Shown here piece after piece: positions 1 to 64,000 of a stretch of 64,000 bases of DNA. The position numbers and the translations under genes are program-made. Numbering within the stretch: the stretch's first letter is position 1; every line of letters begins with the position of its first letter. The DNA is from Stutzerimonas kunmingensis (lineage in GTDB: Bacteria > Pseudomonadota > Gammaproteobacteria > Pseudomonadales > Pseudomonadaceae). The stretch is taken from assembly GCF_021432085.1 (NCBI RefSeq), contig NZ_CP090366.1, positions 2,294,001 to 2,358,000 on the forward strand, given 5' to 3'. The notes below the pieces were generated by a model that searched no databases, was not told the DNA's origin, and was given only the letters and a program-made list of their open reading frames with translations.

Positions 1-472
1 GCGCCGCGTGCAGTGCGCCGCTGTCGCGGGCCAGCAGCTGGGCGTTGGCGATGCGCTGGCGCAGATCGTGGAAATGCCCTTCGGGCGGCAGATCGATTGG
101 CGAAAGTGGTGCGAGCTGCGGCAATGCCTGCTCCAGCGCCTGCACACCGCACAGACCGCAACCGCTGTGGCCGGCCAACTGCCGCCGTTGCTGCTTGATG
201 TGCCAGAACGCCCGCGGGCTCACCTGCACTTCGGCATGCTGCGCGCTGCCATCGCCCCGCAAACGCAGGTCGCGTAGATCATCGATGCGCTCGATCAAGC
301 CGGCGCTCAGGCTGAAGCCGATAACGAAGTCTTCCAGATCCAGCGGTGTCACCATCATCACGGCCTGATTGAGGCCGTTGTAGCTGATGGCCAGGGCGCA
401 TTCGTCAGCCAAGGGGGCCGCGCCGAGATCCGGAGCATTGGCGCTTGGGGCGTTGAGGGTGGCGTATTGCAT
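1..472 (-). CDS. fdhD: FdhD, formate dehydrogenase sulfurtransferase (partial, C-terminus outside window)
   Basis: Reading leftwards from an ATG at 472, the frame stays open to the window edge (about 157 residues), so the C-terminal part is missing. The frame contains GHSGCGLCGVQ, the conserved cysteine-pair loop of FdhD, preceded by the LEDFVIGFSLSAGLI segment typical of the family. FdhD passes sulfur from IscS to the molybdenum/bis-MGD cofactor of formate dehydrogenases in the cytoplasm; the two loop cysteines are the sulfur carriers. An in-frame TAG lies just upstream of the ATG, which supports this start. A LysR gene lies about 100 bp upstream on the same strand. The family call is firm; which formate dehydrogenase it serves cannot be seen here. 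Confidence 0.9.
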   Translation of the reverse strand, partial: MQYATLNAPSANAPDLGAAPLADECALAISYNGLNQAVMMVTPLDLEDFVIGFSLSAGLIERIDDLRDLRLRGDGSAQHAEVQVSPRAFWHIKQQRRQLAGHSGCGLCGVQALEQALPQLAPLSPIDLPPEGHFHDLRQRIANAQLLARDSGALHAA

Positions 473-573
473 GGCGATGGCCTGCGACAGGTCGACGCAG
501 GGAGCCTAGGAGCGCAGGGATGGATCGTCCAATCGCTATGTTCGATAGGGTGATCGAGCGTATCAATCGCCCG

Positions 574-1476
574 TCAGGAGATGGCAGGACTTTGCCGCTG
601 CAACAGCTCGCGCGCTTCGTTGAAACAGGCTTCGCCCAGCGCGGATCGCGGTGAGCCGCGACGCAGGATCAGCCCAAGCGGCGCGAGGGTACTGGCGTTG
701 TCGATGGGCGTCAGGGTCAGTCGGCTGTCCAGTGCTTCGAGGCCGCTATCCAGCGGCATGATTGCGCAACATAGTCCGGCGCCTACGGCCTGCAGCAGAT
801 GATGCACGGCATCCGTCTGCAGCCGCGGTGCCAGGCTCAGGCCACGGCTACGCAGTGCGTGGTCGATGGACTGGCGAAAGTGCATGCCGCCGGTCAAAAG
901 ACCTAGCGGAAGATCGGCGAGCGCTTCCCAGCGCAGCGATGGCGCGTCGAAGCGAAAATGGCGCTCGTCATGCAACAGCCCCATGCGGGTTTCGCCGAGC
1001 GGCAGGCTGGTGAAGTGCGCGTCATCCAGCCGTTCCAGATAGGACAGGCCCAGGTCCAGCAGATTGCGATTGAGCCGTTCGAGAATCTGATCGCTGCTCA
1101 ACGCGAACAACTCGAAGCGCAGATTCGGGTGGCGCTCGCCGAAGGCCTGCACCAATTGCATCGGGTCGAAACCGGCCAGCGGCACCACGCCCAGGCGCAA
1201 GGTGCCGACCAGCTGGCCACGGCAAGAGGCGGCTTCGGCCAGCAGGCCGTCCTGTGCGGCGAGCAGGCTGCGCGCCCAGGCCAGGATGCGTTCGCCTTCG
1301 GGGGTGAAGCCTTCGAAGCGCTGGCTGCGGATTACCAGTTGCAGGCCGAGTTCGTCTTCCAGGCCGCGCAGGCGCATCGACAGCGTCGGCTGGGTGACAT
1401 GGCAGCGCGCCGCCGCCTGACCGAAATGACGTGTTTCATCCAGCGCCACGAGAAACTTCAGCTGCTTGATATCCAT
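574..1476 (-). CDS. LysR-family transcriptional regulator
   Basis: About 300 residues, the normal LysR length. The N-terminus (MDIKQLKFLVALDETRHF) begins the winged helix-turn-helix with the typical FGQAAARCHVTQPTLSMR recognition-helix region at about residues 18-36. The rest is a periplasmic-binding-protein-like effector domain (LRLGVVPLAGFDPMQL and onward). The frame extends 11 codons further upstream, but the ATG at 1476 matches the usual LysR start. It precedes fdhD on the same strand with a 101-bp gap, so it may control molybdenum/formate genes; that is inference from position only. The effector is unknown. Confidence 0.88.
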   Translation of the reverse strand: MDIKQLKFLVALDETRHFGQAAARCHVTQPTLSMRLRGLEDELGLQLVIRSQRFEGFTPEGERILAWARSLLAAQDGLLAEAASCRGQLVGTLRLGVVPLAGFDPMQLVQAFGERHPNLRFELFALSSDQILERLNRNLLDLGLSYLERLDDAHFTSLPLGETRMGLLHDERHFRFDAPSLRWEALADLPLGLLTGGMHFRQSIDHALRSRGLSLAPRLQTDAVHHLLQAVGAGLCCAIMPLDSGLEALDSRLTLTPIDNASTLAPLGLILRRGSPRSALGEACFNEARELLQRQSPAIS

Positions 1477-1521
1477 GCCCGCTCGCCTCGAAGGTAATGC
1501 GGACGGCACCTTAGCACGCCG

Positions 1522-2559
1522 TCAGGGGGCGTCGAACAGCGGCTGCAGCCCGCTGGGCACCACCCCGGTCCAGCGCTTGAAGGCGCGACGGAAGTTGGTG
1601 GTGTCGTTGAAGCCGAGATGCCGCGCCACGGCCTCGTTGCCTAGGCCGCGGGCCTGATAGAGGTAGAGCGCAACGTGCGTGCGCACCAGATCGAGTTGCT
1701 CCTGGAAATGCGTACCGTGCTTGGCCAGCTTGCGCTTGAGCGTCGCCGGGCTCATGGCGAACGCGACGGCGACGCGCTCCAGGTTCAGCGGCTCGCGGAT
1801 GTGGTCATGCAGGTATTGGTAGAACGCATCGAGAAAGGCGCAGGGACCTTCCAGCGCATCGATCTGCTGCTGGCTGGCCTGCTGCGCGACCTGGCCTACG
1901 GTCGCCGAGGCATCCGGCCAAGACTGATGCAGATATTCGCGGGGCAGGCTGAGCAGGGTCAGGTGGCGGTCGAACTGCAGCGCGTCACCCAGGTGCACCC
2001 AGTACTGCTCGATGTGCCGCGGCTGCGGATAGGCAAACTGAAAGCGCCAGGGCAGGCGCAGGCCGCTGCCGCGCTTGCACAGCGCGACGATGGCGGTCAG
2101 GTGCGCTTCGATGAGAAACCGTTGGTGGCGGCCGGCGCTGCCGTTGTCCAGCCAATAGATGTGCAGCTGCTGCTCGTCCAGCAGCAGCCTTGGCGCCAGC
2201 AGCGGGCAGAGCAGGGCGCGGAACTGGCTAAGCCGCTCCAGCGTCTGTTCGAGGTTGCCGGCGTTGGCCAAGGCAAGGCTGACATCGCCGTAGTGCCCGG
2301 GCAGCAAGCGCTGGCCGAACAGAAAGCTGCTGTCCGCAGCACCCAACAAGCGTTCGGTGTTGCCGATGAGCGTCAGCAGCTGCTCCGGGCTGACACGGGC
2401 GCGGCCGCTGGCGACGTCCTCGTAGAACAGCCCGCTGCCGCGCAGCAGCGCATGGCTGTCGATACCGCGCGAGAGCGCCAGGTCGAGCAACACCGCCGGC
2501 TGGTGGTGCGCAGCGATGAAGCGGGTGTCCCATTCGTACCAGCGTAACGGGCTTTCCAT
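1522..2559 (-). CDS. AraC-family regulator with arabinose-binding-like N-terminal domain
   Basis: About 345 residues. The C-terminal ~95 residues carry two HTH motifs of the AraC family (NLERVAVAFAMSPATLKRKL, then GNEAVARHLGFNDTTNFRRA and the closing F-KRWTG). The N-terminal two thirds resemble the PF12625-type domain of OruR/ArgR-like Pseudomonas regulators. The ATG at 2559 is chosen because an upstream extension would run back into the preceding GGDEF-like gene. That gene stops 7 bp before this start, so the two are probably translated from one message. Effector and targets are not known. Confidence 0.85.
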   Translation of the reverse strand: MESPLRWYEWDTRFIAAHHQPAVLLDLALSRGIDSHALLRGSGLFYEDVASGRARVSPEQLLTLIGNTERLLGAADSSFLFGQRLLPGHYGDVSLALANAGNLEQTLERLSQFRALLCPLLAPRLLLDEQQLHIYWLDNGSAGRHQRFLIEAHLTAIVALCKRGSGLRLPWRFQFAYPQPRHIEQYWVHLGDALQFDRHLTLLSLPREYLHQSWPDASATVGQVAQQASQQQIDALEGPCAFLDAFYQYLHDHIREPLNLERVAVAFAMSPATLKRKLAKHGTHFQEQLDLVRTHVALYLYQARGLGNEAVARHLGFNDTTNFRRAFKRWTGVVPSGLQPLFDAP

Positions 2560-2566
2560 GGTCGCC

Positions 2567-3481
2567 TCAGGCGCAGCGTGGCAGGGACTGCTTGGCCTTG
2601 GCCAAACCGAGGTTGAGGCGTTTGAGCAACTGCTCGGCATCGTCGTCGAAGGCCATTACCACTGCGGTACTGGCGCGCAGATGCAGGCGTTCGCCGTGCT
2701 GGCGCGTCTTGTGCGCGAGGCTGGCGACGGCGGTCTGCAACTCCTCGGCGAGCTGCCGCGCCTGTTGCTCGGCGGTATCGGGCAGCAGCACGACGAAGCG
2801 ATCCCCGGCGAGGCGGCAGAGCAGGTCCTGATGGCGCAGGTTGAGCACCAGCAACTGCGCCACGGCCTGCAACACGAGATCGCCTTCTTCCTGGCCGTAG
2901 CGCTGGTTGACCCGGCTGAACTCGTCGAGGTCCACCGCCAGCAGCGACAGCGGCCTTTGCTCGTCGGCGGCCTGGCGTAGGGCCGAGTCCAGTTGCCGAC
3001 GCAGGTACTCGGCGGTGCCGAGCGGGGTCAGGTTGTCGAACAGGCGATGCTCGCGGAAAAGCCGTTCGCGCTTGTGCATCTGCGCGTTGATGGCGCGCTG
3101 TTCCTGGTTCAGGTGGTAGATGCCGAACGTCAGCAGGATCAGGCCGACCGGCATGGGCGCGGTTTCCAGCCAGTTGTCCCAGGCGATGTTGGCGGGGATC
3201 TGGATGAACTCGTCGAGCAGGTCCATCCACCAGGAAAAACAGATACAGGCCAGCCCCAGCGCCAGCAGCCGCGTCACCCGACCGGCCGGGCGGCTGTGCA
3301 GCAGCATGATCAGCCAAGCGAGGGCGAGGGCGGCGCAACCGCCTTCACCGACCACGTCCATCCAGTCGATCTCGCCCCAGGATTTGAGCTGGCCGACGGC
3401 GAGGAGCAGCTGCAGACCGACGTTGGCGGCCAGGGCGAGGCCGAGGAGGGTGAGGGTGTGGAGTTTGAGGAGGGATTTCAT
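2567..3481 (-). CDS. Membrane protein with degenerate GGDEF domain
   Basis: About 304 residues. Four hydrophobic segments in residues 1-125 form a membrane-embedded sensor, followed by a short linker and a GGDEF-type domain. The signature at residues 225-229 is AGDRF rather than GG(D/E)EF: the first glycine is alanine and the fourth, normally acidic, residue is arginine. Known diguanylate cyclases generally need that acidic residue for metal binding and catalysis, so this is likely a non-catalytic or receptor-type domain (inference). The start at 3481 has a GGAG Shine-Dalgarno about 8 bases upstream. It is followed after 7 bp by the AraC gene. An IS3-family element lies about 140 bp upstream. 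Confidence 0.82.
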   Translation of the reverse strand: MKSLLKLHTLTLLGLALAANVGLQLLLAVGQLKSWGEIDWMDVVGEGGCAALALAWLIMLLHSRPAGRVTRLLALGLACICFSWWMDLLDEFIQIPANIAWDNWLETAPMPVGLILLTFGIYHLNQEQRAINAQMHKRERLFREHRLFDNLTPLGTAEYLRRQLDSALRQAADEQRPLSLLAVDLDEFSRVNQRYGQEEGDLVLQAVAQLLVLNLRHQDLLCRLAGDRFVVLLPDTAEQQARQLAEELQTAVASLAHKTRQHGERLHLRASTAVVMAFDDDAEQLLKRLNLGLAKAKQSLPRCA

Positions 3482-3621
3482 CGGGTCTCCGTGGCGAGGG
3501 ATCGCGCCAGTGCGTGAGGGCACGGAAACAGATGGATGTGACGGTTGGATGAATGGGGTGGGGGTTGAATTGGCTCAGGGATTTTTTGGTTTGGTTGATT
3601 TGCTGGCGGCGATTTTCAAGG

Positions 3622-3636
3622 TAGTTGTCGCGTGAG
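3622..3636 (+). repeat. Left terminal inverted repeat of the IS3 element
   Basis: TAGTTGTCGCGTGAG here matches the reverse complement of 5231-5245 at 14 of 15 positions. It lies 5 bp beyond the orfB stop, where an IS3 terminal repeat is expected. Confidence 0.75.
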
Positions 3637-3640
3637 CGTG

Positions 3641-4690
3641 TCACGCTGCCTTTGATGTTTGCTGCAGTACCGCTTCCCGCTCCGGGTTCAGGCACACGAT
3701 TGGTGCCAGCACCCAGTTCCTGATGTTGCCGCTCCAGCGCTCCGGGTGCCGTGCACGCGCCGCCTCGTACAGCTCGATACGCTTGCGCAGCAACTCTTCC
3801 GCCTGGCCAGTATGTCGCTGCGCCGGGGTCACGAACTTCAGGGCGCTGTGGCGATGTTCATGGTTGTACCAGGCCACGAAGCTGTTCACCCAGTTCCTGG
3901 CCTGCTCCAGCGTGTCGAAGGGCCGCTCCGGCCACAGCGGGCAGTACTTCGCCGTGCGGAACAAGGCCTCGGCATAGGCGTTGTCATTGCTCACCCGCGG
4001 GCGGCTGAACGAGGGCATCACACCCAGGTTCTGCATGGCCGCCAGCATGGTCGAGCCCTTCATCGCGCTGCCGTTGTCCGAGTGCAGTACCAGCGGCTGG
4101 CCTGCCCGCTGTTCACGTAGGCAGGCCTGGCGTAGCAGCTGGGCGGCCTGCTCGGCGCTTTCACTTTCATGCACCTCGTTGGCCACCAGCTTCCGGCTGT
4201 AGACGTCCTTGATCATGTACCAGTAGAAGTAACGGCCCTTGACCGTGGTCGGCAGCCAGGTGATGTCCCAGCACCACAGCTGGTTCGGGCCGTCGGCCAC
4301 ATGGGTCGTCAGCGCTCGTTTCACCGGTGGGCGGCTACGGCCGCGCGGATGCTGCTGTTCGGCGTCCTTCAGCAACCGGTAAAAGGTCGACTCCGAGGCC
4401 AGCCAGGTGCCCTGATCGGCCAGCCGCGCCACGATCTGCTGCGGCGGCAGGCTGGCAAACTCGGGCTGGTTGGCGACCTCCAGCACGCGGCGGCGCTCTT
4501 GCGGGGTCAGCTTGTTGGCCGGCTCAGCTCGCTGTGCCGAAGGACGCCGATCCTCCGGGCAGTGCTGCCAGCGCTGCAGGCTGCGCAGCGACAGGCCCAG
4601 TTCGGCGCAGGCCTGCGCCCGCCGCGCTCCCGCCGCCACGGCGTCCTCGATCAACTGCAGCGTTTCACGGCGATCCGGGGCGCTGATCAT
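3641..4690 (-). CDS. IS3-family transposase OrfB (DDE integrase domain)
   Basis: About 349 residues. An N-terminal HTH_21-like segment (residues about 45-115) is followed by an rve/DDE integrase core. The first Asp is in WCWDITWLP, the second in LHSDNGSAMKG, and the Glu in NDNAYAEALFRTAKY, the order and spacing of the IS3 catalytic triad. The C-terminus has the WYNHEHRHSALKF motif. The ATG overlaps the orfA stop (ATGA), and orfB lies in the -1 frame relative to orfA. Active enzyme is normally the OrfAB fusion made by frameshifting. The frame is complete with no visible decay. Confidence 0.93.
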   Translation of the reverse strand: MISAPDRRETLQLIEDAVAAGARRAQACAELGLSLRSLQRWQHCPEDRRPSAQRAEPANKLTPQERRRVLEVANQPEFASLPPQQIVARLADQGTWLASESTFYRLLKDAEQQHPRGRSRPPVKRALTTHVADGPNQLWCWDITWLPTTVKGRYFYWYMIKDVYSRKLVANEVHESESAEQAAQLLRQACLREQRAGQPLVLHSDNGSAMKGSTMLAAMQNLGVMPSFSRPRVSNDNAYAEALFRTAKYCPLWPERPFDTLEQARNWVNSFVAWYNHEHRHSALKFVTPAQRHTGQAEELLRKRIELYEAARARHPERWSGNIRNWVLAPIVCLNPEREAVLQQTSKAA

Positions 4691-5208
4691 TCGTCCTCGT
4701 CCTTCCCCCAGAGCGCCTCGGCTTTTTTTCGCAACACCAGCAGAGCCGCGGTTTCTGCCAGCGCCGCATCCTTGCGCCGCAGTTCACGCTCCAGCTGCTT
4801 GATGCGCTTCTTCGCGGCCTTTTCCTCTTCGCGTTCGCGCCGGGTCTTGATCGGCTGAGCCAGGCTGTTGGCCTGCTCGCAGGCTTCGCGCCAGGCGTTG
4901 ATCTGCTCGACATACAGGCCTTTGCGCCGGCAGTACTCCGCCAGCTCAGCCGCATTGAGGCTGGCGCTTTCCAGCACCACCCGAAACTTGTCCTGGCTCG
5001 ACCACTGGTCGGCCTGCTGTCCATCTCCCGGCACCACTGCTCCCGCTGCTCTGGCCTGTTTGCGCCAAGCATACAGGGTGGCATCAGTAATGCCTGTCGC
5101 TTCCACCAGCTCCGGCACCGTCCGGTTCAAGGGCGGCATCATCTGCCGCACCACCCACTCCCGATGCTCTATCGAATAACGCGCCACACGGCTCTCACTT
5201 CCGCCCAC
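4687..5208 (-). CDS. IS3-family transposase OrfA (helix-turn-helix / leucine zipper)
   Basis: About 173 residues. The N-terminal half has HTH_Tnp_1-type helices (VPELVEATGITDATLYAWRK). The C-terminal third is a charged coiled coil (REREEEKAAKKRIKQLEREL) as in IS3 OrfA zippers. OrfA binds the terminal repeats. A run of seven A residues on the coding strand (4723-4729) near the 3' end offers a slip site into orfB. It is longer than the ~100-residue OrfA of many IS3 members because of an extra N-terminal helical segment. Confidence 0.9.
   Translation of the reverse strand: MGGSESRVARYSIEHREWVVRQMMPPLNRTVPELVEATGITDATLYAWRKQARAAGAVVPGDGQQADQWSSQDKFRVVLESASLNAAELAEYCRRKGLYVEQINAWREACEQANSLAQPIKTRREREEEKAAKKRIKQLERELRRKDAALAETAALLVLRKKAEALWGKDEDE
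4723..4729 (-). other. Putative -1 programmed frameshift site (A7) between orfA and orfB
   Basis: The coding strand reads CGA AAA AAA GCC in the orfA frame. A -1 slip gives AAA AGC CGA and then stays open without a stop through the ATG of orfB, so an OrfAB fusion can be made. Frameshifting at A-rich slip sites is standard in the IS3 family; here it is predicted from sequence only. Confidence 0.6.
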
Positions 5209-5230
5209 CGACCAAGACTCATCGAATCAA

Positions 5231-5245
5231 CTCACACGACAACTA
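5231..5245 (-). repeat. Right terminal inverted repeat of the IS3 element
   Basis: CTCACACGACAACTA is the reverse complement of the left repeat with one mismatch and lies upstream of orfA. Outward similarity may continue to about 5251. Confidence 0.75.
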
Positions 5246-5359
5246 TCCTGACGCGGCGGGCTGGGTGAGATTAGGGATGTGGTTTGCCCTGCTGGATTTG
5301 GATCAGTTCTGGACGAGGGGCTTGCTGGCATCGAGTCGATGCCGATTGCCGAGTTGCCT

Positions 5360-5600
5360 GGCGATTCAGGTTTCGCCCTGCTGGGCGAGTCCCTTTTGGC
5401 AGTCGCCCCAAAAGGAACCAAAAGGTCTTGCCCCACCATCCGGGTCTCGCTGCGCTCGACTGCCCTCGTTCCATCGCCGCTCCGGGGGCCGGCGTACAAG
5501 GGCCATCCATGGCCCTTTACGCCTTTCGCGGCATCCATGCCGCTCACTCCCCTACGCAACGATTGCACTCGGCCTCCTGAAAAGGGCGATTGGCGTTGCT
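5360..5600 (+). repeat. Copy A of a ~240-bp inverted repeat pair
   Basis: This stretch and the reverse complement of 5783-6028 align along their whole length. Both open with a 21-bp identical block beginning TTTCGCCCTGCTGGGCGAGT, share a central block around TACAAGGGCCATCCATGGCC, then a GCATCCATGC block, and both end near GGGCGA. The central GGGCCATCCATGGCCC is itself a near-palindrome. Frames through it are short and differ between the copies, so it is probably a non-coding interspersed element rather than a gene. The 5246-6226 interval holds no convincing gene. Confidence 0.75.
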
Positions 5601-5782
5601 CGTTAGTCAGTGCAATGACCCGAAGCGGCGCGGTATCAACTGGTTTGTTGGATCCCACGCTCCGGTGCTGGAGGTCAAGCTTCGGCTTTCCAGCGCCATG
5701 ATTGGAGCAGGCTCTCCTCGCAGGAGCTTGGACCGGATTGCAAGGAGCGTCTCCCCCCGGCTTTTACTTGCAGTGATCATCA

Positions 5783-6028
5783 GGCGACACCTGTCGCCCC
5801 TTCAGGAGGGTGAGTGGAATTGCTGTGCAAGGGGGTGAGCCGCATGGATGCGGCGAAAGGCTTAAAGGGCCATGGATGGCCCTTGTAAGCCGACCCCTGG
5901 AGCAGCGATGTAGCGAACGGACCCCGCGCGTAGCGCGGGGCCGTATGCAGGGGCAAAGCGTTTTTGGTTACTTTTTCCGCGTCTGGAAAAAGTGACTCGC
6001 CCAGCAGGGCGAAACAGAAACCGTCGCC
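5783..6028 (-). repeat. Copy B of the ~240-bp inverted repeat pair
   Basis: Reverse-complement partner of 5360-5600, separated from it by about 180 bp. It contains the same end and centre blocks plus a local hairpin with arms CCCCGCGC / GCGCGGGG near 5922-5942 that copy A lacks. The two copies could fold as one large cruciform. Confidence 0.75.
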
Positions 6029-6142
6029 CCCTTCGAAATGCGGCTCTGGCACGCAGCCCGCACGAAAAAAACAGGTCATATCAGCTCAACCCCACCTCCA
6101 AAATCCCCCAAAACCCACCTTTCCAACCCCTCCCCAAATCCC

Positions 6143-6160
6143 CTGTCACAGAACCGCCAT
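6143..6160 (+). promoter_or_regulatory. Candidate Pho box (PhoB site)
   Basis: CTGTCAC, four bases, then CCGCCAT. The PhoB consensus is two CTGTCAT repeats separated by 4 bp; these match 6/7 and 5/7 with the exact spacing. It lies 67 bp before the receptor ATG and upstream of a cluster whose products are a phytase and a PhoX-like phosphatase, which makes phosphate-starvation control sensible. No close -10 element was assigned. Confidence 0.5.
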
Positions 6161-6226
6161 ATCCCCCACCTACCGTCCGCTGCAGTTCCGGGATGGACCC
6201 GGTAAACACCGTTCGGGGGATTGTTC

Positions 6227-8710
6227 ATGAGCACATACCGCAGCGGCATCCGCCATGCAGGATTCCGCATCAGCCTGCTGGCCCTGGCCGTCAGCGCCGG
6301 TTCGGCGTGGGCCGAGGAGCCGCTTGTCATGGAGCACGTCGAAGTCATCGGCCAGGCGGTCAGCATCGACGAAGCACTGAAGGACCAGCGCAATTCCGAC
6401 AGCGTGAAGAGCGTGGTGCATGCAGACGGCATCGGCCAGCTGCCGGACGACAACGCCGCCGAGGCGCTGCAGCGCATTCCGGGCATCTCGGTCGAGCGCG
6501 ACCAGGGCGAAGGGCGTTTCGTCAGCGTGCGTGGCATCGCGCCGGATCTGAACAGCGTCACCATCAACGGCACCCTGGTCCCATCGCCGGAGAGCGATCG
6601 CCGTGCCGTGGCGCTCGACGTGCTGCCATCGGAGCTGGTGCAGTCGCTGTCGGTGGTCAAGACGCTGACGCCGGACATGGATGCCAACTCCCTGGGCGGC
6701 ACCATCGAGGTACAGAGCCTGTCGGCCTTCGACCATGACGGGCTGTTCTACAGCCTCAGCGGCGAGGGCAGCTATGACGACAACGTCGACAAGACCAGCC
6801 CGAAATTCTCCGGCGCCATCAGCGACCGCTTCAGCCTGGGCGATGGCGTCGACAATTTCGGTGTCGCCGCGGCCGTCAGCTGGCAGGAGCGCGACTTCGG
6901 CTCGGACAACGTCGAGACCGGCGGCAAGTGGGACTTCGCCGACGACGGCGCGCGGCTGGAGGAACTCGAGCAGCGCGACTACGAGATCACCCGCGAGCGC
7001 ACCGGCTTCGGGCTGAACTTCGACTACAAGCCGGACGATGTCAGCAGCTACTACCTGCGCACGCTGTACAGCCGCTTCAAGGACACCGAAACGCGTAACG
7101 CCGCCGGTGTCGCCTTCGAGGATTCGCAGCTGCCGGGCGAGACCGGTGACGCCGAGGGCTGGCGCGAGCTGAAGTCCCGCGAGGACACCCAGACCGTGCA
7201 GTCCTACGTGTTCGGCGGTGAACGCATGATGGGCCTGTGGACCCTGAGCGGGCAGGCCGGTTACAGCCAGTCGCGCGAGCGCAATCCGGGCGGTATCGCC
7301 AGCGCGACCTTCGAGGGTAATTTCGCCGATGCCGGCTTTTCCAGTAGCCGCAAGCCGCGCCTGACGATCGATTCGTCCTACTACGACCCGGCGTCCTTCG
7401 AGCTGGATGAAGTGGAGTGGGAGAAAAGCGACACCCGCGACCGCGAGAAAAACATCCGCCTGGACCTGGCGCGTGAGTACGACATCCAGGGTTACGCCGC
7501 GCAGGCCAAGTTCGGCGGCAAGCTCAGCCGCCGGCACAAGGACAACGATAACGAAGTCTGGAAGTACGACGATTTCGACGATCTGACCCTGGCCGACTTC
7601 CAGGCCGGCAACGTCGACTATGCGCTCGGCCGCTTCGGCCCGGGCATCAGTGCCTCGGCCATCGAGGGCGCGATTGGCGGTCTGGATGCCAGCGAGTTCT
7701 ACGACGAGGAGGAGTCGCGCATCAATGACTTCGACATGCACGAGGACATCAACGCCGCCTACCTGATGAACACCGTGGATATCGACCGCTGGCGCGTCAT
7801 CGCCGGCCTGCGCTACGAGGGCACGCGCTTTCGCGCCAAGGGCACCGGCCTGCGCGATGACCAGTTCGAGTCGATCTCCAGCAGCAGTCGTTATGACCAC
7901 TGGTTGCCGGGGCTGCACCTGCGCTACCAACTGACCGACGACACCATGATCCGTGCCGCCTGGACCAACAGCGTGGTGCGCCCGACCTTCGGCCAACTGG
8001 CGCCCGGTTTCGTCATCGAAGGCAACGACGCCGAGTTCGGCAACCCCGATCTCAAGCCGCTGGAATCGATCAACTACGACCTCGGCATCGAGCACTACAT
8101 GGGCCGCGCCGGCGTGGTGTCGGCGTACCTGTTCTACAAGGACATCGATAACTTTATCTACAACACCGATCTGGCCGGCACCGGTCAGTGGGCCGCGTTC
8201 GACGAAGCGCTCAGTTTCCAGAACGGCAGCAGCGCGAAGCTCTACGGCCTGGAGCTGGCCTACTCGCAGAAGCTCGACTGGCTGCCGGCGCCGTGGAACG
8301 GCCTGTTGCTGGGCGCCAACGCCACCTTCAGCCAGTCCGACGCGGATATCGAAGGGCAGGGCATGCAGCGCAGCATCGACCTGCCGAACCACTCCGACAC
8401 GGTCGGCAACCTGATACTCGGCTGGGAAAACGACCGGCTCAACCTGCGCCTGGCTGCGAACTACAAGTCGGACTACCTCTACGAGGTGGCCGGCATCGAC
8501 GACGAGGCGCACGACCTGTACGTCGACGATCAGCTGTTCGTCGATTTCAAGGCGGGCTACTTCATCACGCCGAGCCTGCAGCTGACCTTCGAGGCGCTGA
8601 ACCTGACGGACGAGTCCTACTACGTCTACAGCGGCCGCCGCGCCTACAACGCCCAGTACGAAGAGTACGGCCCGACCTACAAGCTCGGCCTGACCCTCAC
8701 CCACTTCTGA
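6227..8710 (+). CDS. TonB-dependent outer-membrane receptor, organophosphate cluster
   Basis: About 827 residues. A signal peptide (ISLLALAVSAGSAWA, cleavage near residue 29) is followed by a TonB-box-like HVEVIG, a plug domain (about 40-150, with LQRIPGISVERD and VSVRGIAPDLNSVTINGT) and a long beta-barrel ending in a terminal Phe (LGLTLTHF), the hallmark of outer-membrane barrels. A TTG two codons upstream is in frame, but the ATG at 6227 has a GGGGGA ribosome site 6 bases before it. It heads a plus-strand cluster with phytase, ExbB, ExbD, TonB and a phosphatase, so its ligand is probably phytate or a product of it (inference). A Pho-box-like site precedes it. Confidence 0.9.
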   Translation: MSTYRSGIRHAGFRISLLALAVSAGSAWAEEPLVMEHVEVIGQAVSIDEALKDQRNSDSVKSVVHADGIGQLPDDNAAEALQRIPGISVERDQGEGRFVSVRGIAPDLNSVTINGTLVPSPESDRRAVALDVLPSELVQSLSVVKTLTPDMDANSLGGTIEVQSLSAFDHDGLFYSLSGEGSYDDNVDKTSPKFSGAISDRFSLGDGVDNFGVAAAVSWQERDFGSDNVETGGKWDFADDGARLEELEQRDYEITRERTGFGLNFDYKPDDVSSYYLRTLYSRFKDTETRNAAGVAFEDSQLPGETGDAEGWRELKSREDTQTVQSYVFGGERMMGLWTLSGQAGYSQSRERNPGGIASATFEGNFADAGFSSSRKPRLTIDSSYYDPASFELDEVEWEKSDTRDREKNIRLDLAREYDIQGYAAQAKFGGKLSRRHKDNDNEVWKYDDFDDLTLADFQAGNVDYALGRFGPGISASAIEGAIGGLDASEFYDEEESRINDFDMHEDINAAYLMNTVDIDRWRVIAGLRYEGTRFRAKGTGLRDDQFESISSSSRYDHWLPGLHLRYQLTDDTMIRAAWTNSVVRPTFGQLAPGFVIEGNDAEFGNPDLKPLESINYDLGIEHYMGRAGVVSAYLFYKDIDNFIYNTDLAGTGQWAAFDEALSFQNGSSAKLYGLELAYSQKLDWLPAPWNGLLLGANATFSQSDADIEGQGMQRSIDLPNHSDTVGNLILGWENDRLNLRLAANYKSDYLYEVAGIDDEAHDLYVDDQLFVDFKAGYFITPSLQLTFEALNLTDESYYVYSGRRAYNAQYEEYGPTYKLGLTLTHF

Positions 8711-8785
8711 CCCCATGCCGCTCCGGTGCCCGCCGTTCCCCTTTTCGGTCGGGCGCCGGCAGGCGGCAGCCTGAATGGATACACC

Positions 8786-10702
8786 ATGAACGCATTACCC
8801 AAAACCATGCTGCTCGGCCTGTGCATCGCATTGGCGGCCTGCCAGTCCACGCAACCAGATACACCGGCGAAGTCGGCCCAGCTGAACATCAGCAAACCGC
8901 TGCTGGCCGGCCTCGAGTACGCCCAGCTGGTAAGCGGCGACACCCCTTGGGCCGGTGCCGACCGTGTGCAGGTCGATGACCAGGGCCTGCAGCTGCTGGA
9001 CGCCGCCGGTAACAGCCTGGCGCGCCACGCCGGGCGCTTCGAAGGACTGGACCATCGCGTCGACCGCCAGGGCCTGCTGCTCGCCACGGTCGAGCGCAAG
9101 CGCCAGCAGGCGATGCTGATCGGCCTGAACGCCGCGCGTGCCTGGAGCCAGCCGCTGTACCTGCCGCGCACCGCATTCGCCATCGAGGGGCTGTGCCTGT
9201 ACCGCGACAGCGCGCGCAACGACTTCGTGTTTCTGCTCGGTGAGGAGGGCGTCGGCGAGCAATGGCTGGTCGGCAGTCAGGGCCGCCTGCTCGATGAGGC
9301 GCGGCGGGTGCGCGGGCTCAGCCTGCCGCCGCAAAGCGCCTTCTGCCAGACGGACGATGCCAGTGGGCAGCTCTATGTCAACGAGGAGTCCGTCGGCTTC
9401 TGGCGTTACCCGGCCGACGCCGAGGCGCCGTTGCAGCGCGAGCCGGTCGATTTGCGCCAGCCTTTCGGCAGCCTGGCCCATGCCGCAGCGGGCATGACGC
9501 TGGTGCCGGGCGGACTGCTGGCGCTCGATCCCGAAGCCTCGGTGCTGCATCTGTACCGGCAGAACGAAGCCGGCTGGCAAGCCGATGAGGTCATCGCACT
9601 GGACGGTTTCGACGAACCGGAGCGCATCAGCGCGCGTCGCACCTCCGAAGGAGTCGAACTGCTGCTGGCGGACGAGCAGGGCCTGCATCGCGCCCAGTTG
9701 GCGTGGCAGCCGCAGGCACTGCAGCATCCCGAACCCATCGTCAGTTTGGCGGCAGCGGTGGAGACCGGCCCGGTGCCCAGTCTGGGTGACGCCGCCGATG
9801 ACCCGGCGATCTGGGTCCATCCGCGCGATCCTGCGCAGAGTCGCGTGCTCGGTACCGACAAGAAAGGCGGCCTGGTGGTGTACGACCTGGAGGGTCGCCA
9901 GCTGCAAAGCCTGACCGTCGGCCGGCTGAACAACGTCGATGTGCGCAGCGGCTTGCGCCTCGGCAGCATGCGCGTGGACCTGGCCGTGGCCAGCAACCGT
10001 GATCACAACAGCCTGCACCTGTTCGCCATCGACCGCGCGAGCGGGGTGCTCCGCGATATCGGCCAGATCGCCACGCCGCTGAGCGATATCTACGGCCTGT
10101 GCATGTTCCAGAATCGCCAAGGTGTCACCTACGCGATCGCCAACGACAAGGACGGCACCTTCGTCCAGTACCGCCTCGATGGCCAGTCCGGCCAGCTGCA
10201 GGGTGAACTGGTGCGGCGCTTCAAGCTGGACAGTCAGCCCGAGGGCTGCGTGGCCGACGACCGCAGCGAGCGGCTGTTCGTCGGTGAGGAAGACGTCGCG
10301 GTGTGGGTGGTCGATGCCCGCGCCGATGTGCCAGCGGTGCCGGAGCAGGTCATCGATGTCGGCGGGCCGGTCTACGACGACATCGAAGGTCTGGCCATCT
10401 ACCACGGCGAGCGCGGTGACTACCTGGTGATTTCCAGCCAGGGCAACGACAGCTACGTGGTGCTCGATGCCCAGGCGCCCTATGGCATGCGCGGCGCCTT
10501 CCGCATCGGCCTGAACGCCGAGCGCGGCATCGACGGAGCGTCCGAGACCGATGGGCTGGAAGTCACCTCGGCCAACCTCGGCGGCATCTGGAACCGCGGA
10601 ATGCTGGTGGTGCAGGACGGCCGCAAGCGCATGCCCGAGGGGACGCAGAACTACAAGTACCTGCCCTGGTCGGCGATCGCCGATGCGCTGGGGCTGGATT
10701 GA
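8786..10702 (+). CDS. Beta-propeller phytase (3-phytase), lipoprotein, two-domain
   Basis: About 638 residues. The signal peptide ends in lipobox LAAC (lipidated Cys19), so the enzyme should be anchored to the outer membrane or exposed outside. From about residue 330 the BPP hallmarks occur in order: DAADDPAIWVHP, VLGTDKKGGLVVYDL, LNNVDVR, EGCVADDRSERLFVGEED, DDIEGLAIY and ETDGLEVT. These hold the calcium and phosphate ligands. The N-terminal half (about 30-325) carries weaker copies of the same blades (AIEGLCLYRD, LYVNEESVGFWRY), an incomplete second propeller known from dual-domain BPPs. It releases phosphate from phytate. It lies 75 bp after the receptor gene. Confidence 0.92.
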   Translation: MNALPKTMLLGLCIALAACQSTQPDTPAKSAQLNISKPLLAGLEYAQLVSGDTPWAGADRVQVDDQGLQLLDAAGNSLARHAGRFEGLDHRVDRQGLLLATVERKRQQAMLIGLNAARAWSQPLYLPRTAFAIEGLCLYRDSARNDFVFLLGEEGVGEQWLVGSQGRLLDEARRVRGLSLPPQSAFCQTDDASGQLYVNEESVGFWRYPADAEAPLQREPVDLRQPFGSLAHAAAGMTLVPGGLLALDPEASVLHLYRQNEAGWQADEVIALDGFDEPERISARRTSEGVELLLADEQGLHRAQLAWQPQALQHPEPIVSLAAAVETGPVPSLGDAADDPAIWVHPRDPAQSRVLGTDKKGGLVVYDLEGRQLQSLTVGRLNNVDVRSGLRLGSMRVDLAVASNRDHNSLHLFAIDRASGVLRDIGQIATPLSDIYGLCMFQNRQGVTYAIANDKDGTFVQYRLDGQSGQLQGELVRRFKLDSQPEGCVADDRSERLFVGEEDVAVWVVDARADVPAVPEQVIDVGGPVYDDIEGLAIYHGERGDYLVISSQGNDSYVVLDAQAPYGMRGAFRIGLNAERGIDGASETDGLEVTSANLGGIWNRGMLVVQDGRKRMPEGTQNYKYLPWSAIADALGLD

Positions 10703-10740
10703 CGTCATCGCCCGCTAACCGACCCGCAATCCAATAGCAG

Positions 10741-10758
10741 CTGCCCCAGTCGGGGCAG
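10741..10758 (+). other. Hairpin between phytase and exbB, directly before the exbB ribosome site
   Basis: CTGCCCC-AGTC-GGGGCAG forms a perfect 7-bp stem with a 4-base loop, immediately followed by the AAGGA Shine-Dalgarno (10759-10763) of exbB. There is no T-run, so it is not a standard terminator. It may stabilise or process the mRNA, or tune the strong receptor/phytase versus energiser ratio. Confidence 0.45.
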
Positions 10759-10771
10759 AAGGAAACGATTC

Positions 10772-11485
10772 ATGCAAACGACTCTCGAGCACATGTCCAT
10801 CTGGGGCCTGATCAGCGAAGCCAGCCTGGTGGTCCAGGCGGTGATGATGATTCTGGTCCTGGCCTCGGTTTCGAGCTGGTACCTGATCATCCGTCGCAGC
10901 GTGGCGTTGCGCAGCGCCGAACGCCTGCAGCGCGGCTTTCTGCAGCGCTTCCGGCAGGGCGGCGATCTTGCCCAGCTCTATCGCGAAGGCCAGGCGCAGC
11001 CGTTGCCGGACGAGGCCGCGCTGCAGCGCATCTTCCTCGCCGGTTACGGTGAGTTCGCCCAGCTGCAACGCCAGCCGGGGATCGCGCCGGATGTGGTGGC
11101 GCAGGGTGTCGAGCGCAGCCTCTACGTGGCCGTCGCCGAGCAGGAGGAGCGTCTGGAAAAGGGGCTGCAGTTTCTCGCGACCGTGGGTTCGGTGAGCCCC
11201 TATATCGGCCTGTTCGGTACCGTGTGGGGAATCATGAACTCCTTCCTCGGCCTGTCGCAGGTGCAACAGGCGACGCTCTCGACCGTCGCGCCGGGCATCG
11301 CCGAAGCGCTGATCGCCACGGCCATTGGCCTGTTCGCGGCGATTCCCGCGGTGATGGCCTACAACCGCTTCGCTGCCCGTGGGCAGACGCTGGTCGGCCG
11401 TTACTACGCATTCGGTAACGAGCTACAGGCGCGCCTGCATCGGCGCCTGCACGCCGCTTCACCCAACGTCGCCGCAGCCGCCTGA
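10772..11485 (+). CDS. exbB: ExbB/TolQ-type proton channel subunit
   Basis: About 237 residues with three membrane helices: one near the N-terminus (residues about 18-38) and a pair near 130-150 and 175-195. The family signature GLFGTVWGIMNSF lies at about 150-162 and precedes PGIAEALIATAIGLFAAIPAV. With ExbD it forms the inner-membrane motor that passes proton-motive force to TonB. It sits between the phytase and exbD genes, so this is a dedicated energiser for the upstream receptor rather than the housekeeping copy (inference). ExbB is preferred over TolQ because tonB and a receptor are neighbours. Confidence 0.9.
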   Translation: MQTTLEHMSIWGLISEASLVVQAVMMILVLASVSSWYLIIRRSVALRSAERLQRGFLQRFRQGGDLAQLYREGQAQPLPDEAALQRIFLAGYGEFAQLQRQPGIAPDVVAQGVERSLYVAVAEQEERLEKGLQFLATVGSVSPYIGLFGTVWGIMNSFLGLSQVQQATLSTVAPGIAEALIATAIGLFAAIPAVMAYNRFAARGQTLVGRYYAFGNELQARLHRRLHAASPNVAAAA

Positions 11486-11498
11486 GGAGGACGCCTTC

Positions 11499-11960
11499 AT
11501 GCTGGTCAAACCACAGCACAAACACGGGCCCAAGGCGGAAATGAACGTGGTGCCCTACATCGACGTGATGCTGGTGCTGCTGGTGATCTTCATGGTCACC
11601 GCGCCGATGCTGGTGCAGGGCGTCAAGATCGAGCTGCCCAAGGTCGCAGCCGAAGCGCTGCCGGTGGAGAACGAGCGGCAGATCCTCACGCTCTCGGTAA
11701 AGGCCGATGGCGGCTTCTACTGGAACCTGGGCAGCGAGCTGGACATCGACAACCAGACCGACAGCGCCGTCGACCTTGCCGAGCTGCAGGCCAAGGTCGG
11801 CGCGATCATCGCCGAGCGCGGCGACACCCAGGTCTATGTCCGTGCCGACGAGGCGGCGGACTACGGTCGCGTGGTCGCTGGTATCGCCGAGCTGCAGCGC
11901 GGCGGGGTGGTCAACCTGGGGCTGATCACCGAGGCGCCGGCCGGAGTCGGGCAGCCGTGA
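11499..11960 (+). CDS. exbD: ExbD/TolR-type energy transducer
   Basis: About 153 residues. A short cytoplasmic N-terminus (PKAEMNVVPYIDVMLVLLVI) leads into a single membrane helix containing the conserved proton-carrying Asp in YIDVMLVLLVIFM, followed by a periplasmic domain ending in VVAGIAELQRGGVVNLGLI, typical of TolR/ExbD. The ATG at 11499 is preceded by GAGGAGGA. Its stop overlaps the start of tonB, pointing to translational coupling. Confidence 0.9.
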   Translation: MLVKPQHKHGPKAEMNVVPYIDVMLVLLVIFMVTAPMLVQGVKIELPKVAAEALPVENERQILTLSVKADGGFYWNLGSELDIDNQTDSAVDLAELQAKVGAIIAERGDTQVYVRADEAADYGRVVAGIAELQRGGVVNLGLITEAPAGVGQP

Positions 11961-12790
11961 TGATGACCTTCAGCACGCCCGCCGCGCATGGCAGCGAAGT
12001 TGTCCCGCGACAGTGGATCGGTCCGGTCGGGGCTGCATTGCTGACCCTCGGGATGCACGCCGGACTGTTTGCGCTGTTGCTCGGCAGCTGGTCGCCAGCG
12101 CTGGAAATGCCGGTCGCCACCCAGGTGATGCAGACCCAGTTGATCAGCCTGCCGCCGCCGGCGCCAACCGAGAGCGCAGCGCCGGTCGAACCGCCAGTCG
12201 AGCCCGTGGTCGAACCGCCGCCGCGCGAGCCGCAGGTCGATACCCACGCCCAGCAGCAGCGCCTCGAGCAGGCCGAGCTGGCCTTCAAGCGCGCCGAAGG
12301 GGAGCGCAGGGCCGAGCAGCTGCAGCAGCAGCGCGAGCAGTTGGAACGCCAGCGCGAACAGCAGCGTCAGCGCGACGAGCAACGCCGCCAGGAACAGGCA
12401 CAGGAGCGGGAACGGATGGTTCAGGAAGAGGCACGGTTGCAGGCGGCGCGCGAAGCCGAGGCAACGGCACGCGCCGAAGCGGCTGAGCGCGCACGACAGG
12501 CTGCTGCGGCCGAAGCGGCCAGCCGGCAATACCTGCCGATTGCCAAGAAGCCGCCGGTCTATCCGCAACGGGCGCTGGACTCCGGGCTTCAGGGTTCCTG
12601 CACGGTCAGCTACACGGTCGATGTGCAGGGTCACGTGCGCTCGCCCGAAGTGGTCGGCGACTGCCATCCGCTGTTCATCCGCCCATCACTCACCGCCGCC
12701 AAGAGCTTTCGCTACCAGCCGCGCATCGTCGAAGGCCGCGCGGTTGCCGTGCCCGACGTAAAGAACACCTTCCATTACCGCATCGAATGA
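11960..12790 (+). CDS. tonB: TonB-like energy transducer with long coiled-coil spacer
   Basis: About 276 residues: one N-terminal membrane anchor (about 18-40), a proline-rich stretch (PPPAPTESAAPVEPPVEPV), then a long Gln/Glu/Arg-rich helical spacer (about 90-190) like that of TolA, and a C-terminal TonB domain (YPQRALDSGLQGSCTVSYTV to KNTFHYRIE). The start is ambiguous: GTG at 11957, ATG at 11960 or ATG at 11963; ATG 11960 overlaps the exbD stop as TGATG. The spacer chemistry is TolA-like, but the C-terminal fold and the gene context fit TonB. It should couple ExbBD to the receptor at the head of the cluster. Confidence 0.85.
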   Translation: MMTFSTPAAHGSEVVPRQWIGPVGAALLTLGMHAGLFALLLGSWSPALEMPVATQVMQTQLISLPPPAPTESAAPVEPPVEPVVEPPPREPQVDTHAQQQRLEQAELAFKRAEGERRAEQLQQQREQLERQREQQRQRDEQRRQEQAQERERMVQEEARLQAAREAEATARAEAAERARQAAAAEAASRQYLPIAKKPPVYPQRALDSGLQGSCTVSYTVDVQGHVRSPEVVGDCHPLFIRPSLTAAKSFRYQPRIVEGRAVAVPDVKNTFHYRIE

Positions 12791-12818
12791 TGCCGTTACG
12801 ACTCAGGAACCGTTTTCG

Positions 12819-14780
12819 ATGAAACAGGATTTCACCGATTTTCACGCGAGCGTGGGCGCTCATGACGACCAACCGGTCAATGCGAGCGGCAACGTGCCGC
12901 TGCAGCAGGCGATCGATCACCGCCGGCGCGGGCTGCTCAAGGGTGGGCTCGGCCTGGCCGGCATCGCCTTTCTCGGCGGCGGGATGGCCGGCGCGCGAGC
13001 CGCGACCCGGGGCGATTCGCTGCTCGGCTTCGAAGGTATCCCGACCCAGCTCGACCCGCATTTCGACCGTGTCGAGGTGGCGCCGGGCTACAGCGCCCGG
13101 GTGTTCTTCTCCTGGGGCGATCCGGTGCATGCCGACGCACCCGAGTGGCAGTCGGATGCCAGCGACGATTGGCAAGCCCAGCTCAGGCAGGCCGGCGACA
13201 ACCACGACGGCATGCATTTCTTCCCGTTCCCCGACGCGCCCGACAGCCGCGGCCTGCTGGCCATCAACCACGAGTACGTCAACCCGACGTTGCATCCAAA
13301 AGGCATCGCCGTGGTCGATGGCCGCCGCCCGCTGGAACAGGTGCGCAAGGAGCAGGCGGCCCATGGCCTGAGTGTCATCGAGGTGCGCAAGGATGCGCAG
13401 GGTGAATGGCAGCGGGTGATTGATTCACCCTACAACCGCCGCATTTCCGGCATGACGCCGATGGCCATTGCCGGGCCGCTGGCCGGCCATGCAGCGATGC
13501 AGACCATGGACGACCCGGAAGGAAACACGGTGCTCGGCACGCTGAACAACTGCTCCAGCGGCTTCACGCCCTGGGGCACCTATCTGGTCTGCGAGGAGAA
13601 CTGGCACAACTACTTCGTCAACCACGACGCCGACGACCTTGCCGCGCGCGTCTCGCACAACCGCTACGGCATCGCCGGCAGCGGCATGAGCAAGCTCTAC
13701 GGCTGGGGCACGGTCGATCCGCGTTTCGATGCCACGCCGCAGGCAGGCCAACCCCATGGCGGCTTCGTCAACGAGCCGCACCGGTTCGGCTGGGTGGTGG
13801 AGGTCGATCCGTTCGACCCGCAGAGCGCGCCGGTCAAGCGCACCGCCTTCGGCCGCTACTGCCGCGAGTGCTCGGTGCTGTCGCTGGGCGAGGACGGGCG
13901 CATGGCGTTCTACTCGGGCGACGACACCAAGGGCGAGTACGTCTACAAGTTCGTTCCCAGCGGCCGTTTCGTGCCCGGTGCGGACGCCGCCAACCGCCGC
14001 TTGCTGGATGAGGGCACCTTGTATGTCGCGCGTTTCGATGCCGACGGCAGTGGCCAGTGGCTGGCGCTGGTGCACGGCGAGCATGGCCTGACCGCGGAAA
14101 ACGGCTTCCCCAGCCAGGCCGAGGTGCTGCTCAACGCCCGCGCCGCCGCCGACCGCGCCGGCGCGACGCCGATGGATCGGCCGGAGTGGGTCGCAGTGCA
14201 TCCCGATACCCGCGAGGTCTACGTCACCCTGACCAACAATGACGGGCGCGGCACCAAGCAGCCGCTGGACAAGGCCAATCCGCGACCGAACAACCTGCAC
14301 GGGCAGATCCTGCGCTGGCAGGAAGAGGGTGGCGACCCGGCGGCGACGCGTTTCCAGTGGGAAGTCTTCCTGCTCGCCGGCGAGCGCCGTGGTGCGCGAG
14401 ATGCCCAGGGCCAGTCGGTTGCCTCCAACCTGATCGGCACGATCGACGGCGACTGCTTTTCCTCGCCGGACGGGCTGGCCTTCGATCGTGACGGGCGTTT
14501 GTGGATCGAAACCGATTTCGACGATGACGAATCGGCGATGCAGGCCATGGGCACCAATCAGCTGCTATGCGCCGATCCGAAAACGCGCGAGGTGCGGCGT
14601 TTCCTGGTCGGGCCACGGGGTTGCGAGATCACCGGTATCACCTGGAGCCCGGACTACCGCGCCATGTGGATCAACGTGCAGCACCCGGGGCTGAGCTTTC
14701 CGGCCAGCGACGGCCAATCACGTCCGCGCTCGTCCACCGTGCTGATCACCAAGGACGATGGTGGCGTGATCGGCAGCTGA
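12819..14780 (+). CDS. phoX: PhoX-family alkaline phosphatase (DUF839), Tat-exported
   Basis: About 653 residues. A twin-arginine signal (HRRRGLLKGG at about 34-43, then a hydrophobic GLAGIAFLGGG) indicates folded export to the periplasm, as in PhoX. Family motifs include LGTLNNCSSGFTPWG (about 240-254; the Cys is a conserved PhoX metal-site region), LVCEENW, AFYSGDDTKGEYVYKF, PEWVAVHP, YVTLTNN and SSPDGLAFD. PhoX enzymes use iron and calcium to hydrolyse phosphomonoesters. It is 28 bp after tonB and closes the cluster, so it may finish the dephosphorylation begun by the phytase. In this copy the segment usually near GRF-HE reads GRYCRECS, a point worth testing. Confidence 0.88.
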   Translation: MKQDFTDFHASVGAHDDQPVNASGNVPLQQAIDHRRRGLLKGGLGLAGIAFLGGGMAGARAATRGDSLLGFEGIPTQLDPHFDRVEVAPGYSARVFFSWGDPVHADAPEWQSDASDDWQAQLRQAGDNHDGMHFFPFPDAPDSRGLLAINHEYVNPTLHPKGIAVVDGRRPLEQVRKEQAAHGLSVIEVRKDAQGEWQRVIDSPYNRRISGMTPMAIAGPLAGHAAMQTMDDPEGNTVLGTLNNCSSGFTPWGTYLVCEENWHNYFVNHDADDLAARVSHNRYGIAGSGMSKLYGWGTVDPRFDATPQAGQPHGGFVNEPHRFGWVVEVDPFDPQSAPVKRTAFGRYCRECSVLSLGEDGRMAFYSGDDTKGEYVYKFVPSGRFVPGADAANRRLLDEGTLYVARFDADGSGQWLALVHGEHGLTAENGFPSQAEVLLNARAAADRAGATPMDRPEWVAVHPDTREVYVTLTNNDGRGTKQPLDKANPRPNNLHGQILRWQEEGGDPAATRFQWEVFLLAGERRGARDAQGQSVASNLIGTIDGDCFSSPDGLAFDRDGRLWIETDFDDDESAMQAMGTNQLLCADPKTREVRRFLVGPRGCEITGITWSPDYRAMWINVQHPGLSFPASDGQSRPRSSTVLITKDDGGVIGS

Positions 14781-14964
14781 CGATCACGCCGCGAGTAGGG
14801 GGCCAGGCTAGGCGGCGCCCCGCATCCTGAATCAGGGCAGGCACAACGGGCGGTAGCTACCGTTGGCGCTTCCGGCGCATCATCGTTTCTGCTGCGCCGA
14901 GCTCCTGCCAGGTCGTACTGCCTGGCGGGCCTTAGCTGCGCCGCCTCGTGGTGATCGACCGGCG

Positions 14965-15456
14965 CTACACGCGCAACCAAAGCGTTCGGGCCCCACGCAA
15001 TGCGAGCCAAGCTAACAGCGCGGCCAGCACGTCATCCAATGCGATACCCAAGCCTCCACCAATCGTTTCGACGAATCCTATGGGCGGCGGCTTGGTGATA
15101 TCGAAAAGCCTATATAGTGCGAATCCGGCACCGAGTAACCACCATCGATGGGCTGTGGCCAGCCCCAAAAATACGAGTGGAAAAGCGAGATACTCGTCGG
15201 CAACGATCTGAGCGGCATCACCGCCTCCAAGCAAACGCGAGGCCCAGTGACACAGCGGAACGCCGACCACCAGCAGCGCAGAGATGAACAGCAGTTGCTT
15301 TGCCTGCGGCCGCCCCCAGAGCCACCACGCCAGTGGTATGCCAAGCAGTGATCCGAACGTTCCGGGCATCCAGGGCAATGATCCCAGCCCGAAGCCTGTG
15401 GCAATCAATAAAACGACTTGCTCTGCGATCAATTGTCGAACCTCTACGGTGACCAT
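14965..15456 (-). CDS. pgpA: Phosphatidylglycerophosphatase A
   Basis: PgpA motifs are all present: GFGLGSLPWMPGTFGSLLGI near the N-terminus, DEYLAFPLVF in the middle, FDITKPPPIGFVETIGGG and DDVLAALLA near the end, with several membrane helices. PgpA removes phosphate from phosphatidylglycerophosphate at the inner membrane to give phosphatidylglycerol. The start at 15456 (MVTVEVRQL) gives about 163 residues, the usual size; ATGs at 15486 and 15552 are in frame alternatives. No good ribosome site decides. The gene is away from thiL/nusB, its usual Pseudomonas neighbours, so it may be a second copy. Confidence 0.85.
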   Translation of the reverse strand: MVTVEVRQLIAEQVVLLIATGFGLGSLPWMPGTFGSLLGIPLAWWLWGRPQAKQLLFISALLVVGVPLCHWASRLLGGGDAAQIVADEYLAFPLVFLGLATAHRWWLLGAGFALYRLFDITKPPPIGFVETIGGGLGIALDDVLAALLAWLALRGARTLWLRV

Positions 15457-15634
15457 CTGGCGTAACTGCAGAAATGCTCGCAACATCTCGCATAAAATTG
15501 ATTCGACCGTCCGGCATTGAACATCGCACAAACTGGACGTTGCTTTTTCCATTTCAAAAATTTTTGCCGGCGCTGCGCTGGACTACTTTCGTGCTGCTTG
15601 GCTACAGCGGCGCATTGATAAATAAGGACCCTCG

Positions 15635-17359
15635 GTGTTTGCAATTGACAAGTTACTGCTGGTGGCAGCGGTACTAATTCTCTTCGGCGTGCTTTCCAGC
15701 AAATTGTCGGCGCGTCTGGGGCTGCCCGTGTTGGTGTTGTTTCTGATCACCGGCATGCTGGCGGGGGACAACGGCATTGGCGGAATTGTTTTCGATAATG
15801 CTGTTTCCGCTCATGCGCTCGGTACTCTGGCTTTGGCACTTATCCTGTTTGACGGCGGTCTGCAAACGCCCGTTTCGTCCATAAGGAAGGTCTGGAAGCC
15901 AGCTTCGTTATTGGCAACCGTTGGGGTGCTCGCAACGGCTGCTATTGCTGGGCTAGCAGCTGCCTGGATGCTTGAGCTTCCAATTCTCGAAGGGATGCTG
16001 CTGGGCGCGATTATCGGATCGACCGATGCTGCAGCCGTATTTTCGCTACTGCGAAATGCCGGAATTCACATTAACCAGCGGCTCAAGTCGGTGCTGGAGA
16101 TCGAAAGCGCTTCCAACGACCCCATGGCCATCTTTCTGACGGTGGGCTTATTGGAGGTGCTGGTCAACGGCATGCCGCTTGGCTGGGGTCTGCTTCAGAT
16201 GTTTTTGATGCAGATGGGGGTAGGCGCACTGGTCGGGCTTGGGGTCGGATGGTCGGTGCTCAGGCTACTGAGCAGGATAAAGCTCATTGCGACTGGTCTG
16301 TATCCCGTGCTCGTCGCAGCCGGCGGGTTGCTAGCCTATGGCATATCCGCAAATCTGGGCGGCAGTGGATTTCTGGCGATCTTCGTCGCTGGCGTGATGA
16401 TCGGAAACCAGAAGTTCGTTTTCCAGCGCAGCACCTTCCTGTTCATGGATGGCCTGGCATGGCTTAGCCAGATCACGATGTTCGTGGTCCTCGGCCTGCT
16501 CGTCGATCCGGTTTCGCTGCTCGATGTCTGGGTCGAGGGGTTGGTGATTGCACTGGTCCTGGTGTTGCTGGCCAGGCCGTTGGCCGTCGCACCAATGCTT
16601 GCGCTTTTTGGATTCAATCTCAGGGAGACGGCACTCGTTTCCTGGGTAGGCCTACGTGGTTCGGTGCCGATCATCCTGGCAATCTTCCCGTTGCTTTTCG
16701 GACTGCCTAATGCGCCCCTGATCTTCAATGTTGTGTTCTTCGTGGTTCTGCTATCGGCGACAGTGCAGGGTTCTACGCTCCCGCTCGTCGCGCGCAAGCT
16801 GGGGCTGACGGAGAAGCCACCGGCGGCGCCCGCCGCGACTCTCGAAATCTCGTCACTCCACGATGTCGACGCGGAAATCGTCGAATACACGCTTGGTAAC
16901 GATGCGAGAGCCGCCGGCCGTTTGCTCTCGCAGATGGCGTTGCCCGAAGGCGTAGTCGTGGCGATGATCACGCGAGGGTCGGCCGTCATACCGCCTCGAG
17001 GATCGACGCGACTTGAGGCCGGTGATCATCTGTTTGTCGTGCTCAAGCCAATCAATCAGCCTTTCGTCGACTGTGTTTTTTCTCAGGCAATTGAAGCATC
17101 GAGGACCGACCTGCCCAACCTTGAACTCCGGCTCAAGGGCAGCACCAAGGTCGAGGATGTGTGGGATTCCTATGGTATCGACCTGGCAACAGACAAGGGC
17201 CAGACTCTGGATCAGTTGATCAAACGGGCCCTCGACAGCAATGCCGGTCAAGGGGCTGAACTCATGGCTGGTTCAGCGCTGTTGATCGTCCGTGAGCAAC
17301 TGCAAGGGCGGATTACGACGGTTGGCATCCAAGCAGTATCGCTCGATACGAGTTCGTAA
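15635..17359 (+). CDS. cvrA: K+(Na+)/H+ antiporter, NhaP2/CvrA type
   Basis: About 574 residues. Twelve or so membrane segments cover residues 1-390 with CPA1 hallmarks: LILFDGGLQTP, GAIIGSTDAAAVFSLLRNAG, ESASNDPMAIFLTVGL (the ion-binding Asp) and GLRGSVPIILAIFPLL. After that comes a cytoplasmic TrkA-C-type domain (about 400-480) and a CorC/HlyC-like tail. This architecture is that of CvrA/NhaP2, which exchanges K+ or Na+ for H+ and is controlled by the cytoplasmic domain. The start is GTG at 15635 with AAGGA 7 bases before it. The divergent pgpA shares its upstream region. Confidence 0.88.
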   Translation: MFAIDKLLLVAAVLILFGVLSSKLSARLGLPVLVLFLITGMLAGDNGIGGIVFDNAVSAHALGTLALALILFDGGLQTPVSSIRKVWKPASLLATVGVLATAAIAGLAAAWMLELPILEGMLLGAIIGSTDAAAVFSLLRNAGIHINQRLKSVLEIESASNDPMAIFLTVGLLEVLVNGMPLGWGLLQMFLMQMGVGALVGLGVGWSVLRLLSRIKLIATGLYPVLVAAGGLLAYGISANLGGSGFLAIFVAGVMIGNQKFVFQRSTFLFMDGLAWLSQITMFVVLGLLVDPVSLLDVWVEGLVIALVLVLLARPLAVAPMLALFGFNLRETALVSWVGLRGSVPIILAIFPLLFGLPNAPLIFNVVFFVVLLSATVQGSTLPLVARKLGLTEKPPAAPAATLEISSLHDVDAEIVEYTLGNDARAAGRLLSQMALPEGVVVAMITRGSAVIPPRGSTRLEAGDHLFVVLKPINQPFVDCVFSQAIEASRTDLPNLELRLKGSTKVEDVWDSYGIDLATDKGQTLDQLIKRALDSNAGQGAELMAGSALLIVREQLQGRITTVGIQAVSLDTSS

Positions 17360-17382
17360 TGCATACCTGTTGTAATGGGCGA

Positions 17383-17407
17383 AGAGAGGCCCGCTAAGCG
17401 CCTCTCT
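17383..17407. terminator. Bidirectional hairpin between convergent genes
   Basis: AGAGAGGC, nine bases, then GCCTCTCT gives a perfect 8-bp stem between the end of the antiporter and the end of the converging chemoreceptor gene. There is no long T-run; the call rests on stem and position. Confidence 0.5.
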
Positions 17408-17420
17408 CGTCCAGGCTGTA

Positions 17421-19418
17421 TCAGCGGACCTTGAATCGGCTTACGACGGCCGTGAGGCGTCCATTCGTGTCCAGGAGCGACTCGGTACTCCTATCGACGC
17501 TCGCGCCGCTTTCGACCAGTTCGTCAACCACATGCCGCACGGCGACCATGTTCCGGTTGATCTCCTCGGCTACGGCGCTCTGTTCTTCCGCCGCGGTGGC
17601 GATCTGGGTGCTGAGATCATTGATGTGAACGACCGAGTTGGTCATTTCATCAAGTCCAACGGTGACCTGAGCCGTTTTGTCGGCTGTCGCCTGGCAGCTG
17701 GCCTTGGTTTGTTCCATCGCCTGAACGGCAGAGCCGACCGCATCCTTCAGGCGTTGCAAGGTTTCATTGATTTCGGAGGTGCTCTGCTGCGTCCGTGCCG
17801 CAAGTGCGCGGACCTCGTCAGCGACGACCGCGAAGCCACGGCCCTGTTCGCCGGCTCGGGCCGCCTCGATCGCCGCATTCAGCGCAAGCAGGTTGGTCTG
17901 CCCGGCGATGTCACCAATGACGCCCAGTACATCGTTGATGCGCTGGGCATCGGCCTGCATCGCCTGGACTTTCGCCGTCGCGCTTTCCACTTCGCTGACC
18001 AGGGAGCGCACGCTGCTCGAGGCATCCTCGACGACTAGGCGGGAGGAGACCGCATTGTGGTTGGCCGTCTGGGTGAACGTCGCCGTATCGCTGGCACTGT
18101 GCGCAACCGATTCGGCAGTCGAGCTCATTTCGTTGATCGCGGTAACGGCCTGGTCGGTTTCCGAGGCGTGCCGGGCCAGCGCGTCATTGGTGATACGGGA
18201 CAGGTGCTTGAGCTGCGCGATCTCGGACTGGATCTGGGTGGTGGCGTCACTCACGTCGATCATCATTTTCTGCAGGTAGCCGATGAATCCATTGACTGAG
18301 CGTCCGACCTGATCGACTTCGTCCTCGCCCTTGATAGCGATACGCCTGGTCAGGTCTGCGTCGCCTGCGGATAGGGAATCGATGTTTGTCTTCAGAACGG
18401 CAAGTCGTTTCATCAGCTGATTGATCGCGACAAGCATGAGCGCGAGCAGGATGAGCACCATCGGGATCTGCAGGGATGCAAGCGTCCTGAGCATCGCATC
18501 GCTTCGTGCCTCAAGCTTGGCGGTCGGCAGGGCGGCGGCGAGGAACCAGGGGGTACCTTCGACAGGCGTCATGAAGAAGCTGAATTCTTCGCCGGACTTG
18601 CTCGTGAATACCTCCCGTCGCAACGCTTGCGACGGGCTGGCGAGCGCCTTCTGTACGGTCGCGATGAAGGGCGACTGTACGGACATCTCGGAAACGTTGC
18701 GTAGCACCATGTCCGAGCCAAGTTGCGGCTGGTTGCTGAGGATCTTGCCGTCGGCCTCGACGATCATGACCTCGCCTTCGATCTCGTCTTGCTTTTCGGC
18801 AACCAGGCGGTTGAAGAAGCCGAGGGTCAGGTCGATCGTCGACACGCCCCAGGGAGAGCCGTCCTTATAGATAGTCATCGCGCAATTGGTACGCGGCTCA
18901 GCACTGGCGTCATCCTTGTAGGCCGCTGCCCACACACATTTGCCGCGCGGTGCCTGCATGCCGCCTCGGTGCCAAGGCTCCTCGAAATAGTTACGCGATT
19001 CGGCCGAATTCCAGTGGGTATTGACGATCAGTTTGCCGGATGCGTCCCGGTGATAAAACGTGCTGTGCTTGGCGCGGCCTGGCGTACGGACGTCGGGGAG
19101 CGGCCAGATGCCGCCACCGAAGACCTTGACGTCACCGTACTGGTCGACGAGACCGGGTAGGACCCGGTCGATCTCGTCACTGTCAAGCATCGGCACCGTC
19201 TGGGTGATGCTGCGTGCTTGCGCTTCGACTCGCGCCAGGTCCATTGCGATGTGCTCGCCAATCTCGGTGACCTGCGACATGACGATGGTTTCGCCTGCCT
19301 CTATGAGCTGTGGCGTGACGAAGCGCTTGATCCCCAGCATCGTGAGCAACATGACCAGGAGAACGAAGCCGATGAAAGCGGCCGTGTAGCGAGCTTTGAT
19401 GGTACGCAAAGAGAGCAT
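17421..19418 (-). CDS. Methyl-accepting chemotaxis protein, dCache-type sensor
   Basis: About 665 residues. A first membrane helix (about 10-30) is followed by a ~300-residue periplasmic domain with Cache-like features ([46 protein letters not shown]), a second helix near 315-335, a HAMP domain and the cytoplasmic signalling domain. The hairpin tip is well conserved ([29 protein letters not shown]). The ligand is unknown; dCache domains often bind amino acids or small organic acids. The ATG at 19418 has AGGA 5-8 bases upstream. It is a single gene, divergent from nothing close. Confidence 0.9.
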
Positions 19419-19629
19419 GGATCCTGAACCTTGAGACAGCCGGCCCAACGGAGGGCATGGCGATGGTGCGCTATCGGCTAGTTGACCGATTAGTTAAGAA
19501 ATCGGCGACTAACGGTCCTTCGAGAATGGCTCGCAGGTTATTCGTCGTATTACCAGGTGCGCGGCCATCGAATCAGGCATCCAGTAGTGATGCCCCACAC
19601 GGTCATGGGCCCCGCTGCGCCGATGTTGC

Positions 19630-22620
19630 TCAGCAGACGTCGGCGCGCAGCTGCTCGACGGCATCTAGCAGCTGGTCCTGGGTGAAGGGCTTGGCCAGTC
19701 GCTGCAGCGGCAGGGCCGGGGTGGCCGATGGCAGTTCGGCATAACCGGACACCAGCAGGATCGGCAGCTCCGGCCGGCTTGCCCGTACCTCGGCAGCCAG
19801 TTGCGCGCCGCTCATCAGCGGCATGGCGTGGTCGGTGACGAGCATGTCGATCTGCGCCACCTGCAGCAGCTCCAGCGCCTGCGCAGCGGAACGCGCCGTC
19901 AAGACGTGGTGGCCGGCGGCTTCGAGCATGCCGGCGGTGCCGAACAGCACCAGTTCGTCATCATCCACGGCCAGCACGGACAGCGGACGCGTGGTTCTGC
20001 GCGGGAGGTCATGCGGTAACGGGCTGTGAGTCGGTTCCGCGGCTGGCTCGTCCTCCAGTGCTGGCAGCCAGATTTGCGCGGTGGTGCCGGCGCCCGGGCT
20101 GCTGCGCAGCACCAGCCGCCCGCCGGATTGCTCGGCCAGGCCATGCACCATCGACAGGCCGAGACCGGTGCCCTTGCCGATGCCCTTGGTGGTGAAGAAC
20201 GGTTCGACCGCGCGCTTGAGCGTCGTTTCATCCATGCCGGTGCCGCTGTCGCTGACATTCAGGCGAACGTAGCGCCCGGCGGCGAGGCCATGCTGCTCGC
20301 TGGACAGCGTCACCTGTTCGGCGACGATGAGGATACGGCCCTCGCCGCCCATGGCGTCGCGCGCGTTGGCGGCGAGGTTGAGCAGGGCGGTTTCCAGCTG
20401 GTTGGGATCGGTCTTGACCCGCGCCAGTCGCTGCGGCAGATCCACTTCCAGCTGGATGGTCGGGCCGAGTGAGCTGAGCAGCAGTTCCTTCATGCCTGCG
20501 ATCAGTTGCGCCAGGTCGATCGGCGTCTTGTGCAGTTCCTGTTTGCGGGCGAAGGTGAGCATGCGCGCGGTGAGCGAAGCGCCGCGCTCGGCACCGGCCC
20601 TGGCATTGTCGACCAGGCGCAGCAGCGCGGGCTCGGCGGGCATGCGCCGACGCAGCAGGTCGAGGCTGCCGAGCACGGCCATCAGCAGATTGTTGAAGTC
20701 GTGGGCGATACCGCCGGTGAGGTTGCCCAGCGCCTCCATCTTGTGCAGCTGCTGCAGTGCCTGTTCGGCATTCACCCGTTCGCTGATGTCCAGCGCCTCG
20801 GGTACCAGGGCGAAGATACTGCCGTCCTCGCCCGTGACCGGGCGCACGGAGAAATCGAAGACGCGCACGCCCTGCGGCATGTTCAGGGTCATGGTCTCGC
20901 GCTCGGTGGCACCGGCCGCCACCCGCCGCGTCATCTCGCGGACCCTCTCTGGCATGCCGGGTGTCGCGGCGAACCAGGGCGATTCCCAGAATGGCAGGTA
21001 GGCCAGTTCGTTGAAGCGGGCGCCGATGCCCGCCAGCGCCGTGGCGTTCACATAGAGAATCGCGCCGTCCGGCGCGAGCATCGCCATGTACAGGTGCGAG
21101 GTTTCCAGCACCGCACGAATGTTCGCCTCGCTGCGGGCCAACGCCGCGGTGCGCTCGGCGACCTTGGCTTCCAGCTGTTCCAGAAAGCACTGCTCGCGTT
21201 GCCTGACTGCCGCAGCAGAGCGCACACGCTCGATGTGCGCCCAGGAGCGATCGGTGACTTCTCTGAGCAGGGCGAGCTCGCAGGCGCTCCATACTCTAGG
21301 CACGCGGTCATGAATGGCCATCAGTGCGGTCAGTCGGCCCTCCTTGACCAGCGGCAGGCAGATGGTGGCGGCGATATCCAGTTGCTGGAAGGTCGCCGCG
21401 TCGGCGGCGGGCAGGCGGGCGAGGTGATCGTCGACGATGAAGGCTTCGCCAGCGCGCAGCTTCTGGACCGCGAGGCCGCCGAATGCGGCGAGCCGGTAGT
21501 GGCCGACGATGCTCATGCAGCCCGGCGCCGACCAGTCGCCGCGGATGGTGAAGCTGTCCTGGTCGGGCTCCATGTCGGCGTAGGCGCAGCTGGACAGGCC
21601 CAGATGCTCGCCGAGCATGCGTGTGGTGATATTCAGGATGGCGTCTGCGTCGACGCTGCGGGCGGTTTCCTTGGCCAGAGCGTCGAGGAAACGCAAGCGT
21701 TGTTCGTTTTCGCGCAGGGCCTGTTCGGCCTCGGCGCGCTCGGTGACGTCATGACCCTCGACGAAAATGCCGCAGACATCGCCATTCGCATCGGTCACCG
21801 GCTGGAAGACGAAATCCAGCAGGCGCTCTTCCTCCGCCTCTCCCTGGATGCGCTGCAGGCCAACGCGGATACCGGAGCCGACAAAGGCCGTGCCGCTGCG
21901 ATAGACCTGGTCGAGAATGTCGATAAAGCCCTGCCGCTCGACCTCCGGCAGCGCTTCGCGTACCGGCCTGCCGATGACATCGCGTTCACCCACTACCCGC
22001 AGATAGGCCGGGTTGGTCATCTCGAAGACATGTTCCGGGCCGCGCAGCATCGCCGTCAGCCCCGGTGCCTGTTCGAACATCTGTTGCAGGCGTGCCTGCT
22101 GGCGCTGCAGCTCACGCTCGGCCATTACCCGCTCGGTGGTTTCCACCACGAGAGCGATCACGCCGGCCGGCCGGGCCTGATCATCGAACACCGGCGAATA
22201 GTCCAGATTCATCCAGGCGCGCTCGGGGCGGCCGCTGCGGTACAGCAGCAGTTCCTGGTCCTTGTACGACAGCGCGCCGCCAGCCAGGACGACCTTCATC
22301 ACGTTGTCGTTGAACTCGGCGACTTCCGGCCAGCCCTCGCGTACTTCAGAACCGAGCAACTGCGGATGTCGGCTGCCGGCGAGCTCTGAATAGGCGTCGT
22401 TGTAGATCATGACGCCGCGCTCGCCCCAGAGCAGCGCGATGGGCGTCGGCGAAAGCAGCAGCATGGCCGTGACGGTCTTCAGGCTCGACGGCCATTCCGC
22501 CAGCGGTCCCAGCGCCGTCTGCGACCAGTCGAAGCGGCGAATCAGTGCGCCGAGCGCGCCGCCGGCGGGGAGAAATGCGAGGCTCGAGTCGTCAGGCGCG
22601 AGGTTTGCTGCTGGGTCCAT
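19630..22620 (-). CDS. Hybrid sensor histidine kinase (PAS, PAS, GAF, PAS, HisKA, HATPase, REC)
   Basis: About 996 residues without obvious membrane helices, so probably cytoplasmic. Order: N-terminal PAS-like domains (about 40-300), a GAF domain (about 310-470), a short coiled coil, a PAS (about 505-620), HisKA with H-box GGIAHDFNNLLMAVLG (about 632-648), HATPase (NLAANARDAM, GTGLGLSMVHGLAEQSGG) and a C-terminal receiver (VLAVDDDELVLFG; phospho-acceptor in MLVTDHAMP). This layout is common in Pseudomonas bathy-kinases of the HWE-independent type. The cognate pathway is unknown. It is divergent from the helicase gene, sharing a 207-bp gap with a CATATC-AAC-GATATG palindrome at 22792-22806. 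Confidence 0.9.
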   Translation of the reverse strand: MDPAANLAPDDSSLAFLPAGGALGALIRRFDWSQTALGPLAEWPSSLKTVTAMLLLSPTPIALLWGERGVMIYNDAYSELAGSRHPQLLGSEVREGWPEVAEFNDNVMKVVLAGGALSYKDQELLLYRSGRPERAWMNLDYSPVFDDQARPAGVIALVVETTERVMAERELQRQQARLQQMFEQAPGLTAMLRGPEHVFEMTNPAYLRVVGERDVIGRPVREALPEVERQGFIDILDQVYRSGTAFVGSGIRVGLQRIQGEAEEERLLDFVFQPVTDANGDVCGIFVEGHDVTERAEAEQALRENEQRLRFLDALAKETARSVDADAILNITTRMLGEHLGLSSCAYADMEPDQDSFTIRGDWSAPGCMSIVGHYRLAAFGGLAVQKLRAGEAFIVDDHLARLPAADAATFQQLDIAATICLPLVKEGRLTALMAIHDRVPRVWSACELALLREVTDRSWAHIERVRSAAAVRQREQCFLEQLEAKVAERTAALARSEANIRAVLETSHLYMAMLAPDGAILYVNATALAGIGARFNELAYLPFWESPWFAATPGMPERVREMTRRVAAGATERETMTLNMPQGVRVFDFSVRPVTGEDGSIFALVPEALDISERVNAEQALQQLHKMEALGNLTGGIAHDFNNLLMAVLGSLDLLRRRMPAEPALLRLVDNARAGAERGASLTARMLTFARKQELHKTPIDLAQLIAGMKELLLSSLGPTIQLEVDLPQRLARVKTDPNQLETALLNLAANARDAMGGEGRILIVAEQVTLSSEQHGLAAGRYVRLNVSDSGTGMDETTLKRAVEPFFTTKGIGKGTGLGLSMVHGLAEQSGGRLVLRSSPGAGTTAQIWLPALEDEPAAEPTHSPLPHDLPRRTTRPLSVLAVDDDELVLFGTAGMLEAAGHHVLTARSAAQALELLQVAQIDMLVTDHAMPLMSGAQLAAEVRASRPELPILLVSGYAELPSATPALPLQRLAKPFTQDQLLDAVEQLRADVC

Positions 22621-22827
22621 CAGTAGCGATCCGTATCCGGTGTGAAGACAGGGCAGGGCTGTACAGGCGAGAGCTGGTTCAGCTCAGACAGCCGATTGCC
22701 CGGGAAGTCGTGCCGGCGAGGCAGGCGATTGCTGGCACCATTCGCTGCTGTTCGTCCTTGCAGCGGCCAGCGTACAGGGAAAAACCCGTACCATATCAAC
22801 GATATGCAATGCCCACGGTGATTTCCG

Positions 22828-24792
22828 ATGTTTTCTGCCGTCAAGCGTTACAGGGCTCTGGTCGCCGGGGTGCTGCAGCGCTGTTTTCCACGTACCTCGG
22901 CCCATCTGCGTGATGAGGACGAGCTGTTGTTTCGTCGCTGGGGCGGTGCGCCCGGCAAGGCGAACAAGGCCACGGCCAGCAAACGCAGGGGCAAACCTGC
23001 CACCAAGTCAAAGAGCAAGTCGGAAGGGCCGCCGCATGCCACCGCCAAGCCGCGCAAGGCCGCCGCTCAGGGCATCTATGCGGCTGCGCAACTGAAGATT
23101 GAGGATGCGCAGGTCCAGGCGATGCGTGACCGCGTCGAGCAGGCGGTAGCTGCCGGGATCGTGAGCGCACCGTCGCAGGAGCAATGGGCGATGATCCTCA
23201 GCCGCAGCCCGGTGACGCGAATCTTCGCCGGCGCCGGCTCCGGCAAATCCACCACCTTGTTGCTGCGGGTGGTGTTCATGCTCTGCCACATGGGCGTCGA
23301 GCCTGGGCGGCTGACAGTCATTTCCTTTACCAATGCCTCCTGCGCGCAGCTGCGCGAACAGCTGGTGCGGGTGCTTGGCTTCTGGCAGGTGCCGTTCGAT
23401 GCGCAGCAGGCGCGCCAGTGCGTGCGCACCTTCCATTCGGCCATGGCGCAGCTGGCGCGTGAGGTGCTGGCCCGGCCGGTGTGGTTCGAGCAGCTGGACG
23501 ACAAGGCCGCCGCGGCGGACGAGCCGGACAACCCGCTGGCCACCGCACGCCTGCGTCCGGCGCAAGTTCGCCTGCTCAAGCAGGCCTATCAGCAGTGCTA
23601 CGCCGAGCAGGCGACATTCCGCGAACGGGTGCATCGGCTGCTCGACTTGCCTGCGCCGCCAACCGAGAGCGAGCAGGGCAAGCGCGCTGCCCCGAAAGCG
23701 CCAGGGGATGCCTTCACCCTGGCCGGCGAGTTCACGCCACTGCCGCTGTACGAGGCCTTCTACGCCCAGGCTGGGTTTATCGAGAGCATCGGCATTCGCA
23801 TCGACCAGTTGCAAGCGGCCAGATTGCAGTGCGCGGCGCGTGAAAAGGATTTCATCGAGGCGCTGGTGAGCTTTCATGGCTACTTCAGAGCGGCGTTGCG
23901 AGAGCAGGGGCTGATGACCTTCAACGAGGCCTTTCAACAACTCACCGAGCGCCTGGGCTCAGGCTCGGATATGCCACAGGCCAGCCTTGCCCCGTTCGAG
24001 CACCTGCTGATCGACGAATTTCAGGACATTTCCCCGCAGATCGTCCAGTGGCTGCAAGCGCTGCATCGCCAGCTGGCGCGACAGAAGGTCGGCCCGAGTC
24101 TGATGGCCATTGGTGACGACTGGCAGTCGATCTTCGGCTGGCGCGGCAGTTCGCCGGAGTTGTTCATGGACTTCGACAAGTACTTCCCGCGGCGTGGCGC
24201 CAAGGGCAGCGAGACGCTGCTGCTGGAGACCAACTACCGCTCCATCGAGCCGGTGATTCGTGATGGCGAGGCGGTGCTGGCCGGCGTGCAGTTCAAGCAG
24301 ATCAAGACCAGCCGGCCATGCAAGCCGACGCAGCCCGGCGACCACGGGGTAAAGCTGGTCACCGGTTTCGAGCTGAACAAGGGCCTGCCGAAGCTGATCG
24401 AGGCGATCACTGCGCAGTGCGCCCATGTGGCCGAACGGCAAAGCCGCGAACGCACCGCGGTGCTGCTGCTCAGCCGGCGCAACGAGCCGCTGCGGACCAT
24501 TCAGGCGCAGCTGGACCGCAAGCTGCCGGTCAAGGCTTACACCATCCACCGCGCCAAGGGACTGCAGGCCGAGGTGGCGATCATCATCGATGACTGCGCC
24601 CCGGTGCAGCCGCACCCGCTGCGCAATGCGCTGTATGCCTACTCGGGTTTCTTCCGCAACAGCTATGACCAGGCCATGGCCGATGAAAGCCTGCGCCTGG
24701 GCTATGTGGCGATCACCCGCGGCGTCAGCCGGGTGTTCTGGTACACGCGCAAGCCTCAGGGTGCCACGGCACTGTTGCGCCAGCGCAGCTAG
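22828..24792 (+). CDS. UvrD/Rep-like superfamily 1 helicase
   Basis: About 654 residues. A Lys/Arg/Ala-rich N-terminal tail (about 38-80: KANKATASKRRGKPATKSK) precedes a UvrD-type motor. Motifs are Walker A GAGSGKST (about 135), LTVISFTNAS (Ia), LLIDEFQDIS (II, about 394), AIGDDWQSIFGWRGS (III), LLETNYRS (IV), AYTIHRAKGLQAEV (V) and LGYVAITRGV (VI). The protein should be an ATP-driven 3'-5' translocase on single-stranded DNA, but it is shorter than UvrD/Rep (about 670-720) with a reduced 2B region and a family-specific basic tail. Its physiological role is not known. It converges on, and its last 4 bases overlap, the kinase-phosphatase gene. Confidence 0.87.
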   Translation: MFSAVKRYRALVAGVLQRCFPRTSAHLRDEDELLFRRWGGAPGKANKATASKRRGKPATKSKSKSEGPPHATAKPRKAAAQGIYAAAQLKIEDAQVQAMRDRVEQAVAAGIVSAPSQEQWAMILSRSPVTRIFAGAGSGKSTTLLLRVVFMLCHMGVEPGRLTVISFTNASCAQLREQLVRVLGFWQVPFDAQQARQCVRTFHSAMAQLAREVLARPVWFEQLDDKAAAADEPDNPLATARLRPAQVRLLKQAYQQCYAEQATFRERVHRLLDLPAPPTESEQGKRAAPKAPGDAFTLAGEFTPLPLYEAFYAQAGFIESIGIRIDQLQAARLQCAAREKDFIEALVSFHGYFRAALREQGLMTFNEAFQQLTERLGSGSDMPQASLAPFEHLLIDEFQDISPQIVQWLQALHRQLARQKVGPSLMAIGDDWQSIFGWRGSSPELFMDFDKYFPRRGAKGSETLLLETNYRSIEPVIRDGEAVLAGVQFKQIKTSRPCKPTQPGDHGVKLVTGFELNKGLPKLIEAITAQCAHVAERQSRERTAVLLLSRRNEPLRTIQAQLDRKLPVKAYTIHRAKGLQAEVAIIIDDCAPVQPHPLRNALYAYSGFFRNSYDQAMADESLRLGYVAITRGVSRVFWYTRKPQGATALLRQRS

Positions 24793-26510
24793 CGCAACAG
24801 CAGCGCAACTACTGTACCGGCCAGCAGCAGCGACAGGCCCTTCCAGAACAGCAGCGGATTGCGTTCCAGCAGCGGCGGGCGGGCCCGGTTGAGAAACGCC
24901 GGGTTGGGCTGGCGCAGCTCGAAGACGAACTCCGACAGCTCGGCATAGCGCCGCGCCGGATCGGGATGCAGCGCCTTGCCCAGCACTTCGTCGATCCACG
25001 CGGGGATATCGCGCTGCGCATGGCGCAGCGGCTGATAGCACAGGCGTTTCTGCGCTGCGGTGGTGCGTGCCCTGGCGACGTCGGCGCCGTAGGGCAAGCG
25101 ACCGCTGAGCAGCTGATAGGCAATCACCGCCAGCGAATACTGATCCGAACGCGGCGTGCCGGCCTCGCCGAGGAAGTATTCCGGGGCGGTATAGGCGGCG
25201 GTGCCGAGCAGGTTGTCCTGCGTGCCCGGTGCGTTGCGTTCGGCGAGCCCGGCGACGCGGGTCGAGCCGAAATCGATGATCTTCAGGGTGCCGGTGGCAT
25301 CGATCATCAGGTTCTGCGGGCGCAGGTCCTGGTGCAGCATTTCCAGGCGGTGGAAGGCGCGCAGGCCGCGGGCGATCTGCTCGACGATGCCGCGCACGGT
25401 TTCCAGGTCCGGCTGTGGATGGTCGAGCATCCACTGCGCCAGCGTCTGGCCATCGATGAATTCGCTCACCGTGTACAGGTAGCGGCGCTGCCGCGGTGGC
25501 GGGCAGGCCTTGACCACATGAGGATTGTCCAGGCGCCGGGCGATCCACTCTTCCAGCAGGAAGCGCTCCAGATAGGCCGCGTCGCCCCGCAGATCCATCG
25601 ACGGCGTCTTCAGCACCACTTTGGCGCCGCTGGCTTCGTCGACGGCCAGGTGCACATGGCTGCGGCTGCTGATGTGCAGCTCGCGAACGATGCGATAGCC
25701 GTCGAACTGCATGCGCGGCTCCAGCAGTGGCGGCAGCGACAGTTCGCCGAGTTGCCGCTGCACGTCGTCGACGGCCTGCTCCGGCAGGCTGTCGATGCGC
25801 ACCAGTTGTGCGGTGAGGTTGTCGTCGCTGCCGTTGGCCAATGCCCGCTCGACGATCCGGCGCGCCGCCAGGTCGAGGTCGTCGCCATGCTCGGCGACGA
25901 GCTGCGCCGCATCCCGCGCGCCGATGTGCTCGTAGACGCCATCGGTGGCGAGCAGGAACAGATCGCCGACCGCCAGCGGCAGGGTGCGGTAGTCGATCTC
26001 CAGGTGCCGGTCGATGCCCAGCGCGCGGCCGAGGTAGCTGGTATCCGCCGACACGCGCACGCGGTGATCTTCGGTCAGCTGTTCGAGGCCGCCGTCGCGC
26101 AGTCGATAGATGCGCGCATCGCCGACGTGGAACAAGTGCGCGCTAGCGGACTTGAGCACCAGCGCGCTGAAGGTGCAGACATAGCCGCGGTCGCGGTCAT
26201 AGCGGTGCGGGCTTTGGCGGGTCTGCGCATGCAGCCAGGAATTGATCGCCACCAGCACCCGCTGCGCCGACTGCTTCACCGACCAGGCGTCGGAGGTGCA
26301 GAAGTAGTCGGAAAGAAAGCTCGCCACCGCGGTTTCGCTGGCGATATGGCTGACCTCGCTGCTGCTGATGCCATCGGCCAGTGCAATGGCGATGCCCTTG
26401 CTGGCGAGCTGGGCGTCAGCCGGCACGCAGGCGCCGTGAAAGTCCTGGTTGGCCGGTTTGCGTCCGCGGTCCGAATGCTGGCCGAGGGAAATGGCGAGTT
26501 GGCTGGGCAT
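24789..26510 (-). CDS. Fused PP2C phosphatase / Ser-Thr protein kinase, tail-anchored
   Basis: About 573 residues. Residues 1-235 form a PP2C domain (HSDRGRKPANQDF, LADGISSS, HVGDARIYRLRDG, LLATDGVYEHI, GSDDNLTAQLV). Residues about 255-530 form a kinase domain with catalytic LHQDLRPQNLM in place of HRDLKPxN, IDFGST (DFG) and the PEYF segment. The usual Gly-rich loop is replaced by a Gly-poor ELHISSRSHVHLAV. A C-terminal helix (FWKGLSLLLAGTVVALLL) anchors it to the membrane. In P. aeruginosa the same fusion sits between nirB and the nitrate transporter gene; here it follows the nitrite transporter on the same strand. A role in tuning nitrogen assimilation is likely but unproven. Confidence 0.9.
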   Translation of the reverse strand: MPSQLAISLGQHSDRGRKPANQDFHGACVPADAQLASKGIAIALADGISSSEVSHIASETAVASFLSDYFCTSDAWSVKQSAQRVLVAINSWLHAQTRQSPHRYDRDRGYVCTFSALVLKSASAHLFHVGDARIYRLRDGGLEQLTEDHRVRVSADTSYLGRALGIDRHLEIDYRTLPLAVGDLFLLATDGVYEHIGARDAAQLVAEHGDDLDLAARRIVERALANGSDDNLTAQLVRIDSLPEQAVDDVQRQLGELSLPPLLEPRMQFDGYRIVRELHISSRSHVHLAVDEASGAKVVLKTPSMDLRGDAAYLERFLLEEWIARRLDNPHVVKACPPPRQRRYLYTVSEFIDGQTLAQWMLDHPQPDLETVRGIVEQIARGLRAFHRLEMLHQDLRPQNLMIDATGTLKIIDFGSTRVAGLAERNAPGTQDNLLGTAAYTAPEYFLGEAGTPRSDQYSLAVIAYQLLSGRLPYGADVARARTTAAQKRLCYQPLRHAQRDIPAWIDEVLGKALHPDPARRYAELSEFVFELRQPNPAFLNRARPPLLERNPLLFWKGLSLLLAGTVVALLLR

Positions 26511-26526
26511 GTTTATCTGCGCAAAA

Positions 26527-26552
26527 GCCCCGGCGCGCATGCGAGCCGGGGC
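26527..26552 (-). terminator. Intrinsic terminator after the nitrite transporter gene
   Basis: Read on the minus strand, GCCCCGGC and GCCGGGGC pair across a 10-base loop and are followed by TTTT (26526-26523). It lies between the transporter stop and the kinase start, so the downstream kinase gene is expressed by read-through or from its own promoter. Confidence 0.6.
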
Positions 26553-26569
26553 CTTCGTTCACTCCAGGG

Positions 26570-27382
26570 TCAGTAGACGGTGCGCTTGGGTGCGGTGCGC
26601 ACATGGGTGGTGTAGAGCGTCAGGCCGGTGAAGGCCAGGCCGCCGACCAGGTTGCCCAAAGCGGTGGGGATCTCGTTCCACAGCATGTAATCCATCACCG
26701 AGAAGTCGCCGCCCATGATCATCGCCGAGGGGAAGAGAAACATGTTCACCACCGAATGCTCGAAGCCCATGAAGAAGAACAGCATGATCGGCATCCACAT
26801 GGCGATCACCTTGCCGCTGACCGAGGTGGAGATCATCGCGCCGACGACACCCATCGAGACCATCCAGTTGCACAGCATGCCGCGCAGGAAGATGGTCGCC
26901 CAGCCCGCCGCGCCGAACTCCGCGTAGCCCAGTGTGCGGTCCTCGCCGATGTGCGAGATCTTCTCGCCGATCGGTCCCGGCTCGGTGGAGAAACCCATGG
27001 TGAAGACGAAGGCCATCATGAAGGCGACCACCAGCGCACCGGCGAAGTTGCCGAGAAACACCCAGCCCCAGTTGCGCAGGATGCCATTCACGGTCACACC
27101 AGGACGACGGTCGAGCAGGGCCAGCGGGGTGAGCATGAATACCCCGGTGAGCAGGTCGAAGCCCATCAGGTAAAGCATGATGAAGCCGACCGGAAACAGC
27201 ATCGCGCCGACCAGCGGCGAGCCGGTCTGCACAGTCACGGCCACGGCGAACACCGCGGCGAGAGAGAGGATGGCGCCAGCCATGAAGGCTCGGATCAGTG
27301 TGTCGCGGGTGGACATGAAGATCTTCGATTCGCCGGCGTCCACCATCTTGGTGACGAACTCGGAGGGGATGATGTAGGACAT
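26570..27382 (-). CDS. nirC: FNT-family formate/nitrite transporter (NirC-like)
   Basis: About 270 residues with six membrane helices and the FNT signatures: FMAGAILSLAAVFAVAV, GFDLLTGVFMLTPLALLD and NWGWVFLGNFAGALVV in the first half, LCNWMVSMGVVGAMIS and GFEHSVVNMFLFPSA in the second (the conserved H in FEHS lies in the pore). It follows nirB-nirD on the same strand by 167 bp, so nitrite uptake or export for assimilation is the best role. Formate cannot be excluded from sequence alone, since fdh genes are 27 kb away and not linked. Confidence 0.9.
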   Translation of the reverse strand: MSYIIPSEFVTKMVDAGESKIFMSTRDTLIRAFMAGAILSLAAVFAVAVTVQTGSPLVGAMLFPVGFIMLYLMGFDLLTGVFMLTPLALLDRRPGVTVNGILRNWGWVFLGNFAGALVVAFMMAFVFTMGFSTEPGPIGEKISHIGEDRTLGYAEFGAAGWATIFLRGMLCNWMVSMGVVGAMISTSVSGKVIAMWMPIMLFFFMGFEHSVVNMFLFPSAMIMGGDFSVMDYMLWNEIPTALGNLVGGLAFTGLTLYTTHVRTAPKRTVY

Positions 27383-27490
27383 GTCGGTCTCTCTGAATGG
27401 CAGTAAGAGGCCAGGCCCCGGCGGCGGTCGCGGGGCGCTGGCTGAGCGATGTGAATTGCTGGGGAATCGAGGTCAGGTTCGCGGCCGAGA

Positions 27491-27523
27491 CCGCTCCCAC
27501 GGATCGGCCCGGTTTGGGAGCGG
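27491..27523 (-). other. Hairpin between nirD and the transporter gene
   Basis: CCGCTCCCA pairs perfectly (9 bp) with TGGGAGCGG over a 15-base loop in the 167-bp gap after nirD. No T-run follows. It could be a weak terminator or an mRNA processing/stability stem within the operon. Confidence 0.35.
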
Positions 27524-27549
27524 GGAGCCGCGCGAGTAAACGTTGGCAA

Positions 27550-27933
27550 TCAGCCGACGGCGATTTGCACCACGTCTCCCTCCAGACGCACCGGCCAGAC
27601 GCGCAGGCTTTGTTCGGGGTATTCCATGCAGCTGCCGTCCTGCAGGCGGAAATGCTGCTTGTACAGTGGCGAAGCGATCACCAGCTCACCCTTGAAGTTG
27701 CCGACGATGCCGCGGCCGATCACGTTGGCGCCAGACTTGGGGTCGCGGTTGTCGATGGCGAACAGCTGCTCGCCTTCGGCGTTGTCAGGCAGGTGGAACA
27801 GTGCCACCTGGGCGCCTTCGTGCCAGGCCACTACACCGGAATTGGCGACCAGATCGGCGCGGCTGCACAGTGCCTGCCAGGCCGCCGGGGCTGCGGAAAG
27901 GGAGTCGAGACGAACGACGTTGGACTGGCTCAT
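27550..27933 (-). CDS. nirD: Nitrite reductase (NADH) small subunit
   Basis: About 127 residues with the NirD Rieske-like fold (SGVVAWHEGAQVALFHLP, FAIDNRDPKSGANVIGRGIV, VIASPLYKQHFRLQDGSCME). It lacks the cysteine/histidine cluster ligands of true Rieske proteins, as expected for NirD. It pairs with NirB for NADH-dependent reduction of nitrite to ammonium in the cytoplasm. Its ATG overlaps the nirB stop (TGATG), indicating coupled translation and matched subunit amounts. Confidence 0.95.
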   Translation of the reverse strand: MSQSNVVRLDSLSAAPAAWQALCSRADLVANSGVVAWHEGAQVALFHLPDNAEGEQLFAIDNRDPKSGANVIGRGIVGNFKGELVIASPLYKQHFRLQDGSCMEYPEQSLRVWPVRLEGDVVQIAVG

Positions 27934-30491
27934 CAGAGCACCTCCTGGGTAAGTGGGATGAGGTGAAGTTCGCTGGCGCGTACCGGCCGACGCTGGCCGC
28001 GCTCCTTGACGAAGTGGATGTCGGGGTCGGCGCGGCCGTCGTTGACGAAGGTGCGGAAGCGCTTGAGCTTTTCCGGGTCGCTGATGGCGTTGGCCCATTC
28101 GCACTGGTAGCTGTCGACCACGTGCTGCATCTGGCTTTCCAGCTCGGCGGCCAGCCCCAGGCTGTCGTCGAGGATCACGGCCTTGAGGTAATCGAGGCCG
28201 CCTTCCAGGCTCTCGCGCCAGACCGAGGTGCGCTGCAGCTTGTCCGCGGTACGCACGTAGAACATCAGTACGCGGTCGATGGTGCGGATCAGCGCCTCGT
28301 CGTCGAGGTCGGTGGCGAACAGCTCGGCGTGCCTCGGGCGCATGCCGCCGTTGCCGCAGATGTAGAGGTTCCAGCCCTTGTCGGTGGCGATCACGCCGAT
28401 GTCCTTGCTCTGCGCCTCGGCGCATTCGCGGGTACAACCGGATACGGCGAACTTGATCTTGTGCGGTGCACGCAGGCCCTTGTAGCGGTCCTCCAGGCGC
28501 AGCGCCATGCCGACGCTGTCCTGCACGCCGTAACGGCACCAGGTGCTGCCGACGCAGGATTTGACCGTGCGCAGGCTCTTGCCGTAGGCGTGACCGGTTT
28601 CGAAGCCGGCGGCGATCAGCTCGCCCCAGATGTCCGGCAGCTCGTGCAGCTGGGCGCCGAACAGGTCGATGCGCTGGCCGCCGGTGATCTTGGTGTAGAG
28701 GTCGTATTTCTTCGCCACCTGGCCGATGGCGATCAGCCCCTCGGGGGTGATCTCACCACCCGGGATGCGCGGCACCACCGAGTAGGTGCCGTTCTTCTGC
28801 ATGTTGGCCATGAAGGTGTCGTTGGTGTCCTGCAGCGGAATCAGCCCCGGATCGGTGATCGGCTGGTTCCAGCAGGAGGCGAGGATCGAACCCACCGTCG
28901 GCTTGCAGATGTCGCAGCCAACATGGCCACGGCCGTGCTTGGCCAGCAGTTCGGCGAAGCTCTGGATGCCCTCGACGCGGACGATGCCGTAGAGCTCCTG
29001 GCGGGTATAGGCGAAGTGCTCGCAGAGGCTCTTGTCCACCGCCACGCCGCGCGCGGCCAGCTCGGCGTCGAACACCAGTTTGAGCAGGGCGCTGCAGCCG
29101 CCGCAGCCGGTGGCCGCCTTGGTCGCGGCCTTGAGTTCGCCGAGATCGGTGACGCCGGCGTCGACCTGGCAGCACACCGCGCCCTTGCTGACGTTGTGAC
29201 AGGAGCAGATGGTCGCGCTGGCCGGCAGGGCGTCCGGGCCAAGCGTCGGAGCGCCCTCGGTCTGCGGCAGGATCAGCGCGGACGGATCGGCCGGCAGCTT
29301 GATGCCGTTCTGCGCGTACTGCAGCAGGGTGTCGTAGTAGCTGTTGTCACCGACCAGCACCGCGCCGAGCACGGTCTTGCCATCGGCGGATACCACCAGT
29401 CGACGGTAGCTGGCACTGGCCTCGTCGATGAAACGGTAACTGCGCGAGCCGGGTGTGGCGCCGTGGGCATCGCCGATGGAGCCGACGTCGACGCCGAGCA
29501 GCTTGAGCTTGGTCGACATGTCGGCGCCGTAGAAGGGCTCGTGGGGTTCCTCGGCCAGCTGCGCGGCGACACTGCGCGCCATGCTGTAGCCCGGTGCAAC
29601 CAGGCCGAACACGCTGCCGTTCCAGCTGGCGCACTCGCCGATGGCGAAGATCGCCGGATCCGAGGTGCGGCATTCGCTGTCGATCACGATGCCGCCGCGT
29701 GGAGCGATCTCCAGCTCCGCGACATGGCCGAGGGCGTCCTGCGGGCGGATGCCGGCGGAAAACACGATCAGGTCGGTTTCGAGGAATTCGCCGTCGGTGA
29801 AGTTCATCCGCCAGGCGTAGTCCTCGCCGGCGACGATCTCCTGAGTGGCGCGCGACAGGTGCACGCCGACGCCCAGCGCCTCGATGCGCGCCTTCAATGC
29901 CGCGCCGCCTTCGCCGTCCAGTTGCACCGGCATGAGGCGCGGGGCGAATTCGACGACATGGGCTTCCAGGCCGAGCGACTTCAGCGCGTTGGCCGCTTCC
30001 AGGCCGAGCAGACCGCCACCAACCACCACACCGCGCTTGGCGCCGCTGGCGGCCGCACGAATCGCATCAAGGTCGTCGAGGGTGCGGTAGACCAGTCGCG
30101 CGCTGCCTTCGGCACCGCTGATCGGTGGCACGAAGGGGTAGGAGCCGGTGGCAAGAATCAGTTGGTCGTAGGGCTGGCGACCGGAACTGGTAACGACCTC
30201 CTTACGTTCGCGGTCGATACCCAGCACCTGTACGCCCAGATGGGTGTAGACGCCGTGGCTGCTGTAGTAGTCGGCCTCGCACATGGCCAGCGACTCGGCA
30301 TCGCGACCGCCGAAGTATTCGGACAGGTGCACGCGGTCATAGGCGCGCTGGCGCTCCTCGCCGAACACATGCAGCTCGTAGCGGGTGAGGGCGCCGCGCT
30401 CGATCAGCTGTTCGATGCAGTGGTGACCGACCATGCCGTTGCCGACGATGACCAGTTTTTCGAGCGTGAGCGGAGTGACGGTAGAACTCAT
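27933..30491 (-). CDS. nirB: Nitrite reductase (NADH) large subunit
   Basis: About 852 residues. An N-terminal FAD/NAD(P)H module (VIVGNGMVGHHCIEQL; second Rossmann GVVVGGGLLGLEAANAL), a BFD-type [2Fe-2S] domain (CSCHNVSKG with a downstream TGCGGC pair, about residue 428 onward) and the C-terminal sirohaem/[4Fe-4S] domain (SCVGSTWCRYG about 645 and GCTRECAEAQSKDIG about 682, giving the four cluster cysteines). It reduces nitrite to ammonium. Together with nirD, the FNT transporter and the kinase fusion it forms an assimilatory unit as in P. aeruginosa. Upstream lies a structured leader with a strong terminator, so expression is probably controlled by antitermination. Confidence 0.96.
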   Translation of the reverse strand: MSSTVTPLTLEKLVIVGNGMVGHHCIEQLIERGALTRYELHVFGEERQRAYDRVHLSEYFGGRDAESLAMCEADYYSSHGVYTHLGVQVLGIDRERKEVVTSSGRQPYDQLILATGSYPFVPPISGAEGSARLVYRTLDDLDAIRAAASGAKRGVVVGGGLLGLEAANALKSLGLEAHVVEFAPRLMPVQLDGEGGAALKARIEALGVGVHLSRATQEIVAGEDYAWRMNFTDGEFLETDLIVFSAGIRPQDALGHVAELEIAPRGGIVIDSECRTSDPAIFAIGECASWNGSVFGLVAPGYSMARSVAAQLAEEPHEPFYGADMSTKLKLLGVDVGSIGDAHGATPGSRSYRFIDEASASYRRLVVSADGKTVLGAVLVGDNSYYDTLLQYAQNGIKLPADPSALILPQTEGAPTLGPDALPASATICSCHNVSKGAVCCQVDAGVTDLGELKAATKAATGCGGCSALLKLVFDAELAARGVAVDKSLCEHFAYTRQELYGIVRVEGIQSFAELLAKHGRGHVGCDICKPTVGSILASCWNQPITDPGLIPLQDTNDTFMANMQKNGTYSVVPRIPGGEITPEGLIAIGQVAKKYDLYTKITGGQRIDLFGAQLHELPDIWGELIAAGFETGHAYGKSLRTVKSCVGSTWCRYGVQDSVGMALRLEDRYKGLRAPHKIKFAVSGCTRECAEAQSKDIGVIATDKGWNLYICGNGGMRPRHAELFATDLDDEALIRTIDRVLMFYVRTADKLQRTSVWRESLEGGLDYLKAVILDDSLGLAAELESQMQHVVDSYQCEWANAISDPEKLKRFRTFVNDGRADPDIHFVKERGQRRPVRASELHLIPLTQEVL

Positions 30492-30539
30492 GGCCTTTCC
30501 TCAGTCGAGCTGCTGCGGCACTGGGCCGGCAAAACGCAA

Positions 30540-30577
30540 AAAGGCGCCTGGAGCTGATATCAGCTCCAGGCGCCTTT
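30540..30577 (-). terminator. Leader terminator (attenuator) upstream of nirB
   Basis: A perfect 38-bp palindrome: on the minus strand the stem is followed by TTTTTGCGTTTT. It lies 48 bp before the nirB start, so it would end transcription before the gene unless antiterminated. Arms begin GGCGCCTGGAGCTGA and end with the complementary bases; the two halves meet between 30558 and 30559. Confidence 0.85.
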
Positions 30578-30610
30578 GCCTGGTAATTAGTGGTGTGTGG
30601 GGTGGTCGGT

Positions 30611-30674
30611 CAGGCCTCGTTGCCTGCTACACCCGGTCCCGCGCCGCTTGGCTTGACGGTCGCCGCTGACCGTC
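30611..30674 (-). promoter_or_regulatory. Candidate ANTAR (NasT) target: two hexaloop hairpins in nirB leader
   Basis: On the minus (RNA) strand, hairpin 1 (30674-30655) is GACGGTC / GACCGTC, a perfect 7-bp stem with hexaloop AGCGGC. Hairpin 2 (30626-30611) is CAGGC / GCCTG, a 5-bp stem with hexaloop AACGAG. Both loops have A at position 1 and G at position 4, the known ANTAR loop rule. They precede the leader terminator. The 28-base linker is longer than in typical examples, which lowers confidence. Confidence 0.6.
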
Positions 30675-30682
30675 TGGGACGT

Positions 30683-30701
30683 CCTGCCGCGAGGCGGCAG
30701 G
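30683..30701 (-). other. Extra 5' hairpin in nirB leader region
   Basis: CCTGCCGC and GCGGCAGG pair perfectly over a 3-base loop, just 8 bases upstream of the first hexaloop hairpin on the same strand. It may be part of the leader fold. The interval 30702-30936 shows no further clear feature. Confidence 0.4.
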
Positions 30702-30936
30702 TGTTGTCAGGGTGGTTGCAGGTTGTATGCCAGCTTGTCCGGCAGCATGGATTTGCGGCTGCCAGGCGCGCGACTGCGCGGTGTTGCGCGGTGCGGGTCG
30801 CTCGGATGCTGAGCGATCAGCCTCCGTCACTGCGACCTGGGCGGGGCAGGCTTGAACCAGAACAGTGCGCCGGTGCGGGCGCGATCCCCGCTTTGGGGCG
30901 ACCAGGACCCGAGGCCGGGCGCAGATTGTTTCTGCA

Positions 30937-31692
30937 TCAGGCGCCAAATGCTTCATGGAGCAGTTCGGGCAGTGCCTTGCCGGCGGGCAGCGCAAGCAGG
31001 TGTTCGCGGTTGCTGCCGGGCGCCTCGCCTTGTGGGTTGATGTGCACCACGGCGGCACCGGCGTCGCGCGCTCGGTGAGGCACTTCGGCTGCTGGGTAGA
31101 CCACGCCGGAGGTACCGACCGACAGTAGCAGGTCGCATTCGCCAGCCGCCTGGAACGCGGCACTGAGTGCAGCGACGGGCAGACTTTCCCCGAACCAGAC
31201 GACGCCAGGGCGCAGCCGCCCGCCGCAGTGGCTGCAACGGGGCGGTTCGAGGCGCCTGCCACCTTCGGGCTCGTCGGCAGCCGGCAGTGGCTCGGCTGGC
31301 TCGCGGGCGCAGGCGAAACAGCGCGGTCGGTGCAGGCTGCCGTGCAGGTGAATGACATCCTCGCTGCCAGCACGCTCGTGCAGGTCGTCGACGTTCTGCG
31401 TGATCAGCGTCAGTTGCGGTACATGGCGCGCGAGGTCGGCGATGGCCAGATGAGCAGGATTAGGCTGGGACTGGCGGACGCGCATGCGCCGCCATTCATA
31501 CCAGCCCCAGACCAGCGCCGGATCGCGGCGAAACGCTTCGGGTGTGGCCAGCTCGCCCGGATCGAAACGCTCCCATAAACCGGTCAGCGCGTCGCGGAAG
31601 GTCGGGATGCCGCTCTCGGCGGAAACGCCGGCACCGGTGAACACGACGACATGGCGCGCCGAGCGCAGGGCGGAAATCAGGGACGCTGGCAT
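30937..31692 (-). CDS. cobB: NAD-dependent protein deacylase, Sir2 family
   Basis: About 251 residues. Sirtuin motifs: VVFTGAGVSAESGIPTFRDA (NAD binding), LITQNVDDLHERAG (QNVD), the catalytic His in VIHLHGSL, a zinc site formed by CFAC and CSHC, GVVWFGESLP and SVGTSGVVYPAA. It removes acetyl or other acyl groups from lysine in the cytoplasm using NAD+. The in-frame codon before the ATG at 31692 is a GTG; the ATG is used. It is a single gene divergent from the HemN-like gene. Confidence 0.93.
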   Translation of the reverse strand: MPASLISALRSARHVVVFTGAGVSAESGIPTFRDALTGLWERFDPGELATPEAFRRDPALVWGWYEWRRMRVRQSQPNPAHLAIADLARHVPQLTLITQNVDDLHERAGSEDVIHLHGSLHRPRCFACAREPAEPLPAADEPEGGRRLEPPRCSHCGGRLRPGVVWFGESLPVAALSAAFQAAGECDLLLSVGTSGVVYPAAEVPHRARDAGAAVVHINPQGEAPGSNREHLLALPAGKALPELLHEAFGA

Positions 31693-31870
31693 CACGTTCG
31701 GGCTCCGGGGTGCATGGATGGCGCACTATCAATACCATCGTGCTGCGGGCTTTTTCAAAACGTCGGCTGGTCGAGCGGCGTTCGCGAGGGGCTGTTGTTC
31801 AAGCAGCACATTGTGTTTCGCGTCGGAGTTCTGACCGTCCGGCTGCTCGCCGTGGCCATCTGTCACCTAC

Positions 31871-31884
31871 TTGACGGACGTCAA
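31871..31884 (+). promoter_or_regulatory. Anr/Dnr (FNR)-like box upstream of the HemN-like gene
   Basis: TTGAC-GGAC-GTCAA has perfect dyad symmetry and differs from the FNR/Anr consensus TTGAT-N4-ATCAA only at the inner position of each arm. It lies 72 bp before the HemN-like start. Anr control of hemN genes is known in Pseudomonas, so low-oxygen induction is plausible. Confidence 0.4.
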
Positions 31885-31956
31885 CGTCGCCCGCAGCGGC
31901 TCGCGGATGATGCCGCGTAAAGCAACAGACGCGATATTCGCAGCCGGGAGGCTCTC

Positions 31957-33288
31957 ATGCTTGGCTCAGTGACCTGGGACGACGCGCTGGTACAACGCTA
32001 CGGACAGATCGGGCAGAGGCACTGCACCTATCCGGCTGCGGCCGATTTCAGCGACCGGATCGCCCCGCTGGATCTGCTGCGTGCGTTGCGCGAGGGGCGT
32101 CGCGCCGGCCGCCCGCTGTCGATATCCATCCACCAGCCCGGTGGCGTCGAGCTGCAGCCTGGCGAGGCCGCGGCCTATCAGCTGCGGCTGCACCGCGAGA
32201 TCGAACAGCTCGGTTGCCATGCCGGGCCGCTGCAGCAGGTCGAGCAATTGCGGCTGAGCACCGGCACGCTGGGCATCGCCGCGTTACGAGAACTGATGAC
32301 GCTGCTCAGAAGCCGTTTCAGTTTCGTCGATTCCCGTGCCGGCAGCTTTCTCGCTGAAGTCGAGCTGGCTCATGTCGACTGGCCGCTGATTGGCGCGCTG
32401 CACGAGCTCGGCTTCAACCAGCTCAGCGTCGCGGTGCCCGATCTGCGCGCCGACGACGGCAGCACGGTCGAGTATTTCCGCAGCTCGGCGCGCATCCGCG
32501 CGGTGATCGAAGCCGCCCATGCGTTGCATTACCGCTCGGTGAATCTTGATCTTGGCTACGGCAGGTCCTGGCAGACGCCGGCCAGCTTCGCGCGCAAGTT
32601 GGCGTCGATCATCGAGCTGGCGCCCGATCAGGTGACGATGTTCGATTACCGCGATGCGCCTCTGGTCGCTTCCAATCCCGCGCGCCTCGGCCTGGCTTCG
32701 GTGGCCGATACGCTGGCGATGTACCGCCATGGTGTCGAGCAGCTCAGCGCCGCCGGCTACCGCTACATCGGGCTGGGCAAGTTCGTCCTGCCTCACGACG
32801 ATCTGGCGATGGCTCAGGAGATCGGTGCGCTGCACCACGATATCCATGGCTACACCCTGCACGGCGAATGCGATCACCTGGGGTTCGGGGTGGGCGCGAT
32901 AAGCCGGGTCGATGGCCTTTATTGTCAGAACGCCAGCACCGCGCAGGCCTATCAGCAGGCGCTCGACCAGGACCAGCTACCGAGCATTTGCGGTCTGCAC
33001 GCCAGCCATGTCGATCCGCTGCACCAGTTGCTGCTCGAACACCTGCGCTGCACCTTCGCGCTGGATTTCGACGCGCTCAGCCAGCGCTGCGGCGTGGATG
33101 TGCGGCAGCGCTACGCGCGGCATTGGCCCGCGCTGCAGCAGCTGCATGCCGACGGGGTGATCGTGCTGGACGACAGCGGGCTGGAAATCCCGCTCCACGC
33201 TCGGCTACTGGTGCCGGCGGTGTGTGCGGCCTTCGAACAGCCAAACGCAATGGCGATTGGTCATTCGGCCGGGCGCCGGCGGCGCTGA
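31957..33288 (+). CDS. HemN-like protein lacking radical-SAM motifs
   Basis: About 443 residues, aligned by eye to oxygen-independent coproporphyrinogen III oxidase across its length: WDDALVQRYGQ at the start, RPLSISIH, FNQLSVAVPDL, VNLDLGYG, YRYIGLGKFVLPHDDLAMAQ, GYTLHGECDHLGFGVGAISR and a HemN C-terminal winged domain. But where HemN has HIPFC-x3-C-x2-C, residues 59-65 read HQPGGVE, with no cysteine, and the GGGTP SAM motif is replaced by STGTLG (about 101-106). It therefore cannot hold the [4Fe-4S]-SAM centre. The frame is intact with a GGGAGG ribosome site, so it is not an obvious pseudogene. A porphyrin/haem binding or chaperone role is possible but unproven. Confidence 0.8.
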   Translation: MLGSVTWDDALVQRYGQIGQRHCTYPAAADFSDRIAPLDLLRALREGRRAGRPLSISIHQPGGVELQPGEAAAYQLRLHREIEQLGCHAGPLQQVEQLRLSTGTLGIAALRELMTLLRSRFSFVDSRAGSFLAEVELAHVDWPLIGALHELGFNQLSVAVPDLRADDGSTVEYFRSSARIRAVIEAAHALHYRSVNLDLGYGRSWQTPASFARKLASIIELAPDQVTMFDYRDAPLVASNPARLGLASVADTLAMYRHGVEQLSAAGYRYIGLGKFVLPHDDLAMAQEIGALHHDIHGYTLHGECDHLGFGVGAISRVDGLYCQNASTAQAYQQALDQDQLPSICGLHASHVDPLHQLLLEHLRCTFALDFDALSQRCGVDVRQRYARHWPALQQLHADGVIVLDDSGLEIPLHARLLVPAVCAAFEQPNAMAIGHSAGRRRR

Positions 33289-33300
33289 CTGGCGCCGCCG
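33277..33300. terminator. Hairpin at the convergent end of the HemN-like and chemoreceptor genes
   Basis: CGGCGGCGC and GCGCCGCCG form a perfect 9-bp stem with a 6-base loop covering the stop of the HemN-like gene, next to the stop of the converging gene. There is no T-run. Confidence 0.45.
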
Positions 33301-33302
33301 CT

Positions 33303-34799
33303 TCACAGCACGGTGAAGCGGCCGCTGAGGCTACCGAGGCGACCGGCCAGCTCGTGCAGCTGACGACCATCGTTATCCAGCTCGCTGGCGTCCCCGGCGT
33401 TACGCTCGGCGACCTGCTGCACGCTCTGCAGATGACGCCCCATATCGGCTGAGACCGCGGTCTGTTCGTGGGTCGCGGCGGCAATCATTTCGTTCATCTG
33501 GCTGATGCCCTCGATCTCGCTGGCGATGGCGTCCAGCAGGGCGGTGGTGTCCTGGCTGCTGCTCACGCAACGGGCCACGCTGTCGCGGCTGTTCTGCATC
33601 GCTTCGGTGGCCTTGCGACTGCCTTGCTGCAGGCGGCTGATGATGCCCTGGATCTCGGTGGTGGAAGCTGCGGTCTTCTGCGCCAGATTGCGCACCTCGT
33701 CGGCGACCACGGCGAACCCGCGACCCTGTTCCCCTGCTCGTGCGGCCTCGATGGCGGCATTGAGGGCGAGCAGGTTGGTCTGTTCGGCGATGGTACGGAT
33801 CACCTCCAGCACGCGGTCGATCTGCTCCGATTGCGCGGCCAGGTCCTGAACCACGCGGTCGGTGCCTTCGATGTGTTCGGCAAGGGTGCCGATCTCGCTG
33901 CGCACGCCGCTGACCGCGCTGCGGCCCTGGCCGGCCTTCTGGCTGGCACCCTGGGCAGCCTGCGCCGCGCGATCGGCATGGCCGGCGACGTCATCGATGG
34001 CTACGGTCATCTGCTGCATGGCTTCGACCATGTAGGCAGTCTCGTCCAGTTGGCGGCTGGCACCGTCACGCAGCTGGCGGGTTGCCTCGCTGAGGTTGGC
34101 GGCGGTGCCGCCCAGCCCCGCGGTGTCGCGTACCACGGCGCCGACCAGATCGCCCAGTTGGTCGAGCAGTTGATTGAAGCGCTGGGTGACCGGCCCGCTG
34201 ACCTGGCTGCGGTAGCTCAGATCGATGCGTTCGGGACGCGCGGTGATGGCGGCGGCAGCGCCGAGCAGCGCTTCGCCTTCGCGGGCCTCGGCGGCAGCAC
34301 GGATGGCCAGGTAGATCAGGATCGCGCTTTCCAGCACCACGTAGAACGCGTGTAGGAACACCGTTGGCCAGTTGCCGTCGGGCATCAGGAACACGCCCGC
34401 ACCCTGCTGCTGCAGAGCGAAGAAGCCCAGGTGGTGCACGGCGATGGTCGCCGCGGCGACCACGATGGGCAGCCAGTCGCGGTAATAGACCAGAAAGGCC
34501 AGCAGGGCGAAGATGCCGAAGTGCATCTCCAGCATGCCGTGGGCCTGGTTGATGTGTAGCGCAGCGAACACCATGAAGGCTGCGCCGATCGTGCAGCGCA
34601 GCAGTCGTTGGCCCGGGATCAGCATGTACAGCGCAGTTACCGCGACGCCGCTCAGCCCGCCGATGATCAGTGCCTGCGCCCAGGTGCCCTGAAAGGCCGC
34701 CACGCCGAATGAATAGGCGACCAGAAACCAGACCACGCCGAGCATGATGCGATCGGCCTTGAGGTAGTGCGCTTGCAGCGTGATGCTTTCGCTGTTCAT
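33303..34799 (-). CDS. Methyl-accepting chemotaxis protein with membrane-embedded sensor
   Basis: About 498 residues. The first ~175 residues are almost entirely membrane helices (roughly six) with no large periplasmic domain, followed by a linker and a full signalling domain with hairpin tip [20 protein letters not shown] and VADEVRNLA. Such receptors usually sense internal or membrane-borne cues (redox state, proton-motive force, lipids). It begins 43 bp after the Cfa-like gene on the same strand, so it may be the last gene of the photo-oxidative operon. Position inference only. Confidence 0.88.
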
Positions 34800-34842
34800 G
34801 GATGACTCCGGGTAAAGATCCGCACAACTGTTATCGGGCGCC

Positions 34843-36120
34843 TCATGTCGCGCTTGACCCGTCGTAGAGCGGTTTCCGACGAGCGCCCGGTTTGGCCAGC
34901 AGCAGCTGTGCGGTGCCGATGGCGCGCTCGATGAAGCCGCCCTCGCAGTAGCACAGGTAGAACTCCCAGAGCCGGTAGAAATAGTCGTCGTAACCGTGGC
35001 GCTCCAGCTCGCCGCGGGCGCGGCGGAAGTTCTCGTGCCACAGGCGCAGGGTGCGCGCGTAGTGTTCGCCGAAGTCCTCCATGTGCAGCAGGTTCATGTC
35101 CGAGTCGCTGGTTACGACATTGAGCATGCGCTGCATGGAGGGCAGGGCACCGCCGGGGAAGATGTAGCGCTGGATGAAGTCGACGCTGCGGCGCGCCTGT
35201 TCGTAGCGCTGGTCGCGAATGGTGATGGCTTGCAGCAGCATCAGCCCGTCGTCCTTGAGCAGTCGCGAGCACTGCCGGAAGTAAGTCGGCAGGAAGTCGT
35301 GGCCGACCGCTTCGATCATTTCGATGGACACCAGCTTGTCGAACTGACCGTCGAGATCGCGATAGTCCTTGAGCAGCAGGGTGATGCGGTCCTGCAGGCC
35401 CTGTTCTTCGATGCGCCGCTGGGTGTAGGCGAACTGTTCGCGCGACAGCGTGGTGGTGGTCACCCGGCAGCCACGGTGGATCGCGGCATAGAGCGCCATG
35501 CTGCCCCAACCGGTGCCGATCTCCAGCAGATGGTCCTCGGGCTGCAGGTCGAGCTTTTCGCAGATGCGTTCGAGCTTGTGCAGCTGGGCCTGTTCCAGAT
35601 CCTGTTCGGGGCTGGTGAACATTGCCGCCGAGTACATCATGGTCGGGTCGAGAAACTGCTCGAAGAGCTCGTTGCCGAGGTCGTAATGGGCGGCGATGTT
35701 GCGCTGTGAGCCGCTGCGGGTGTTGCGGTTGAACCAGTGCAACGCCTTGATCACCGGCTGGCCGAACAGCGCCAGGCTGCCCCGCTCGATGTTGTCGAGC
35801 ACGTCCATGTTGGCGACGAACAGGCGGATCACCGCGGTCAGGTCCGGGCTGTGCCAGTAGCCGTGAATGTAGGCTTCGCCGGCGCCGATCGAGCCGCGCG
35901 CGGCGATCAGGCCCCAGGCGGCACTGTCGGTTATATGAATTTCTGCCTTGAGCGGGCTCGCCAGATCGCCGAACTGCTGGCAGACATCGCCGTGTTGCAG
36001 TCTCAGCAACCCGTGGCGCAGGTGTTCGAGCTGATTCAGCACGGTACGGCGCAGCAGGCTGCTGGCCAGTCCCATGCCCGCCAGCGGACGGGCTTTGACG
36101 GTCAGGCTAGGGCTCTTCAT
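34843..36120 (-). CDS. Cfa/UfaM-like SAM-dependent fatty-acyl methyltransferase
   Basis: About 425 residues, the length of cyclopropane-fatty-acid synthases. SAM site [15 protein letters not shown] (about 195-210), then [37 protein letters not shown] (active-site Glu) and [14 protein letters not shown]. The N-terminal domain covers about 1-120. Members of this subgroup beside DUF1365 and FAD-oxidoreductase genes act on unsaturated phospholipid chains; UfaM makes the methylated intermediate of furan fatty acids, and ufaM is a light-induced gene in P. putida. Here it overlaps the DUF1365 gene by 14 bp. Choice between cyclopropane and methyl/furan product is not settled by sequence. Confidence 0.88.
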
Positions 36121-36922
36121 GGCGGGCTCCGGTGGGTTGCGTGACGGCCAGCCCGTACGCCGTGGTAGCGGGCTGATGGGTGAAGATCGGTGTGCGCTTG
36201 AGCAGCAGGCGCAGCGCCTGCCAGTAGATGGCGAGCAGGGTCTTGGCGGTCATCCAGGGGAAGCCGAGCAGGTAGCGGTGCACCGCGCCGCAAGTCAGCG
36301 CCTGGCGTTGCAGACCGAGGGTGGCGTCGAACAGCTTCTGCTCGCCCTGCCAATCCTCCATGTGCACGCCGATGCGTCGTCCCGGCGGGTTGAAGCGCAT
36401 GCGGTATTCCAGCTCGCCGGGCAGGAACGGCGAGACGTGGAAGGTCTTCGCCACCGTGCAGCGCAGGTTGCGATTGCCTGATGCCGGCAGCACGTAGTGA
36501 TAACGCTCGCGCCAGGGCGTGTTGCTGACTTCGCAGAGCACCGCGGTCAGCTGTTCCTGTTCGTCGAAGCAATAGAAGAAGCTGACCGGGTTGAAGCACA
36601 GCCCCCAGCTGCGCGGCTGGGTCAGCAGGCGCACGGCACCGGTGACCGGCCGCCCGAGGGCTTCGCTGACCCGCTGGCGGACCGCGTCGGCCAGCGCGAT
36701 GCCCTGGCTGGTGTATTGCGGCAGGTAGTCGCGCTCGCGGAAGGAAAATGCGGCGAAGCGGGCACGCCCACTCAGGGGCGAAAGCCCGAGCACGGCGTCC
36801 TGTTCGGCCAGGTCGAGGTACAGCAACCCCATGCGATAGCTGAACGCATGGGCCCGCGGCGCGAAGCGCCGATGCTGCACCCAGCCGCTGTACAGCGCGC
36901 TGTGCACGATGGCGCTGCTCAC
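36107..36922 (-). CDS. DUF1365 family protein
   Basis: About 271 residues starting at GTG 36922, which overlaps the stop of the FAD gene (GTGA). Family features: SALYSGWVQHRRFAPRAHAFSYRM at the start, RSWGLCFNPVSFFYCFD, EVSNTPWRERYHYVL and KTFHVSPFLP. Its biochemical role is not known. It is nearly always found between an FAD-dependent amine-oxidase-like gene and a Cfa-like gene in light or singlet-oxygen regulons, which points to a lipid-modifying step. No membrane helix is clear. Confidence 0.88.
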   Translation of the reverse strand: MSSAIVHSALYSGWVQHRRFAPRAHAFSYRMGLLYLDLAEQDAVLGLSPLSGRARFAAFSFRERDYLPQYTSQGIALADAVRQRVSEALGRPVTGAVRLLTQPRSWGLCFNPVSFFYCFDEQEQLTAVLCEVSNTPWRERYHYVLPASGNRNLRCTVAKTFHVSPFLPGELEYRMRFNPPGRRIGVHMEDWQGEQKLFDATLGLQRQALTCGAVHRYLLGFPWMTAKTLLAIYWQALRLLLKRTPIFTHQPATTAYGLAVTQPTGARHEEP

Positions 36923-38166
36923 AGCGACTCTCCGAAGGCGGCGGCGACGCGCAACGCGCTGACCACACCGTCCTCGTGGAAGCCATTGCCCCAGTAGGCA
37001 CCACAAAAGTAGCTGTGCCGGGCGCCGAGGAGTTCGTCGGCACGGGTCTGCGCGACGATGCCGGCCAGGCTGTATTGCGGGTGGGCGTAGGAGAAGCGCG
37101 CGAGGATCAGGTCCGGATCGATCGCTTCGCTCTGGTTGAGGCTGACGCAGAAGGTTTCCGGCGACTCGATGCCCTGCAGGATGTTCATGTTGTAGGTCAC
37201 CGCGGCCTGCTGCGCGCTCGGCCCGCCGAGGCGGTAGTTCCAGCTGGCCCAGGCGCGGCGCCGCTTGGGCAGCAGGCGCGTATCGGTGTGCAGCACCACG
37301 TCGTTTGCGGCGTAGCCGATGGCTCCGAGGATCTCTCGTTCGACCCGGCTCGGTTCGGCCAGCAGGCTCAGCGCCTGGTCGCTGTGACAGGCGAAGATCA
37401 CCTTGTCGAAACGCTCGGCACCGGCCGGGCTCTGGATCGTTACGCCGTGCTCATCGCGCAGCACCTCGAACACCGGGCAGTTGAGACGGATGTGCTGGCT
37501 GAAACCCCGCGTCAGTGGCGATACATAGGCGCTGGAGCCGCCTTCGACGACATACCACTGCGGGCGATCGCTCACCGACAGCAGCCCGTGGTTCTTGAAG
37601 AAGCGGATGAAGAATTCCACCGGGAATTCCAGCATGTCGGCCAGCGACATCGACCAGATCGCCGCCCCCATCGGCACGATGTAGTGATCGATGAAGCGCT
37701 GGCTGTAGCGGCCCAGCTCGAGATAGGTACCCAGGGTGACGTGGGCACCGAGGCGGCCGTGCTTGTAGTCGTCCAGTGCTTCGCGGTTGAAGCGCAGGAT
37801 GTCGCGAATCATGCGCCAGAAGGGCAGCGAGAACAGGTTGCTGCGCTGGGCGAACAACGTGTTGAGATCGTGGCCGTTGTATTCCAGGTCGCTGAGCGGA
37901 TCGCTCACCGAAAAGCTCATTTCGGTCGGCTTGTAGCGCACTCCGAGCTTGTCCAGCAACTTGATGAAGTTGGGGTAGGTCCAGTCATTGAAGACGATGA
38001 AGCCGGTGTCCACCGCGTAGTCCCGGCCGTGCAGACGGAAGTCCACGGTATGGGTGTGGCCGCCGATCCAGCTGGCCGATTCGAACACTGCGACCTGGTG
38101 CTGACGGGACAGCAGATGCGCACAGGTAAGTCCGGCAATACCGCTGCCGATGATGGCGATTTTCAT
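36919..38166 (-). CDS. FAD-dependent amine-oxidase-like oxidoreductase (fatty-acyl desaturase candidate)
   Basis: About 415 residues. It begins with a perfect FAD Rossmann motif (KIAIIGSGIAGLTCAHLL) followed by GGHTHTVDF and AVDTGFIVFND, and ends with the FCGAYWGNGFHEDGV segment that closes the FAD fold. This protoporphyrinogen-oxidase/amine-oxidase family includes the flavin desaturase of bacterial furan fatty acid synthesis. The neighbours (SDR, DUF1365, Cfa-like) fit that role. The ATG at 38166 lies 2 bp after the SDR stop. Confidence 0.88.
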   Translation of the reverse strand: MKIAIIGSGIAGLTCAHLLSRQHQVAVFESASWIGGHTHTVDFRLHGRDYAVDTGFIVFNDWTYPNFIKLLDKLGVRYKPTEMSFSVSDPLSDLEYNGHDLNTLFAQRSNLFSLPFWRMIRDILRFNREALDDYKHGRLGAHVTLGTYLELGRYSQRFIDHYIVPMGAAIWSMSLADMLEFPVEFFIRFFKNHGLLSVSDRPQWYVVEGGSSAYVSPLTRGFSQHIRLNCPVFEVLRDEHGVTIQSPAGAERFDKVIFACHSDQALSLLAEPSRVEREILGAIGYAANDVVLHTDTRLLPKRRRAWASWNYRLGGPSAQQAAVTYNMNILQGIESPETFCVSLNQSEAIDPDLILARFSYAHPQYSLAGIVAQTRADELLGARHSYFCGAYWGNGFHEDGVVSALRVAAAFGESL

Positions 38167-38168
38167 GG

Positions 38169-38936
38169 TTATCCTTCCTTGAGAGGCGTACGCGCCAGTC
38201 GCCGGCCGAGGGCGAATTGCAGGCGTGCGGGCAGCAGTGAGAGCAGGCGCAGCACAGAGATGAACGGCGCCGGAAACGCGATGTGCAGCGGGCGGCGTTC
38301 CAGCCGTCGGGCGATCTGCCGTGCGGCCTTGTCCGCCGGCCAGCTCATGGGCATGGGAAAGTCGTTGCGACGGGTCAGCGGTGTGTCGACGAACCCCGGG
38401 CTGACGAGGGTGACGTCGATGCCTTCGTTGGCCAGATCCAGACGCAGCGATTCGAGCAGGTAGCGCAGCGCCGCCTTGGATGCGCCGTAGGCTCCGGCAC
38501 GCGGCAACGGCAGCCAGGTCACCGAGCTGCCGACACCGACCAGATGCGGGCGCACCCCTTGGCGCAGCAGTGGCAGTGCCGCCTCGATGCAGTAGCCGAC
38601 GGCGAGCACGTTGGCGCCCATCACGCGCTCCAGCAGCGCCGCGTCGAATCGGCCGGCGTGGATGTATTCGCAGGTGCCGGCGTTGAGGATCACGCTGTCC
38701 AGCGCGCCCCATTGCGTCTGGATGGCGGCGCCGATGTCGCGCACCTGTTCGCTGTCGGTGAGATCGCCGGGCAACACCAGCACACGCCCCGGGTAGCGCC
38801 GGGCAAAGGCCTGCAGCGGCTCGGCGCGGCGTGCCGACAGCGCCAGGCAGTGCCCGTCGGCGAGCAGCTGACGCGCCAGTTCCAGGCCGATGCCACTGCT
38901 GGCGCCGGTCAGCCAGATACGTCGCGAGAGGTTCAC
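38169..38936 (-). CDS. Short-chain dehydrogenase/reductase
   Basis: About 255 residues. NAD(P) motif WLTGASSGIGLELARQL at the start, VILNAG, Ser in GVGSSVTWL and the catalytic YGASKAALRY pair (Tyr and Lys). The start is GTG 38936, overlapping the NTF2-like gene stop (GTGA). Substrate is unknown; its fixed place beside the FAD and DUF1365 genes suggests a step in lipid or isoprenoid modification. Confidence 0.9.
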   Translation of the reverse strand: MNLSRRIWLTGASSGIGLELARQLLADGHCLALSARRAEPLQAFARRYPGRVLVLPGDLTDSEQVRDIGAAIQTQWGALDSVILNAGTCEYIHAGRFDAALLERVMGANVLAVGYCIEAALPLLRQGVRPHLVGVGSSVTWLPLPRAGAYGASKAALRYLLESLRLDLANEGIDVTLVSPGFVDTPLTRRNDFPMPMSWPADKAARQIARRLERRPLHIAFPAPFISVLRLLSLLPARLQFALGRRLARTPLKEG

Positions 38937-39361
38937 GCGAGCCTCCGCTGCAGCCAGCGAATGGCCGCGCCGAGCAGGGGCACATGCTGATAGAGCAGGG
39001 CGCCGGCATCGAAGTAGTCGCGGTGACGGACGACCTTGCCGGCGCCGTTCCAGCGCAGCAGCGAGCAGCCTTCGAGGCTGATCAGCTTGCCGCCGTTCAG
39101 CCGCGGATGTCGGTAACTCATGATCCAGCGCAGATAGCCCTGGCCGTCGCATATCTCATCGTGGCTGATGAACTCGAAATGCAGATGCTCGACGTTGGCA
39201 TACAGCTCGCTGAAATAGCGTTCTAGCTCGACGAGCCCGCAGACCTCATGCAGCGGGTCGGTGAAGTGCACGTCGGCGCTGTAGAGGTCGCGCAGGCGGT
39301 CGAGATTGCTCGCGTCGAGGCGGGCGAACTCGCAGGCGAAGGACTGCAGGAAGCCGCTCAT
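38933..39361 (-). CDS. NTF2-like / SnoaL-like protein
   Basis: About 142 residues, one cone-shaped NTF2-type domain (LRDLYSADVHFTDPLHEVCG, then FEFISHDEICDGQGYLRWIMSYRH, and HRDYFDAGALLYQHVPLLG). Such domains bind small hydrophobic ligands or catalyse simple isomerisations. Its start and stop overlap the photolyase stop (ATGA) and the SDR start (GTGA). The same gene is present in related light-responsive clusters; its role is unknown. Confidence 0.85.
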   Translation of the reverse strand: MSGFLQSFACEFARLDASNLDRLRDLYSADVHFTDPLHEVCGLVELERYFSELYANVEHLHFEFISHDEICDGQGYLRWIMSYRHPRLNGGKLISLEGCSLLRWNGAGKVVRHRDYFDAGALLYQHVPLLGAAIRWLQRRLA

Positions 39362-40788
39362 GCTTGCGCATCCGGCAGGTTGCGGAAGGCATCCAGCGCC
39401 CGCGCCCGGCTGGCGCCGAGGTCGACGATGGGGGCGGGGTACTCGGTTACGCCGAACAGGCTGCGGTGCGCCGACGGGTTATGCACGTCGCGCCTGCTCA
39501 GGTGCTGCAGCTCGGGAAGCCAGCGGCGCAGGAACTGCCCGTCCGGGTCGAAGCGTTGCGACTGGCTGATCGGATTGAACAGGCGGAAGTAGGGCACCGA
39601 ATCCGTGCCGGTGGACGCGCTCCATTGCCAGCCGCCATTGTTGGCTGCCAGGTCGCCGTCGATCAGGTGACGCATGAACCAGCGCTCGCCCTCACGCCAG
39701 TCGATCAGCAGGTTCTTGCTGAGGAACATGGCGACGACCATGCGCAGGCGGTTGTGCATCCAGCCGGTTTCCTGCATCTGGCGCATGGCCGCATCGATGA
39801 TCGGAAAGCCGGTGCGGCCCTGCTGCCATGCTTCCAGCTCGTACGGCGCGCGCCGCCAGGGCAGTGCCTCGGTTTCCGGGCGGAAGGCGCGGTACATGGA
39901 CACCCGCGGATAGCCGACCAGGATGTGCTTGTAGAACTCGCGCCAGAGCAGTTCGTTGATCCAGGTGGTGACGCCGGTGCTGCCGCTGTCCAGCTCGCCC
40001 TGGTTGTAGCCAAGCGCCGCGTGCAGGCACTGGCGGATGGAAATGACGCCAGCGGCGAGGTAGGCCGACAGCTGGCTGGTGCCGGGCTCGGCGGGCAGGT
40101 CGCGGCGCTGGTGGTATTCGTTCAGGTCGTCCTCGACGAACGCTGCCAGGCGCCGCTGGGCGAAGGCTTCGCCGGCTGGCCAGAGCGCGCGCAGATAGTC
40201 CGTGGGTCGCGGAAAACCGGTGACCGTCGTGGGTATCGGGTCACTGGTGATACCCTGCGGCGCCTGGGTCGCAGGCACCGGCTCGCAGGCTGGCAGCGAT
40301 ACGCTCAGGTGGGTGAGGCAGGCCTTGCGGAACTGGCTGAACACCTTGAAGTAGCTGCCCGACTGCGTCTGCACGCTGCCCGGAGTGAACAGCAGCTGGT
40401 CGAGATAGCCGCGCACACTGATGCCGGCCGCTTCCAGGTGCGTGGAAACTGCCTGATCGCGGCGCTGCTCGTTTACCCCGTACTCGTCGTTGTAATGCAG
40501 CCGCTGCACGCCCTGTTCGCGGCAGACCTTCAGCAGTGCGTCGGGTACCGCCTGCCAATCATCGACCTCGCGAATCAGCAGCGGGACGTTGAGCGCGCCC
40601 AGCCGCGTCGACAGCTCGGCGAGGTTACGCAGCCAGAAGTCGACTTTGCAGGGGGCATCGTCGTGGGCGAGCCATTGCCCCGGGGTGACCAGATACAGCG
40701 CCACGGTTGGGCCGCAAGCCATCGCAGCCGCGAGGGCGGTGTTGTCGCTTGTGCGCAGATCGCTGCGCAGCCAGAGCAGCTGGGTCAT
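39358..40788 (-). CDS. phrB: Deoxyribodipyrimidine photolyase (class I CPD)
   Basis: About 476 residues, a standard photolyase length. The N-terminal antenna domain starts MTQLLWLRSDLRTSDNTAL. The C-terminal FAD domain has WINELLWREFYKHIL, RTGFPIIDAAMRQM, WMHNRLRMVVAMFLSKN and the NNGGWQWSASTGTD segment. It repairs UV-made cyclobutane dimers using blue light. FolE and FolX of the nearby operon could supply pterin precursors for its antenna folate. It overlaps the MerR gene by 4 bases (ATGA), so it is co-expressed with its likely regulator. Confidence 0.95.
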   Translation of the reverse strand: MTQLLWLRSDLRTSDNTALAAAMACGPTVALYLVTPGQWLAHDDAPCKVDFWLRNLAELSTRLGALNVPLLIREVDDWQAVPDALLKVCREQGVQRLHYNDEYGVNEQRRDQAVSTHLEAAGISVRGYLDQLLFTPGSVQTQSGSYFKVFSQFRKACLTHLSVSLPACEPVPATQAPQGITSDPIPTTVTGFPRPTDYLRALWPAGEAFAQRRLAAFVEDDLNEYHQRRDLPAEPGTSQLSAYLAAGVISIRQCLHAALGYNQGELDSGSTGVTTWINELLWREFYKHILVGYPRVSMYRAFRPETEALPWRRAPYELEAWQQGRTGFPIIDAAMRQMQETGWMHNRLRMVVAMFLSKNLLIDWREGERWFMRHLIDGDLAANNGGWQWSASTGTDSVPYFRLFNPISQSQRFDPDGQFLRRWLPELQHLSRRDVHNPSAHRSLFGVTEYPAPIVDLGASRARALDAFRNLPDAQA

Positions 40789-41720
40789 GACGCACTCCCT
40801 TCGCTACCGGGCAGCAGGCCGGCGCCATGCAGCTGCTGCAGGGCGCCGAGGGGACCCTCAGCGAGCATCAGCCCGCGATGTCGGTGCAGCTCGGGTGCAT
40901 GGATATGAACGGCCGGCCCGGCCACACAGAGCGGCGCGACGCTTTGCTCGATCAGACGCGGCAGGTCGCGTTGCAGGCAGTTGCCCGGCAGGCTGTTGCT
41001 CGCATAGAGCAACAGGGCGCGCGGCAGGATGCGCTCCATCGCCAGGTTCAGCTCGTTTAGCGGTACCGGCCACTCGACGACTTCAACTGGGCAGTCGGTG
41101 CTGGAGACGAGCCAGGCGGTCAACCACAGACCGGGTGCGAAGGACTCGTTATCCAGATTGGCGAGCAACAGCGGACGCCCGACCTGCTGCCGGTTGTTGA
41201 AATAGATGCGGGTCGCCAGTTTGCTGCGCAGCCAGGAATGAACCAGCGCCCGCTCCACCGCTGCACCGTACTGGCCCTGCCAGCGCTGTTCGAGTGCCTC
41301 GAGCAGCGGATGCAGCAGGTGCTGACAGAGCGTGCGCGGCGGATACAGCGCCATGGCCCGGTTGAAGGCATCGTCCAGGCGTCGTTCGCTGAGGCGGTCG
41401 ATGGCCTGCAGCAGCTCTTCGAGCAGCTCCGACCACTGGTTCTGCCTGGGCAGCTCCTGCGGCGTGGTGGTGTCCAGCAGCGGCTTGATCTGGCTGACCG
41501 AAACGCCGCGATTGAGCCAGGTGAGGATGTCGCGGATGCGCTGGATATGTGCTTCTTCGTACAGCCGATGACCCTTGGGCGTGCGCAGCGGGACGATCAG
41601 CCCGTAACGGCGCTCCCAGGCACGCAGGGTCACAGCGTTGACGCCGGTGATGCGCGCCACTTCGCGGATCGGCAGCAGGCCGTCGGCCGTCAGCTGCGTC
41701 AGGTCCGTTGATTCATTCAT
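40785..41720 (-). CDS. LitR/CarH-like MerR-family regulator (photoresponse)
   Basis: About 311 residues. MerR-type HTH at residues about 16-85 (LPIREVARITGVNAVTLRAWERRYGL is the start of it), then a helical domain and a C-terminal Rossmann-like domain resembling the B12-binding part of LitR/CarH. The segment equivalent to the CarH cobalamin-ligating motif (ExHxxG-like) reads DNESFAPG, so the key His is missing. That matches the class II LitR proteins (PplR) of P. putida, which take their light signal from LOV proteins rather than B12. It is cotranscribed with phrB and probably represses the TGTACA-bearing promoters here. Confidence 0.85.
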   Translation of the reverse strand: MNESTDLTQLTADGLLPIREVARITGVNAVTLRAWERRYGLIVPLRTPKGHRLYEEAHIQRIRDILTWLNRGVSVSQIKPLLDTTTPQELPRQNQWSELLEELLQAIDRLSERRLDDAFNRAMALYPPRTLCQHLLHPLLEALEQRWQGQYGAAVERALVHSWLRSKLATRIYFNNRQQVGRPLLLANLDNESFAPGLWLTAWLVSSTDCPVEVVEWPVPLNELNLAMERILPRALLLYASNSLPGNCLQRDLPRLIEQSVAPLCVAGPAVHIHAPELHRHRGLMLAEGPLGALQQLHGAGLLPGSEGSAS

Positions 41721-41722
41721 GT

Positions 41723-42682
41723 TCAGATTCCGTTGCGCAGGCTGAGGGTTTCGGGATGCGGCTGCATGTAGGCCTGGCGTGCGACGTAATGATCGGGATG
41801 CCGACGGAAGTGGTGCTTGAGCAGGGTCAGCGGCACCACCAGCGGAATGACGCCGGCGCGGTACTGATCGATGAGGTGGCGCATCTCGCGGCGGTCCTCC
41901 GCGCCAAGCGCGTCCTTGAGGTAACCGCTCAGATGCAGCAGCACGTTGCAGTGCGTACCGCGGGTGGCCGGCTTCTTCAGCGCCTGCATCAACTGGCTGA
42001 AGTACTGCGGTGCGAACTCCTCCAGCGAGTGTTCGGCCAGTTGCGCGACCAGCCGGCCGAGCACCTTGTACTGCAGCGGGTTGCTCGCCATCAGCTGGTA
42101 CTTGTAGCGCGAGTGGAAATCGACGATGGCCCGGCGGCTGAGGCCGGCCTGACGCAGGCGCTGCCAGTCGGCATGGGCATAGACGCGGGTGAGGAAGTTT
42201 TCGCGCAGTACGGCATCGTTCAGGCGCCCGTCCTCTTCGACAGGCAGATCCGGACAGGCCTGCATCAGCGCCTGGGCGAACACACCACTACCACCTCCGG
42301 GCTGGGTGTGGCCGTTGGCGGCATAGACCTTGACCCGCGCCATGCCGCAGGACGGCGATTTCTGCATAAGGATGTAGCCGTTGATGTCGTGCAACTGCTC
42401 GGCGATCTGCCGACCGTAGGCGGCGAGGGCTTCGGTGACATCCAGCTCGGGACGTACGGTGCCGACAGCCTTTGGTGCGTCGGTGTCGCCGACCAGGCGG
42501 ATCGGCTCGCGAGGTGTGCCAAGGCCGATGGCAACCTCCGGGCACACCGGCACGAACTCGAAGTGCTGCGCCAGGGTCTCGCTGCACAGGCGCGATTCCT
42601 TGTGGCCACCGTTGAAACGCACCGGATTACCAAGCAGGCAGGCGCTGATTCCGATCTTGGGCGTGGGGAGCTTGGTGTGCAT
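41723..42682 (-). CDS. DUF523-DUF1722 fusion protein
   Basis: About 319 residues. N-terminal DUF523 (KIGISACLLGNPVRFNGGHK, later SPSCG) with paired cysteines that suggest a metal or Fe-S site, then a DUF1722/YbgA-like C-terminal half (FHSRYKYQLMASNP, LLHLSGYLKD). Function is not known; YbgA-type genes commonly adjoin phr genes. It is the first gene of the operon, with its stop 2 bp before the MerR ATG. The start is placed at MHTKLPTPKIG because the upstream in-frame ATGs run into the operator region. Confidence 0.82.
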   Translation of the reverse strand: MHTKLPTPKIGISACLLGNPVRFNGGHKESRLCSETLAQHFEFVPVCPEVAIGLGTPREPIRLVGDTDAPKAVGTVRPELDVTEALAAYGRQIAEQLHDINGYILMQKSPSCGMARVKVYAANGHTQPGGGSGVFAQALMQACPDLPVEEDGRLNDAVLRENFLTRVYAHADWQRLRQAGLSRRAIVDFHSRYKYQLMASNPLQYKVLGRLVAQLAEHSLEEFAPQYFSQLMQALKKPATRGTHCNVLLHLSGYLKDALGAEDRREMRHLIDQYRAGVIPLVVPLTLLKHHFRRHPDHYVARQAYMQPHPETLSLRNGI

Positions 42683-42696
42683 GATGGCGACCTCGT

Positions 42697-42794
42697 CTTG
42701 TACAAGTTGGGTTTCTGTACAACTTGTGGCCATCATAATCGCGGTGTTGTACAAGTCAATACATGATGTACAAGTAAGTGCATAATCCTGTACA
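42697..42794. promoter_or_regulatory. Array of five TGTACA boxes in the divergent control region (LitR/PplR operator candidate)
   Basis: TGTACA starts at 42699, 42716, 42748, 42767 and 42789 (gaps between boxes 11, 26, 13 and 16 bp), far above chance in this GC-rich DNA. The published P. putida PplR1 site is T(G/A)TACA-N12-TGTA(C/T)A; spacings of 11 and 13 here are one off. The 322-bp gap (42683-43004) separates the photolyase operon from the epimerase/hemH pair and holds no gene. Confidence 0.7.
42732..42759 (-). promoter_or_regulatory. Sigma-70-type promoter of the photolyase operon with TGTACA in the spacer
   Basis: On the minus strand, TTGACT (-35), a 16-bp spacer and TATGAT (-10). The box at 42748-42753 begins right after the -35, so a bound MerR dimer would sit between the two promoter elements. 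On the plus strand a CATAAT (42781-42786) with a box upstream at 42767 may serve the epimerase/hemH genes. Confidence 0.6.
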
Positions 42795-43004
42795 AATGTC
42801 GTCAGCGAATGGCCTTGGACAGATGTCGCTGCGTTCAGAGGGGATGCTTTGGTGGCTGAGCGACCCACAGAGTTTTAATGTGTGCCAGTGCCTCAACCGA
42901 AGCGGTGGCGTGAAAATGCTGTACGGTTCATATGCCCGTGTATAGGTGTATGCTTTCAAGCAGGTCGTCAAACCCGCGCAATGGCTGCGCGCCAGGAGCT
43001 CACC

Positions 43005-43907
43005 ATGAACATCTTGTTGACGGGCGGTACCGGGCTGATAGGACGCGCGCTGTGCCGGCGCTGGCTGGCGGACGGCCATCGGCTGTGGGTGTGGAGCCGC
43101 ACGCCGCAACGCGTTGCCATGCTGTGTGGTGCCGAGGTGCAGGGCGTGGGCAGTTTGCAGCAACTGGATGCCGTGGAGCTGGACGCGGTGGTCAATCTGG
43201 CCGGCGCCCCCATCGCCGATCGGCCATGGACCAAGTCGCGCAAGGCGTTGCTATGGGACAGTCGGGTCAAGCTCACCGAACAGCTGGTCGAGTGGCTGGG
43301 CCGGCACGAGCAGAAGCCGGCGCTGCTGATCTCCGGTTCCGCCGTGGGGTGGTACGGCGATGGTGGGGAGCACCGCCTGACCGAAGCCGATCAGCCGGTC
43401 TCCTCCGATTTCGCCAGCCAGCTGTGCAATGCCTGGGAAGAGCGCGCGATGGAGGCGACGGTGCTGGGCATGCGCGTGGTGCTGGTGCGTACCGGGCTGG
43501 TGCTGGCGCGTGACGGCGGCTTTCTCCAGCGCTTGCTGCCGCCATTCAGGCTAGGCCTGGGTGGGCGCATCGGCGATGGTCGGCAATGGATGCCGTGGAT
43601 TCATATCGAAGACCAAATCGCCCTGATTGATTTTCTTCTGCGCCAGCCGGCGGCAAGCGGGCCTTACAATGCCTGTGCGCCGGCCCCGGTGCGCAACGTC
43701 GAGTTCACGCGCAGCCTTGGCCGCTGCCTGCATCGCCCGACGGTATTGCCAGTCCCGGCAGCGGTGCTCAAGCCCCTGCTCGGCGAGTTGGCCGGATTGC
43801 TGCTCGGGGGGCAACATGCGTTGCCGCAGAGGGCCGAGGCGGAAGGTTTTCGCTTCCGTTTCAACGATCTGGATTCAGCCCTGGCCGACCTATTGACGCC
43901 TCCCTGA
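43005..43907 (+). CDS. TIGR01777-family NAD(P)-binding epimerase
   Basis: About 300 residues. Rossmann start [20 protein letters not shown], then [44 protein letters not shown] and the [15 protein letters not shown] segment, all typical of the YfcH/TIGR01777 group. Substrate unknown. The ATG at 43005 is preceded by AGGAG. It reads away from the photolyase operon across the TGTACA array and is followed by hemH after 80 bp. Confidence 0.88.
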
Positions 43908-43987
43908 AGGTGGCGCCCTGTGTGAAAATAGCGCGCCCCCCGCTTGGGGTACGGCGCAACCTAAAAAACAGTAGTCAGGAAAGTTGC

Positions 43988-45013
43988 ATGACAGAGCAGG
44001 CGTTGTTGTTGGTCAATCTGGGTTCGCCGGCCTCCACGGAAGTCGCTGATGTACGCCGCTACCTCAACCAGTTTCTGATGGATCCGTACGTTATCGATCT
44101 GCCGTGGCCGTTGCGGCGCCTGCTGGTCTCGCTGATCCTGATCAAGCGCCCCGAGCAATCGGCGCATGCGTACGCCTCGATCTGGTGGCCGGAAGGTTCG
44201 CCGCTGGTGGTGCTGAGCCGCCGTCTGCACGAGGCGGTACGTCCGCACTGGACGCAGGGTCCGGTGGAGCTGGCGATGCGCTACGGCGAGCCCTCCATTG
44301 AGACCACGCTGACGCGTTTGGCCGGGCAGGGCATCACCCAGGTTACCCTGGCGCCGCTTTATCCGCAGTTCGCCGACAGCACCACGACGACGGTCATTCA
44401 GGAAGCGCGCCGGGTCATCCGCGAGCGCGGACTGTCTCTGCAGTTGTCGATCCTGCAGCCGTTCTACGACCAGCCGGAGTACCTCGACGCGCTGGTCGCC
44501 AGTGCCAGGCCGCATCTGCAACAGGATTTCGATCATCTGCTGCTGAGTTTCCACGGGCTGCCCGAGCGTCACCTGCACAAGACCGATCCAACCGGCGCGC
44601 ACTGCCTTAAGGGCGATGATTGCTGCCAGCGTGCCGAGGGCGAGGTACTCGCCAGCTGCTACCGCGCGCAGTGCATGCGCACCGCCGCCGGCTTCGCGGC
44701 GCAGGCCGGGTTGCGTGACGATCAGTGGTCGGTGTCTTTCCAGTCGCGCCTCGGCCGCGCCAAGTGGATCGAGCCCTACACCGAGACGCGTCTCGACGAG
44801 CTGGCGCAGCAGGGCGTGAAGAAGCTGCTGGTGATGTGCCCGGCCTTCGTCGCCGACTGCATCGAAACCCTCGAGGAGATCGGCGATCGCGGTCGTGAAC
44901 AGTTCATCGAGGCAGGTGGCGAGGAACTGGTGCTGGTGCCCTGTCTGAATACCCACGAGGATTGGGTAAAGGCGCTGGTGACACTCTGCGGGCGCGCGCC
45001 TCTGGCACTCTGA
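43988..45013 (+). CDS. hemH: Ferrochelatase
   Basis: About 341 residues. [21 protein letters not shown] at the N-terminus (split motif LVNLGSP), [10 protein letters not shown] with the catalytic His, CLKGDDCC and the [15 protein letters not shown] loop, and [15 protein letters not shown] with the active-site Glu region. It inserts Fe2+ into protoporphyrin IX to finish haem. The start at 43988 has AGGAA upstream. Lying behind the same TGTACA array as photolyase, it may be light-induced to clear photosensitising protoporphyrin; that is inference. Confidence 0.94.
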
Positions 45014-45024
45014 CCGCAGGCTCG

Positions 45025-45051
45025 GGGACGCATCGCGCGGCGATGCGTCCC
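45025..45051. terminator. Bidirectional hairpin between hemH and the GGDEF-EAL gene
   Basis: GGGACGCATCGC and its exact complement GCGATGCGTCCC surround a 3-base loop, in the 41-bp gap between two convergent genes. Without a T-run it is assigned from the perfect 12-bp stem and position. Confidence 0.55.
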
Positions 45052-45054
45052 ACG

Positions 45055-47712
45055 TCAGGCTGTCACGCCGTCGTCCGCCTCGGTGGCTCGAACCAGCTCC
45101 TCGAAGGCATCTGCCGATAGCGGTCTGCCGAACAGATAACCCTGATAGCGATGGCAGCCATTGGCGAGCAGCATCCCCCGTTGTGGCTCGCTTTCGACAC
45201 CTTCAGCGATGACCTCCAGGCCCAGGCCGGTCGCCAGTGCGCAGATGGCCCGGACGATGGTCAGGCTGCTGCTGTCGTCCGGCAGGCGGCGAATGAAGGT
45301 CTGATCGATCTTCAGCTGATCCAGCGGCAGCTGCTGGAGATAGCTCATCGAGGAATATCCGGTACCGAAGTCGTCGATGGCGAAACGGATGCCGTGCTGC
45401 TTGAGCCGCGTCATGCGGGCGATCGCTTCGGGCATGTTGTCCAGCAGCAGCGTTTCGGTCAGCTCCAGCTTCAGCCGGGCCGGATCGGCACCGCTCCTTT
45501 CCAGCAGCTCGAGCACCCCCTCGACGAAATTGTCCTGGTACAGCAGGTGTGCACTGAGGTTGACCGAGAGACTGAGGTGGGCGAATTCCGGCGTTTCGGC
45601 CCAGCGCGCCAGTTGTGCGCAGGCCTGGGCCAGCACCTGTTGATCGAGGGTGTGGATCAGAGCGGCGTGTTCGGCCTGCGCGATGAATGCCGCCGGAGTG
45701 AGCAGACCGCGCAGCGGGTGCTGCCAGCGCACCAGCGCCTCGGCGCCAATGATGCCTTCGGTCTGCTCCAGCTGCGGCTGGAAATTGAGTATGAATTCGC
45801 CGTTCTTCAAGCCCAGGCGAATCTCTTCCTCCAGACGCAACCGTTCCTGCACGGCCAGCTGCATGCGCGGGTCGAAGAAGCGCAGGGCGTTCTTGCCGGA
45901 AATCTTCGCTTCGTACATCGACATGTCGGCGCGCTTCATCAGCTCGTCGCTGCTGCTGGCTTCGGCACCGAACAGCACCACGCCGATACTGGCGCTGCTG
46001 TACAGCGCGAGATCGGCCAGGCGATACGGCCGATCCAGCGAGTTCAGCAGCTTCATGCCGATGTGCTCGGCCTGGCCCGCCGCGCGTAGCGGGTCATCGC
46101 CGAGGTTCTCCAGCATCACCACGAACTCGTCGCCACCCAGGCGCGCCACCGTGTCGCTGGCGCGCACCTCGGCGTGCAGACGTTCGGCGGCGATGCGCAG
46201 CACCTGGTCGCCGGTCTGGTGCCCGTGCAGGTCGTTGATGTTCTTGAAGTTGTCCAGGTCGATGAACATCAGCGCGCCCAGCTGATTGCCGCGGCGGCTG
46301 GCGGCCATGGCCTGGTGCAGGCGGTCGAGCAGCAGTCGGCGGTTGGGCAGACCGGTCAGCGGATCGTAGAACGCCAGATTATGAATTCGCTCTTCGGCCG
46401 CCTTGCGATCGGTGATGTCGGTAAAGGCGGCGACATAGTGAGTCACCTCTCCGAGCGCGTTGCGCACCGCGCTGACGGTCAGCCATTCGGGAAAGATCTC
46501 GCCACTCTTGCGCCGGTTCCAGATTTCGCCTTCCCATACGCCGGTGGTTTCAATGCTCGACCACATGCTGCGATAGAACTCCGGGCCGTGCTTGCCGGAC
46601 GCGAGCAGAGCGGTGGTCTGACCGATGGCTTCGGCGGGGCTGTAGCCGCTGATGCGGGTGAAAGCCCGGTTGACCCGCAGGATGCGGTTCTGCGCGTCGG
46701 TAATCAGCATGCCCTGCTGCGATTCGAAGGCGATGGCGGCGATCCTGCGCTCCAGCTCGGTGTTCACCCGTTCCGTGATATCGCGGCTCAGCCAGACCAC
46801 CGCACGCTTCTGTCCTTCCGGCTGCTCCAGCGGCAGCGCGCGGCCTTCGAACACCTTGAGGCCACCCTGAGTCGGCAGGCAGTATTCGATCAGCTGCGGC
46901 ACATCGCTGCTCAGCGTCAGCTGGATGAAGTCGAGGAAGCGACGTTCTTCCTCTTCGGGCATAACGTCGTGCAGGCGGCGACCGAGCAGCTTGCCCGGAT
47001 CGTCATACAGCAGGCTCCGTTCGGCGCAGAGGATTTCCAGGTAGCGGCCATCCTCGTCGAGCACCATGAGCAGATCGGGCATGGCCTGGGTGATGGCGCG
47101 CAGCCTAGCTTCGCTGAAGCGCAGGGCCTGCTCGGTCTTGTCGCGCTCCAGCAGATCCTTGAGCAGGACGCCGAGGGTCGCGGTGGCGATGGGCAGCGCC
47201 AACAGCGCTGGCAAGGCAGCTTCCCGTACGGCGGCGGCGCCGAGCCCGTTGGGCAGCATCAGTGCGATCAGCGCCAGTGCGGCAAGGTGCAGCAGCAAAC
47301 CGAAAGCGAGCAATTGCCAGAAGCCAATGCCGAGCAGACGCTTTCGATATGCACAGCCGTAGGCGAGCCCCAGAGCGATCGGCAACACCACGTTCGCCAG
47401 CCCCGGTACCACACCGGGCCCGCCCAGCCAGAGGCGGTAGCCGCCAGCCAGGGTGCCGGCGATCGTGGCCACCAGCGGTCCGCCGAACAACCCGGCCATG
47501 CTCAGCACCACAGTGCGCGCATCGAGGATGATTCCGGTGTGGCCGACGCTGGTGATCAGCATGCCGATGATGCAGGCGCTGCCGAACCAGAGTCCGGCGA
47601 GCAATTGAGCAGAGAGCTGACCGCTCCGGTTCCAGCTGCGGGCGGTAAAGGCCAGCAGCCAGCACAACGCGAGCAGCATGACCGCGTTCTGTACGACGGC
47701 ATTGATGGTCAA
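45055..47712 (-). CDS. Membrane GGDEF-EAL protein with 5TMR-LYT and PAS domains
   Basis: About 885 residues. The N-terminus has 5-6 membrane helices of the 5TMR-LYT type (LFGGPLVATIAGTLAGGYRL), then two PAS domains (about 205-445), GGDEF with the intact signature LGGDEFVV (about 525) and EAL with GAEALVRWQHP (about 655) and DDFGTGYSSMSYL. Both domains look catalytically competent, so it may make or degrade cyclic di-GMP. The frame starts with TTG at 47712 with an AGGA site upstream; an ATG at 47679 is an alternative. It lies 178 bp after the LOV gene on the same strand and could be its output partner; inference only. Confidence 0.9.
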   Translation of the reverse strand: MTINAVVQNAVMLLALCWLLAFTARSWNRSGQLSAQLLAGLWFGSACIIGMLITSVGHTGIILDARTVVLSMAGLFGGPLVATIAGTLAGGYRLWLGGPGVVPGLANVVLPIALGLAYGCAYRKRLLGIGFWQLLAFGLLLHLAALALIALMLPNGLGAAAVREAALPALLALPIATATLGVLLKDLLERDKTEQALRFSEARLRAITQAMPDLLMVLDEDGRYLEILCAERSLLYDDPGKLLGRRLHDVMPEEEERRFLDFIQLTLSSDVPQLIEYCLPTQGGLKVFEGRALPLEQPEGQKRAVVWLSRDITERVNTELERRIAAIAFESQQGMLITDAQNRILRVNRAFTRISGYSPAEAIGQTTALLASGKHGPEFYRSMWSSIETTGVWEGEIWNRRKSGEIFPEWLTVSAVRNALGEVTHYVAAFTDITDRKAAEERIHNLAFYDPLTGLPNRRLLLDRLHQAMAASRRGNQLGALMFIDLDNFKNINDLHGHQTGDQVLRIAAERLHAEVRASDTVARLGGDEFVVMLENLGDDPLRAAGQAEHIGMKLLNSLDRPYRLADLALYSSASIGVVLFGAEASSSDELMKRADMSMYEAKISGKNALRFFDPRMQLAVQERLRLEEEIRLGLKNGEFILNFQPQLEQTEGIIGAEALVRWQHPLRGLLTPAAFIAQAEHAALIHTLDQQVLAQACAQLARWAETPEFAHLSLSVNLSAHLLYQDNFVEGVLELLERSGADPARLKLELTETLLLDNMPEAIARMTRLKQHGIRFAIDDFGTGYSSMSYLQQLPLDQLKIDQTFIRRLPDDSSSLTIVRAICALATGLGLEVIAEGVESEPQRGMLLANGCHRYQGYLFGRPLSADAFEELVRATEADDGVTA

Positions 47713-47890
47713 GACAAAATCCTAGGGCGCAACCGCCCACTGCAGGATGGTGAAATGGCGATTTGCCAGTATCCCATATCCACCGCTACCGAGTAACGGC
47801 ACTTAGGTAGGGTTGCCCGGGGTACTTGAGGGCGCAGCGCTGCCGCATCGTTGAGCCAACGGCTCGGCGGTCGCGGGCCGGGCGGCGTGC

Positions 47891-48331
47891 TCAGTTCTGC
47901 GCGAGCTTCGCCTTCAGTTCGCGAATCTCGGCTTCCAGCGCTTCGACGCGTTGCAGGGCGTCGACCTCGGCGGTGACGTTCTTCTGGATGCCAATGAAGT
48001 AGGTCAGCTGATCGGCCTCGTTGAACACCGGCGTGATGGAAAGCTCGTTCCAGAACGGCGTGCCGTCCTTACGGTAGTTGCGGATGATCTGGCGGCACGG
48101 CTGGTTGTTCTTCACCGCCTCGCGGATGGCCTGCAGGGCCGGCTGGTCGCGGTCCTCGCCCTGCAGGAAGCGGCAGTCGCGGTAGAGGATGTCGTCCACC
48201 GGGTAACCGGTCAGGCGCTCGAACGCCGGGTTGGCGTAGATCAGGATGTTGTCATCACCTTCCTGTTCGGCGACCACGATCCCGTCGTTGGAGGCTTCGA
48301 TAACCAGTTGCAACAGCTTGGCATTGATCAT
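47891..48331 (-). CDS. Short LOV photoreceptor (PpSB1-LOV-like)
   Basis: About 146 residues: a single LOV/PAS domain with short helical caps. The flavin-adduct motif reads RDCRFLQGEDRDQ with photoactive Cys53; other LOV features are YANPAFERLTGY, NYRKDGTPFWNELSITPV and YFIGIQKNVT. The C-terminal helix (VEALEAEIRELKAKL) is a coiled coil for dimer formation. It closely resembles the short LOV proteins of P. putida, which are needed with LitR-type PplR regulators for light-induced transcription. It is the last gene of the folE operon (77 bp after the DUF3833 gene), so the receptor would be made with the response it controls. Confidence 0.92.
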   Translation of the reverse strand: MINAKLLQLVIEASNDGIVVAEQEGDDNILIYANPAFERLTGYPVDDILYRDCRFLQGEDRDQPALQAIREAVKNNQPCRQIIRNYRKDGTPFWNELSITPVFNEADQLTYFIGIQKNVTAEVDALQRVEALEAEIRELKAKLAQN

Positions 48332-48408
48332 GTCACGACATCCTGAAGGGGCATGCCGCGCATTCTAGAACAACTTGGCCCGCTCGGTGCCTTGCAAGTG
48401 CCATCAGC

Positions 48409-48936
48409 TCATTCGTTGCGTTTGCGGAAGAACAGGATGACCTGTCCCACCTCGACGCCGAACTTGCTCATGAACGAACGGTTGGCCAGGGTGTTCTCGT
48501 CGATCAGGTACATCCAGTCGTCCAGGTGTACGTCGTAAACCTTGTCATCCACCGGCAGGCTGAGCACGTAGCGCCAGCGCAGGGCATTGCCGGCCACTTC
48601 GCCAACGGCCTCGCCGACCACGTCTGCAGCCGTGCCGCGCCAGTGCCCCGGGCGTTCCTCGGTCAGCGTCCAGACGCGTTGCTGGGTAGTGCCGTCGCTG
48701 TAGCGGAAGTGTTCGTCGAGGATCAGCTTGTCGCCATCGAGGCTGCCTTCGATCTCGACATGAAAGCGCTTGACGACCTCGCCGGAGCGCTTCTGGAACA
48801 TGCCCCAGGCATCCACTGTGCCGACGAAATACTTGCGCAGATCCAGCTGCGGCTCCTCGTCTCGGTAATGCTCGACATCGACGGCGGTGCAGCTGAGCAG
48901 CAGCAGGCAGCAAGCCAGAATCAGTACCTTTTTCAT
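48409..48936 (-). CDS. DUF3833 lipoprotein
   Basis: About 175 residues. Signal peptide MKKVLILACCLLLLSC with a lipobox LLSC (lipidated Cys16). The body is a beta-rich domain with FVGTVDAWGMFQKRSG, FRYSDGTTQQRVWTL and DDWMYLIDENTLANRSFMSKFG, diagnostic of DUF3833. Function unknown. It overlaps the MFS gene stop (ATGA). DUF3833 genes recur beside photolyase, SDR, Cfa and chalcone-isomerase-like genes in light-regulated clusters of marine gammaproteobacteria. Confidence 0.85.
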   Translation of the reverse strand: MKKVLILACCLLLLSCTAVDVEHYRDEEPQLDLRKYFVGTVDAWGMFQKRSGEVVKRFHVEIEGSLDGDKLILDEHFRYSDGTTQQRVWTLTEERPGHWRGTAADVVGEAVGEVAGNALRWRYVLSLPVDDKVYDVHLDDWMYLIDENTLANRSFMSKFGVEVGQVILFFRKRNE

Positions 48937-50171
48937 GGTTTCGTTTCTCCGCAGGGCAGGGAAGTGAGCAGCCGCGCCGCCAGTAGCTTCAGCAGGCAGG
49001 GCAGGCCGGCGTAGACCAGCGCAAGGTTCCAGCCGGCCGCGGTGCCCGGTTGGTAGTCGCTCAACGCCAGCAATGGCAAAGCCAGACCGGCGAGTGCCAG
49101 CGCCAGCTTGGCGAGAAAGCTCCACAAGCCGAAGTAGGCGGCAGTGGAATCACGCTCCTCGACTGGGATGATGTCGGCCAGCAGCGCTGGTGGCAGGGCC
49201 AGATCGGCTCCGAGGGCAAGGCCGGACATCATGCAGACGCCGGCATAGGCCCAGGCCGAGCCCGGCTCCAGCAGCACCGCCCAGATAAAGGCGGCGCTGG
49301 CGGTGAGCATGCCGATCCGCCAGCTGCGTCGTTTGCCGATGCGATCGGCCAGACGGGTCCAGAGCGGCAGACCCAATGCGCCGCTGATGAAGTAAAGCGC
49401 CAGAAACAGGCCGGTCAGTCGTGCCAGTTGCAGGCGGTCGGCGATGAAGAACAGCGCCAGGGTGGCCGGAATCGCCACCGCCACGGCATTGATGAAGTAG
49501 ACGCCCGCCAGGCGCCGGAACGCAGGGTTGCGCAGCGGCAGTCGCCAGCTGCTGGTTTCGCTACGCACGGTGCGGTGGGGGCGTGGGGCGCCGCATAACA
49601 AGGTCGCCGTGCCGGCTAACAGCAGCACGGCGAAGGTGGCAGCAAAGGTTGCCAGCGCCGTCGCCATGCCGTATCGGGTCGCCAGCACGGTAGGCAGCAC
49701 GCTGGCGAGCACCACGCCGAACAGGCCGGCACCTTCGCGCCAGGCGGCGACTCGGGTGCGGGTATCCGGCTGGTCGGAGAGGCGCGCGCCCCAGGCCAGA
49801 TAGGTGATGTTGATCAGGCTGTGCAAGGTATAGGTGAGCGCCAGCAACGCGCCGAGCCACGCGGCTAAGCCGAAACTGCCTAAGTTGCCGGGTGGGATCA
49901 GCAGTGCCGCCATCGCCAGGCTCAGCAACACGGCCGCGCCGCCGAGCAGAATCGTCCAGCCACGTGGTGAGCGGCGATCGATAAGGCGGCCAAGCCAGGG
50001 GTCTTGCACGGTATCCGCCAGACGGGCGAGGAACAGCACGGCGCCGGTCAGCGTCAGGCCGAGGCCGAGATCGGCCGCATAGAAATTCGGCACCAGCACA
50101 TAGATCGGCAGCATGGCCATCGCCAGCGGCAGGCCGAGCATTCCGTAGGCTGCCAGCGCCGGGCTTTTCAT
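48933..50171 (-). CDS. MFS transporter, GPH/melibiose-like
   Basis: About 412 residues with 12 predicted helices. The loop after helix 2 reads ARLADTVQDPWLGRLIDRRS, as in the glycoside-pentoside-hexuronide (MFS_2) group, and the second half has ARLADRIGKRRSW. Substrate is unknown. Transporters of this type sit next to DUF3833 genes in singlet-oxygen and LitR regulons. Its start overlaps the chalcone-isomerase-like stop and its stop overlaps the DUF3833 start. Confidence 0.88.
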   Translation of the reverse strand: MKSPALAAYGMLGLPLAMAMLPIYVLVPNFYAADLGLGLTLTGAVLFLARLADTVQDPWLGRLIDRRSPRGWTILLGGAAVLLSLAMAALLIPPGNLGSFGLAAWLGALLALTYTLHSLINITYLAWGARLSDQPDTRTRVAAWREGAGLFGVVLASVLPTVLATRYGMATALATFAATFAVLLLAGTATLLCGAPRPHRTVRSETSSWRLPLRNPAFRRLAGVYFINAVAVAIPATLALFFIADRLQLARLTGLFLALYFISGALGLPLWTRLADRIGKRRSWRIGMLTASAAFIWAVLLEPGSAWAYAGVCMMSGLALGADLALPPALLADIIPVEERDSTAAYFGLWSFLAKLALALAGLALPLLALSDYQPGTAAGWNLALVYAGLPCLLKLLAARLLTSLPCGETKP

Positions 50172-50686
50172 CGCTGGCCCAGCAGGTTGCGCCGCAATTT
50201 CTGGTCGCGGCTGCGTGGGTCGAGCCAGATGGCGAAGAAGGCGTCGGCGAACGCAGCGTCGGCGACCTCATGCTGCAGGCGATCATTCACGTAGAAGCGG
50301 CAACCGCGCCCGGGCAAGAAGACGCCAGTGATTCGGTCACCCGCCTCTACATCGACGAAGGCCTGCTGCATGTCTGCGCGCCAGCGGCGCAGTTGTTCGG
50401 CATCGAGCGGCTCGCCGGAGAGTCGCTGAATCTCTTCCAGGCTGGTGCGCACCAGGTCGTCGCGGCTGATGGAGCGGTGATAGGTCAGTTCCAGCGCGAA
50501 CGCCGTACGGGTTTGCAGCGGCGCGGTTTCGCTCCACAGGCGCGCGTCATAGATGCGCAAGCCGAAGAAGCGCAACTGGCCTTCGCCAATCAGTCGCGCC
50601 TGTGGCACGGCTTCGCGCCAGCTCGCTGCTGCGATCAGTGGGATCAGCGAAAGCAGGCTGGCGAGCACGACGCGGCGGATATTCAC
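50168..50686 (-). CDS. Chalcone-isomerase-like exported protein
   Basis: About 172 residues from GTG 50686. Signal peptide (RRVVLASLLSLIPLIAAA) then a domain with EGQLRFFGLRIYDARLWSE, ALELTYHRSISRDDLVRTSLEEI and GDRITGVFLPGRGCRFYVND, matching bacterial chalcone-isomerase-like proteins (CHI fold, usually fatty-acid binding). It lacks any sign of flavonoid chemistry around it; lipid binding in the periplasm is the more likely role. It starts 10 bp after folX. Another in-frame start (ATG at 50737) would lie inside folX. Confidence 0.8.
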   Translation of the reverse strand: MNIRRVVLASLLSLIPLIAAASWREAVPQARLIGEGQLRFFGLRIYDARLWSETAPLQTRTAFALELTYHRSISRDDLVRTSLEEIQRLSGEPLDAEQLRRWRADMQQAFVDVEAGDRITGVFLPGRGCRFYVNDRLQHEVADAAFADAFFAIWLDPRSRDQKLRRNLLGQR

Positions 50687-50696
50687 GACATCGTGC

Positions 50697-51068
50697 TCAG
50701 CGACTGCCGGCGAGGGTGATCGAGACAGAGTCGGCAAAGCGCAGCGCGTGAGGCTTGTCGACTTCCACCTCGGCGTAGCTCACCGCGGGATGTGCCATCA
50801 CCAGGTCGAGGATTTCCTGGGTCATGCGCTCGAGCAGGGCGAAGCGGCTCTGCTCGACATGCCGAATGATCGCCTTGGTGATGGTGCGGTAGTTGAGCGC
50901 CTGCTCGATGTCGTTGTCGCGCACCGCCTCGACCGCCGGGTAGAGGATGTTCAGATTGATCAGCACATCCTGGCGATTGAGTATCTCGTCCTCGTTGATG
51001 CCGATGTAGGTGCGCAGGCGCAGATCCTTCACCCGGATGCGCGCCATGCCAGGTTCCAGGCGCGGCAT
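50697..51068 (-). CDS. folX: Dihydroneopterin triphosphate 2'-epimerase / aldolase-like
   Basis: About 123 residues, FolB/FolX fold ([75 protein letters not shown]). FolX epimerises dihydroneopterin triphosphate; FolB splits dihydroneopterin. FolX is preferred because of the tight link with folE, as in Pseudomonas folE2/folX-type pairs, but FolB activity is possible. The ATG overlaps the folE stop (TAATG). Confidence 0.85.
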
Positions 51069-51625
51069 TACTGGCCCCTCCCGATCAACTGTAGAAATTC
51101 CATCCGTGTGTTGCAGGAGCTGCGGAAGGCGCCGAGCATCACCGAGGTGTTCATCACCGAGTTCTGCTTTTCCACGCCCCGCATCATCATGCACATGTGC
51201 TTGGCTTCGATGACCACCGCAACACCAGCGGCGCCGGTGACTTCCTGAATGGCTTCGGCGATCTGGCGGGTCAGGTTTTCCTGGATCTGCAGGCGGCGGG
51301 CGAACATGTCGACGATTCGCGCAATCTTCGACAGGCCCAGCACGCGCCCGGTGGGGATGTACGCCACATGAGCCTTGCCGATGAAGGGCAGCATGTGGTG
51401 CTCGCACAGGGAGTACAGCTCGATGTCCTTGACGATGACCATCTCGTCGTTGTCCGAGGCGAACAGCGCGCCGTTGACGATCTCTTCCAGGCTGCGGTTG
51501 TAACCGCCGCACAGGTATTGCATCGCCTTCGCCGCGCGTTGCGGCGTGTCGCGCAGACCTTCACGCTCCGGGTTTTCACCCACCCCGGAGAGTATTTCGC
51601 GGTAATGACCAGGCAGATCGTTCAT
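51068..51625 (-). CDS. folE: GTP cyclohydrolase I
   Basis: About 185 residues. Signatures: [38 protein letters not shown] (zinc ligands Cys and His), [21 protein letters not shown] and [18 protein letters not shown]. It converts GTP to dihydroneopterin triphosphate, the first step to folate and pterins. The ATG at 51625 gives the normal length. It is the first gene of a six-gene run that ends in the LOV receptor, and folE is among the light-induced genes of P. putida. TGTACA boxes lie about 100 bp upstream. Confidence 0.95.
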
Positions 51626-51700
51626 GACGGTTCCTTTTGTGCGCCGGGCGCTGTTGCGTGGAGGGGAATGCTGTTGCATCGATGAGAGATGCGATAAAGC

Positions 51701-51736
51701 TATACGGATATTGCTTCTTGTACAGGTAAATGTACA
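51701..51736 (-). promoter_or_regulatory. TGTACA operator/promoter of the folE-LOV operon
   Basis: Boxes at 51719-51724 and 51731-51736. On the minus strand, TGTACA (51724-51719) is followed after exactly 12 bp by CGTATA (51706-51701), a 11/12 match to the PplR1 consensus T(G/A)TACA-N12-TGTA(C/T)A and a plausible -10 (TATAGC) overlap. A third box at 51827-51832 lies just before the DUF6482-like gene on the other strand. Confidence 0.65.
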
Positions 51737-51843
51737 GGAATATTCTGCTGCATAAGAACTCCTTGGCGCGAGCCCGCCATTTGGCAGGCAGGTGGGCGAT
51801 TGCGGGGCTATGCGGCCAACTGAATCTGTACAGGTATCCGAGT

Positions 51844-52158
51844 ATGAAACAGGGCGTGTCGAGGCTTGGGCTGCGTATTGCGCTATTTCGCGGCCGAATA
51901 GAGCGGGTCGAGCTGCATGGTCTGCGCTGCTGCGGGTACAGCGCCTGGGTGGTCGAGCGCAGCGGTCGTCGCCGGCAGTTCGCCGATGGCCAGCGCAATG
52001 TCTGGAGCGACCAGGGCAGCCTGAAGCGGGAGCTCAGGGCGTGCGGTGTGCGTGAGGTCTACTGGCGGCAGCCGGTCAGCCATGACGAAATGATCGGCCG
52101 CCCGGCTGCTGCGGAATCCGGGTTTGGCCTGCGCATGCCTCTGCTTGCCGACAACTAA
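51844..52158 (+). CDS. Small protein resembling DUF6482
   Basis: About 104 residues. The frame opens further upstream, but ATG 51844 is preferred since the upstream part crosses the folE control region. The C-terminal [18 protein letters not shown] resembles the HDEM motif of the Pseudomonas DUF6482 family; the rest is a compact Arg-rich domain. Function unknown. A TGTACA box ends 11 bp before the ATG, so it could belong to the same light regulon. Its stop overlaps the stop of the converging DCC gene by 3 bases. Confidence 0.6.
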
Positions 52159-52601
52159 AGGCGATCGTCGGTTGCGACGCTGGTCTTCGACGGCTTTTGC
52201 GGCACATTGCACCCGGTTGTGCAGCGACTCGCACCGTCGGGATGCGGCAGCCAGTCAAGATGCGGGCGCAGCACTGCGAACAGCTGGTAACCGAGCAACA
52301 GCAGCGGCCGCAATGGACGCCAGCCGAGCGGTGCGGCCCAGCGACCGTGGCCTGCCAGTCGCCAGCTCCAGTAGGTGGCGTCCACGCCGGTCAGCCAGGC
52401 ACCGCTGGCGCTGCGGGCGTGCAGACGCCGTCGGAGCTGCGTCCGATCCCGGTCGAGCCCTTTAGGATCGAAATCGGCAGCGCTGATATCCACCAGCCGC
52501 AGCCTTGCCGGATCGGCGCTGCGTTCCAGCCAACGAACTTCTCGGGCACACAGTGGACAGGCTCGATCGACATAGAGCGTCAGGGGCAAATCAGGCGTCA
52601 T
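52155..52601 (-). CDS. DCC-family (DUF393) thiol-disulfide oxidoreductase-like protein
   Basis: About 148 residues. It begins LTLYVDRACPLCAREVRWLE, the DxxCPLC motif that names the family, then VDISAADFDPKGLDRD and WSWRLAGHGRW with a short hydrophobic segment (LLLLGYQLFAVL). These are thioredoxin-like small proteins of unknown substrate that are common next to photolyase and LitR genes. It is divergent from the second MerR gene, sharing a 93-bp region with TGTACA boxes. Confidence 0.85.
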   Translation of the reverse strand: MTPDLPLTLYVDRACPLCAREVRWLERSADPARLRLVDISAADFDPKGLDRDRTQLRRRLHARSASGAWLTGVDATYWSWRLAGHGRWAAPLGWRPLRPLLLLGYQLFAVLRPHLDWLPHPDGASRCTTGCNVPQKPSKTSVATDDRL

Positions 52602-52619
52602 TTCATCGCATCTTGCATT

Positions 52620-52636
52620 TGTACAACGTTTGTAGA
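52620..52636. promoter_or_regulatory. TGTACA-TGTAGA operator in the DCC/MerR divergent region
   Basis: TGTACA (52620-52625) and TGTAGA (52631-52636), 5 bp apart. A TTGTAC/TATGCT pair could act as -35/-10 toward the MerR gene. This matches the theme of the other two control regions and suggests autoregulation. Confidence 0.55.
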
Positions 52637-52694
52637 GGGTATGCTGCGAAACGCTGGGTTACAATCTCGGCATTCTTTTCCAGCGAGCCGCCAC

Positions 52695-53642
52695 ATGACC
52701 GATTCTTCCGGCGCTTCGAACCTGGCCTCGAGCGCCTTCGAGCAGCAGGATCTATTCCCTATCCGTGAAGTTTCCCGCCTGACCGGGGTCAACCCGGTCA
52801 CCTTGCGCGCGTGGGAGCGCCGCTACGGGCTGATCCGGCCGACCCGGACCGAGAGCGGCCATCGCCTGTACTCGATGGCCGACGTGGAGGCGGTTCGCAG
52901 CATTCTTTCCTGGACCGAGCGTGGCGTGGCGGTAAGCAAGGTCGGCAGCATACTGGCGCGCAGCGCAGCGACCCGCGAGGCAGAGGAACCGACCGCAACC
53001 CCCAGTAGCGAGTGGAACGAGTGGCAGGGGCAACTGCGTGATGCGGTGAATGGTTTCGACGAGGTGCGGCTGGAGCAGCTATACGGCCAGATCTTCTCCA
53101 CCTATCCGCTGGCTGTGGTGTTTCAGGATGTCCTGTTGCCGGTGTGGCAGGAGCTGCTGCTGCGTCAGGAGGAATTTGGCGGTACCAGCGAGTGGCTGTT
53201 TCTCGATGCCTTCCTTCGTGCCCGGGCGCTGCAGCGGCTGCAGCTGGCCCGTATGCCGGCTGGCGAGCGTGTACTGCTCGCCGCGATGCCGGGGCAGTGT
53301 CGCGAGCTGGAATTGCTCGTGGCGGGCCTGATGCTCAGTGGCGACAGCCTGGCCGTCAGCGTGTTGCCGATCGGGCAGCCGCTGGAAGAACTCGCGCTGG
53401 TCTGCGACAAGATGAAACCGCAGGGGCTGGTGCTGTTCTCCAACGTTCCCCATGGCGAGGCGCAGTTGCGCCAGCTCAACAAGCTGTCCCTCGCGCTTGA
53501 TTGCTCCTTGGCTTTGGCCGGGGAGGCGGCCGAACTGGGTCGTGAAGCGCTGGCGGGTACGCCGATCGCCTGCCTCGGCAGTTCCGGCAAGCTGATGCAG
53601 CGCCGTCTGCGCCAGTTCCTGGCCGGCCAGCTGGATACCTGA
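52695..53642 (+). CDS. Second LitR/CarH-like MerR-family regulator
   Basis: About 315 residues. HTH at about 20-90 (FPIREVSRLTGVNPVTLRAWE; ERRYGLIRPTRTESGHRLY), then the same two-part C-terminal layout as the other MerR gene. The equivalent of the cobalamin His motif reads PGQCRELE, with Arg in place of the ligating His, so B12 binding is unlikely. P. putida has three such PplR paralogues that act together, two of them paired with LOV genes; two paralogues lie within 12 kb here. It has its own TGTACA boxes, and pqqF follows after 38 bp on the same strand. Confidence 0.85.
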   Translation: MTDSSGASNLASSAFEQQDLFPIREVSRLTGVNPVTLRAWERRYGLIRPTRTESGHRLYSMADVEAVRSILSWTERGVAVSKVGSILARSAATREAEEPTATPSSEWNEWQGQLRDAVNGFDEVRLEQLYGQIFSTYPLAVVFQDVLLPVWQELLLRQEEFGGTSEWLFLDAFLRARALQRLQLARMPAGERVLLAAMPGQCRELELLVAGLMLSGDSLAVSVLPIGQPLEELALVCDKMKPQGLVLFSNVPHGEAQLRQLNKLSLALDCSLALAGEAAELGREALAGTPIACLGSSGKLMQRRLRQFLAGQLDT

Positions 53643-53680
53643 GTCATGCGCACAGCTGTCCGGCAACAGGAGATCGATCC

Positions 53681-56197
53681 ATGACGCCAGACAGCGTTCC
53701 GCCTGCCGTGATACCGCAGTGGCACGTCCTGCCCAATGGCCTGCGGCTGGGCTTTATCCAGCTCCCAGCGGGCAGCCAGGCAGCAGCCCTCGTTCGCGTG
53801 AACGCTGGCGCACACGATGCGCCGGGCGAATACCCAGGGCTTGCGCATTTTCTCGAGCACCTGCTGTTCCTGGGTAGCCAGGCCTATGCGCCAACCCAGA
53901 GCCTGATGCCGTTCGTGCAGGGTTGCGCCGGGCAATTGAACGCATCGACCCGTGAGCGTCATACCGACTTCTTCTTCCAGGTGCCTGCCGCTGCCTTCGG
54001 CGAAGCCCTCAAACGTCTGCTCGACATGCTCGCCCGGCCGCTGCTCGATCCTGCGGCGCAGTTGCGCGAACGCGAGGTGTTGCAGGCCGAATTCCTGGCA
54101 CGGGGGCGGGACCGGGAGACCCTGTGCGACGCCGCGATCGGTACGGCACTGAGCTGCGCGCATCCCTTTTCAGGGTTTCATGCGGGCAATCGCGAAACGC
54201 TGCCGGTAGAGGCGCCAGCGTTCCAGAAAGCGCTGACGGGCTATCACCAGCACTTCTATCAAACCGGGCAGATGGAACTGCTGGTCGCCGCACCCTGCAG
54301 CCTTGAGCAGGTGCTGGAACTGCTGCAGAGCGATGAATGCCAGCTACCGGTCGCACCGATCGTCGCGAGGCCGATACAGCCACTGCGCGCCGATGATGGC
54401 GGCACCTTGCGTCTGAGCGTCGATGGCGCGCGACCGTATCTGGATATCGCTTTCGCCCTCGATGGGCTGCCGGATGAAGCCTGCGTGGCGCTGGATGTGC
54501 TCGGCTCATGGTTGAGCTCGCAAGCCGACCGGAGTCTTTTTCAAGCCCTAAGCGAGGCCCACTGGTGTGATGCCGTCTCGTTGCGCGTGCCGTACTGGCA
54601 TGACGGGCAGGGTGTGGCCGTCTTCGAGGTGCAGCTGACCGAACGCGGCATGGCGGAACGCGCGCAGATTGTTGCCGCAGTGCGTGACTGGCTGCATTTC
54701 ATGAGCACGCAGGCAGCCTGGTCAGAGGTTTGGGGCGAGTACGCGCAGATCCGTCAGCGCGGGCTCATGGGCAAGGAGCCGCTGGCCCTGTTGCGCTACT
54801 GGATTGACCCGGCTGCCTGGACGCCGTCGATCGATACGAGTCGTGTGCAGCAGGCGCTTGAGATGCTGGGTGCGCAGCTTCATGCGAGCAGGCCGATCGT
54901 ATTGACGGTGGACGGCGAAGGTTGCGCTCGGACTGAGCGCATCGAGCCGGTAAAGGCTGGGTTCGAGCTGGACCTGGTCGCCGAGCAGTTGCCGCCGTCA
55001 GACAGGACTGGATGGCAATGGCACCTGCCGGAACGCAATCCTTGGCTCAGTGAGCGCATGCAACCGGGCGTGGCGGCGTTGCAGATACCATCCCTGCGCT
55101 GGGTCGAACACGCCGATGCTGCAGGGCAGGGCGCGCTCTACCTGCGTTGGCGGTTTGCCGCGGGCCAGCCGCCGGCAGGGCTCTGGCATACGCTGCACGC
55201 GGCGCTACGCAGGCATACCATCGCTGCGGCGCAAGCCGGTGTCGAGCTGCATTTCGATGACCATGGGCACAGCTGGTGCCTGAGGCTGTTCGGTTATGCC
55301 GAAGCGTTGCCAGTAATTCTTCGTGACCTGACCGACATCCTCAAAGCGCCGTCGCCGGCTGCTTTCAATGAAGGACACCGCCTGCGCTACGAGTCCGTGA
55401 CGTCAGGTGCCGACGAGATACTGATACGGCAACTGCTGCGCCGCCTGCCGCTCCTGCTCGCGGGAGCCGCACGAGACGGTGATGCATCGCTGGACCAGCA
55501 CGCACTCGATCAAGCCTGGCATCAGTCCCATTGGGATGCATTGGCAGTGGGGCTGCCTCGGCATCTGAGTCGCCCGTTGCAGAGGGTACTGGCTGAGCTG
55601 CCTGGGCTGGTCGGACCCGGTGCCGGTCAGTACCACGAAAGCACACCGCGTTATTGCTGGTCGCGCTTTGGTCAGCCTGGCGTGGAAACCGCGTTGGTGC
55701 TGTTCTGTTCGCTACCGCTTCGGACAGCCTTCATCGAGGCGAACTGGCGTCGCTTGGCGCGATTGATGGAAGGCGCGTTCTTCCGTCGACTGCGCAGCGA
55801 ACTGCAGCTCGGCTATGCGGTGTTCTGTGGCTATCGTCAGTTCGGCGAGTGCCCGGGCATCGTTTTCGCGGTGCAGTCTCCCAGCGCATCTGCCAGTGAG
55901 ATCCTCGGCCATATCGAAACCTTCCTCGACGGCTTTGCCGGCACTCTGGTTGAAGTCGCTGCAGCTGATCCCTCGACCGGCAACCACGACGGCGACCTGC
56001 GCCGCCGCGCCGAGTCGTTATGGCAGGCGCACCTGGCCGGCTTCGATGGTGATCACCCGGAGGCGGTGGCTGCGGCGTCGGCCAACCTCGATGCCCGAGC
56101 TATCCGTGCTCAGCTACAGGCGCTGCGCGATGCCGAAGGCGGCTGGCATGTGGTCGCCAATGCTGAAGCGCCCGACAGGCGTTGGCATCGCCGCTGA
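53681..56197 (+). CDS. pqqF: PqqF-type M16 zinc peptidase
   Basis: About 838 residues. The M16 inverted zinc motif HFLEHLLFLGS (His, Glu, His) lies at about residues 50-60, followed by the STRERHTDFFFQVP segment and a distal Glu near REREVLQAEF. The domain order (active N-terminal half, inactive C-terminal half with GYAVFCGYRQFGE) fits PqqF, which with PqqG trims the PqqA peptide during pyrroloquinoline quinone synthesis. pqqA-E are not in the window: after it comes a 294-bp gap (no gene seen; it holds the porin promoter) and then the porin. Confidence 0.85.
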   Translation: MTPDSVPPAVIPQWHVLPNGLRLGFIQLPAGSQAAALVRVNAGAHDAPGEYPGLAHFLEHLLFLGSQAYAPTQSLMPFVQGCAGQLNASTRERHTDFFFQVPAAAFGEALKRLLDMLARPLLDPAAQLREREVLQAEFLARGRDRETLCDAAIGTALSCAHPFSGFHAGNRETLPVEAPAFQKALTGYHQHFYQTGQMELLVAAPCSLEQVLELLQSDECQLPVAPIVARPIQPLRADDGGTLRLSVDGARPYLDIAFALDGLPDEACVALDVLGSWLSSQADRSLFQALSEAHWCDAVSLRVPYWHDGQGVAVFEVQLTERGMAERAQIVAAVRDWLHFMSTQAAWSEVWGEYAQIRQRGLMGKEPLALLRYWIDPAAWTPSIDTSRVQQALEMLGAQLHASRPIVLTVDGEGCARTERIEPVKAGFELDLVAEQLPPSDRTGWQWHLPERNPWLSERMQPGVAALQIPSLRWVEHADAAGQGALYLRWRFAAGQPPAGLWHTLHAALRRHTIAAAQAGVELHFDDHGHSWCLRLFGYAEALPVILRDLTDILKAPSPAAFNEGHRLRYESVTSGADEILIRQLLRRLPLLLAGAARDGDASLDQHALDQAWHQSHWDALAVGLPRHLSRPLQRVLAELPGLVGPGAGQYHESTPRYCWSRFGQPGVETALVLFCSLPLRTAFIEANWRRLARLMEGAFFRRLRSELQLGYAVFCGYRQFGECPGIVFAVQSPSASASEILGHIETFLDGFAGTLVEVAAADPSTGNHDGDLRRRAESLWQAHLAGFDGDHPEAVAAASANLDARAIRAQLQALRDAEGGWHVVANAEAPDRRWHRR

Positions 56198-56491
56198 CGG
56201 TTACCTCAGCGTCCCACATCACCCGTCCATTCAACCCCGACAATGCAACTCGATGGCCAGCCGTTTACGGCGGGCTGCCGTGGCTTGTGCCGGGGTATGG
56301 TGGCGCGCTGCTTTGGGTGTACGACCTAAGCCTCGTGCGTCTGGCGGTCGGATGAGATGCTTTACATGCAAGACGACACCCCGGGCGAAAGTACTAGCCT
56401 TTCGCCGCCATCGCAGCGTATGTGCGCTCGGATGGCCTTTCGATAATCGCTCCCGTCACGACTGCTTGTCGTCAAAACCGCGGAGAGCGCC

Positions 56492-57679
56492 ATGCACAAC
56501 AACAAGAAAGCCGTATCAACCCTGTTGCCACTGGTCCTGGCCAGTGCCGTCGCCATGACCGTAAGCCAGTCGGCCGTCGCCGAAATCGTGCTTTACGATC
56601 AGGACGACACCACCTTTTCCACCGATGGTTACTTCAACACGTTCTACGTTCACAGCGACGTCGAGCGTGCCGGCGAGCAGTTCGATCGCAAGCAGTCGCG
56701 GGTGAAGATGGGCTTCCTGCCCAACTGGATCGGCTTCAACTTCGGCAAGCAGGTCGGCGATCTCAAGCTGGGCGGTCGTTCCTCGTTCTGGGTGACCATC
56801 AACGACAGCGAAAGCAACGGCACCGAAACCGGTATCGACGTTCGTCAGTTCTACGCCACTGCGGCGAATGAGCAGTGGGGCGAAGTGCTGTTCGGTAAGG
56901 ACTTCGGCCTGTTCGGCCGCTCCAACATCCTGCTCGACGAGATGCTCAGCGGTTACGGCCAGGTCAGCGACACCCTGGGTCTGGTCGATGGCGGCGGCGT
57001 CTCCTTCGGCAACATAGGTACCGGCTACCCGTATCCGTTCCCGACGTCGCAGATCACCTACCGTTCGCCGAAGATGAGCGGCCTGCGCATCGCTGCCGGC
57101 ATCATGGACCCGGTAGACACCACCGACGACACCTCGTCCACCCTGGACAAGGCCTACCAGGAAGCGCCGCGCTTCGAAACCGAGATCACCTACGAGTTCG
57201 AGATGGGCGGCACCCAGTTCTACACCTGGATCAACGGTATGCAGCAAAGCTCGGACAACACCGACAGCAGCATCGAGAAGGTCGATTCCAAGGGCCTGGG
57301 TTACGGCGTGCAGGCCAAGATGGGCAGCCTGTCGCTGACCGCATCGGGCTTCCAGGCCGAAGGTATCAACCCGTTCTTCACCAACAACGCCGGCGAAGCA
57401 CTGCTGCGTGAAGTGGACAGCGACGGCTACCTGCTGCAGGGCTCCTACCGCTTCGGCAAGAACCGCGTTGCGCTGTCCTACGGTCAGACCAAGGATGATG
57501 GCAACGGTCTGGGCGGTGAGGCCGATTACGAGACCCGCGGTATTGCCCTGTTCCACAGCATCAACGACAACCTGACCCTGGTCGCCGAACTGAACCAATT
57601 CGAGATCGAAGGCAAGGACAGCCCGGCACTGGACGAAGAAACCCGCACCTTCGCAGTGGGCGCGGCGCTGAGCTTCTAA
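56492..57679 (+). CDS. Gram-negative porin
   Basis: About 395 residues. Signal peptide ending SQSAVA (cleavage near residue 30), then a 16-strand-type general porin: DGYFNTFYVHSD, GRSSFWVTINDSE, QFYATAANEQWGEVLFGKDFG (loop 3 region), ITYRSPKMSGLRIAAG, and a C-terminal Phe (TFAVGAALSF) for outer-membrane insertion. GC and codon use follow highly expressed genes. In Pseudomonas such porins often adjoin alcohol or phenol degradation genes; with pqqF and the ErcS'-like kinase nearby, a link to PQQ-dependent alcohol oxidation is possible. Confidence 0.92.
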   Translation: MHNNKKAVSTLLPLVLASAVAMTVSQSAVAEIVLYDQDDTTFSTDGYFNTFYVHSDVERAGEQFDRKQSRVKMGFLPNWIGFNFGKQVGDLKLGGRSSFWVTINDSESNGTETGIDVRQFYATAANEQWGEVLFGKDFGLFGRSNILLDEMLSGYGQVSDTLGLVDGGGVSFGNIGTGYPYPFPTSQITYRSPKMSGLRIAAGIMDPVDTTDDTSSTLDKAYQEAPRFETEITYEFEMGGTQFYTWINGMQQSSDNTDSSIEKVDSKGLGYGVQAKMGSLSLTASGFQAEGINPFFTNNAGEALLREVDSDGYLLQGSYRFGKNRVALSYGQTKDDGNGLGGEADYETRGIALFHSINDNLTLVAELNQFEIEGKDSPALDEETRTFAVGAALSF

Positions 57680-57808
57680 GCGAGGCGATCAGCAGGGCGC
57701 GGATGGACGTCGAACCGTAGGTCGCTCCATTCGTTGCATCGGCAGTGGGACGTACGTTGAGCGTATCCCACGCCCTGTGCGCAGTGATGATCTCTGCGCA
57801 ACCACGAC

Positions 57809-57839
57809 AAAGGCCGGCATCCGTAAGGGGCCGGCCTTT
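57809..57839 (+). terminator. Intrinsic terminator after the porin gene
   Basis: AAAGGCCGGC and GCCGGCCTTT pair (10 bp) over an 11-base loop, followed by CTGT. The rest of the 57680-58107 gap holds no gene that I can support; it has an imperfect GTGGGA...TCCCAC stem near 57747-57773. Confidence 0.7.
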
Positions 57840-58107
57840 CTGTATCAGTGCATCACTGAACATGGCCAGCGTGCGTCGAGGCCAGGCCTGATCGGGATGG
57901 ACACCGTTTGGTTCGCGGTGCAGAGGATGGCTGGTGGACGGGAACCGACACGGTGGCCACTTCAGCTGAACTAGCATCCCTGCGCCTGCGTTGTTTCGTC
58001 GCGATGCTACCTAGGCAGGCCTTTACCGGTACTCAAGTAGCATTTTCGGACCATATGCCCTGGCCAAGAATGAGGTCATCCGATTCAGGTGGTGCGGGGT
58101 ATCGTGC

Positions 58108-59271
58108 GTGACCGAACAAGAAGGCGAAGTTATCCGCACCGCGATGTCCGAGGCCCGGCTGCCCGAGACGGTGGCACAGGACCTGGCACGCCAGCTGATG
58201 CATCCGCATCTGGGCTTTGTGCTGTTCTTCTGTTCGGCGGAGTACGACCTGCCGGCACTGGGCGATGCGCTGCGCCAATACTTCGGTGGCGTGCGTCTGG
58301 TCGGTTGTACCTCGGCGGGGGAAATCACCTCGCAGGGCTATGGTCGCAGTTGCGTGACGGCAGTCGGCTTTGACCATCGCAGCTTTTCCATCGCCTGCGA
58401 GCTGATCGACGAGATGGATCGCTTCAGCCTGATCGAGGCCCAGCAGCTGGTCGAGCGCCTGGGCAGCGACTGCCGCAGCAACTCGCTGGCGCCGATCAAG
58501 GATCACAGCTTTGCGCTGACCCTGCTCGATGGGTTGTCCAGTCGCGAGGAGGTGGTGCTCTCTGCACTGAGCGCAGCCTTCGGCAGCATTCCGCATTTCG
58601 GTGGTTCGGCCGGCGACGACAACCACCTCAGCGACACCTACGTCTATTACGACGGCCGGTTCTACAGCGGCGCGGCCATCGTGGTGCTGATCAATACCTG
58701 GCTGGATTTCGAAGTGTTCACCACCCATCACATCCTGCCGCTTGAGGACAAACTGGTGGTGACCCGCGCCGACAGCAACAGCCGTCGGGTCTACGAGCTG
58801 AATGCCGAGCCGGCTGCGGAGGAGTACGCACGGCTGATCGGTGTACCGGTCAGCGATCTCGATCACCGTCTGTTTGCGGCTCATCCGCTGGCGGTGCGTA
58901 TCAATGAGCACTACTACGTGCGCTCGATCCAGAAGGTCAACGAGGACATGAGCCTGACCTTCTATTGCGCCGTGGAGAACGGCATCGTGCTCACCGCCAT
59001 GGAACCCGGCCCGCTGATGCCGAACCTGGAAGCCCTGTTTCAGCGTCTGGAGCAGCGCCTCGGCCCGCCGCTGCTCACGATTGGCTGCGACTGTTTCCTG
59101 CGTCGCCTGGAAATCGAGGCCAACGATACCAGCGAAGAAACCTCGGCTTTTCTCCGACGCCAGCAGGTGATCGGCTTCAACACCTACGGAGAGCAGTTCA
59201 ATGGCATGCACATCAACCAGACCTTCACCGGTGTCGCCATTGGCCGACCCGGAGGCCGGGCAGGTCGCTGA
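58108..59271 (+). CDS. FIST-domain sensory protein
   Basis: About 387 residues starting with GTG. FIST_N (LGFVLFFCSAEYDLPAL; GVRLVGCTSAGEITSQGY; FGGSAGDDN) and FIST_C (RVYELNAEPAAEEYARLIG; HPLAVRINEHYYVRSIQ; NTYGEQFNGMHINQTFTGVAIG). FIST proteins bind small ligands, probably amino acids, and signal to partner kinases. The same pair (FIST plus hybrid kinase) precedes the alcohol-oxidation genes of P. aeruginosa (PA1975-PA1976). Its 3' end overlaps the kinase gene by up to 70 bp, which supports joint translation. Confidence 0.9.
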   Translation: MTEQEGEVIRTAMSEARLPETVAQDLARQLMHPHLGFVLFFCSAEYDLPALGDALRQYFGGVRLVGCTSAGEITSQGYGRSCVTAVGFDHRSFSIACELIDEMDRFSLIEAQQLVERLGSDCRSNSLAPIKDHSFALTLLDGLSSREEVVLSALSAAFGSIPHFGGSAGDDNHLSDTYVYYDGRFYSGAAIVVLINTWLDFEVFTTHHILPLEDKLVVTRADSNSRRVYELNAEPAAEEYARLIGVPVSDLDHRLFAAHPLAVRINEHYYVRSIQKVNEDMSLTFYCAVENGIVLTAMEPGPLMPNLEALFQRLEQRLGPPLLTIGCDCFLRRLEIEANDTSEETSAFLRRQQVIGFNTYGEQFNGMHINQTFTGVAIGRPGGRAGR

Positions 59272-61840
59272 GCTGCTGGCGCGCCAGGCCGAACTCGAGC
59301 GCGAAAACCTCAAGCTCAAACGCATCAACGCCGCACTGATCGAGCGCGTCGAATCCAGTGGCGCCGGACGGGATGCATCCTATGCGGCGTTCCAGCACTC
59401 GGTGGAGCTGGCCGAGCAGGTGCGCGAGCGCACCGATGCGCTGAATCAGGCGATGGCCGAACTCAAGGGCAGCAACCAGTTGCTCAGCGATGCGCGGCTG
59501 CGCGCGGAAACCGCGCACCAGCACCTGGTTGACGCCATCGAGAGCATTTCCGACGCCTTCGTGCTGTTCGACCGCGACCAGCGCATCGTCCTGTTCAACC
59601 GTCGCTTCAAGTCGCTATGGACGCGCACGCGCGCGCGCATCAACGCCGGCACGCGGCTGGCCGAGGTCCGCCGGCTGGCGGAAAGCACCGGGTTGATCGT
59701 CGAGGAACACCGCGGCAAGGGCGATGAGCCCACGGTGTATCGGCTGAACAACGGCCGTTGGGTGCAGGTCAGCGAGCGACCAACCCGTGAAGGCGGGCTG
59801 GTGATTCTCTACACCGACATCACCGAGGTGAAAGTCAGCGAGACCATGCGTCGCGAGCAGGCGCTGGCGCAGAAGTCGAGGCTGTTGCAGCGCGCGGTGG
59901 ACAACCTGTCCCAGGGCGTGGCGATGGTCAGCGCCGAGGGTGCGCTGGAGCTTTGGAATAGACGCTTTCTCGAGCTCTGCGGGCTGGCGCCGATCGAGGC
60001 GCATCGACCGTTCGAGGAGGTCATGGCCGACAGCGAGCTGACCCTGCTCACACCCAACAGTCGTGACGCCCGCGGCCGGCCGATCCGCGAGCTGGAGCAG
60101 CGCCTGTTCGATGGCCGCGTGCTGGAAATTCGCACCCATGCGCTCCCCACCGGCGGCTTCGTCAATACCTTCACTGACATCACCGAGCGCTACCGCCATG
60201 CCGAGGCGCTGCGCGAGAGCGAGCGCTGGATTCGCCTGATCACCGACCATGTGCCGGCGCTGATCGCCTACGTCTCGGCCGATCTCACCTACGAGTTCAC
60301 CAACAAGGTCTACGAGGAATGGTATCGCTGGCCCAGCGACGGCATGCTCGGCCAGTCGCTGCGCGAGGTCCACAGCGGCGAGCACTGGCGGCAACTGGAG
60401 CCCTACATTGATCGTGCACTGTCGGGCGAGAGCGTCAGCTTCGAGATGGCCGAGCGCAACCATGCCGGCCAGCAGCGCTATATGCTGCGCTCCTATGTGC
60501 CGAACCGGCAGGCCAATGGCGAAGTGGCCGGTATCTTCGTGCTGATCCAGGACATCACCGATCGCCGGCGCACCGCCGAGGCGCTGCACCAGGCCTATCA
60601 GAATCTCGAACAGCGGGTGCGTGAGCGCACCGCCGAGCTGACCAGTCTCAACGACCAGCTGCTGCGCGAGATCGACGAGCGCAGTCATGTCGAGGCGCGG
60701 CTGCGCGAAGCCAAGCGCGAGGCGGAAGTGGCCAACCTGTCCAAGACCAAATTCCTTGCCGCAGTCAGCCATGACCTGCTGCAGCCGCTCAACGCCGCGC
60801 GGCTGTTCACCAGCGCTTTGCTTGAGCAACCGGGGGCGCCCAACGGTGGGCTGATCCGCAACATCAGCAACTCGCTGGAAGACGTGGAAAACCTGCTCGG
60901 TACGCTGGTCGATATTTCCAAGCTGGATGCCGGCGTGATCAAGCCGGATATCGCCCCGTTCGCCGTCAGTGAGCTGTTGGAAAACCTGGCCATGGAGTTC
61001 CGCCAGATCGCCGGGGCCGAGCAGCTGCAGCTGGACTTCATTCCCTGTTCGGCGCTGGTGCGCAGCGATATCCAGCTGCTCGCGCGCATCCTGCGCAATC
61101 TGCTGACCAACGCGATTCGCTACACACCCAAAGGACGCGTACTGCTGGGTTGTCGTCGCCACCGGCAGAGTCTGTCCATCGAAGTCTGGGATACCGGCGT
61201 GGGCATCGCCTCGGACAAGCTCGAGGAAATCTTCCAGGAATTCAAACGCGGGGAGGGCGTGCGTCCCAACCAGGATCGTGGTCTCGGCCTTGGCCTGGCC
61301 ATCGTCGAGAAGATCGCGCGCATGCTGGGCCATCGTATCCGGGTCAGTTCGCACCCGGGACGCGGCTCGTGTTTCGCCATCGACGTACCCTTGGCCAAGC
61401 GCGCACCCAAGGCGCGGCCTGAGCCGAGCACCACGGAGCTGGTGCTGCAGCGGCTGCAGGGCGCCCGGGTCTGGGTGTTGGATAACGACACGGCGATCTG
61501 TGCGGGCATGCGCACGCTGCTGGAAGGCTGGGGCTGCAAGGTGATCACGGCGCTGTCCGAGGAGGACCTGGCGAGGCAGGTGGACAACTTCCATGCCGAG
61601 GCCGACTTGATGATCGCCGACTACCACCTGGACAATGGCCACACCGGCATCGATGTCGTTGCCACCGTCAATGCGCGCCGCGCCAGCCCGCTACCGGCGC
61701 TGATGATCACCGCCAACTACAGCAACGAACTCAAGCAGCAGGTCCGCGAGCTGGGCCATATGCTGATGCACAAGCCGGTGCGGCCGATGAAGCTGAAGAC
61801 TGCCATGTGCCATATGCTCGAGCATGGTACAGCTGGATGA
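59201..61840 (+). CDS. Hybrid sensor histidine kinase, ErcS'/NahK-like
   Basis: About 879 residues, no membrane helices. N-terminal coiled coil (VAELLARQAELERENLKLK), PAS domains at about 105-210, 225-325 and 335-450, coiled coil, HisKA with H-box AAVSHDLLQPLNAARLF (about 520), HATPase (GLGLAIVEKIARMLGH) and a receiver (VWVLDNDTAIC; Asp in MIADYHLDNGH). The DLLQPLNA variant after the His is that of NahK/ErcS'. The ATG at 59201 lies inside the FIST gene; TTG 59240 (LADPEAGQV) is an alternative. With pqqF and porin nearby, regulation of ethanol oxidation is a fair guess. Confidence 0.9.
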   Translation: MACTSTRPSPVSPLADPEAGQVAELLARQAELERENLKLKRINAALIERVESSGAGRDASYAAFQHSVELAEQVRERTDALNQAMAELKGSNQLLSDARLRAETAHQHLVDAIESISDAFVLFDRDQRIVLFNRRFKSLWTRTRARINAGTRLAEVRRLAESTGLIVEEHRGKGDEPTVYRLNNGRWVQVSERPTREGGLVILYTDITEVKVSETMRREQALAQKSRLLQRAVDNLSQGVAMVSAEGALELWNRRFLELCGLAPIEAHRPFEEVMADSELTLLTPNSRDARGRPIRELEQRLFDGRVLEIRTHALPTGGFVNTFTDITERYRHAEALRESERWIRLITDHVPALIAYVSADLTYEFTNKVYEEWYRWPSDGMLGQSLREVHSGEHWRQLEPYIDRALSGESVSFEMAERNHAGQQRYMLRSYVPNRQANGEVAGIFVLIQDITDRRRTAEALHQAYQNLEQRVRERTAELTSLNDQLLREIDERSHVEARLREAKREAEVANLSKTKFLAAVSHDLLQPLNAARLFTSALLEQPGAPNGGLIRNISNSLEDVENLLGTLVDISKLDAGVIKPDIAPFAVSELLENLAMEFRQIAGAEQLQLDFIPCSALVRSDIQLLARILRNLLTNAIRYTPKGRVLLGCRRHRQSLSIEVWDTGVGIASDKLEEIFQEFKRGEGVRPNQDRGLGLGLAIVEKIARMLGHRIRVSSHPGRGSCFAIDVPLAKRAPKARPEPSTTELVLQRLQGARVWVLDNDTAICAGMRTLLEGWGCKVITALSEEDLARQVDNFHAEADLMIADYHLDNGHTGIDVVATVNARRASPLPALMITANYSNELKQQVRELGHMLMHKPVRPMKLKTAMCHMLEHGTAG

Positions 61841-61955
61841 CTGATCCGCTGGCCCCGGCAGCCGTCGGATGTGACCGCATCGCCGCGGGCGCGCCTCCCA
61901 CAGGGCCTGGAGTTTTGTAGAAGCACGACATCTGGGCGATGGTATGGGGTTCAGG

Positions 61956-62963
61956 CTAGCTGTGCTCCGATCTCACCCAGATGCCGTTGCCTCGCAGGCG
62001 CTCGCGATCATGTGGTCGATCCAGTCCAAGAAGCGGACCTTTCGGCACGATGCCATTTCCGTTGATCTGTCGATGGCTGGCGTAGTAGTGGTTCTTGATG
62101 TGTGTGAAATCCACCGTTTCGGCAATTCCCGGCCACTGGTACAGCTCGCGTAGCCAGTTCGACAGGTTCGGATAGTCCTCGATGCGGCGCAGGTTGCACT
62201 TGAAGTGGCCGTGGTAAACCGCGTCGAAGCGAATGGCTGTGGTGAACAGACGCCAGTCGGCCTCTGTCAGGTACTCCCCTGTCAGGTAGCGCTGCTTGCC
62301 CAGGCGTCGCTCCAACCAGTCGAGCTCACGGAACAACTCGTCGAAGGCCTCTTCGTAGGCCTCCTGGGTCGTGGCGAAACCTGCTCGGTAGACCCCGTTG
62401 TTGATCGCCGGATAGATCCGCGCGTTTAGCGCATCGATTTCGCCATGCAACGCTTCCGGGTAGAAATCCAGCGTAGAGCCGGTCAGCTCGTCGAAAGCGC
62501 TGTTGAAGATGCGGATGATATCGGCCGACTCGTTGTTGACGATGCACTGGCGCTCGCGATCCCAAAGAACGGGAACGGTGACCCGGCCCGAGTACTTCGG
62601 ATCCTCACGGGTGTAGCGCTGATGCAGGTAGTCGAATTCGTCCAGCGCATCGCCGCTGGAGCCGGTGGACTTGTCGAAGGTCCAGCCGTGCTCGGCCATC
62701 AGCCAGCTGACCACGGACACGTCGATCAGCGGCTCGAGCCCCTTGAGCTTGCGGTAGATCAGCGTGCGATGCGCCCACGGACAGGCAAGCGAAACATAGA
62801 GATGATAGCGACCGGCCTCGGCCTGGAAGCCATCCTGGCCGTCAGGCCCGGGCGCGCCGTCGGGCGTGACCCAGTGCCGGCGCTTGGCCTGTTCGCGTTC
62901 GAATTTGCCATCGCGGCTTGCATACCAGCGGTCGTGCCACTGGCCATCGATCAGTAATCCCAT
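61956..62963 (-). CDS. yqjG: Glutathionyl-hydroquinone reductase
   Basis: About 335 residues. A xi-class GST: the catalytic Cys is in LYVSLACPWAHRTLIYRK (CPWA motif), followed by VPVLWDRERQCIVNNESADI and the helical domain with YLTGEYLTEADWRLFTTAIRFD and the PNLSNWLRELYQWPGI segment. It removes glutathione from glutathionyl-hydroquinones in the cytoplasm. Single gene, convergent with the hybrid kinase (115-bp gap). Confidence 0.92.
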   Translation of the reverse strand: MGLLIDGQWHDRWYASRDGKFEREQAKRRHWVTPDGAPGPDGQDGFQAEAGRYHLYVSLACPWAHRTLIYRKLKGLEPLIDVSVVSWLMAEHGWTFDKSTGSSGDALDEFDYLHQRYTREDPKYSGRVTVPVLWDRERQCIVNNESADIIRIFNSAFDELTGSTLDFYPEALHGEIDALNARIYPAINNGVYRAGFATTQEAYEEAFDELFRELDWLERRLGKQRYLTGEYLTEADWRLFTTAIRFDAVYHGHFKCNLRRIEDYPNLSNWLRELYQWPGIAETVDFTHIKNHYYASHRQINGNGIVPKGPLLGLDRPHDRERLRGNGIWVRSEHS

Positions 62964-63047
62964 GGTGCCCTCCTGTTACGGCATAGGAGGCCAGTCTAGG
63001 AAGCATCGTTCGATCGATGTGACCGAATGGCGGGTTAATCCTATCGC

Positions 63048-64000
63048 TTAAATCGATGAATGGCGGGCGCGCCAGTAGCTTTGCGCTTGCTCGAAAGCTG
63101 CCTCCCGCGTCGCGCCAAGGCCTCGCAGGGCAAGGGCCATGGTGGCGATCACAGCGAGTTCACCGTAGGCGTCTTCCTGCTCGCCAGCCCAGACGGCAAG
63201 CAGCTGCTGCGGGTCGAGCTGTGCGGGCTTTACGTGGCGCCGCTCGGACAGTGCCGGCCATTCCTCGTCCCACGGCGTGCCGCCAGTGGTGCCGTAGAGA
63301 TGGGAGACGTTGTCCGGGTTCATCTCGATCTCGCCGCCTTCGCCCTTGATGACGATGGCGTGGTCCCCGAGCAGGGTGCTGGCCTGGCGATGGGCATCCT
63401 GATAGCCGGGGTGGAAGATGCTCTGCAGGCCGCAGCGTGCGCCCAGCGGGTTGAGCAGGCGCGCCAGCGAGTGGATTGGCGAGCGCAGGCCGAGCAGGTT
63501 GCGCATGTCGATCATGCGCTGCAGCACCGGCATCCAGGCTCCCAGCGGGATGAACGCGAGATTGCTCTGGTCCAGTGCCACGCTGACCTGTTGCCAGTTC
63601 TCGCATCGACGAATGCCCAGCAGCTCAAGCTGCTGTTCGCTATAGATGCGCCCAGCAGTATGGGCACCGCCACCGTGCATGAGGATGCGTATGCCATTGG
63701 CTGCCAGGCACTTGGCTGCCAGCAGATACCAGGGCAGGTGGCGCTTCTTGCCGGCATAGGTCGGCCAGTCGATATCGACCGGGATAGTCGGTGCCTGCAC
63801 GCGCTCACGCACGGCCTGGGTAAAGCCCGCCAGCTCGTCGGGGCTTTCTTCCTTGTGCCGCAACAACATGAGGAAGGCGCCCAGCTGAGCGTCCTCCACC
63901 TTGCCGTCGAGCAGCATGCCCATGGCTTCGCGGGCTTCTTCGCGTGTCAGGTCGCGGGCGCCACGCTTGCCTTTGCCAAGGATACGCACGAAGGCGGCGA
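63048..64000 (-). CDS. YbiB/TrpD2-like protein (partial, N-terminus outside window)
   Basis: The frame is open to the right edge: upstream of VRILGKGKRGARDL it continues as AAF, so the first residues lie outside the window. About 317 residues are visible. It has the anthranilate-phosphoribosyltransferase fold (LTREEAREAMGMLLDGKVEDAQLG; IRILMHGGGAHTAGRIYS in place of the PRPP loop; GGEIEMNPDN) but differs from TrpD in the active site, as does E. coli YbiB, a DNA-binding TrpD relative. The function in metabolism is unknown. Confidence 0.82.
   Translation of the reverse strand, partial: AAFVRILGKGKRGARDLTREEAREAMGMLLDGKVEDAQLGAFLMLLRHKEESPDELAGFTQAVRERVQAPTIPVDIDWPTYAGKKRHLPWYLLAAKCLAANGIRILMHGGGAHTAGRIYSEQQLELLGIRRCENWQQVSVALDQSNLAFIPLGAWMPVLQRMIDMRNLLGLRSPIHSLARLLNPLGARCGLQSIFHPGYQDAHRQASTLLGDHAIVIKGEGGEIEMNPDNVSHLYGTTGGTPWDEEWPALSERRHVKPAQLDPQQLLAVWAGEQEDAYGELAVIATMALALRGLGATREAAFEQAQSYWRARHSSI

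Follow-up and report, generated by a model that had tools for sequence, protein, structure and literature searches.

Five TGTACA boxes at the rudS-litR1-phrB promoter of Stutzerimonas kunmingensis as a probable clade variant of a known LitR operator, and a predicted second operator upstream of yfcH-hemH

The closest described counterpart of the locus analyzed here is the P6650 promoter of Pseudomonas mendocina, which carries two TGTACA-N12-TGTACA sites, with Site 2 located between the start site and the ATG codon; footprinting of the class II LitR repressor PmlR2 on this promoter revealed protection from approximately -54 to +37 (PMC9758184). In the same study, repression by PmlR2 was relieved by the illuminated PmSB-LOV protein in run-off transcription in vitro, and light raised phrB and ufaM 25-33 fold. 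The illuminated PmSB-LOV strips PmlR2 from DNA in BIAcore experiments, whereas in the gel shift the LOV-LitR complex is still on DNA, so that the two assays disagree (PMC9758184). The first gene behind P6650, PME6650, is called hypothetical there; judging from its operon, we infer that it is a rudS orthologue. RudS removes 4-thiouridine (s4U) from tRNA, and rudS, litR and phrB were named as a single LitR-controlled operon with a citation of the P. mendocina study (PMC11417400). The operators of the adenosyl-B12-dependent regulators CarH/CarA consist of tandem 11-bp repeats nnnnTnnACAn (PMC9304148).

We analyzed a stretch of 64,000 nucleotides of the S. kunmingensis genome (hereafter, the window). 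The initial annotation had reported five exact TGTACA copies in one 98-bp region with gaps of 11, 26, 13 and 16 bp, all of which were confirmed, together with the minus-strand promoter TTGACT-N16-TATGAT (42759 to 42732), in which one box directly follows the -35 hexamer:

42699..42704, second TGTACA box of Site 2
42716..42721, first TGTACA box of Site 2, in the predicted 5' leader
42732..42737, minus strand, -10 hexamer TATGAT of the rudS operon promoter (promoter scan)
42748..42753, inner TGTACA box of Site 1, within the -35/-10 spacer
42754..42759, minus strand, -35 hexamer TTGACT of the rudS operon promoter (promoter scan)
42767..42772, outer TGTACA box of Site 1, just upstream of the -35 hexamer
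42789..42794, fifth and outermost TGTACA box, separated by 22 bp from its neighbor on the upstream side; clade-limited

The proposal that such a cluster is far beyond chance also held, as none of 300 dinucleotide-shuffled versions of the window had more than two TGTACA copies in any 98 bp. The window as a whole contains 17 copies, compared with 3.8 expected, and 17 copies were reached in none of 100 shuffles. The promoter is the sole sigma70-like match in 42650-43050 (1 versus a mean of 0.2 in shuffles). A genome-wide count of TGTACA pairs, suggested in the same annotation, identified 8 places with a gap of at most 30 bp in the 4.78-Mb genome versus 2 for the reversed control pattern; four of these 8 places fall within the five-box cluster, and a further one, at 51719, precedes folE. 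The locus has two TGTACA-like pairs on a sigma70 promoter, one over the -35 hexamer and the other in the leader, and the pairs are N13 and N11 instead of the published N12.

The genes around the promoter are as follows:

34843..39361, minus strand, further operon genes within the part analyzed: SnoaL-like, SDR, two ORFs, cyclopropane-synthase-like
39358..40788, minus strand, phrB, DNA photolyase (profile match)
40785..41720, minus strand, litR1, class II LitR type (MerR_1, MerR and B12-binding_2; CarH chains matched)
41723..42682, minus strand, rudS (TudS-DUF1722), first operon gene (PF04463 and PF08349)
43005..43907, plus strand, yfcH (TIGR01777 oxidoreductase)
43985..45013, plus strand, hemH, ferrochelatase (PF00762, E 1.1e-96)
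47891..48331, minus strand, short LOV photoreceptor ('sensory box' LOV chains including 3sw1, E 5.7e-54)
52695..53642, plus strand, litR2, second LitR paralogue (NCBIfam profile and LitR search)

The description of this region as a divergent promoter proved loose: the intergenic region spans 322 bp, and the boxes occupy 112 bp beside rudS, about 210 bp from yfcH. The five boxes serve rudS and not the divergent gene, which is yfcH, with hemH in second position. The candidate operon combines a litR gene, a photolyase gene and, in the ufaM position, a cyclopropane-synthase-like gene whose family match is below the curated cut-off. Its other profile matches are SnoaL_2 and adh_short, and the two middle ORFs were read by eye as a FAD oxidoreductase and a DUF1365-like protein. 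LitR1 possesses the MerR helix-turn-helix domain and B12-binding_2 only, without a full B12-binding domain; the domain evidence for LitR2 consists of NCBIfam profiles only. The short LOV protein has cysteines at positions 53 and 79, including the photoactive Cys53, and both LitR genes and this photoreceptor gene are located within about 11 kb of the promoter. Named loci encoding a 99-100% identical LitR1 belong, among others, to S. kunmingensis, to S. chloritidismutans and to a strain carrying the label S. xanthomarina, from which the window's genus (g1) is taken to be Stutzerimonas. In two related genomes litR1 contains one in-frame TGA (G015:C1:195718-196608 and G088:C26:161645-162535).

We estimate at roughly 0.9 the probability that the five boxes act as an operator for rudS-litR1-phrB, with repression by class II LitR and light release via the short LOV protein. 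The anatomy of this operator and its conservation are directly visible; LitR binding, repression and light release are proposed by analogy with the P. mendocina counterpart. In the dark, a class II LitR, most likely LitR2 and perhaps also LitR1, would bind at both box pairs, which frame the promoter, Site 1 covering the -35 hexamer and the spacer and Site 2 lying in the leader, and would thereby keep RNA polymerase off. Blue light would form the Cys53-flavin adduct in the short LOV protein, which in its light state would bind LitR and take it off the DNA. The release of LitR would allow expression of the operon, and hence s4U removal from tRNA, DNA repair by the photolyase, and lipid modification. 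The suggestion of two dimers in the initial annotation is compatible with the published Sites 1 and 2.

By searching the family to which the window belongs, rudS was matched in 138 of 148 genomes, and 125 upstream regions were used after dropping 13 partial or weak matches. A four-box scaffold (at most four mismatches in total) was identified in 80 of these 125 promoters, compared with 1 of 2500 mononucleotide-shuffled promoters, and 44 of the 80 have zero mismatches. The spacing is 18-32-18 in 27 scaffolds, 18-33-18 in 19 and 18-31-18 in 7 (53/80 altogether); the 18-bp (N12) spacing is found in the first pair of 64 and in the last pair of 67 scaffolds. We did not treat exact N12 as defining, since 16 and 13 of the 80 promoters, respectively, depart from 18 bp. 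The remaining 45 of the 125 promoters did not reach the scaffold cut-off; in one genus (g6), 12 of 13 promoters are without the scaffold and 10 of 13 have one exact pair. The resulting family picture, in which four boxes are spaced at roughly 18-32-18 bp with a tolerance of about one base, can serve as a guide for experiments on binding.

The genus-weighted box logo, Y-TGTACA-R, has roughly palindromic nearest flanks, and an A at position -3 is present in 56, 69 and 59 of the 80 scaffolds for boxes 1-3 and in 32 for box 4. These features bear on the alternative that LitR binds in the fashion of CarH, with head-to-tail DNA-binding domains on direct repeats, each TGTACA being a one-sided TnnACA half-site. 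In its favor, TGTACA agrees with the TnnACA of the CarH repeat (PMC9304148), the A at -3 is common in boxes 1-3, all five window boxes read A-N-T-TGTACA on the promoter strand, and the fifth box lies 22 bp (2 x 11 bp) upstream. However, the A at -3 of box 2 belongs to the -35 hexamer, the nearest flanks are close to palindromic, and the usual family distances of 18 and 31-33 bp contain no tandem 11-bp units. The window itself shows no tandem 11-bp repeats, with box-to-box distances of 17, 32, 19 and 22 bp; LitR1 gave no full B12-binding domain match, and both LitR proteins, at 91.2 and 94.5 bits, fall far short of the 400 bits required for the CarH equivalog. We consider CarH-like binding unlikely.

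The spacing of the window scaffold, 19-32-17, occurs in 3 of the 80 family scaffolds, all in the window's own genus. We analyzed a larger sample of 46 Stutzerimonas regions, taken via the assumed divergent adjacency of rudS and yfcH; the scaffold was not found in 13 of them, in some of which rudS is not divergently beside yfcH. Among the 33 scaffold promoters, 18 from related genomes possess the 19-32-17 spacing, and 15 carry an additional exact box that precedes the scaffold by 22 or 23 bp on its upstream side. The 17- and 19-bp spacings occur in Stutzerimonas genomes that carry class II LitR. The initial annotation had read the departure from N12 as a somewhat different arrangement. By this comparison the departure is real, but the family scaffold tolerates 17 and 19 bp, and because the clade variant keeps the 68-bp total of 18-32-18, it appears to be a lineage variant of the known operator and not a new arrangement; the fifth box, judging from its distribution, is a clade-specific addition. 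It can be speculated that the shifted spacing is an adaptation that alters how LitR units pair, as the total is held at 68 bp in all 18 promoters. However, a spacing of 17 or of 19 bp is also seen on its own in other genera, the 18 genomes are related, and neutral one-base indels explain the pattern equally well, which makes such an adaptation rather improbable.

The search for further members of the LitR regulon using the N12 consensus (at most three mismatches) was abandoned: this consensus does not discriminate, since it gave 170 genome-wide matches compared with 201 for the reversed control. A strict pattern with Y/R flanks found only Site 2 of the window, Site 1 being missed by design. 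Several other TGTACA sites were observed. The region upstream of folE (51700-51725 and 51719-51736) contains CTATACG-N12-TGTACAG and a second exact box; it resembles the published P. mendocina folM site and is probably another LitR target. Upstream of litR2 (52619-52644), the box TTGTACAA has a weak partner and can also be read as an 11-bp near-repeat, ATTTGTACAAC GTTTGTAGAGG. At another locus (L160, genome 4288042-4288077), a TGTACA pair surrounds a TGTCAC-GTGACA palindrome, and nearby ORFs were read by eye as a chemotaxis receptor and a cupin protein. Finally, two TGTACA boxes, 31 bp apart in the window clade, bracket a promoter region from which a polyprenyl synthetase gene and a gene read as type 2 isopentenyl-diphosphate isomerase (Pfam: FMN_dh) diverge (L002 1501-1537, genome 440339-440375). 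Closely spaced boxes are present at this crtE-fni promoter, a possible LitR target, in some other Stutzerimonas, even in a genome (G103) without a LitR match at E 1e-20.

One family genome with rudS, G173, gave neither a class II LitR nor a short LOV match at the thresholds applied, and the 601 bases around its rudS start contain no TGTACA. It is a single case, and its rudS promoter may lie elsewhere, since rudS is located there downstream of yfcH on the same strand. That a TGTACA-preferring regulator other than class II LitR uses the boxes, which would fit the differently spaced crtE-fni pairs and their presence in G103, is highly improbable given that the operator shares one operon with a LitR gene, that PmlR2 was footprinted directly in P. 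mendocina, and that the rudS upstream region is box-free in the LitR-less G173.

The claim that the boxes belong to a hemH promoter needs to be divided: the five boxes do not flank such a promoter, but a separate weaker pair is located upstream of yfcH-hemH. This predicted second operator is the new element of the locus:

42920..42944, plus strand, predicted weaker operator TGTACG-N13-TGTATA of the yfcH-hemH promoter (conserved block; pair score)
42949..42954, plus strand, predicted yfcH -10 hexamer TATGCT, 4 nt after the second box (read from the sequence)

The predicted -10 hexamer had no match in the consensus promoter scan. In window-wide scoring, the pair scores 15.5 on the minus strand (fourth there) and 11.5 on the plus strand (seventh there), where pairs at 3864 and 4197 outrank it. 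Shuffled windows contain on average 1.2 pairs of at least 9.5 per strand, with a best score of up to 21.0 in 60 shuffles; the pair is not significant by itself because shuffled windows give comparable pairs. Instead, the support for this putative operator is its conservation. A second conserved block near yfcH is present in 13 of 14 aligned intergenic regions (the window and 13 named loci), being absent in L016. Using a box matrix derived from rudS promoters, we scanned positions -130 to -30 of yfcH for pairs 17-19 bp apart; of 46 Stutzerimonas genomes, 41 have one at a shuffle p of 0.05 or less (34 at 0.01), as do 3 of the 26 genomes scanned from other genera. The 46 genomes are the 48 Stutzerimonas genomes with yfcH minus two (G159 and G175) in which it is too near a contig end; the 26 were drawn from 118 other-genus genomes with yfcH, and 16 of them are top-scoring matches. 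In G072 the best-scoring pair differs from its N12 pair, and G182 passed at a low score of 6.7. A TATnnT facing yfcH exactly 4 nt past the second box is present, as in the window, in 28 of the 41 site genomes, and in none of the 41 at any other offset from 0 to 12. These conservation counts are not independent, since the genomes are related.

The five Stutzerimonas genomes without a yfcH-side site include two with no LitR or short LOV match (G080 and G173) and one of 71% completeness (G162), whose yfcH match is truncated and in which LitR found no match. The remaining two (G015 and G088) have LitR matches, LitR1 being the form with the in-frame TGA, and no hemH within 1.5 kb of yfcH; of the 36 Stutzerimonas loci tested for this, 34 have hemH inside that distance. 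Because one genome (G183) keeps a weak site though its hemH is elsewhere, the gene served by the site may be yfcH and not hemH. A hemH-specific reading was rejected, as the 300 bases 5' of hemH in seven genomes yielded no pair scoring above 0 except one of 4.3 in L239. In G028, which belongs to another genus (g12), rudS and yfcH are separated by an ORF read as a FAD oxidoreductase, and an exact TGTACA-N12-TGTACA precedes the start of this ORF by about 48 bp. The corresponding ORF of the g12 locus L174 (319-1302) has its own TGTACA-N12-TGTACA site (1351-1374), and all 10 g12 loci inspected have a pair at this position, 150 bp before yfcH, which is exact in 9.

Light control of yfcH-hemH is offered as a prediction. 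Tentatively, and at somewhat less than even odds, LOV-LitR would control these genes in Stutzerimonas, and blue light would directly raise the ferrochelatase and the TIGR01777 oxidoreductase, draining protoporphyrin IX as photolyase and s4U removal switch on. If functional, the site would couple light perception in a non-phototroph to haem synthesis, from which a main endogenous photosensitizer arises. Among the papers listed by our literature search, judged from their listings or from passages of PMC9758184, PMC11417400, PMC9304148 and PMC8508746, none reports that LitR or LOV controls ferrochelatase. The main text of PMC9758184, Table S1 aside, contains neither 'ferrochelatase' nor words beginning with 'heme', and the P. 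putida light-response descriptions within PMC9758184 and PMC8508746 do not mention a yfcH-hemH site; the novelty of the site is not proven by this, since that Table S1 and the 2020 P. putida gene list were outside the search.

Among the known systems, CarH/CarA share with the window a related MerR-type regulator, the TnnACA core and an overlap with the -35 hexamer, and differ in their tandem 11-bp repeats, compared with spacings of 17-19 and 32 bp in the window, and in the use of adenosyl-B12, compared with a LitR1 without the full B12-binding domain match (PMC9304148). The PplR1-PplR3/PpSB-LOV system of P. putida KT2440, as described in PMC9758184 and PMC8508746, is also similar: its consensus TRTACA-N12-TGTAYA is like the window boxes and its targets phrB, ufaM, folE and pplR1 are akin to the putative ones of the window, although it has three PplR proteins versus two LitR genes in the window genome (E 1e-20). 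The closest system is that of P. mendocina NBRC 14162, where P6650 has the same TTGACT-N16-TATGAT letters as published, two TGTACA pairs at the -35 hexamer and in the leader, an operon with litR, phrB and a ufaM-type gene, a class II LitR and a short LOV protein with Cys53 (PMC9758184). The window differs from it in pair spacing (N13 and N11 versus N12), in the fifth upstream box, and in gene location, with litR1, the LOV gene and litR2 within about 13 kb, whereas the pmlR1 and pmlR2 regions are different loci in P. mendocina. The comparison places the window promoter, with high probability, in a known and studied blue-light system, to which the clade-specific spacing and the fifth box are its additions.
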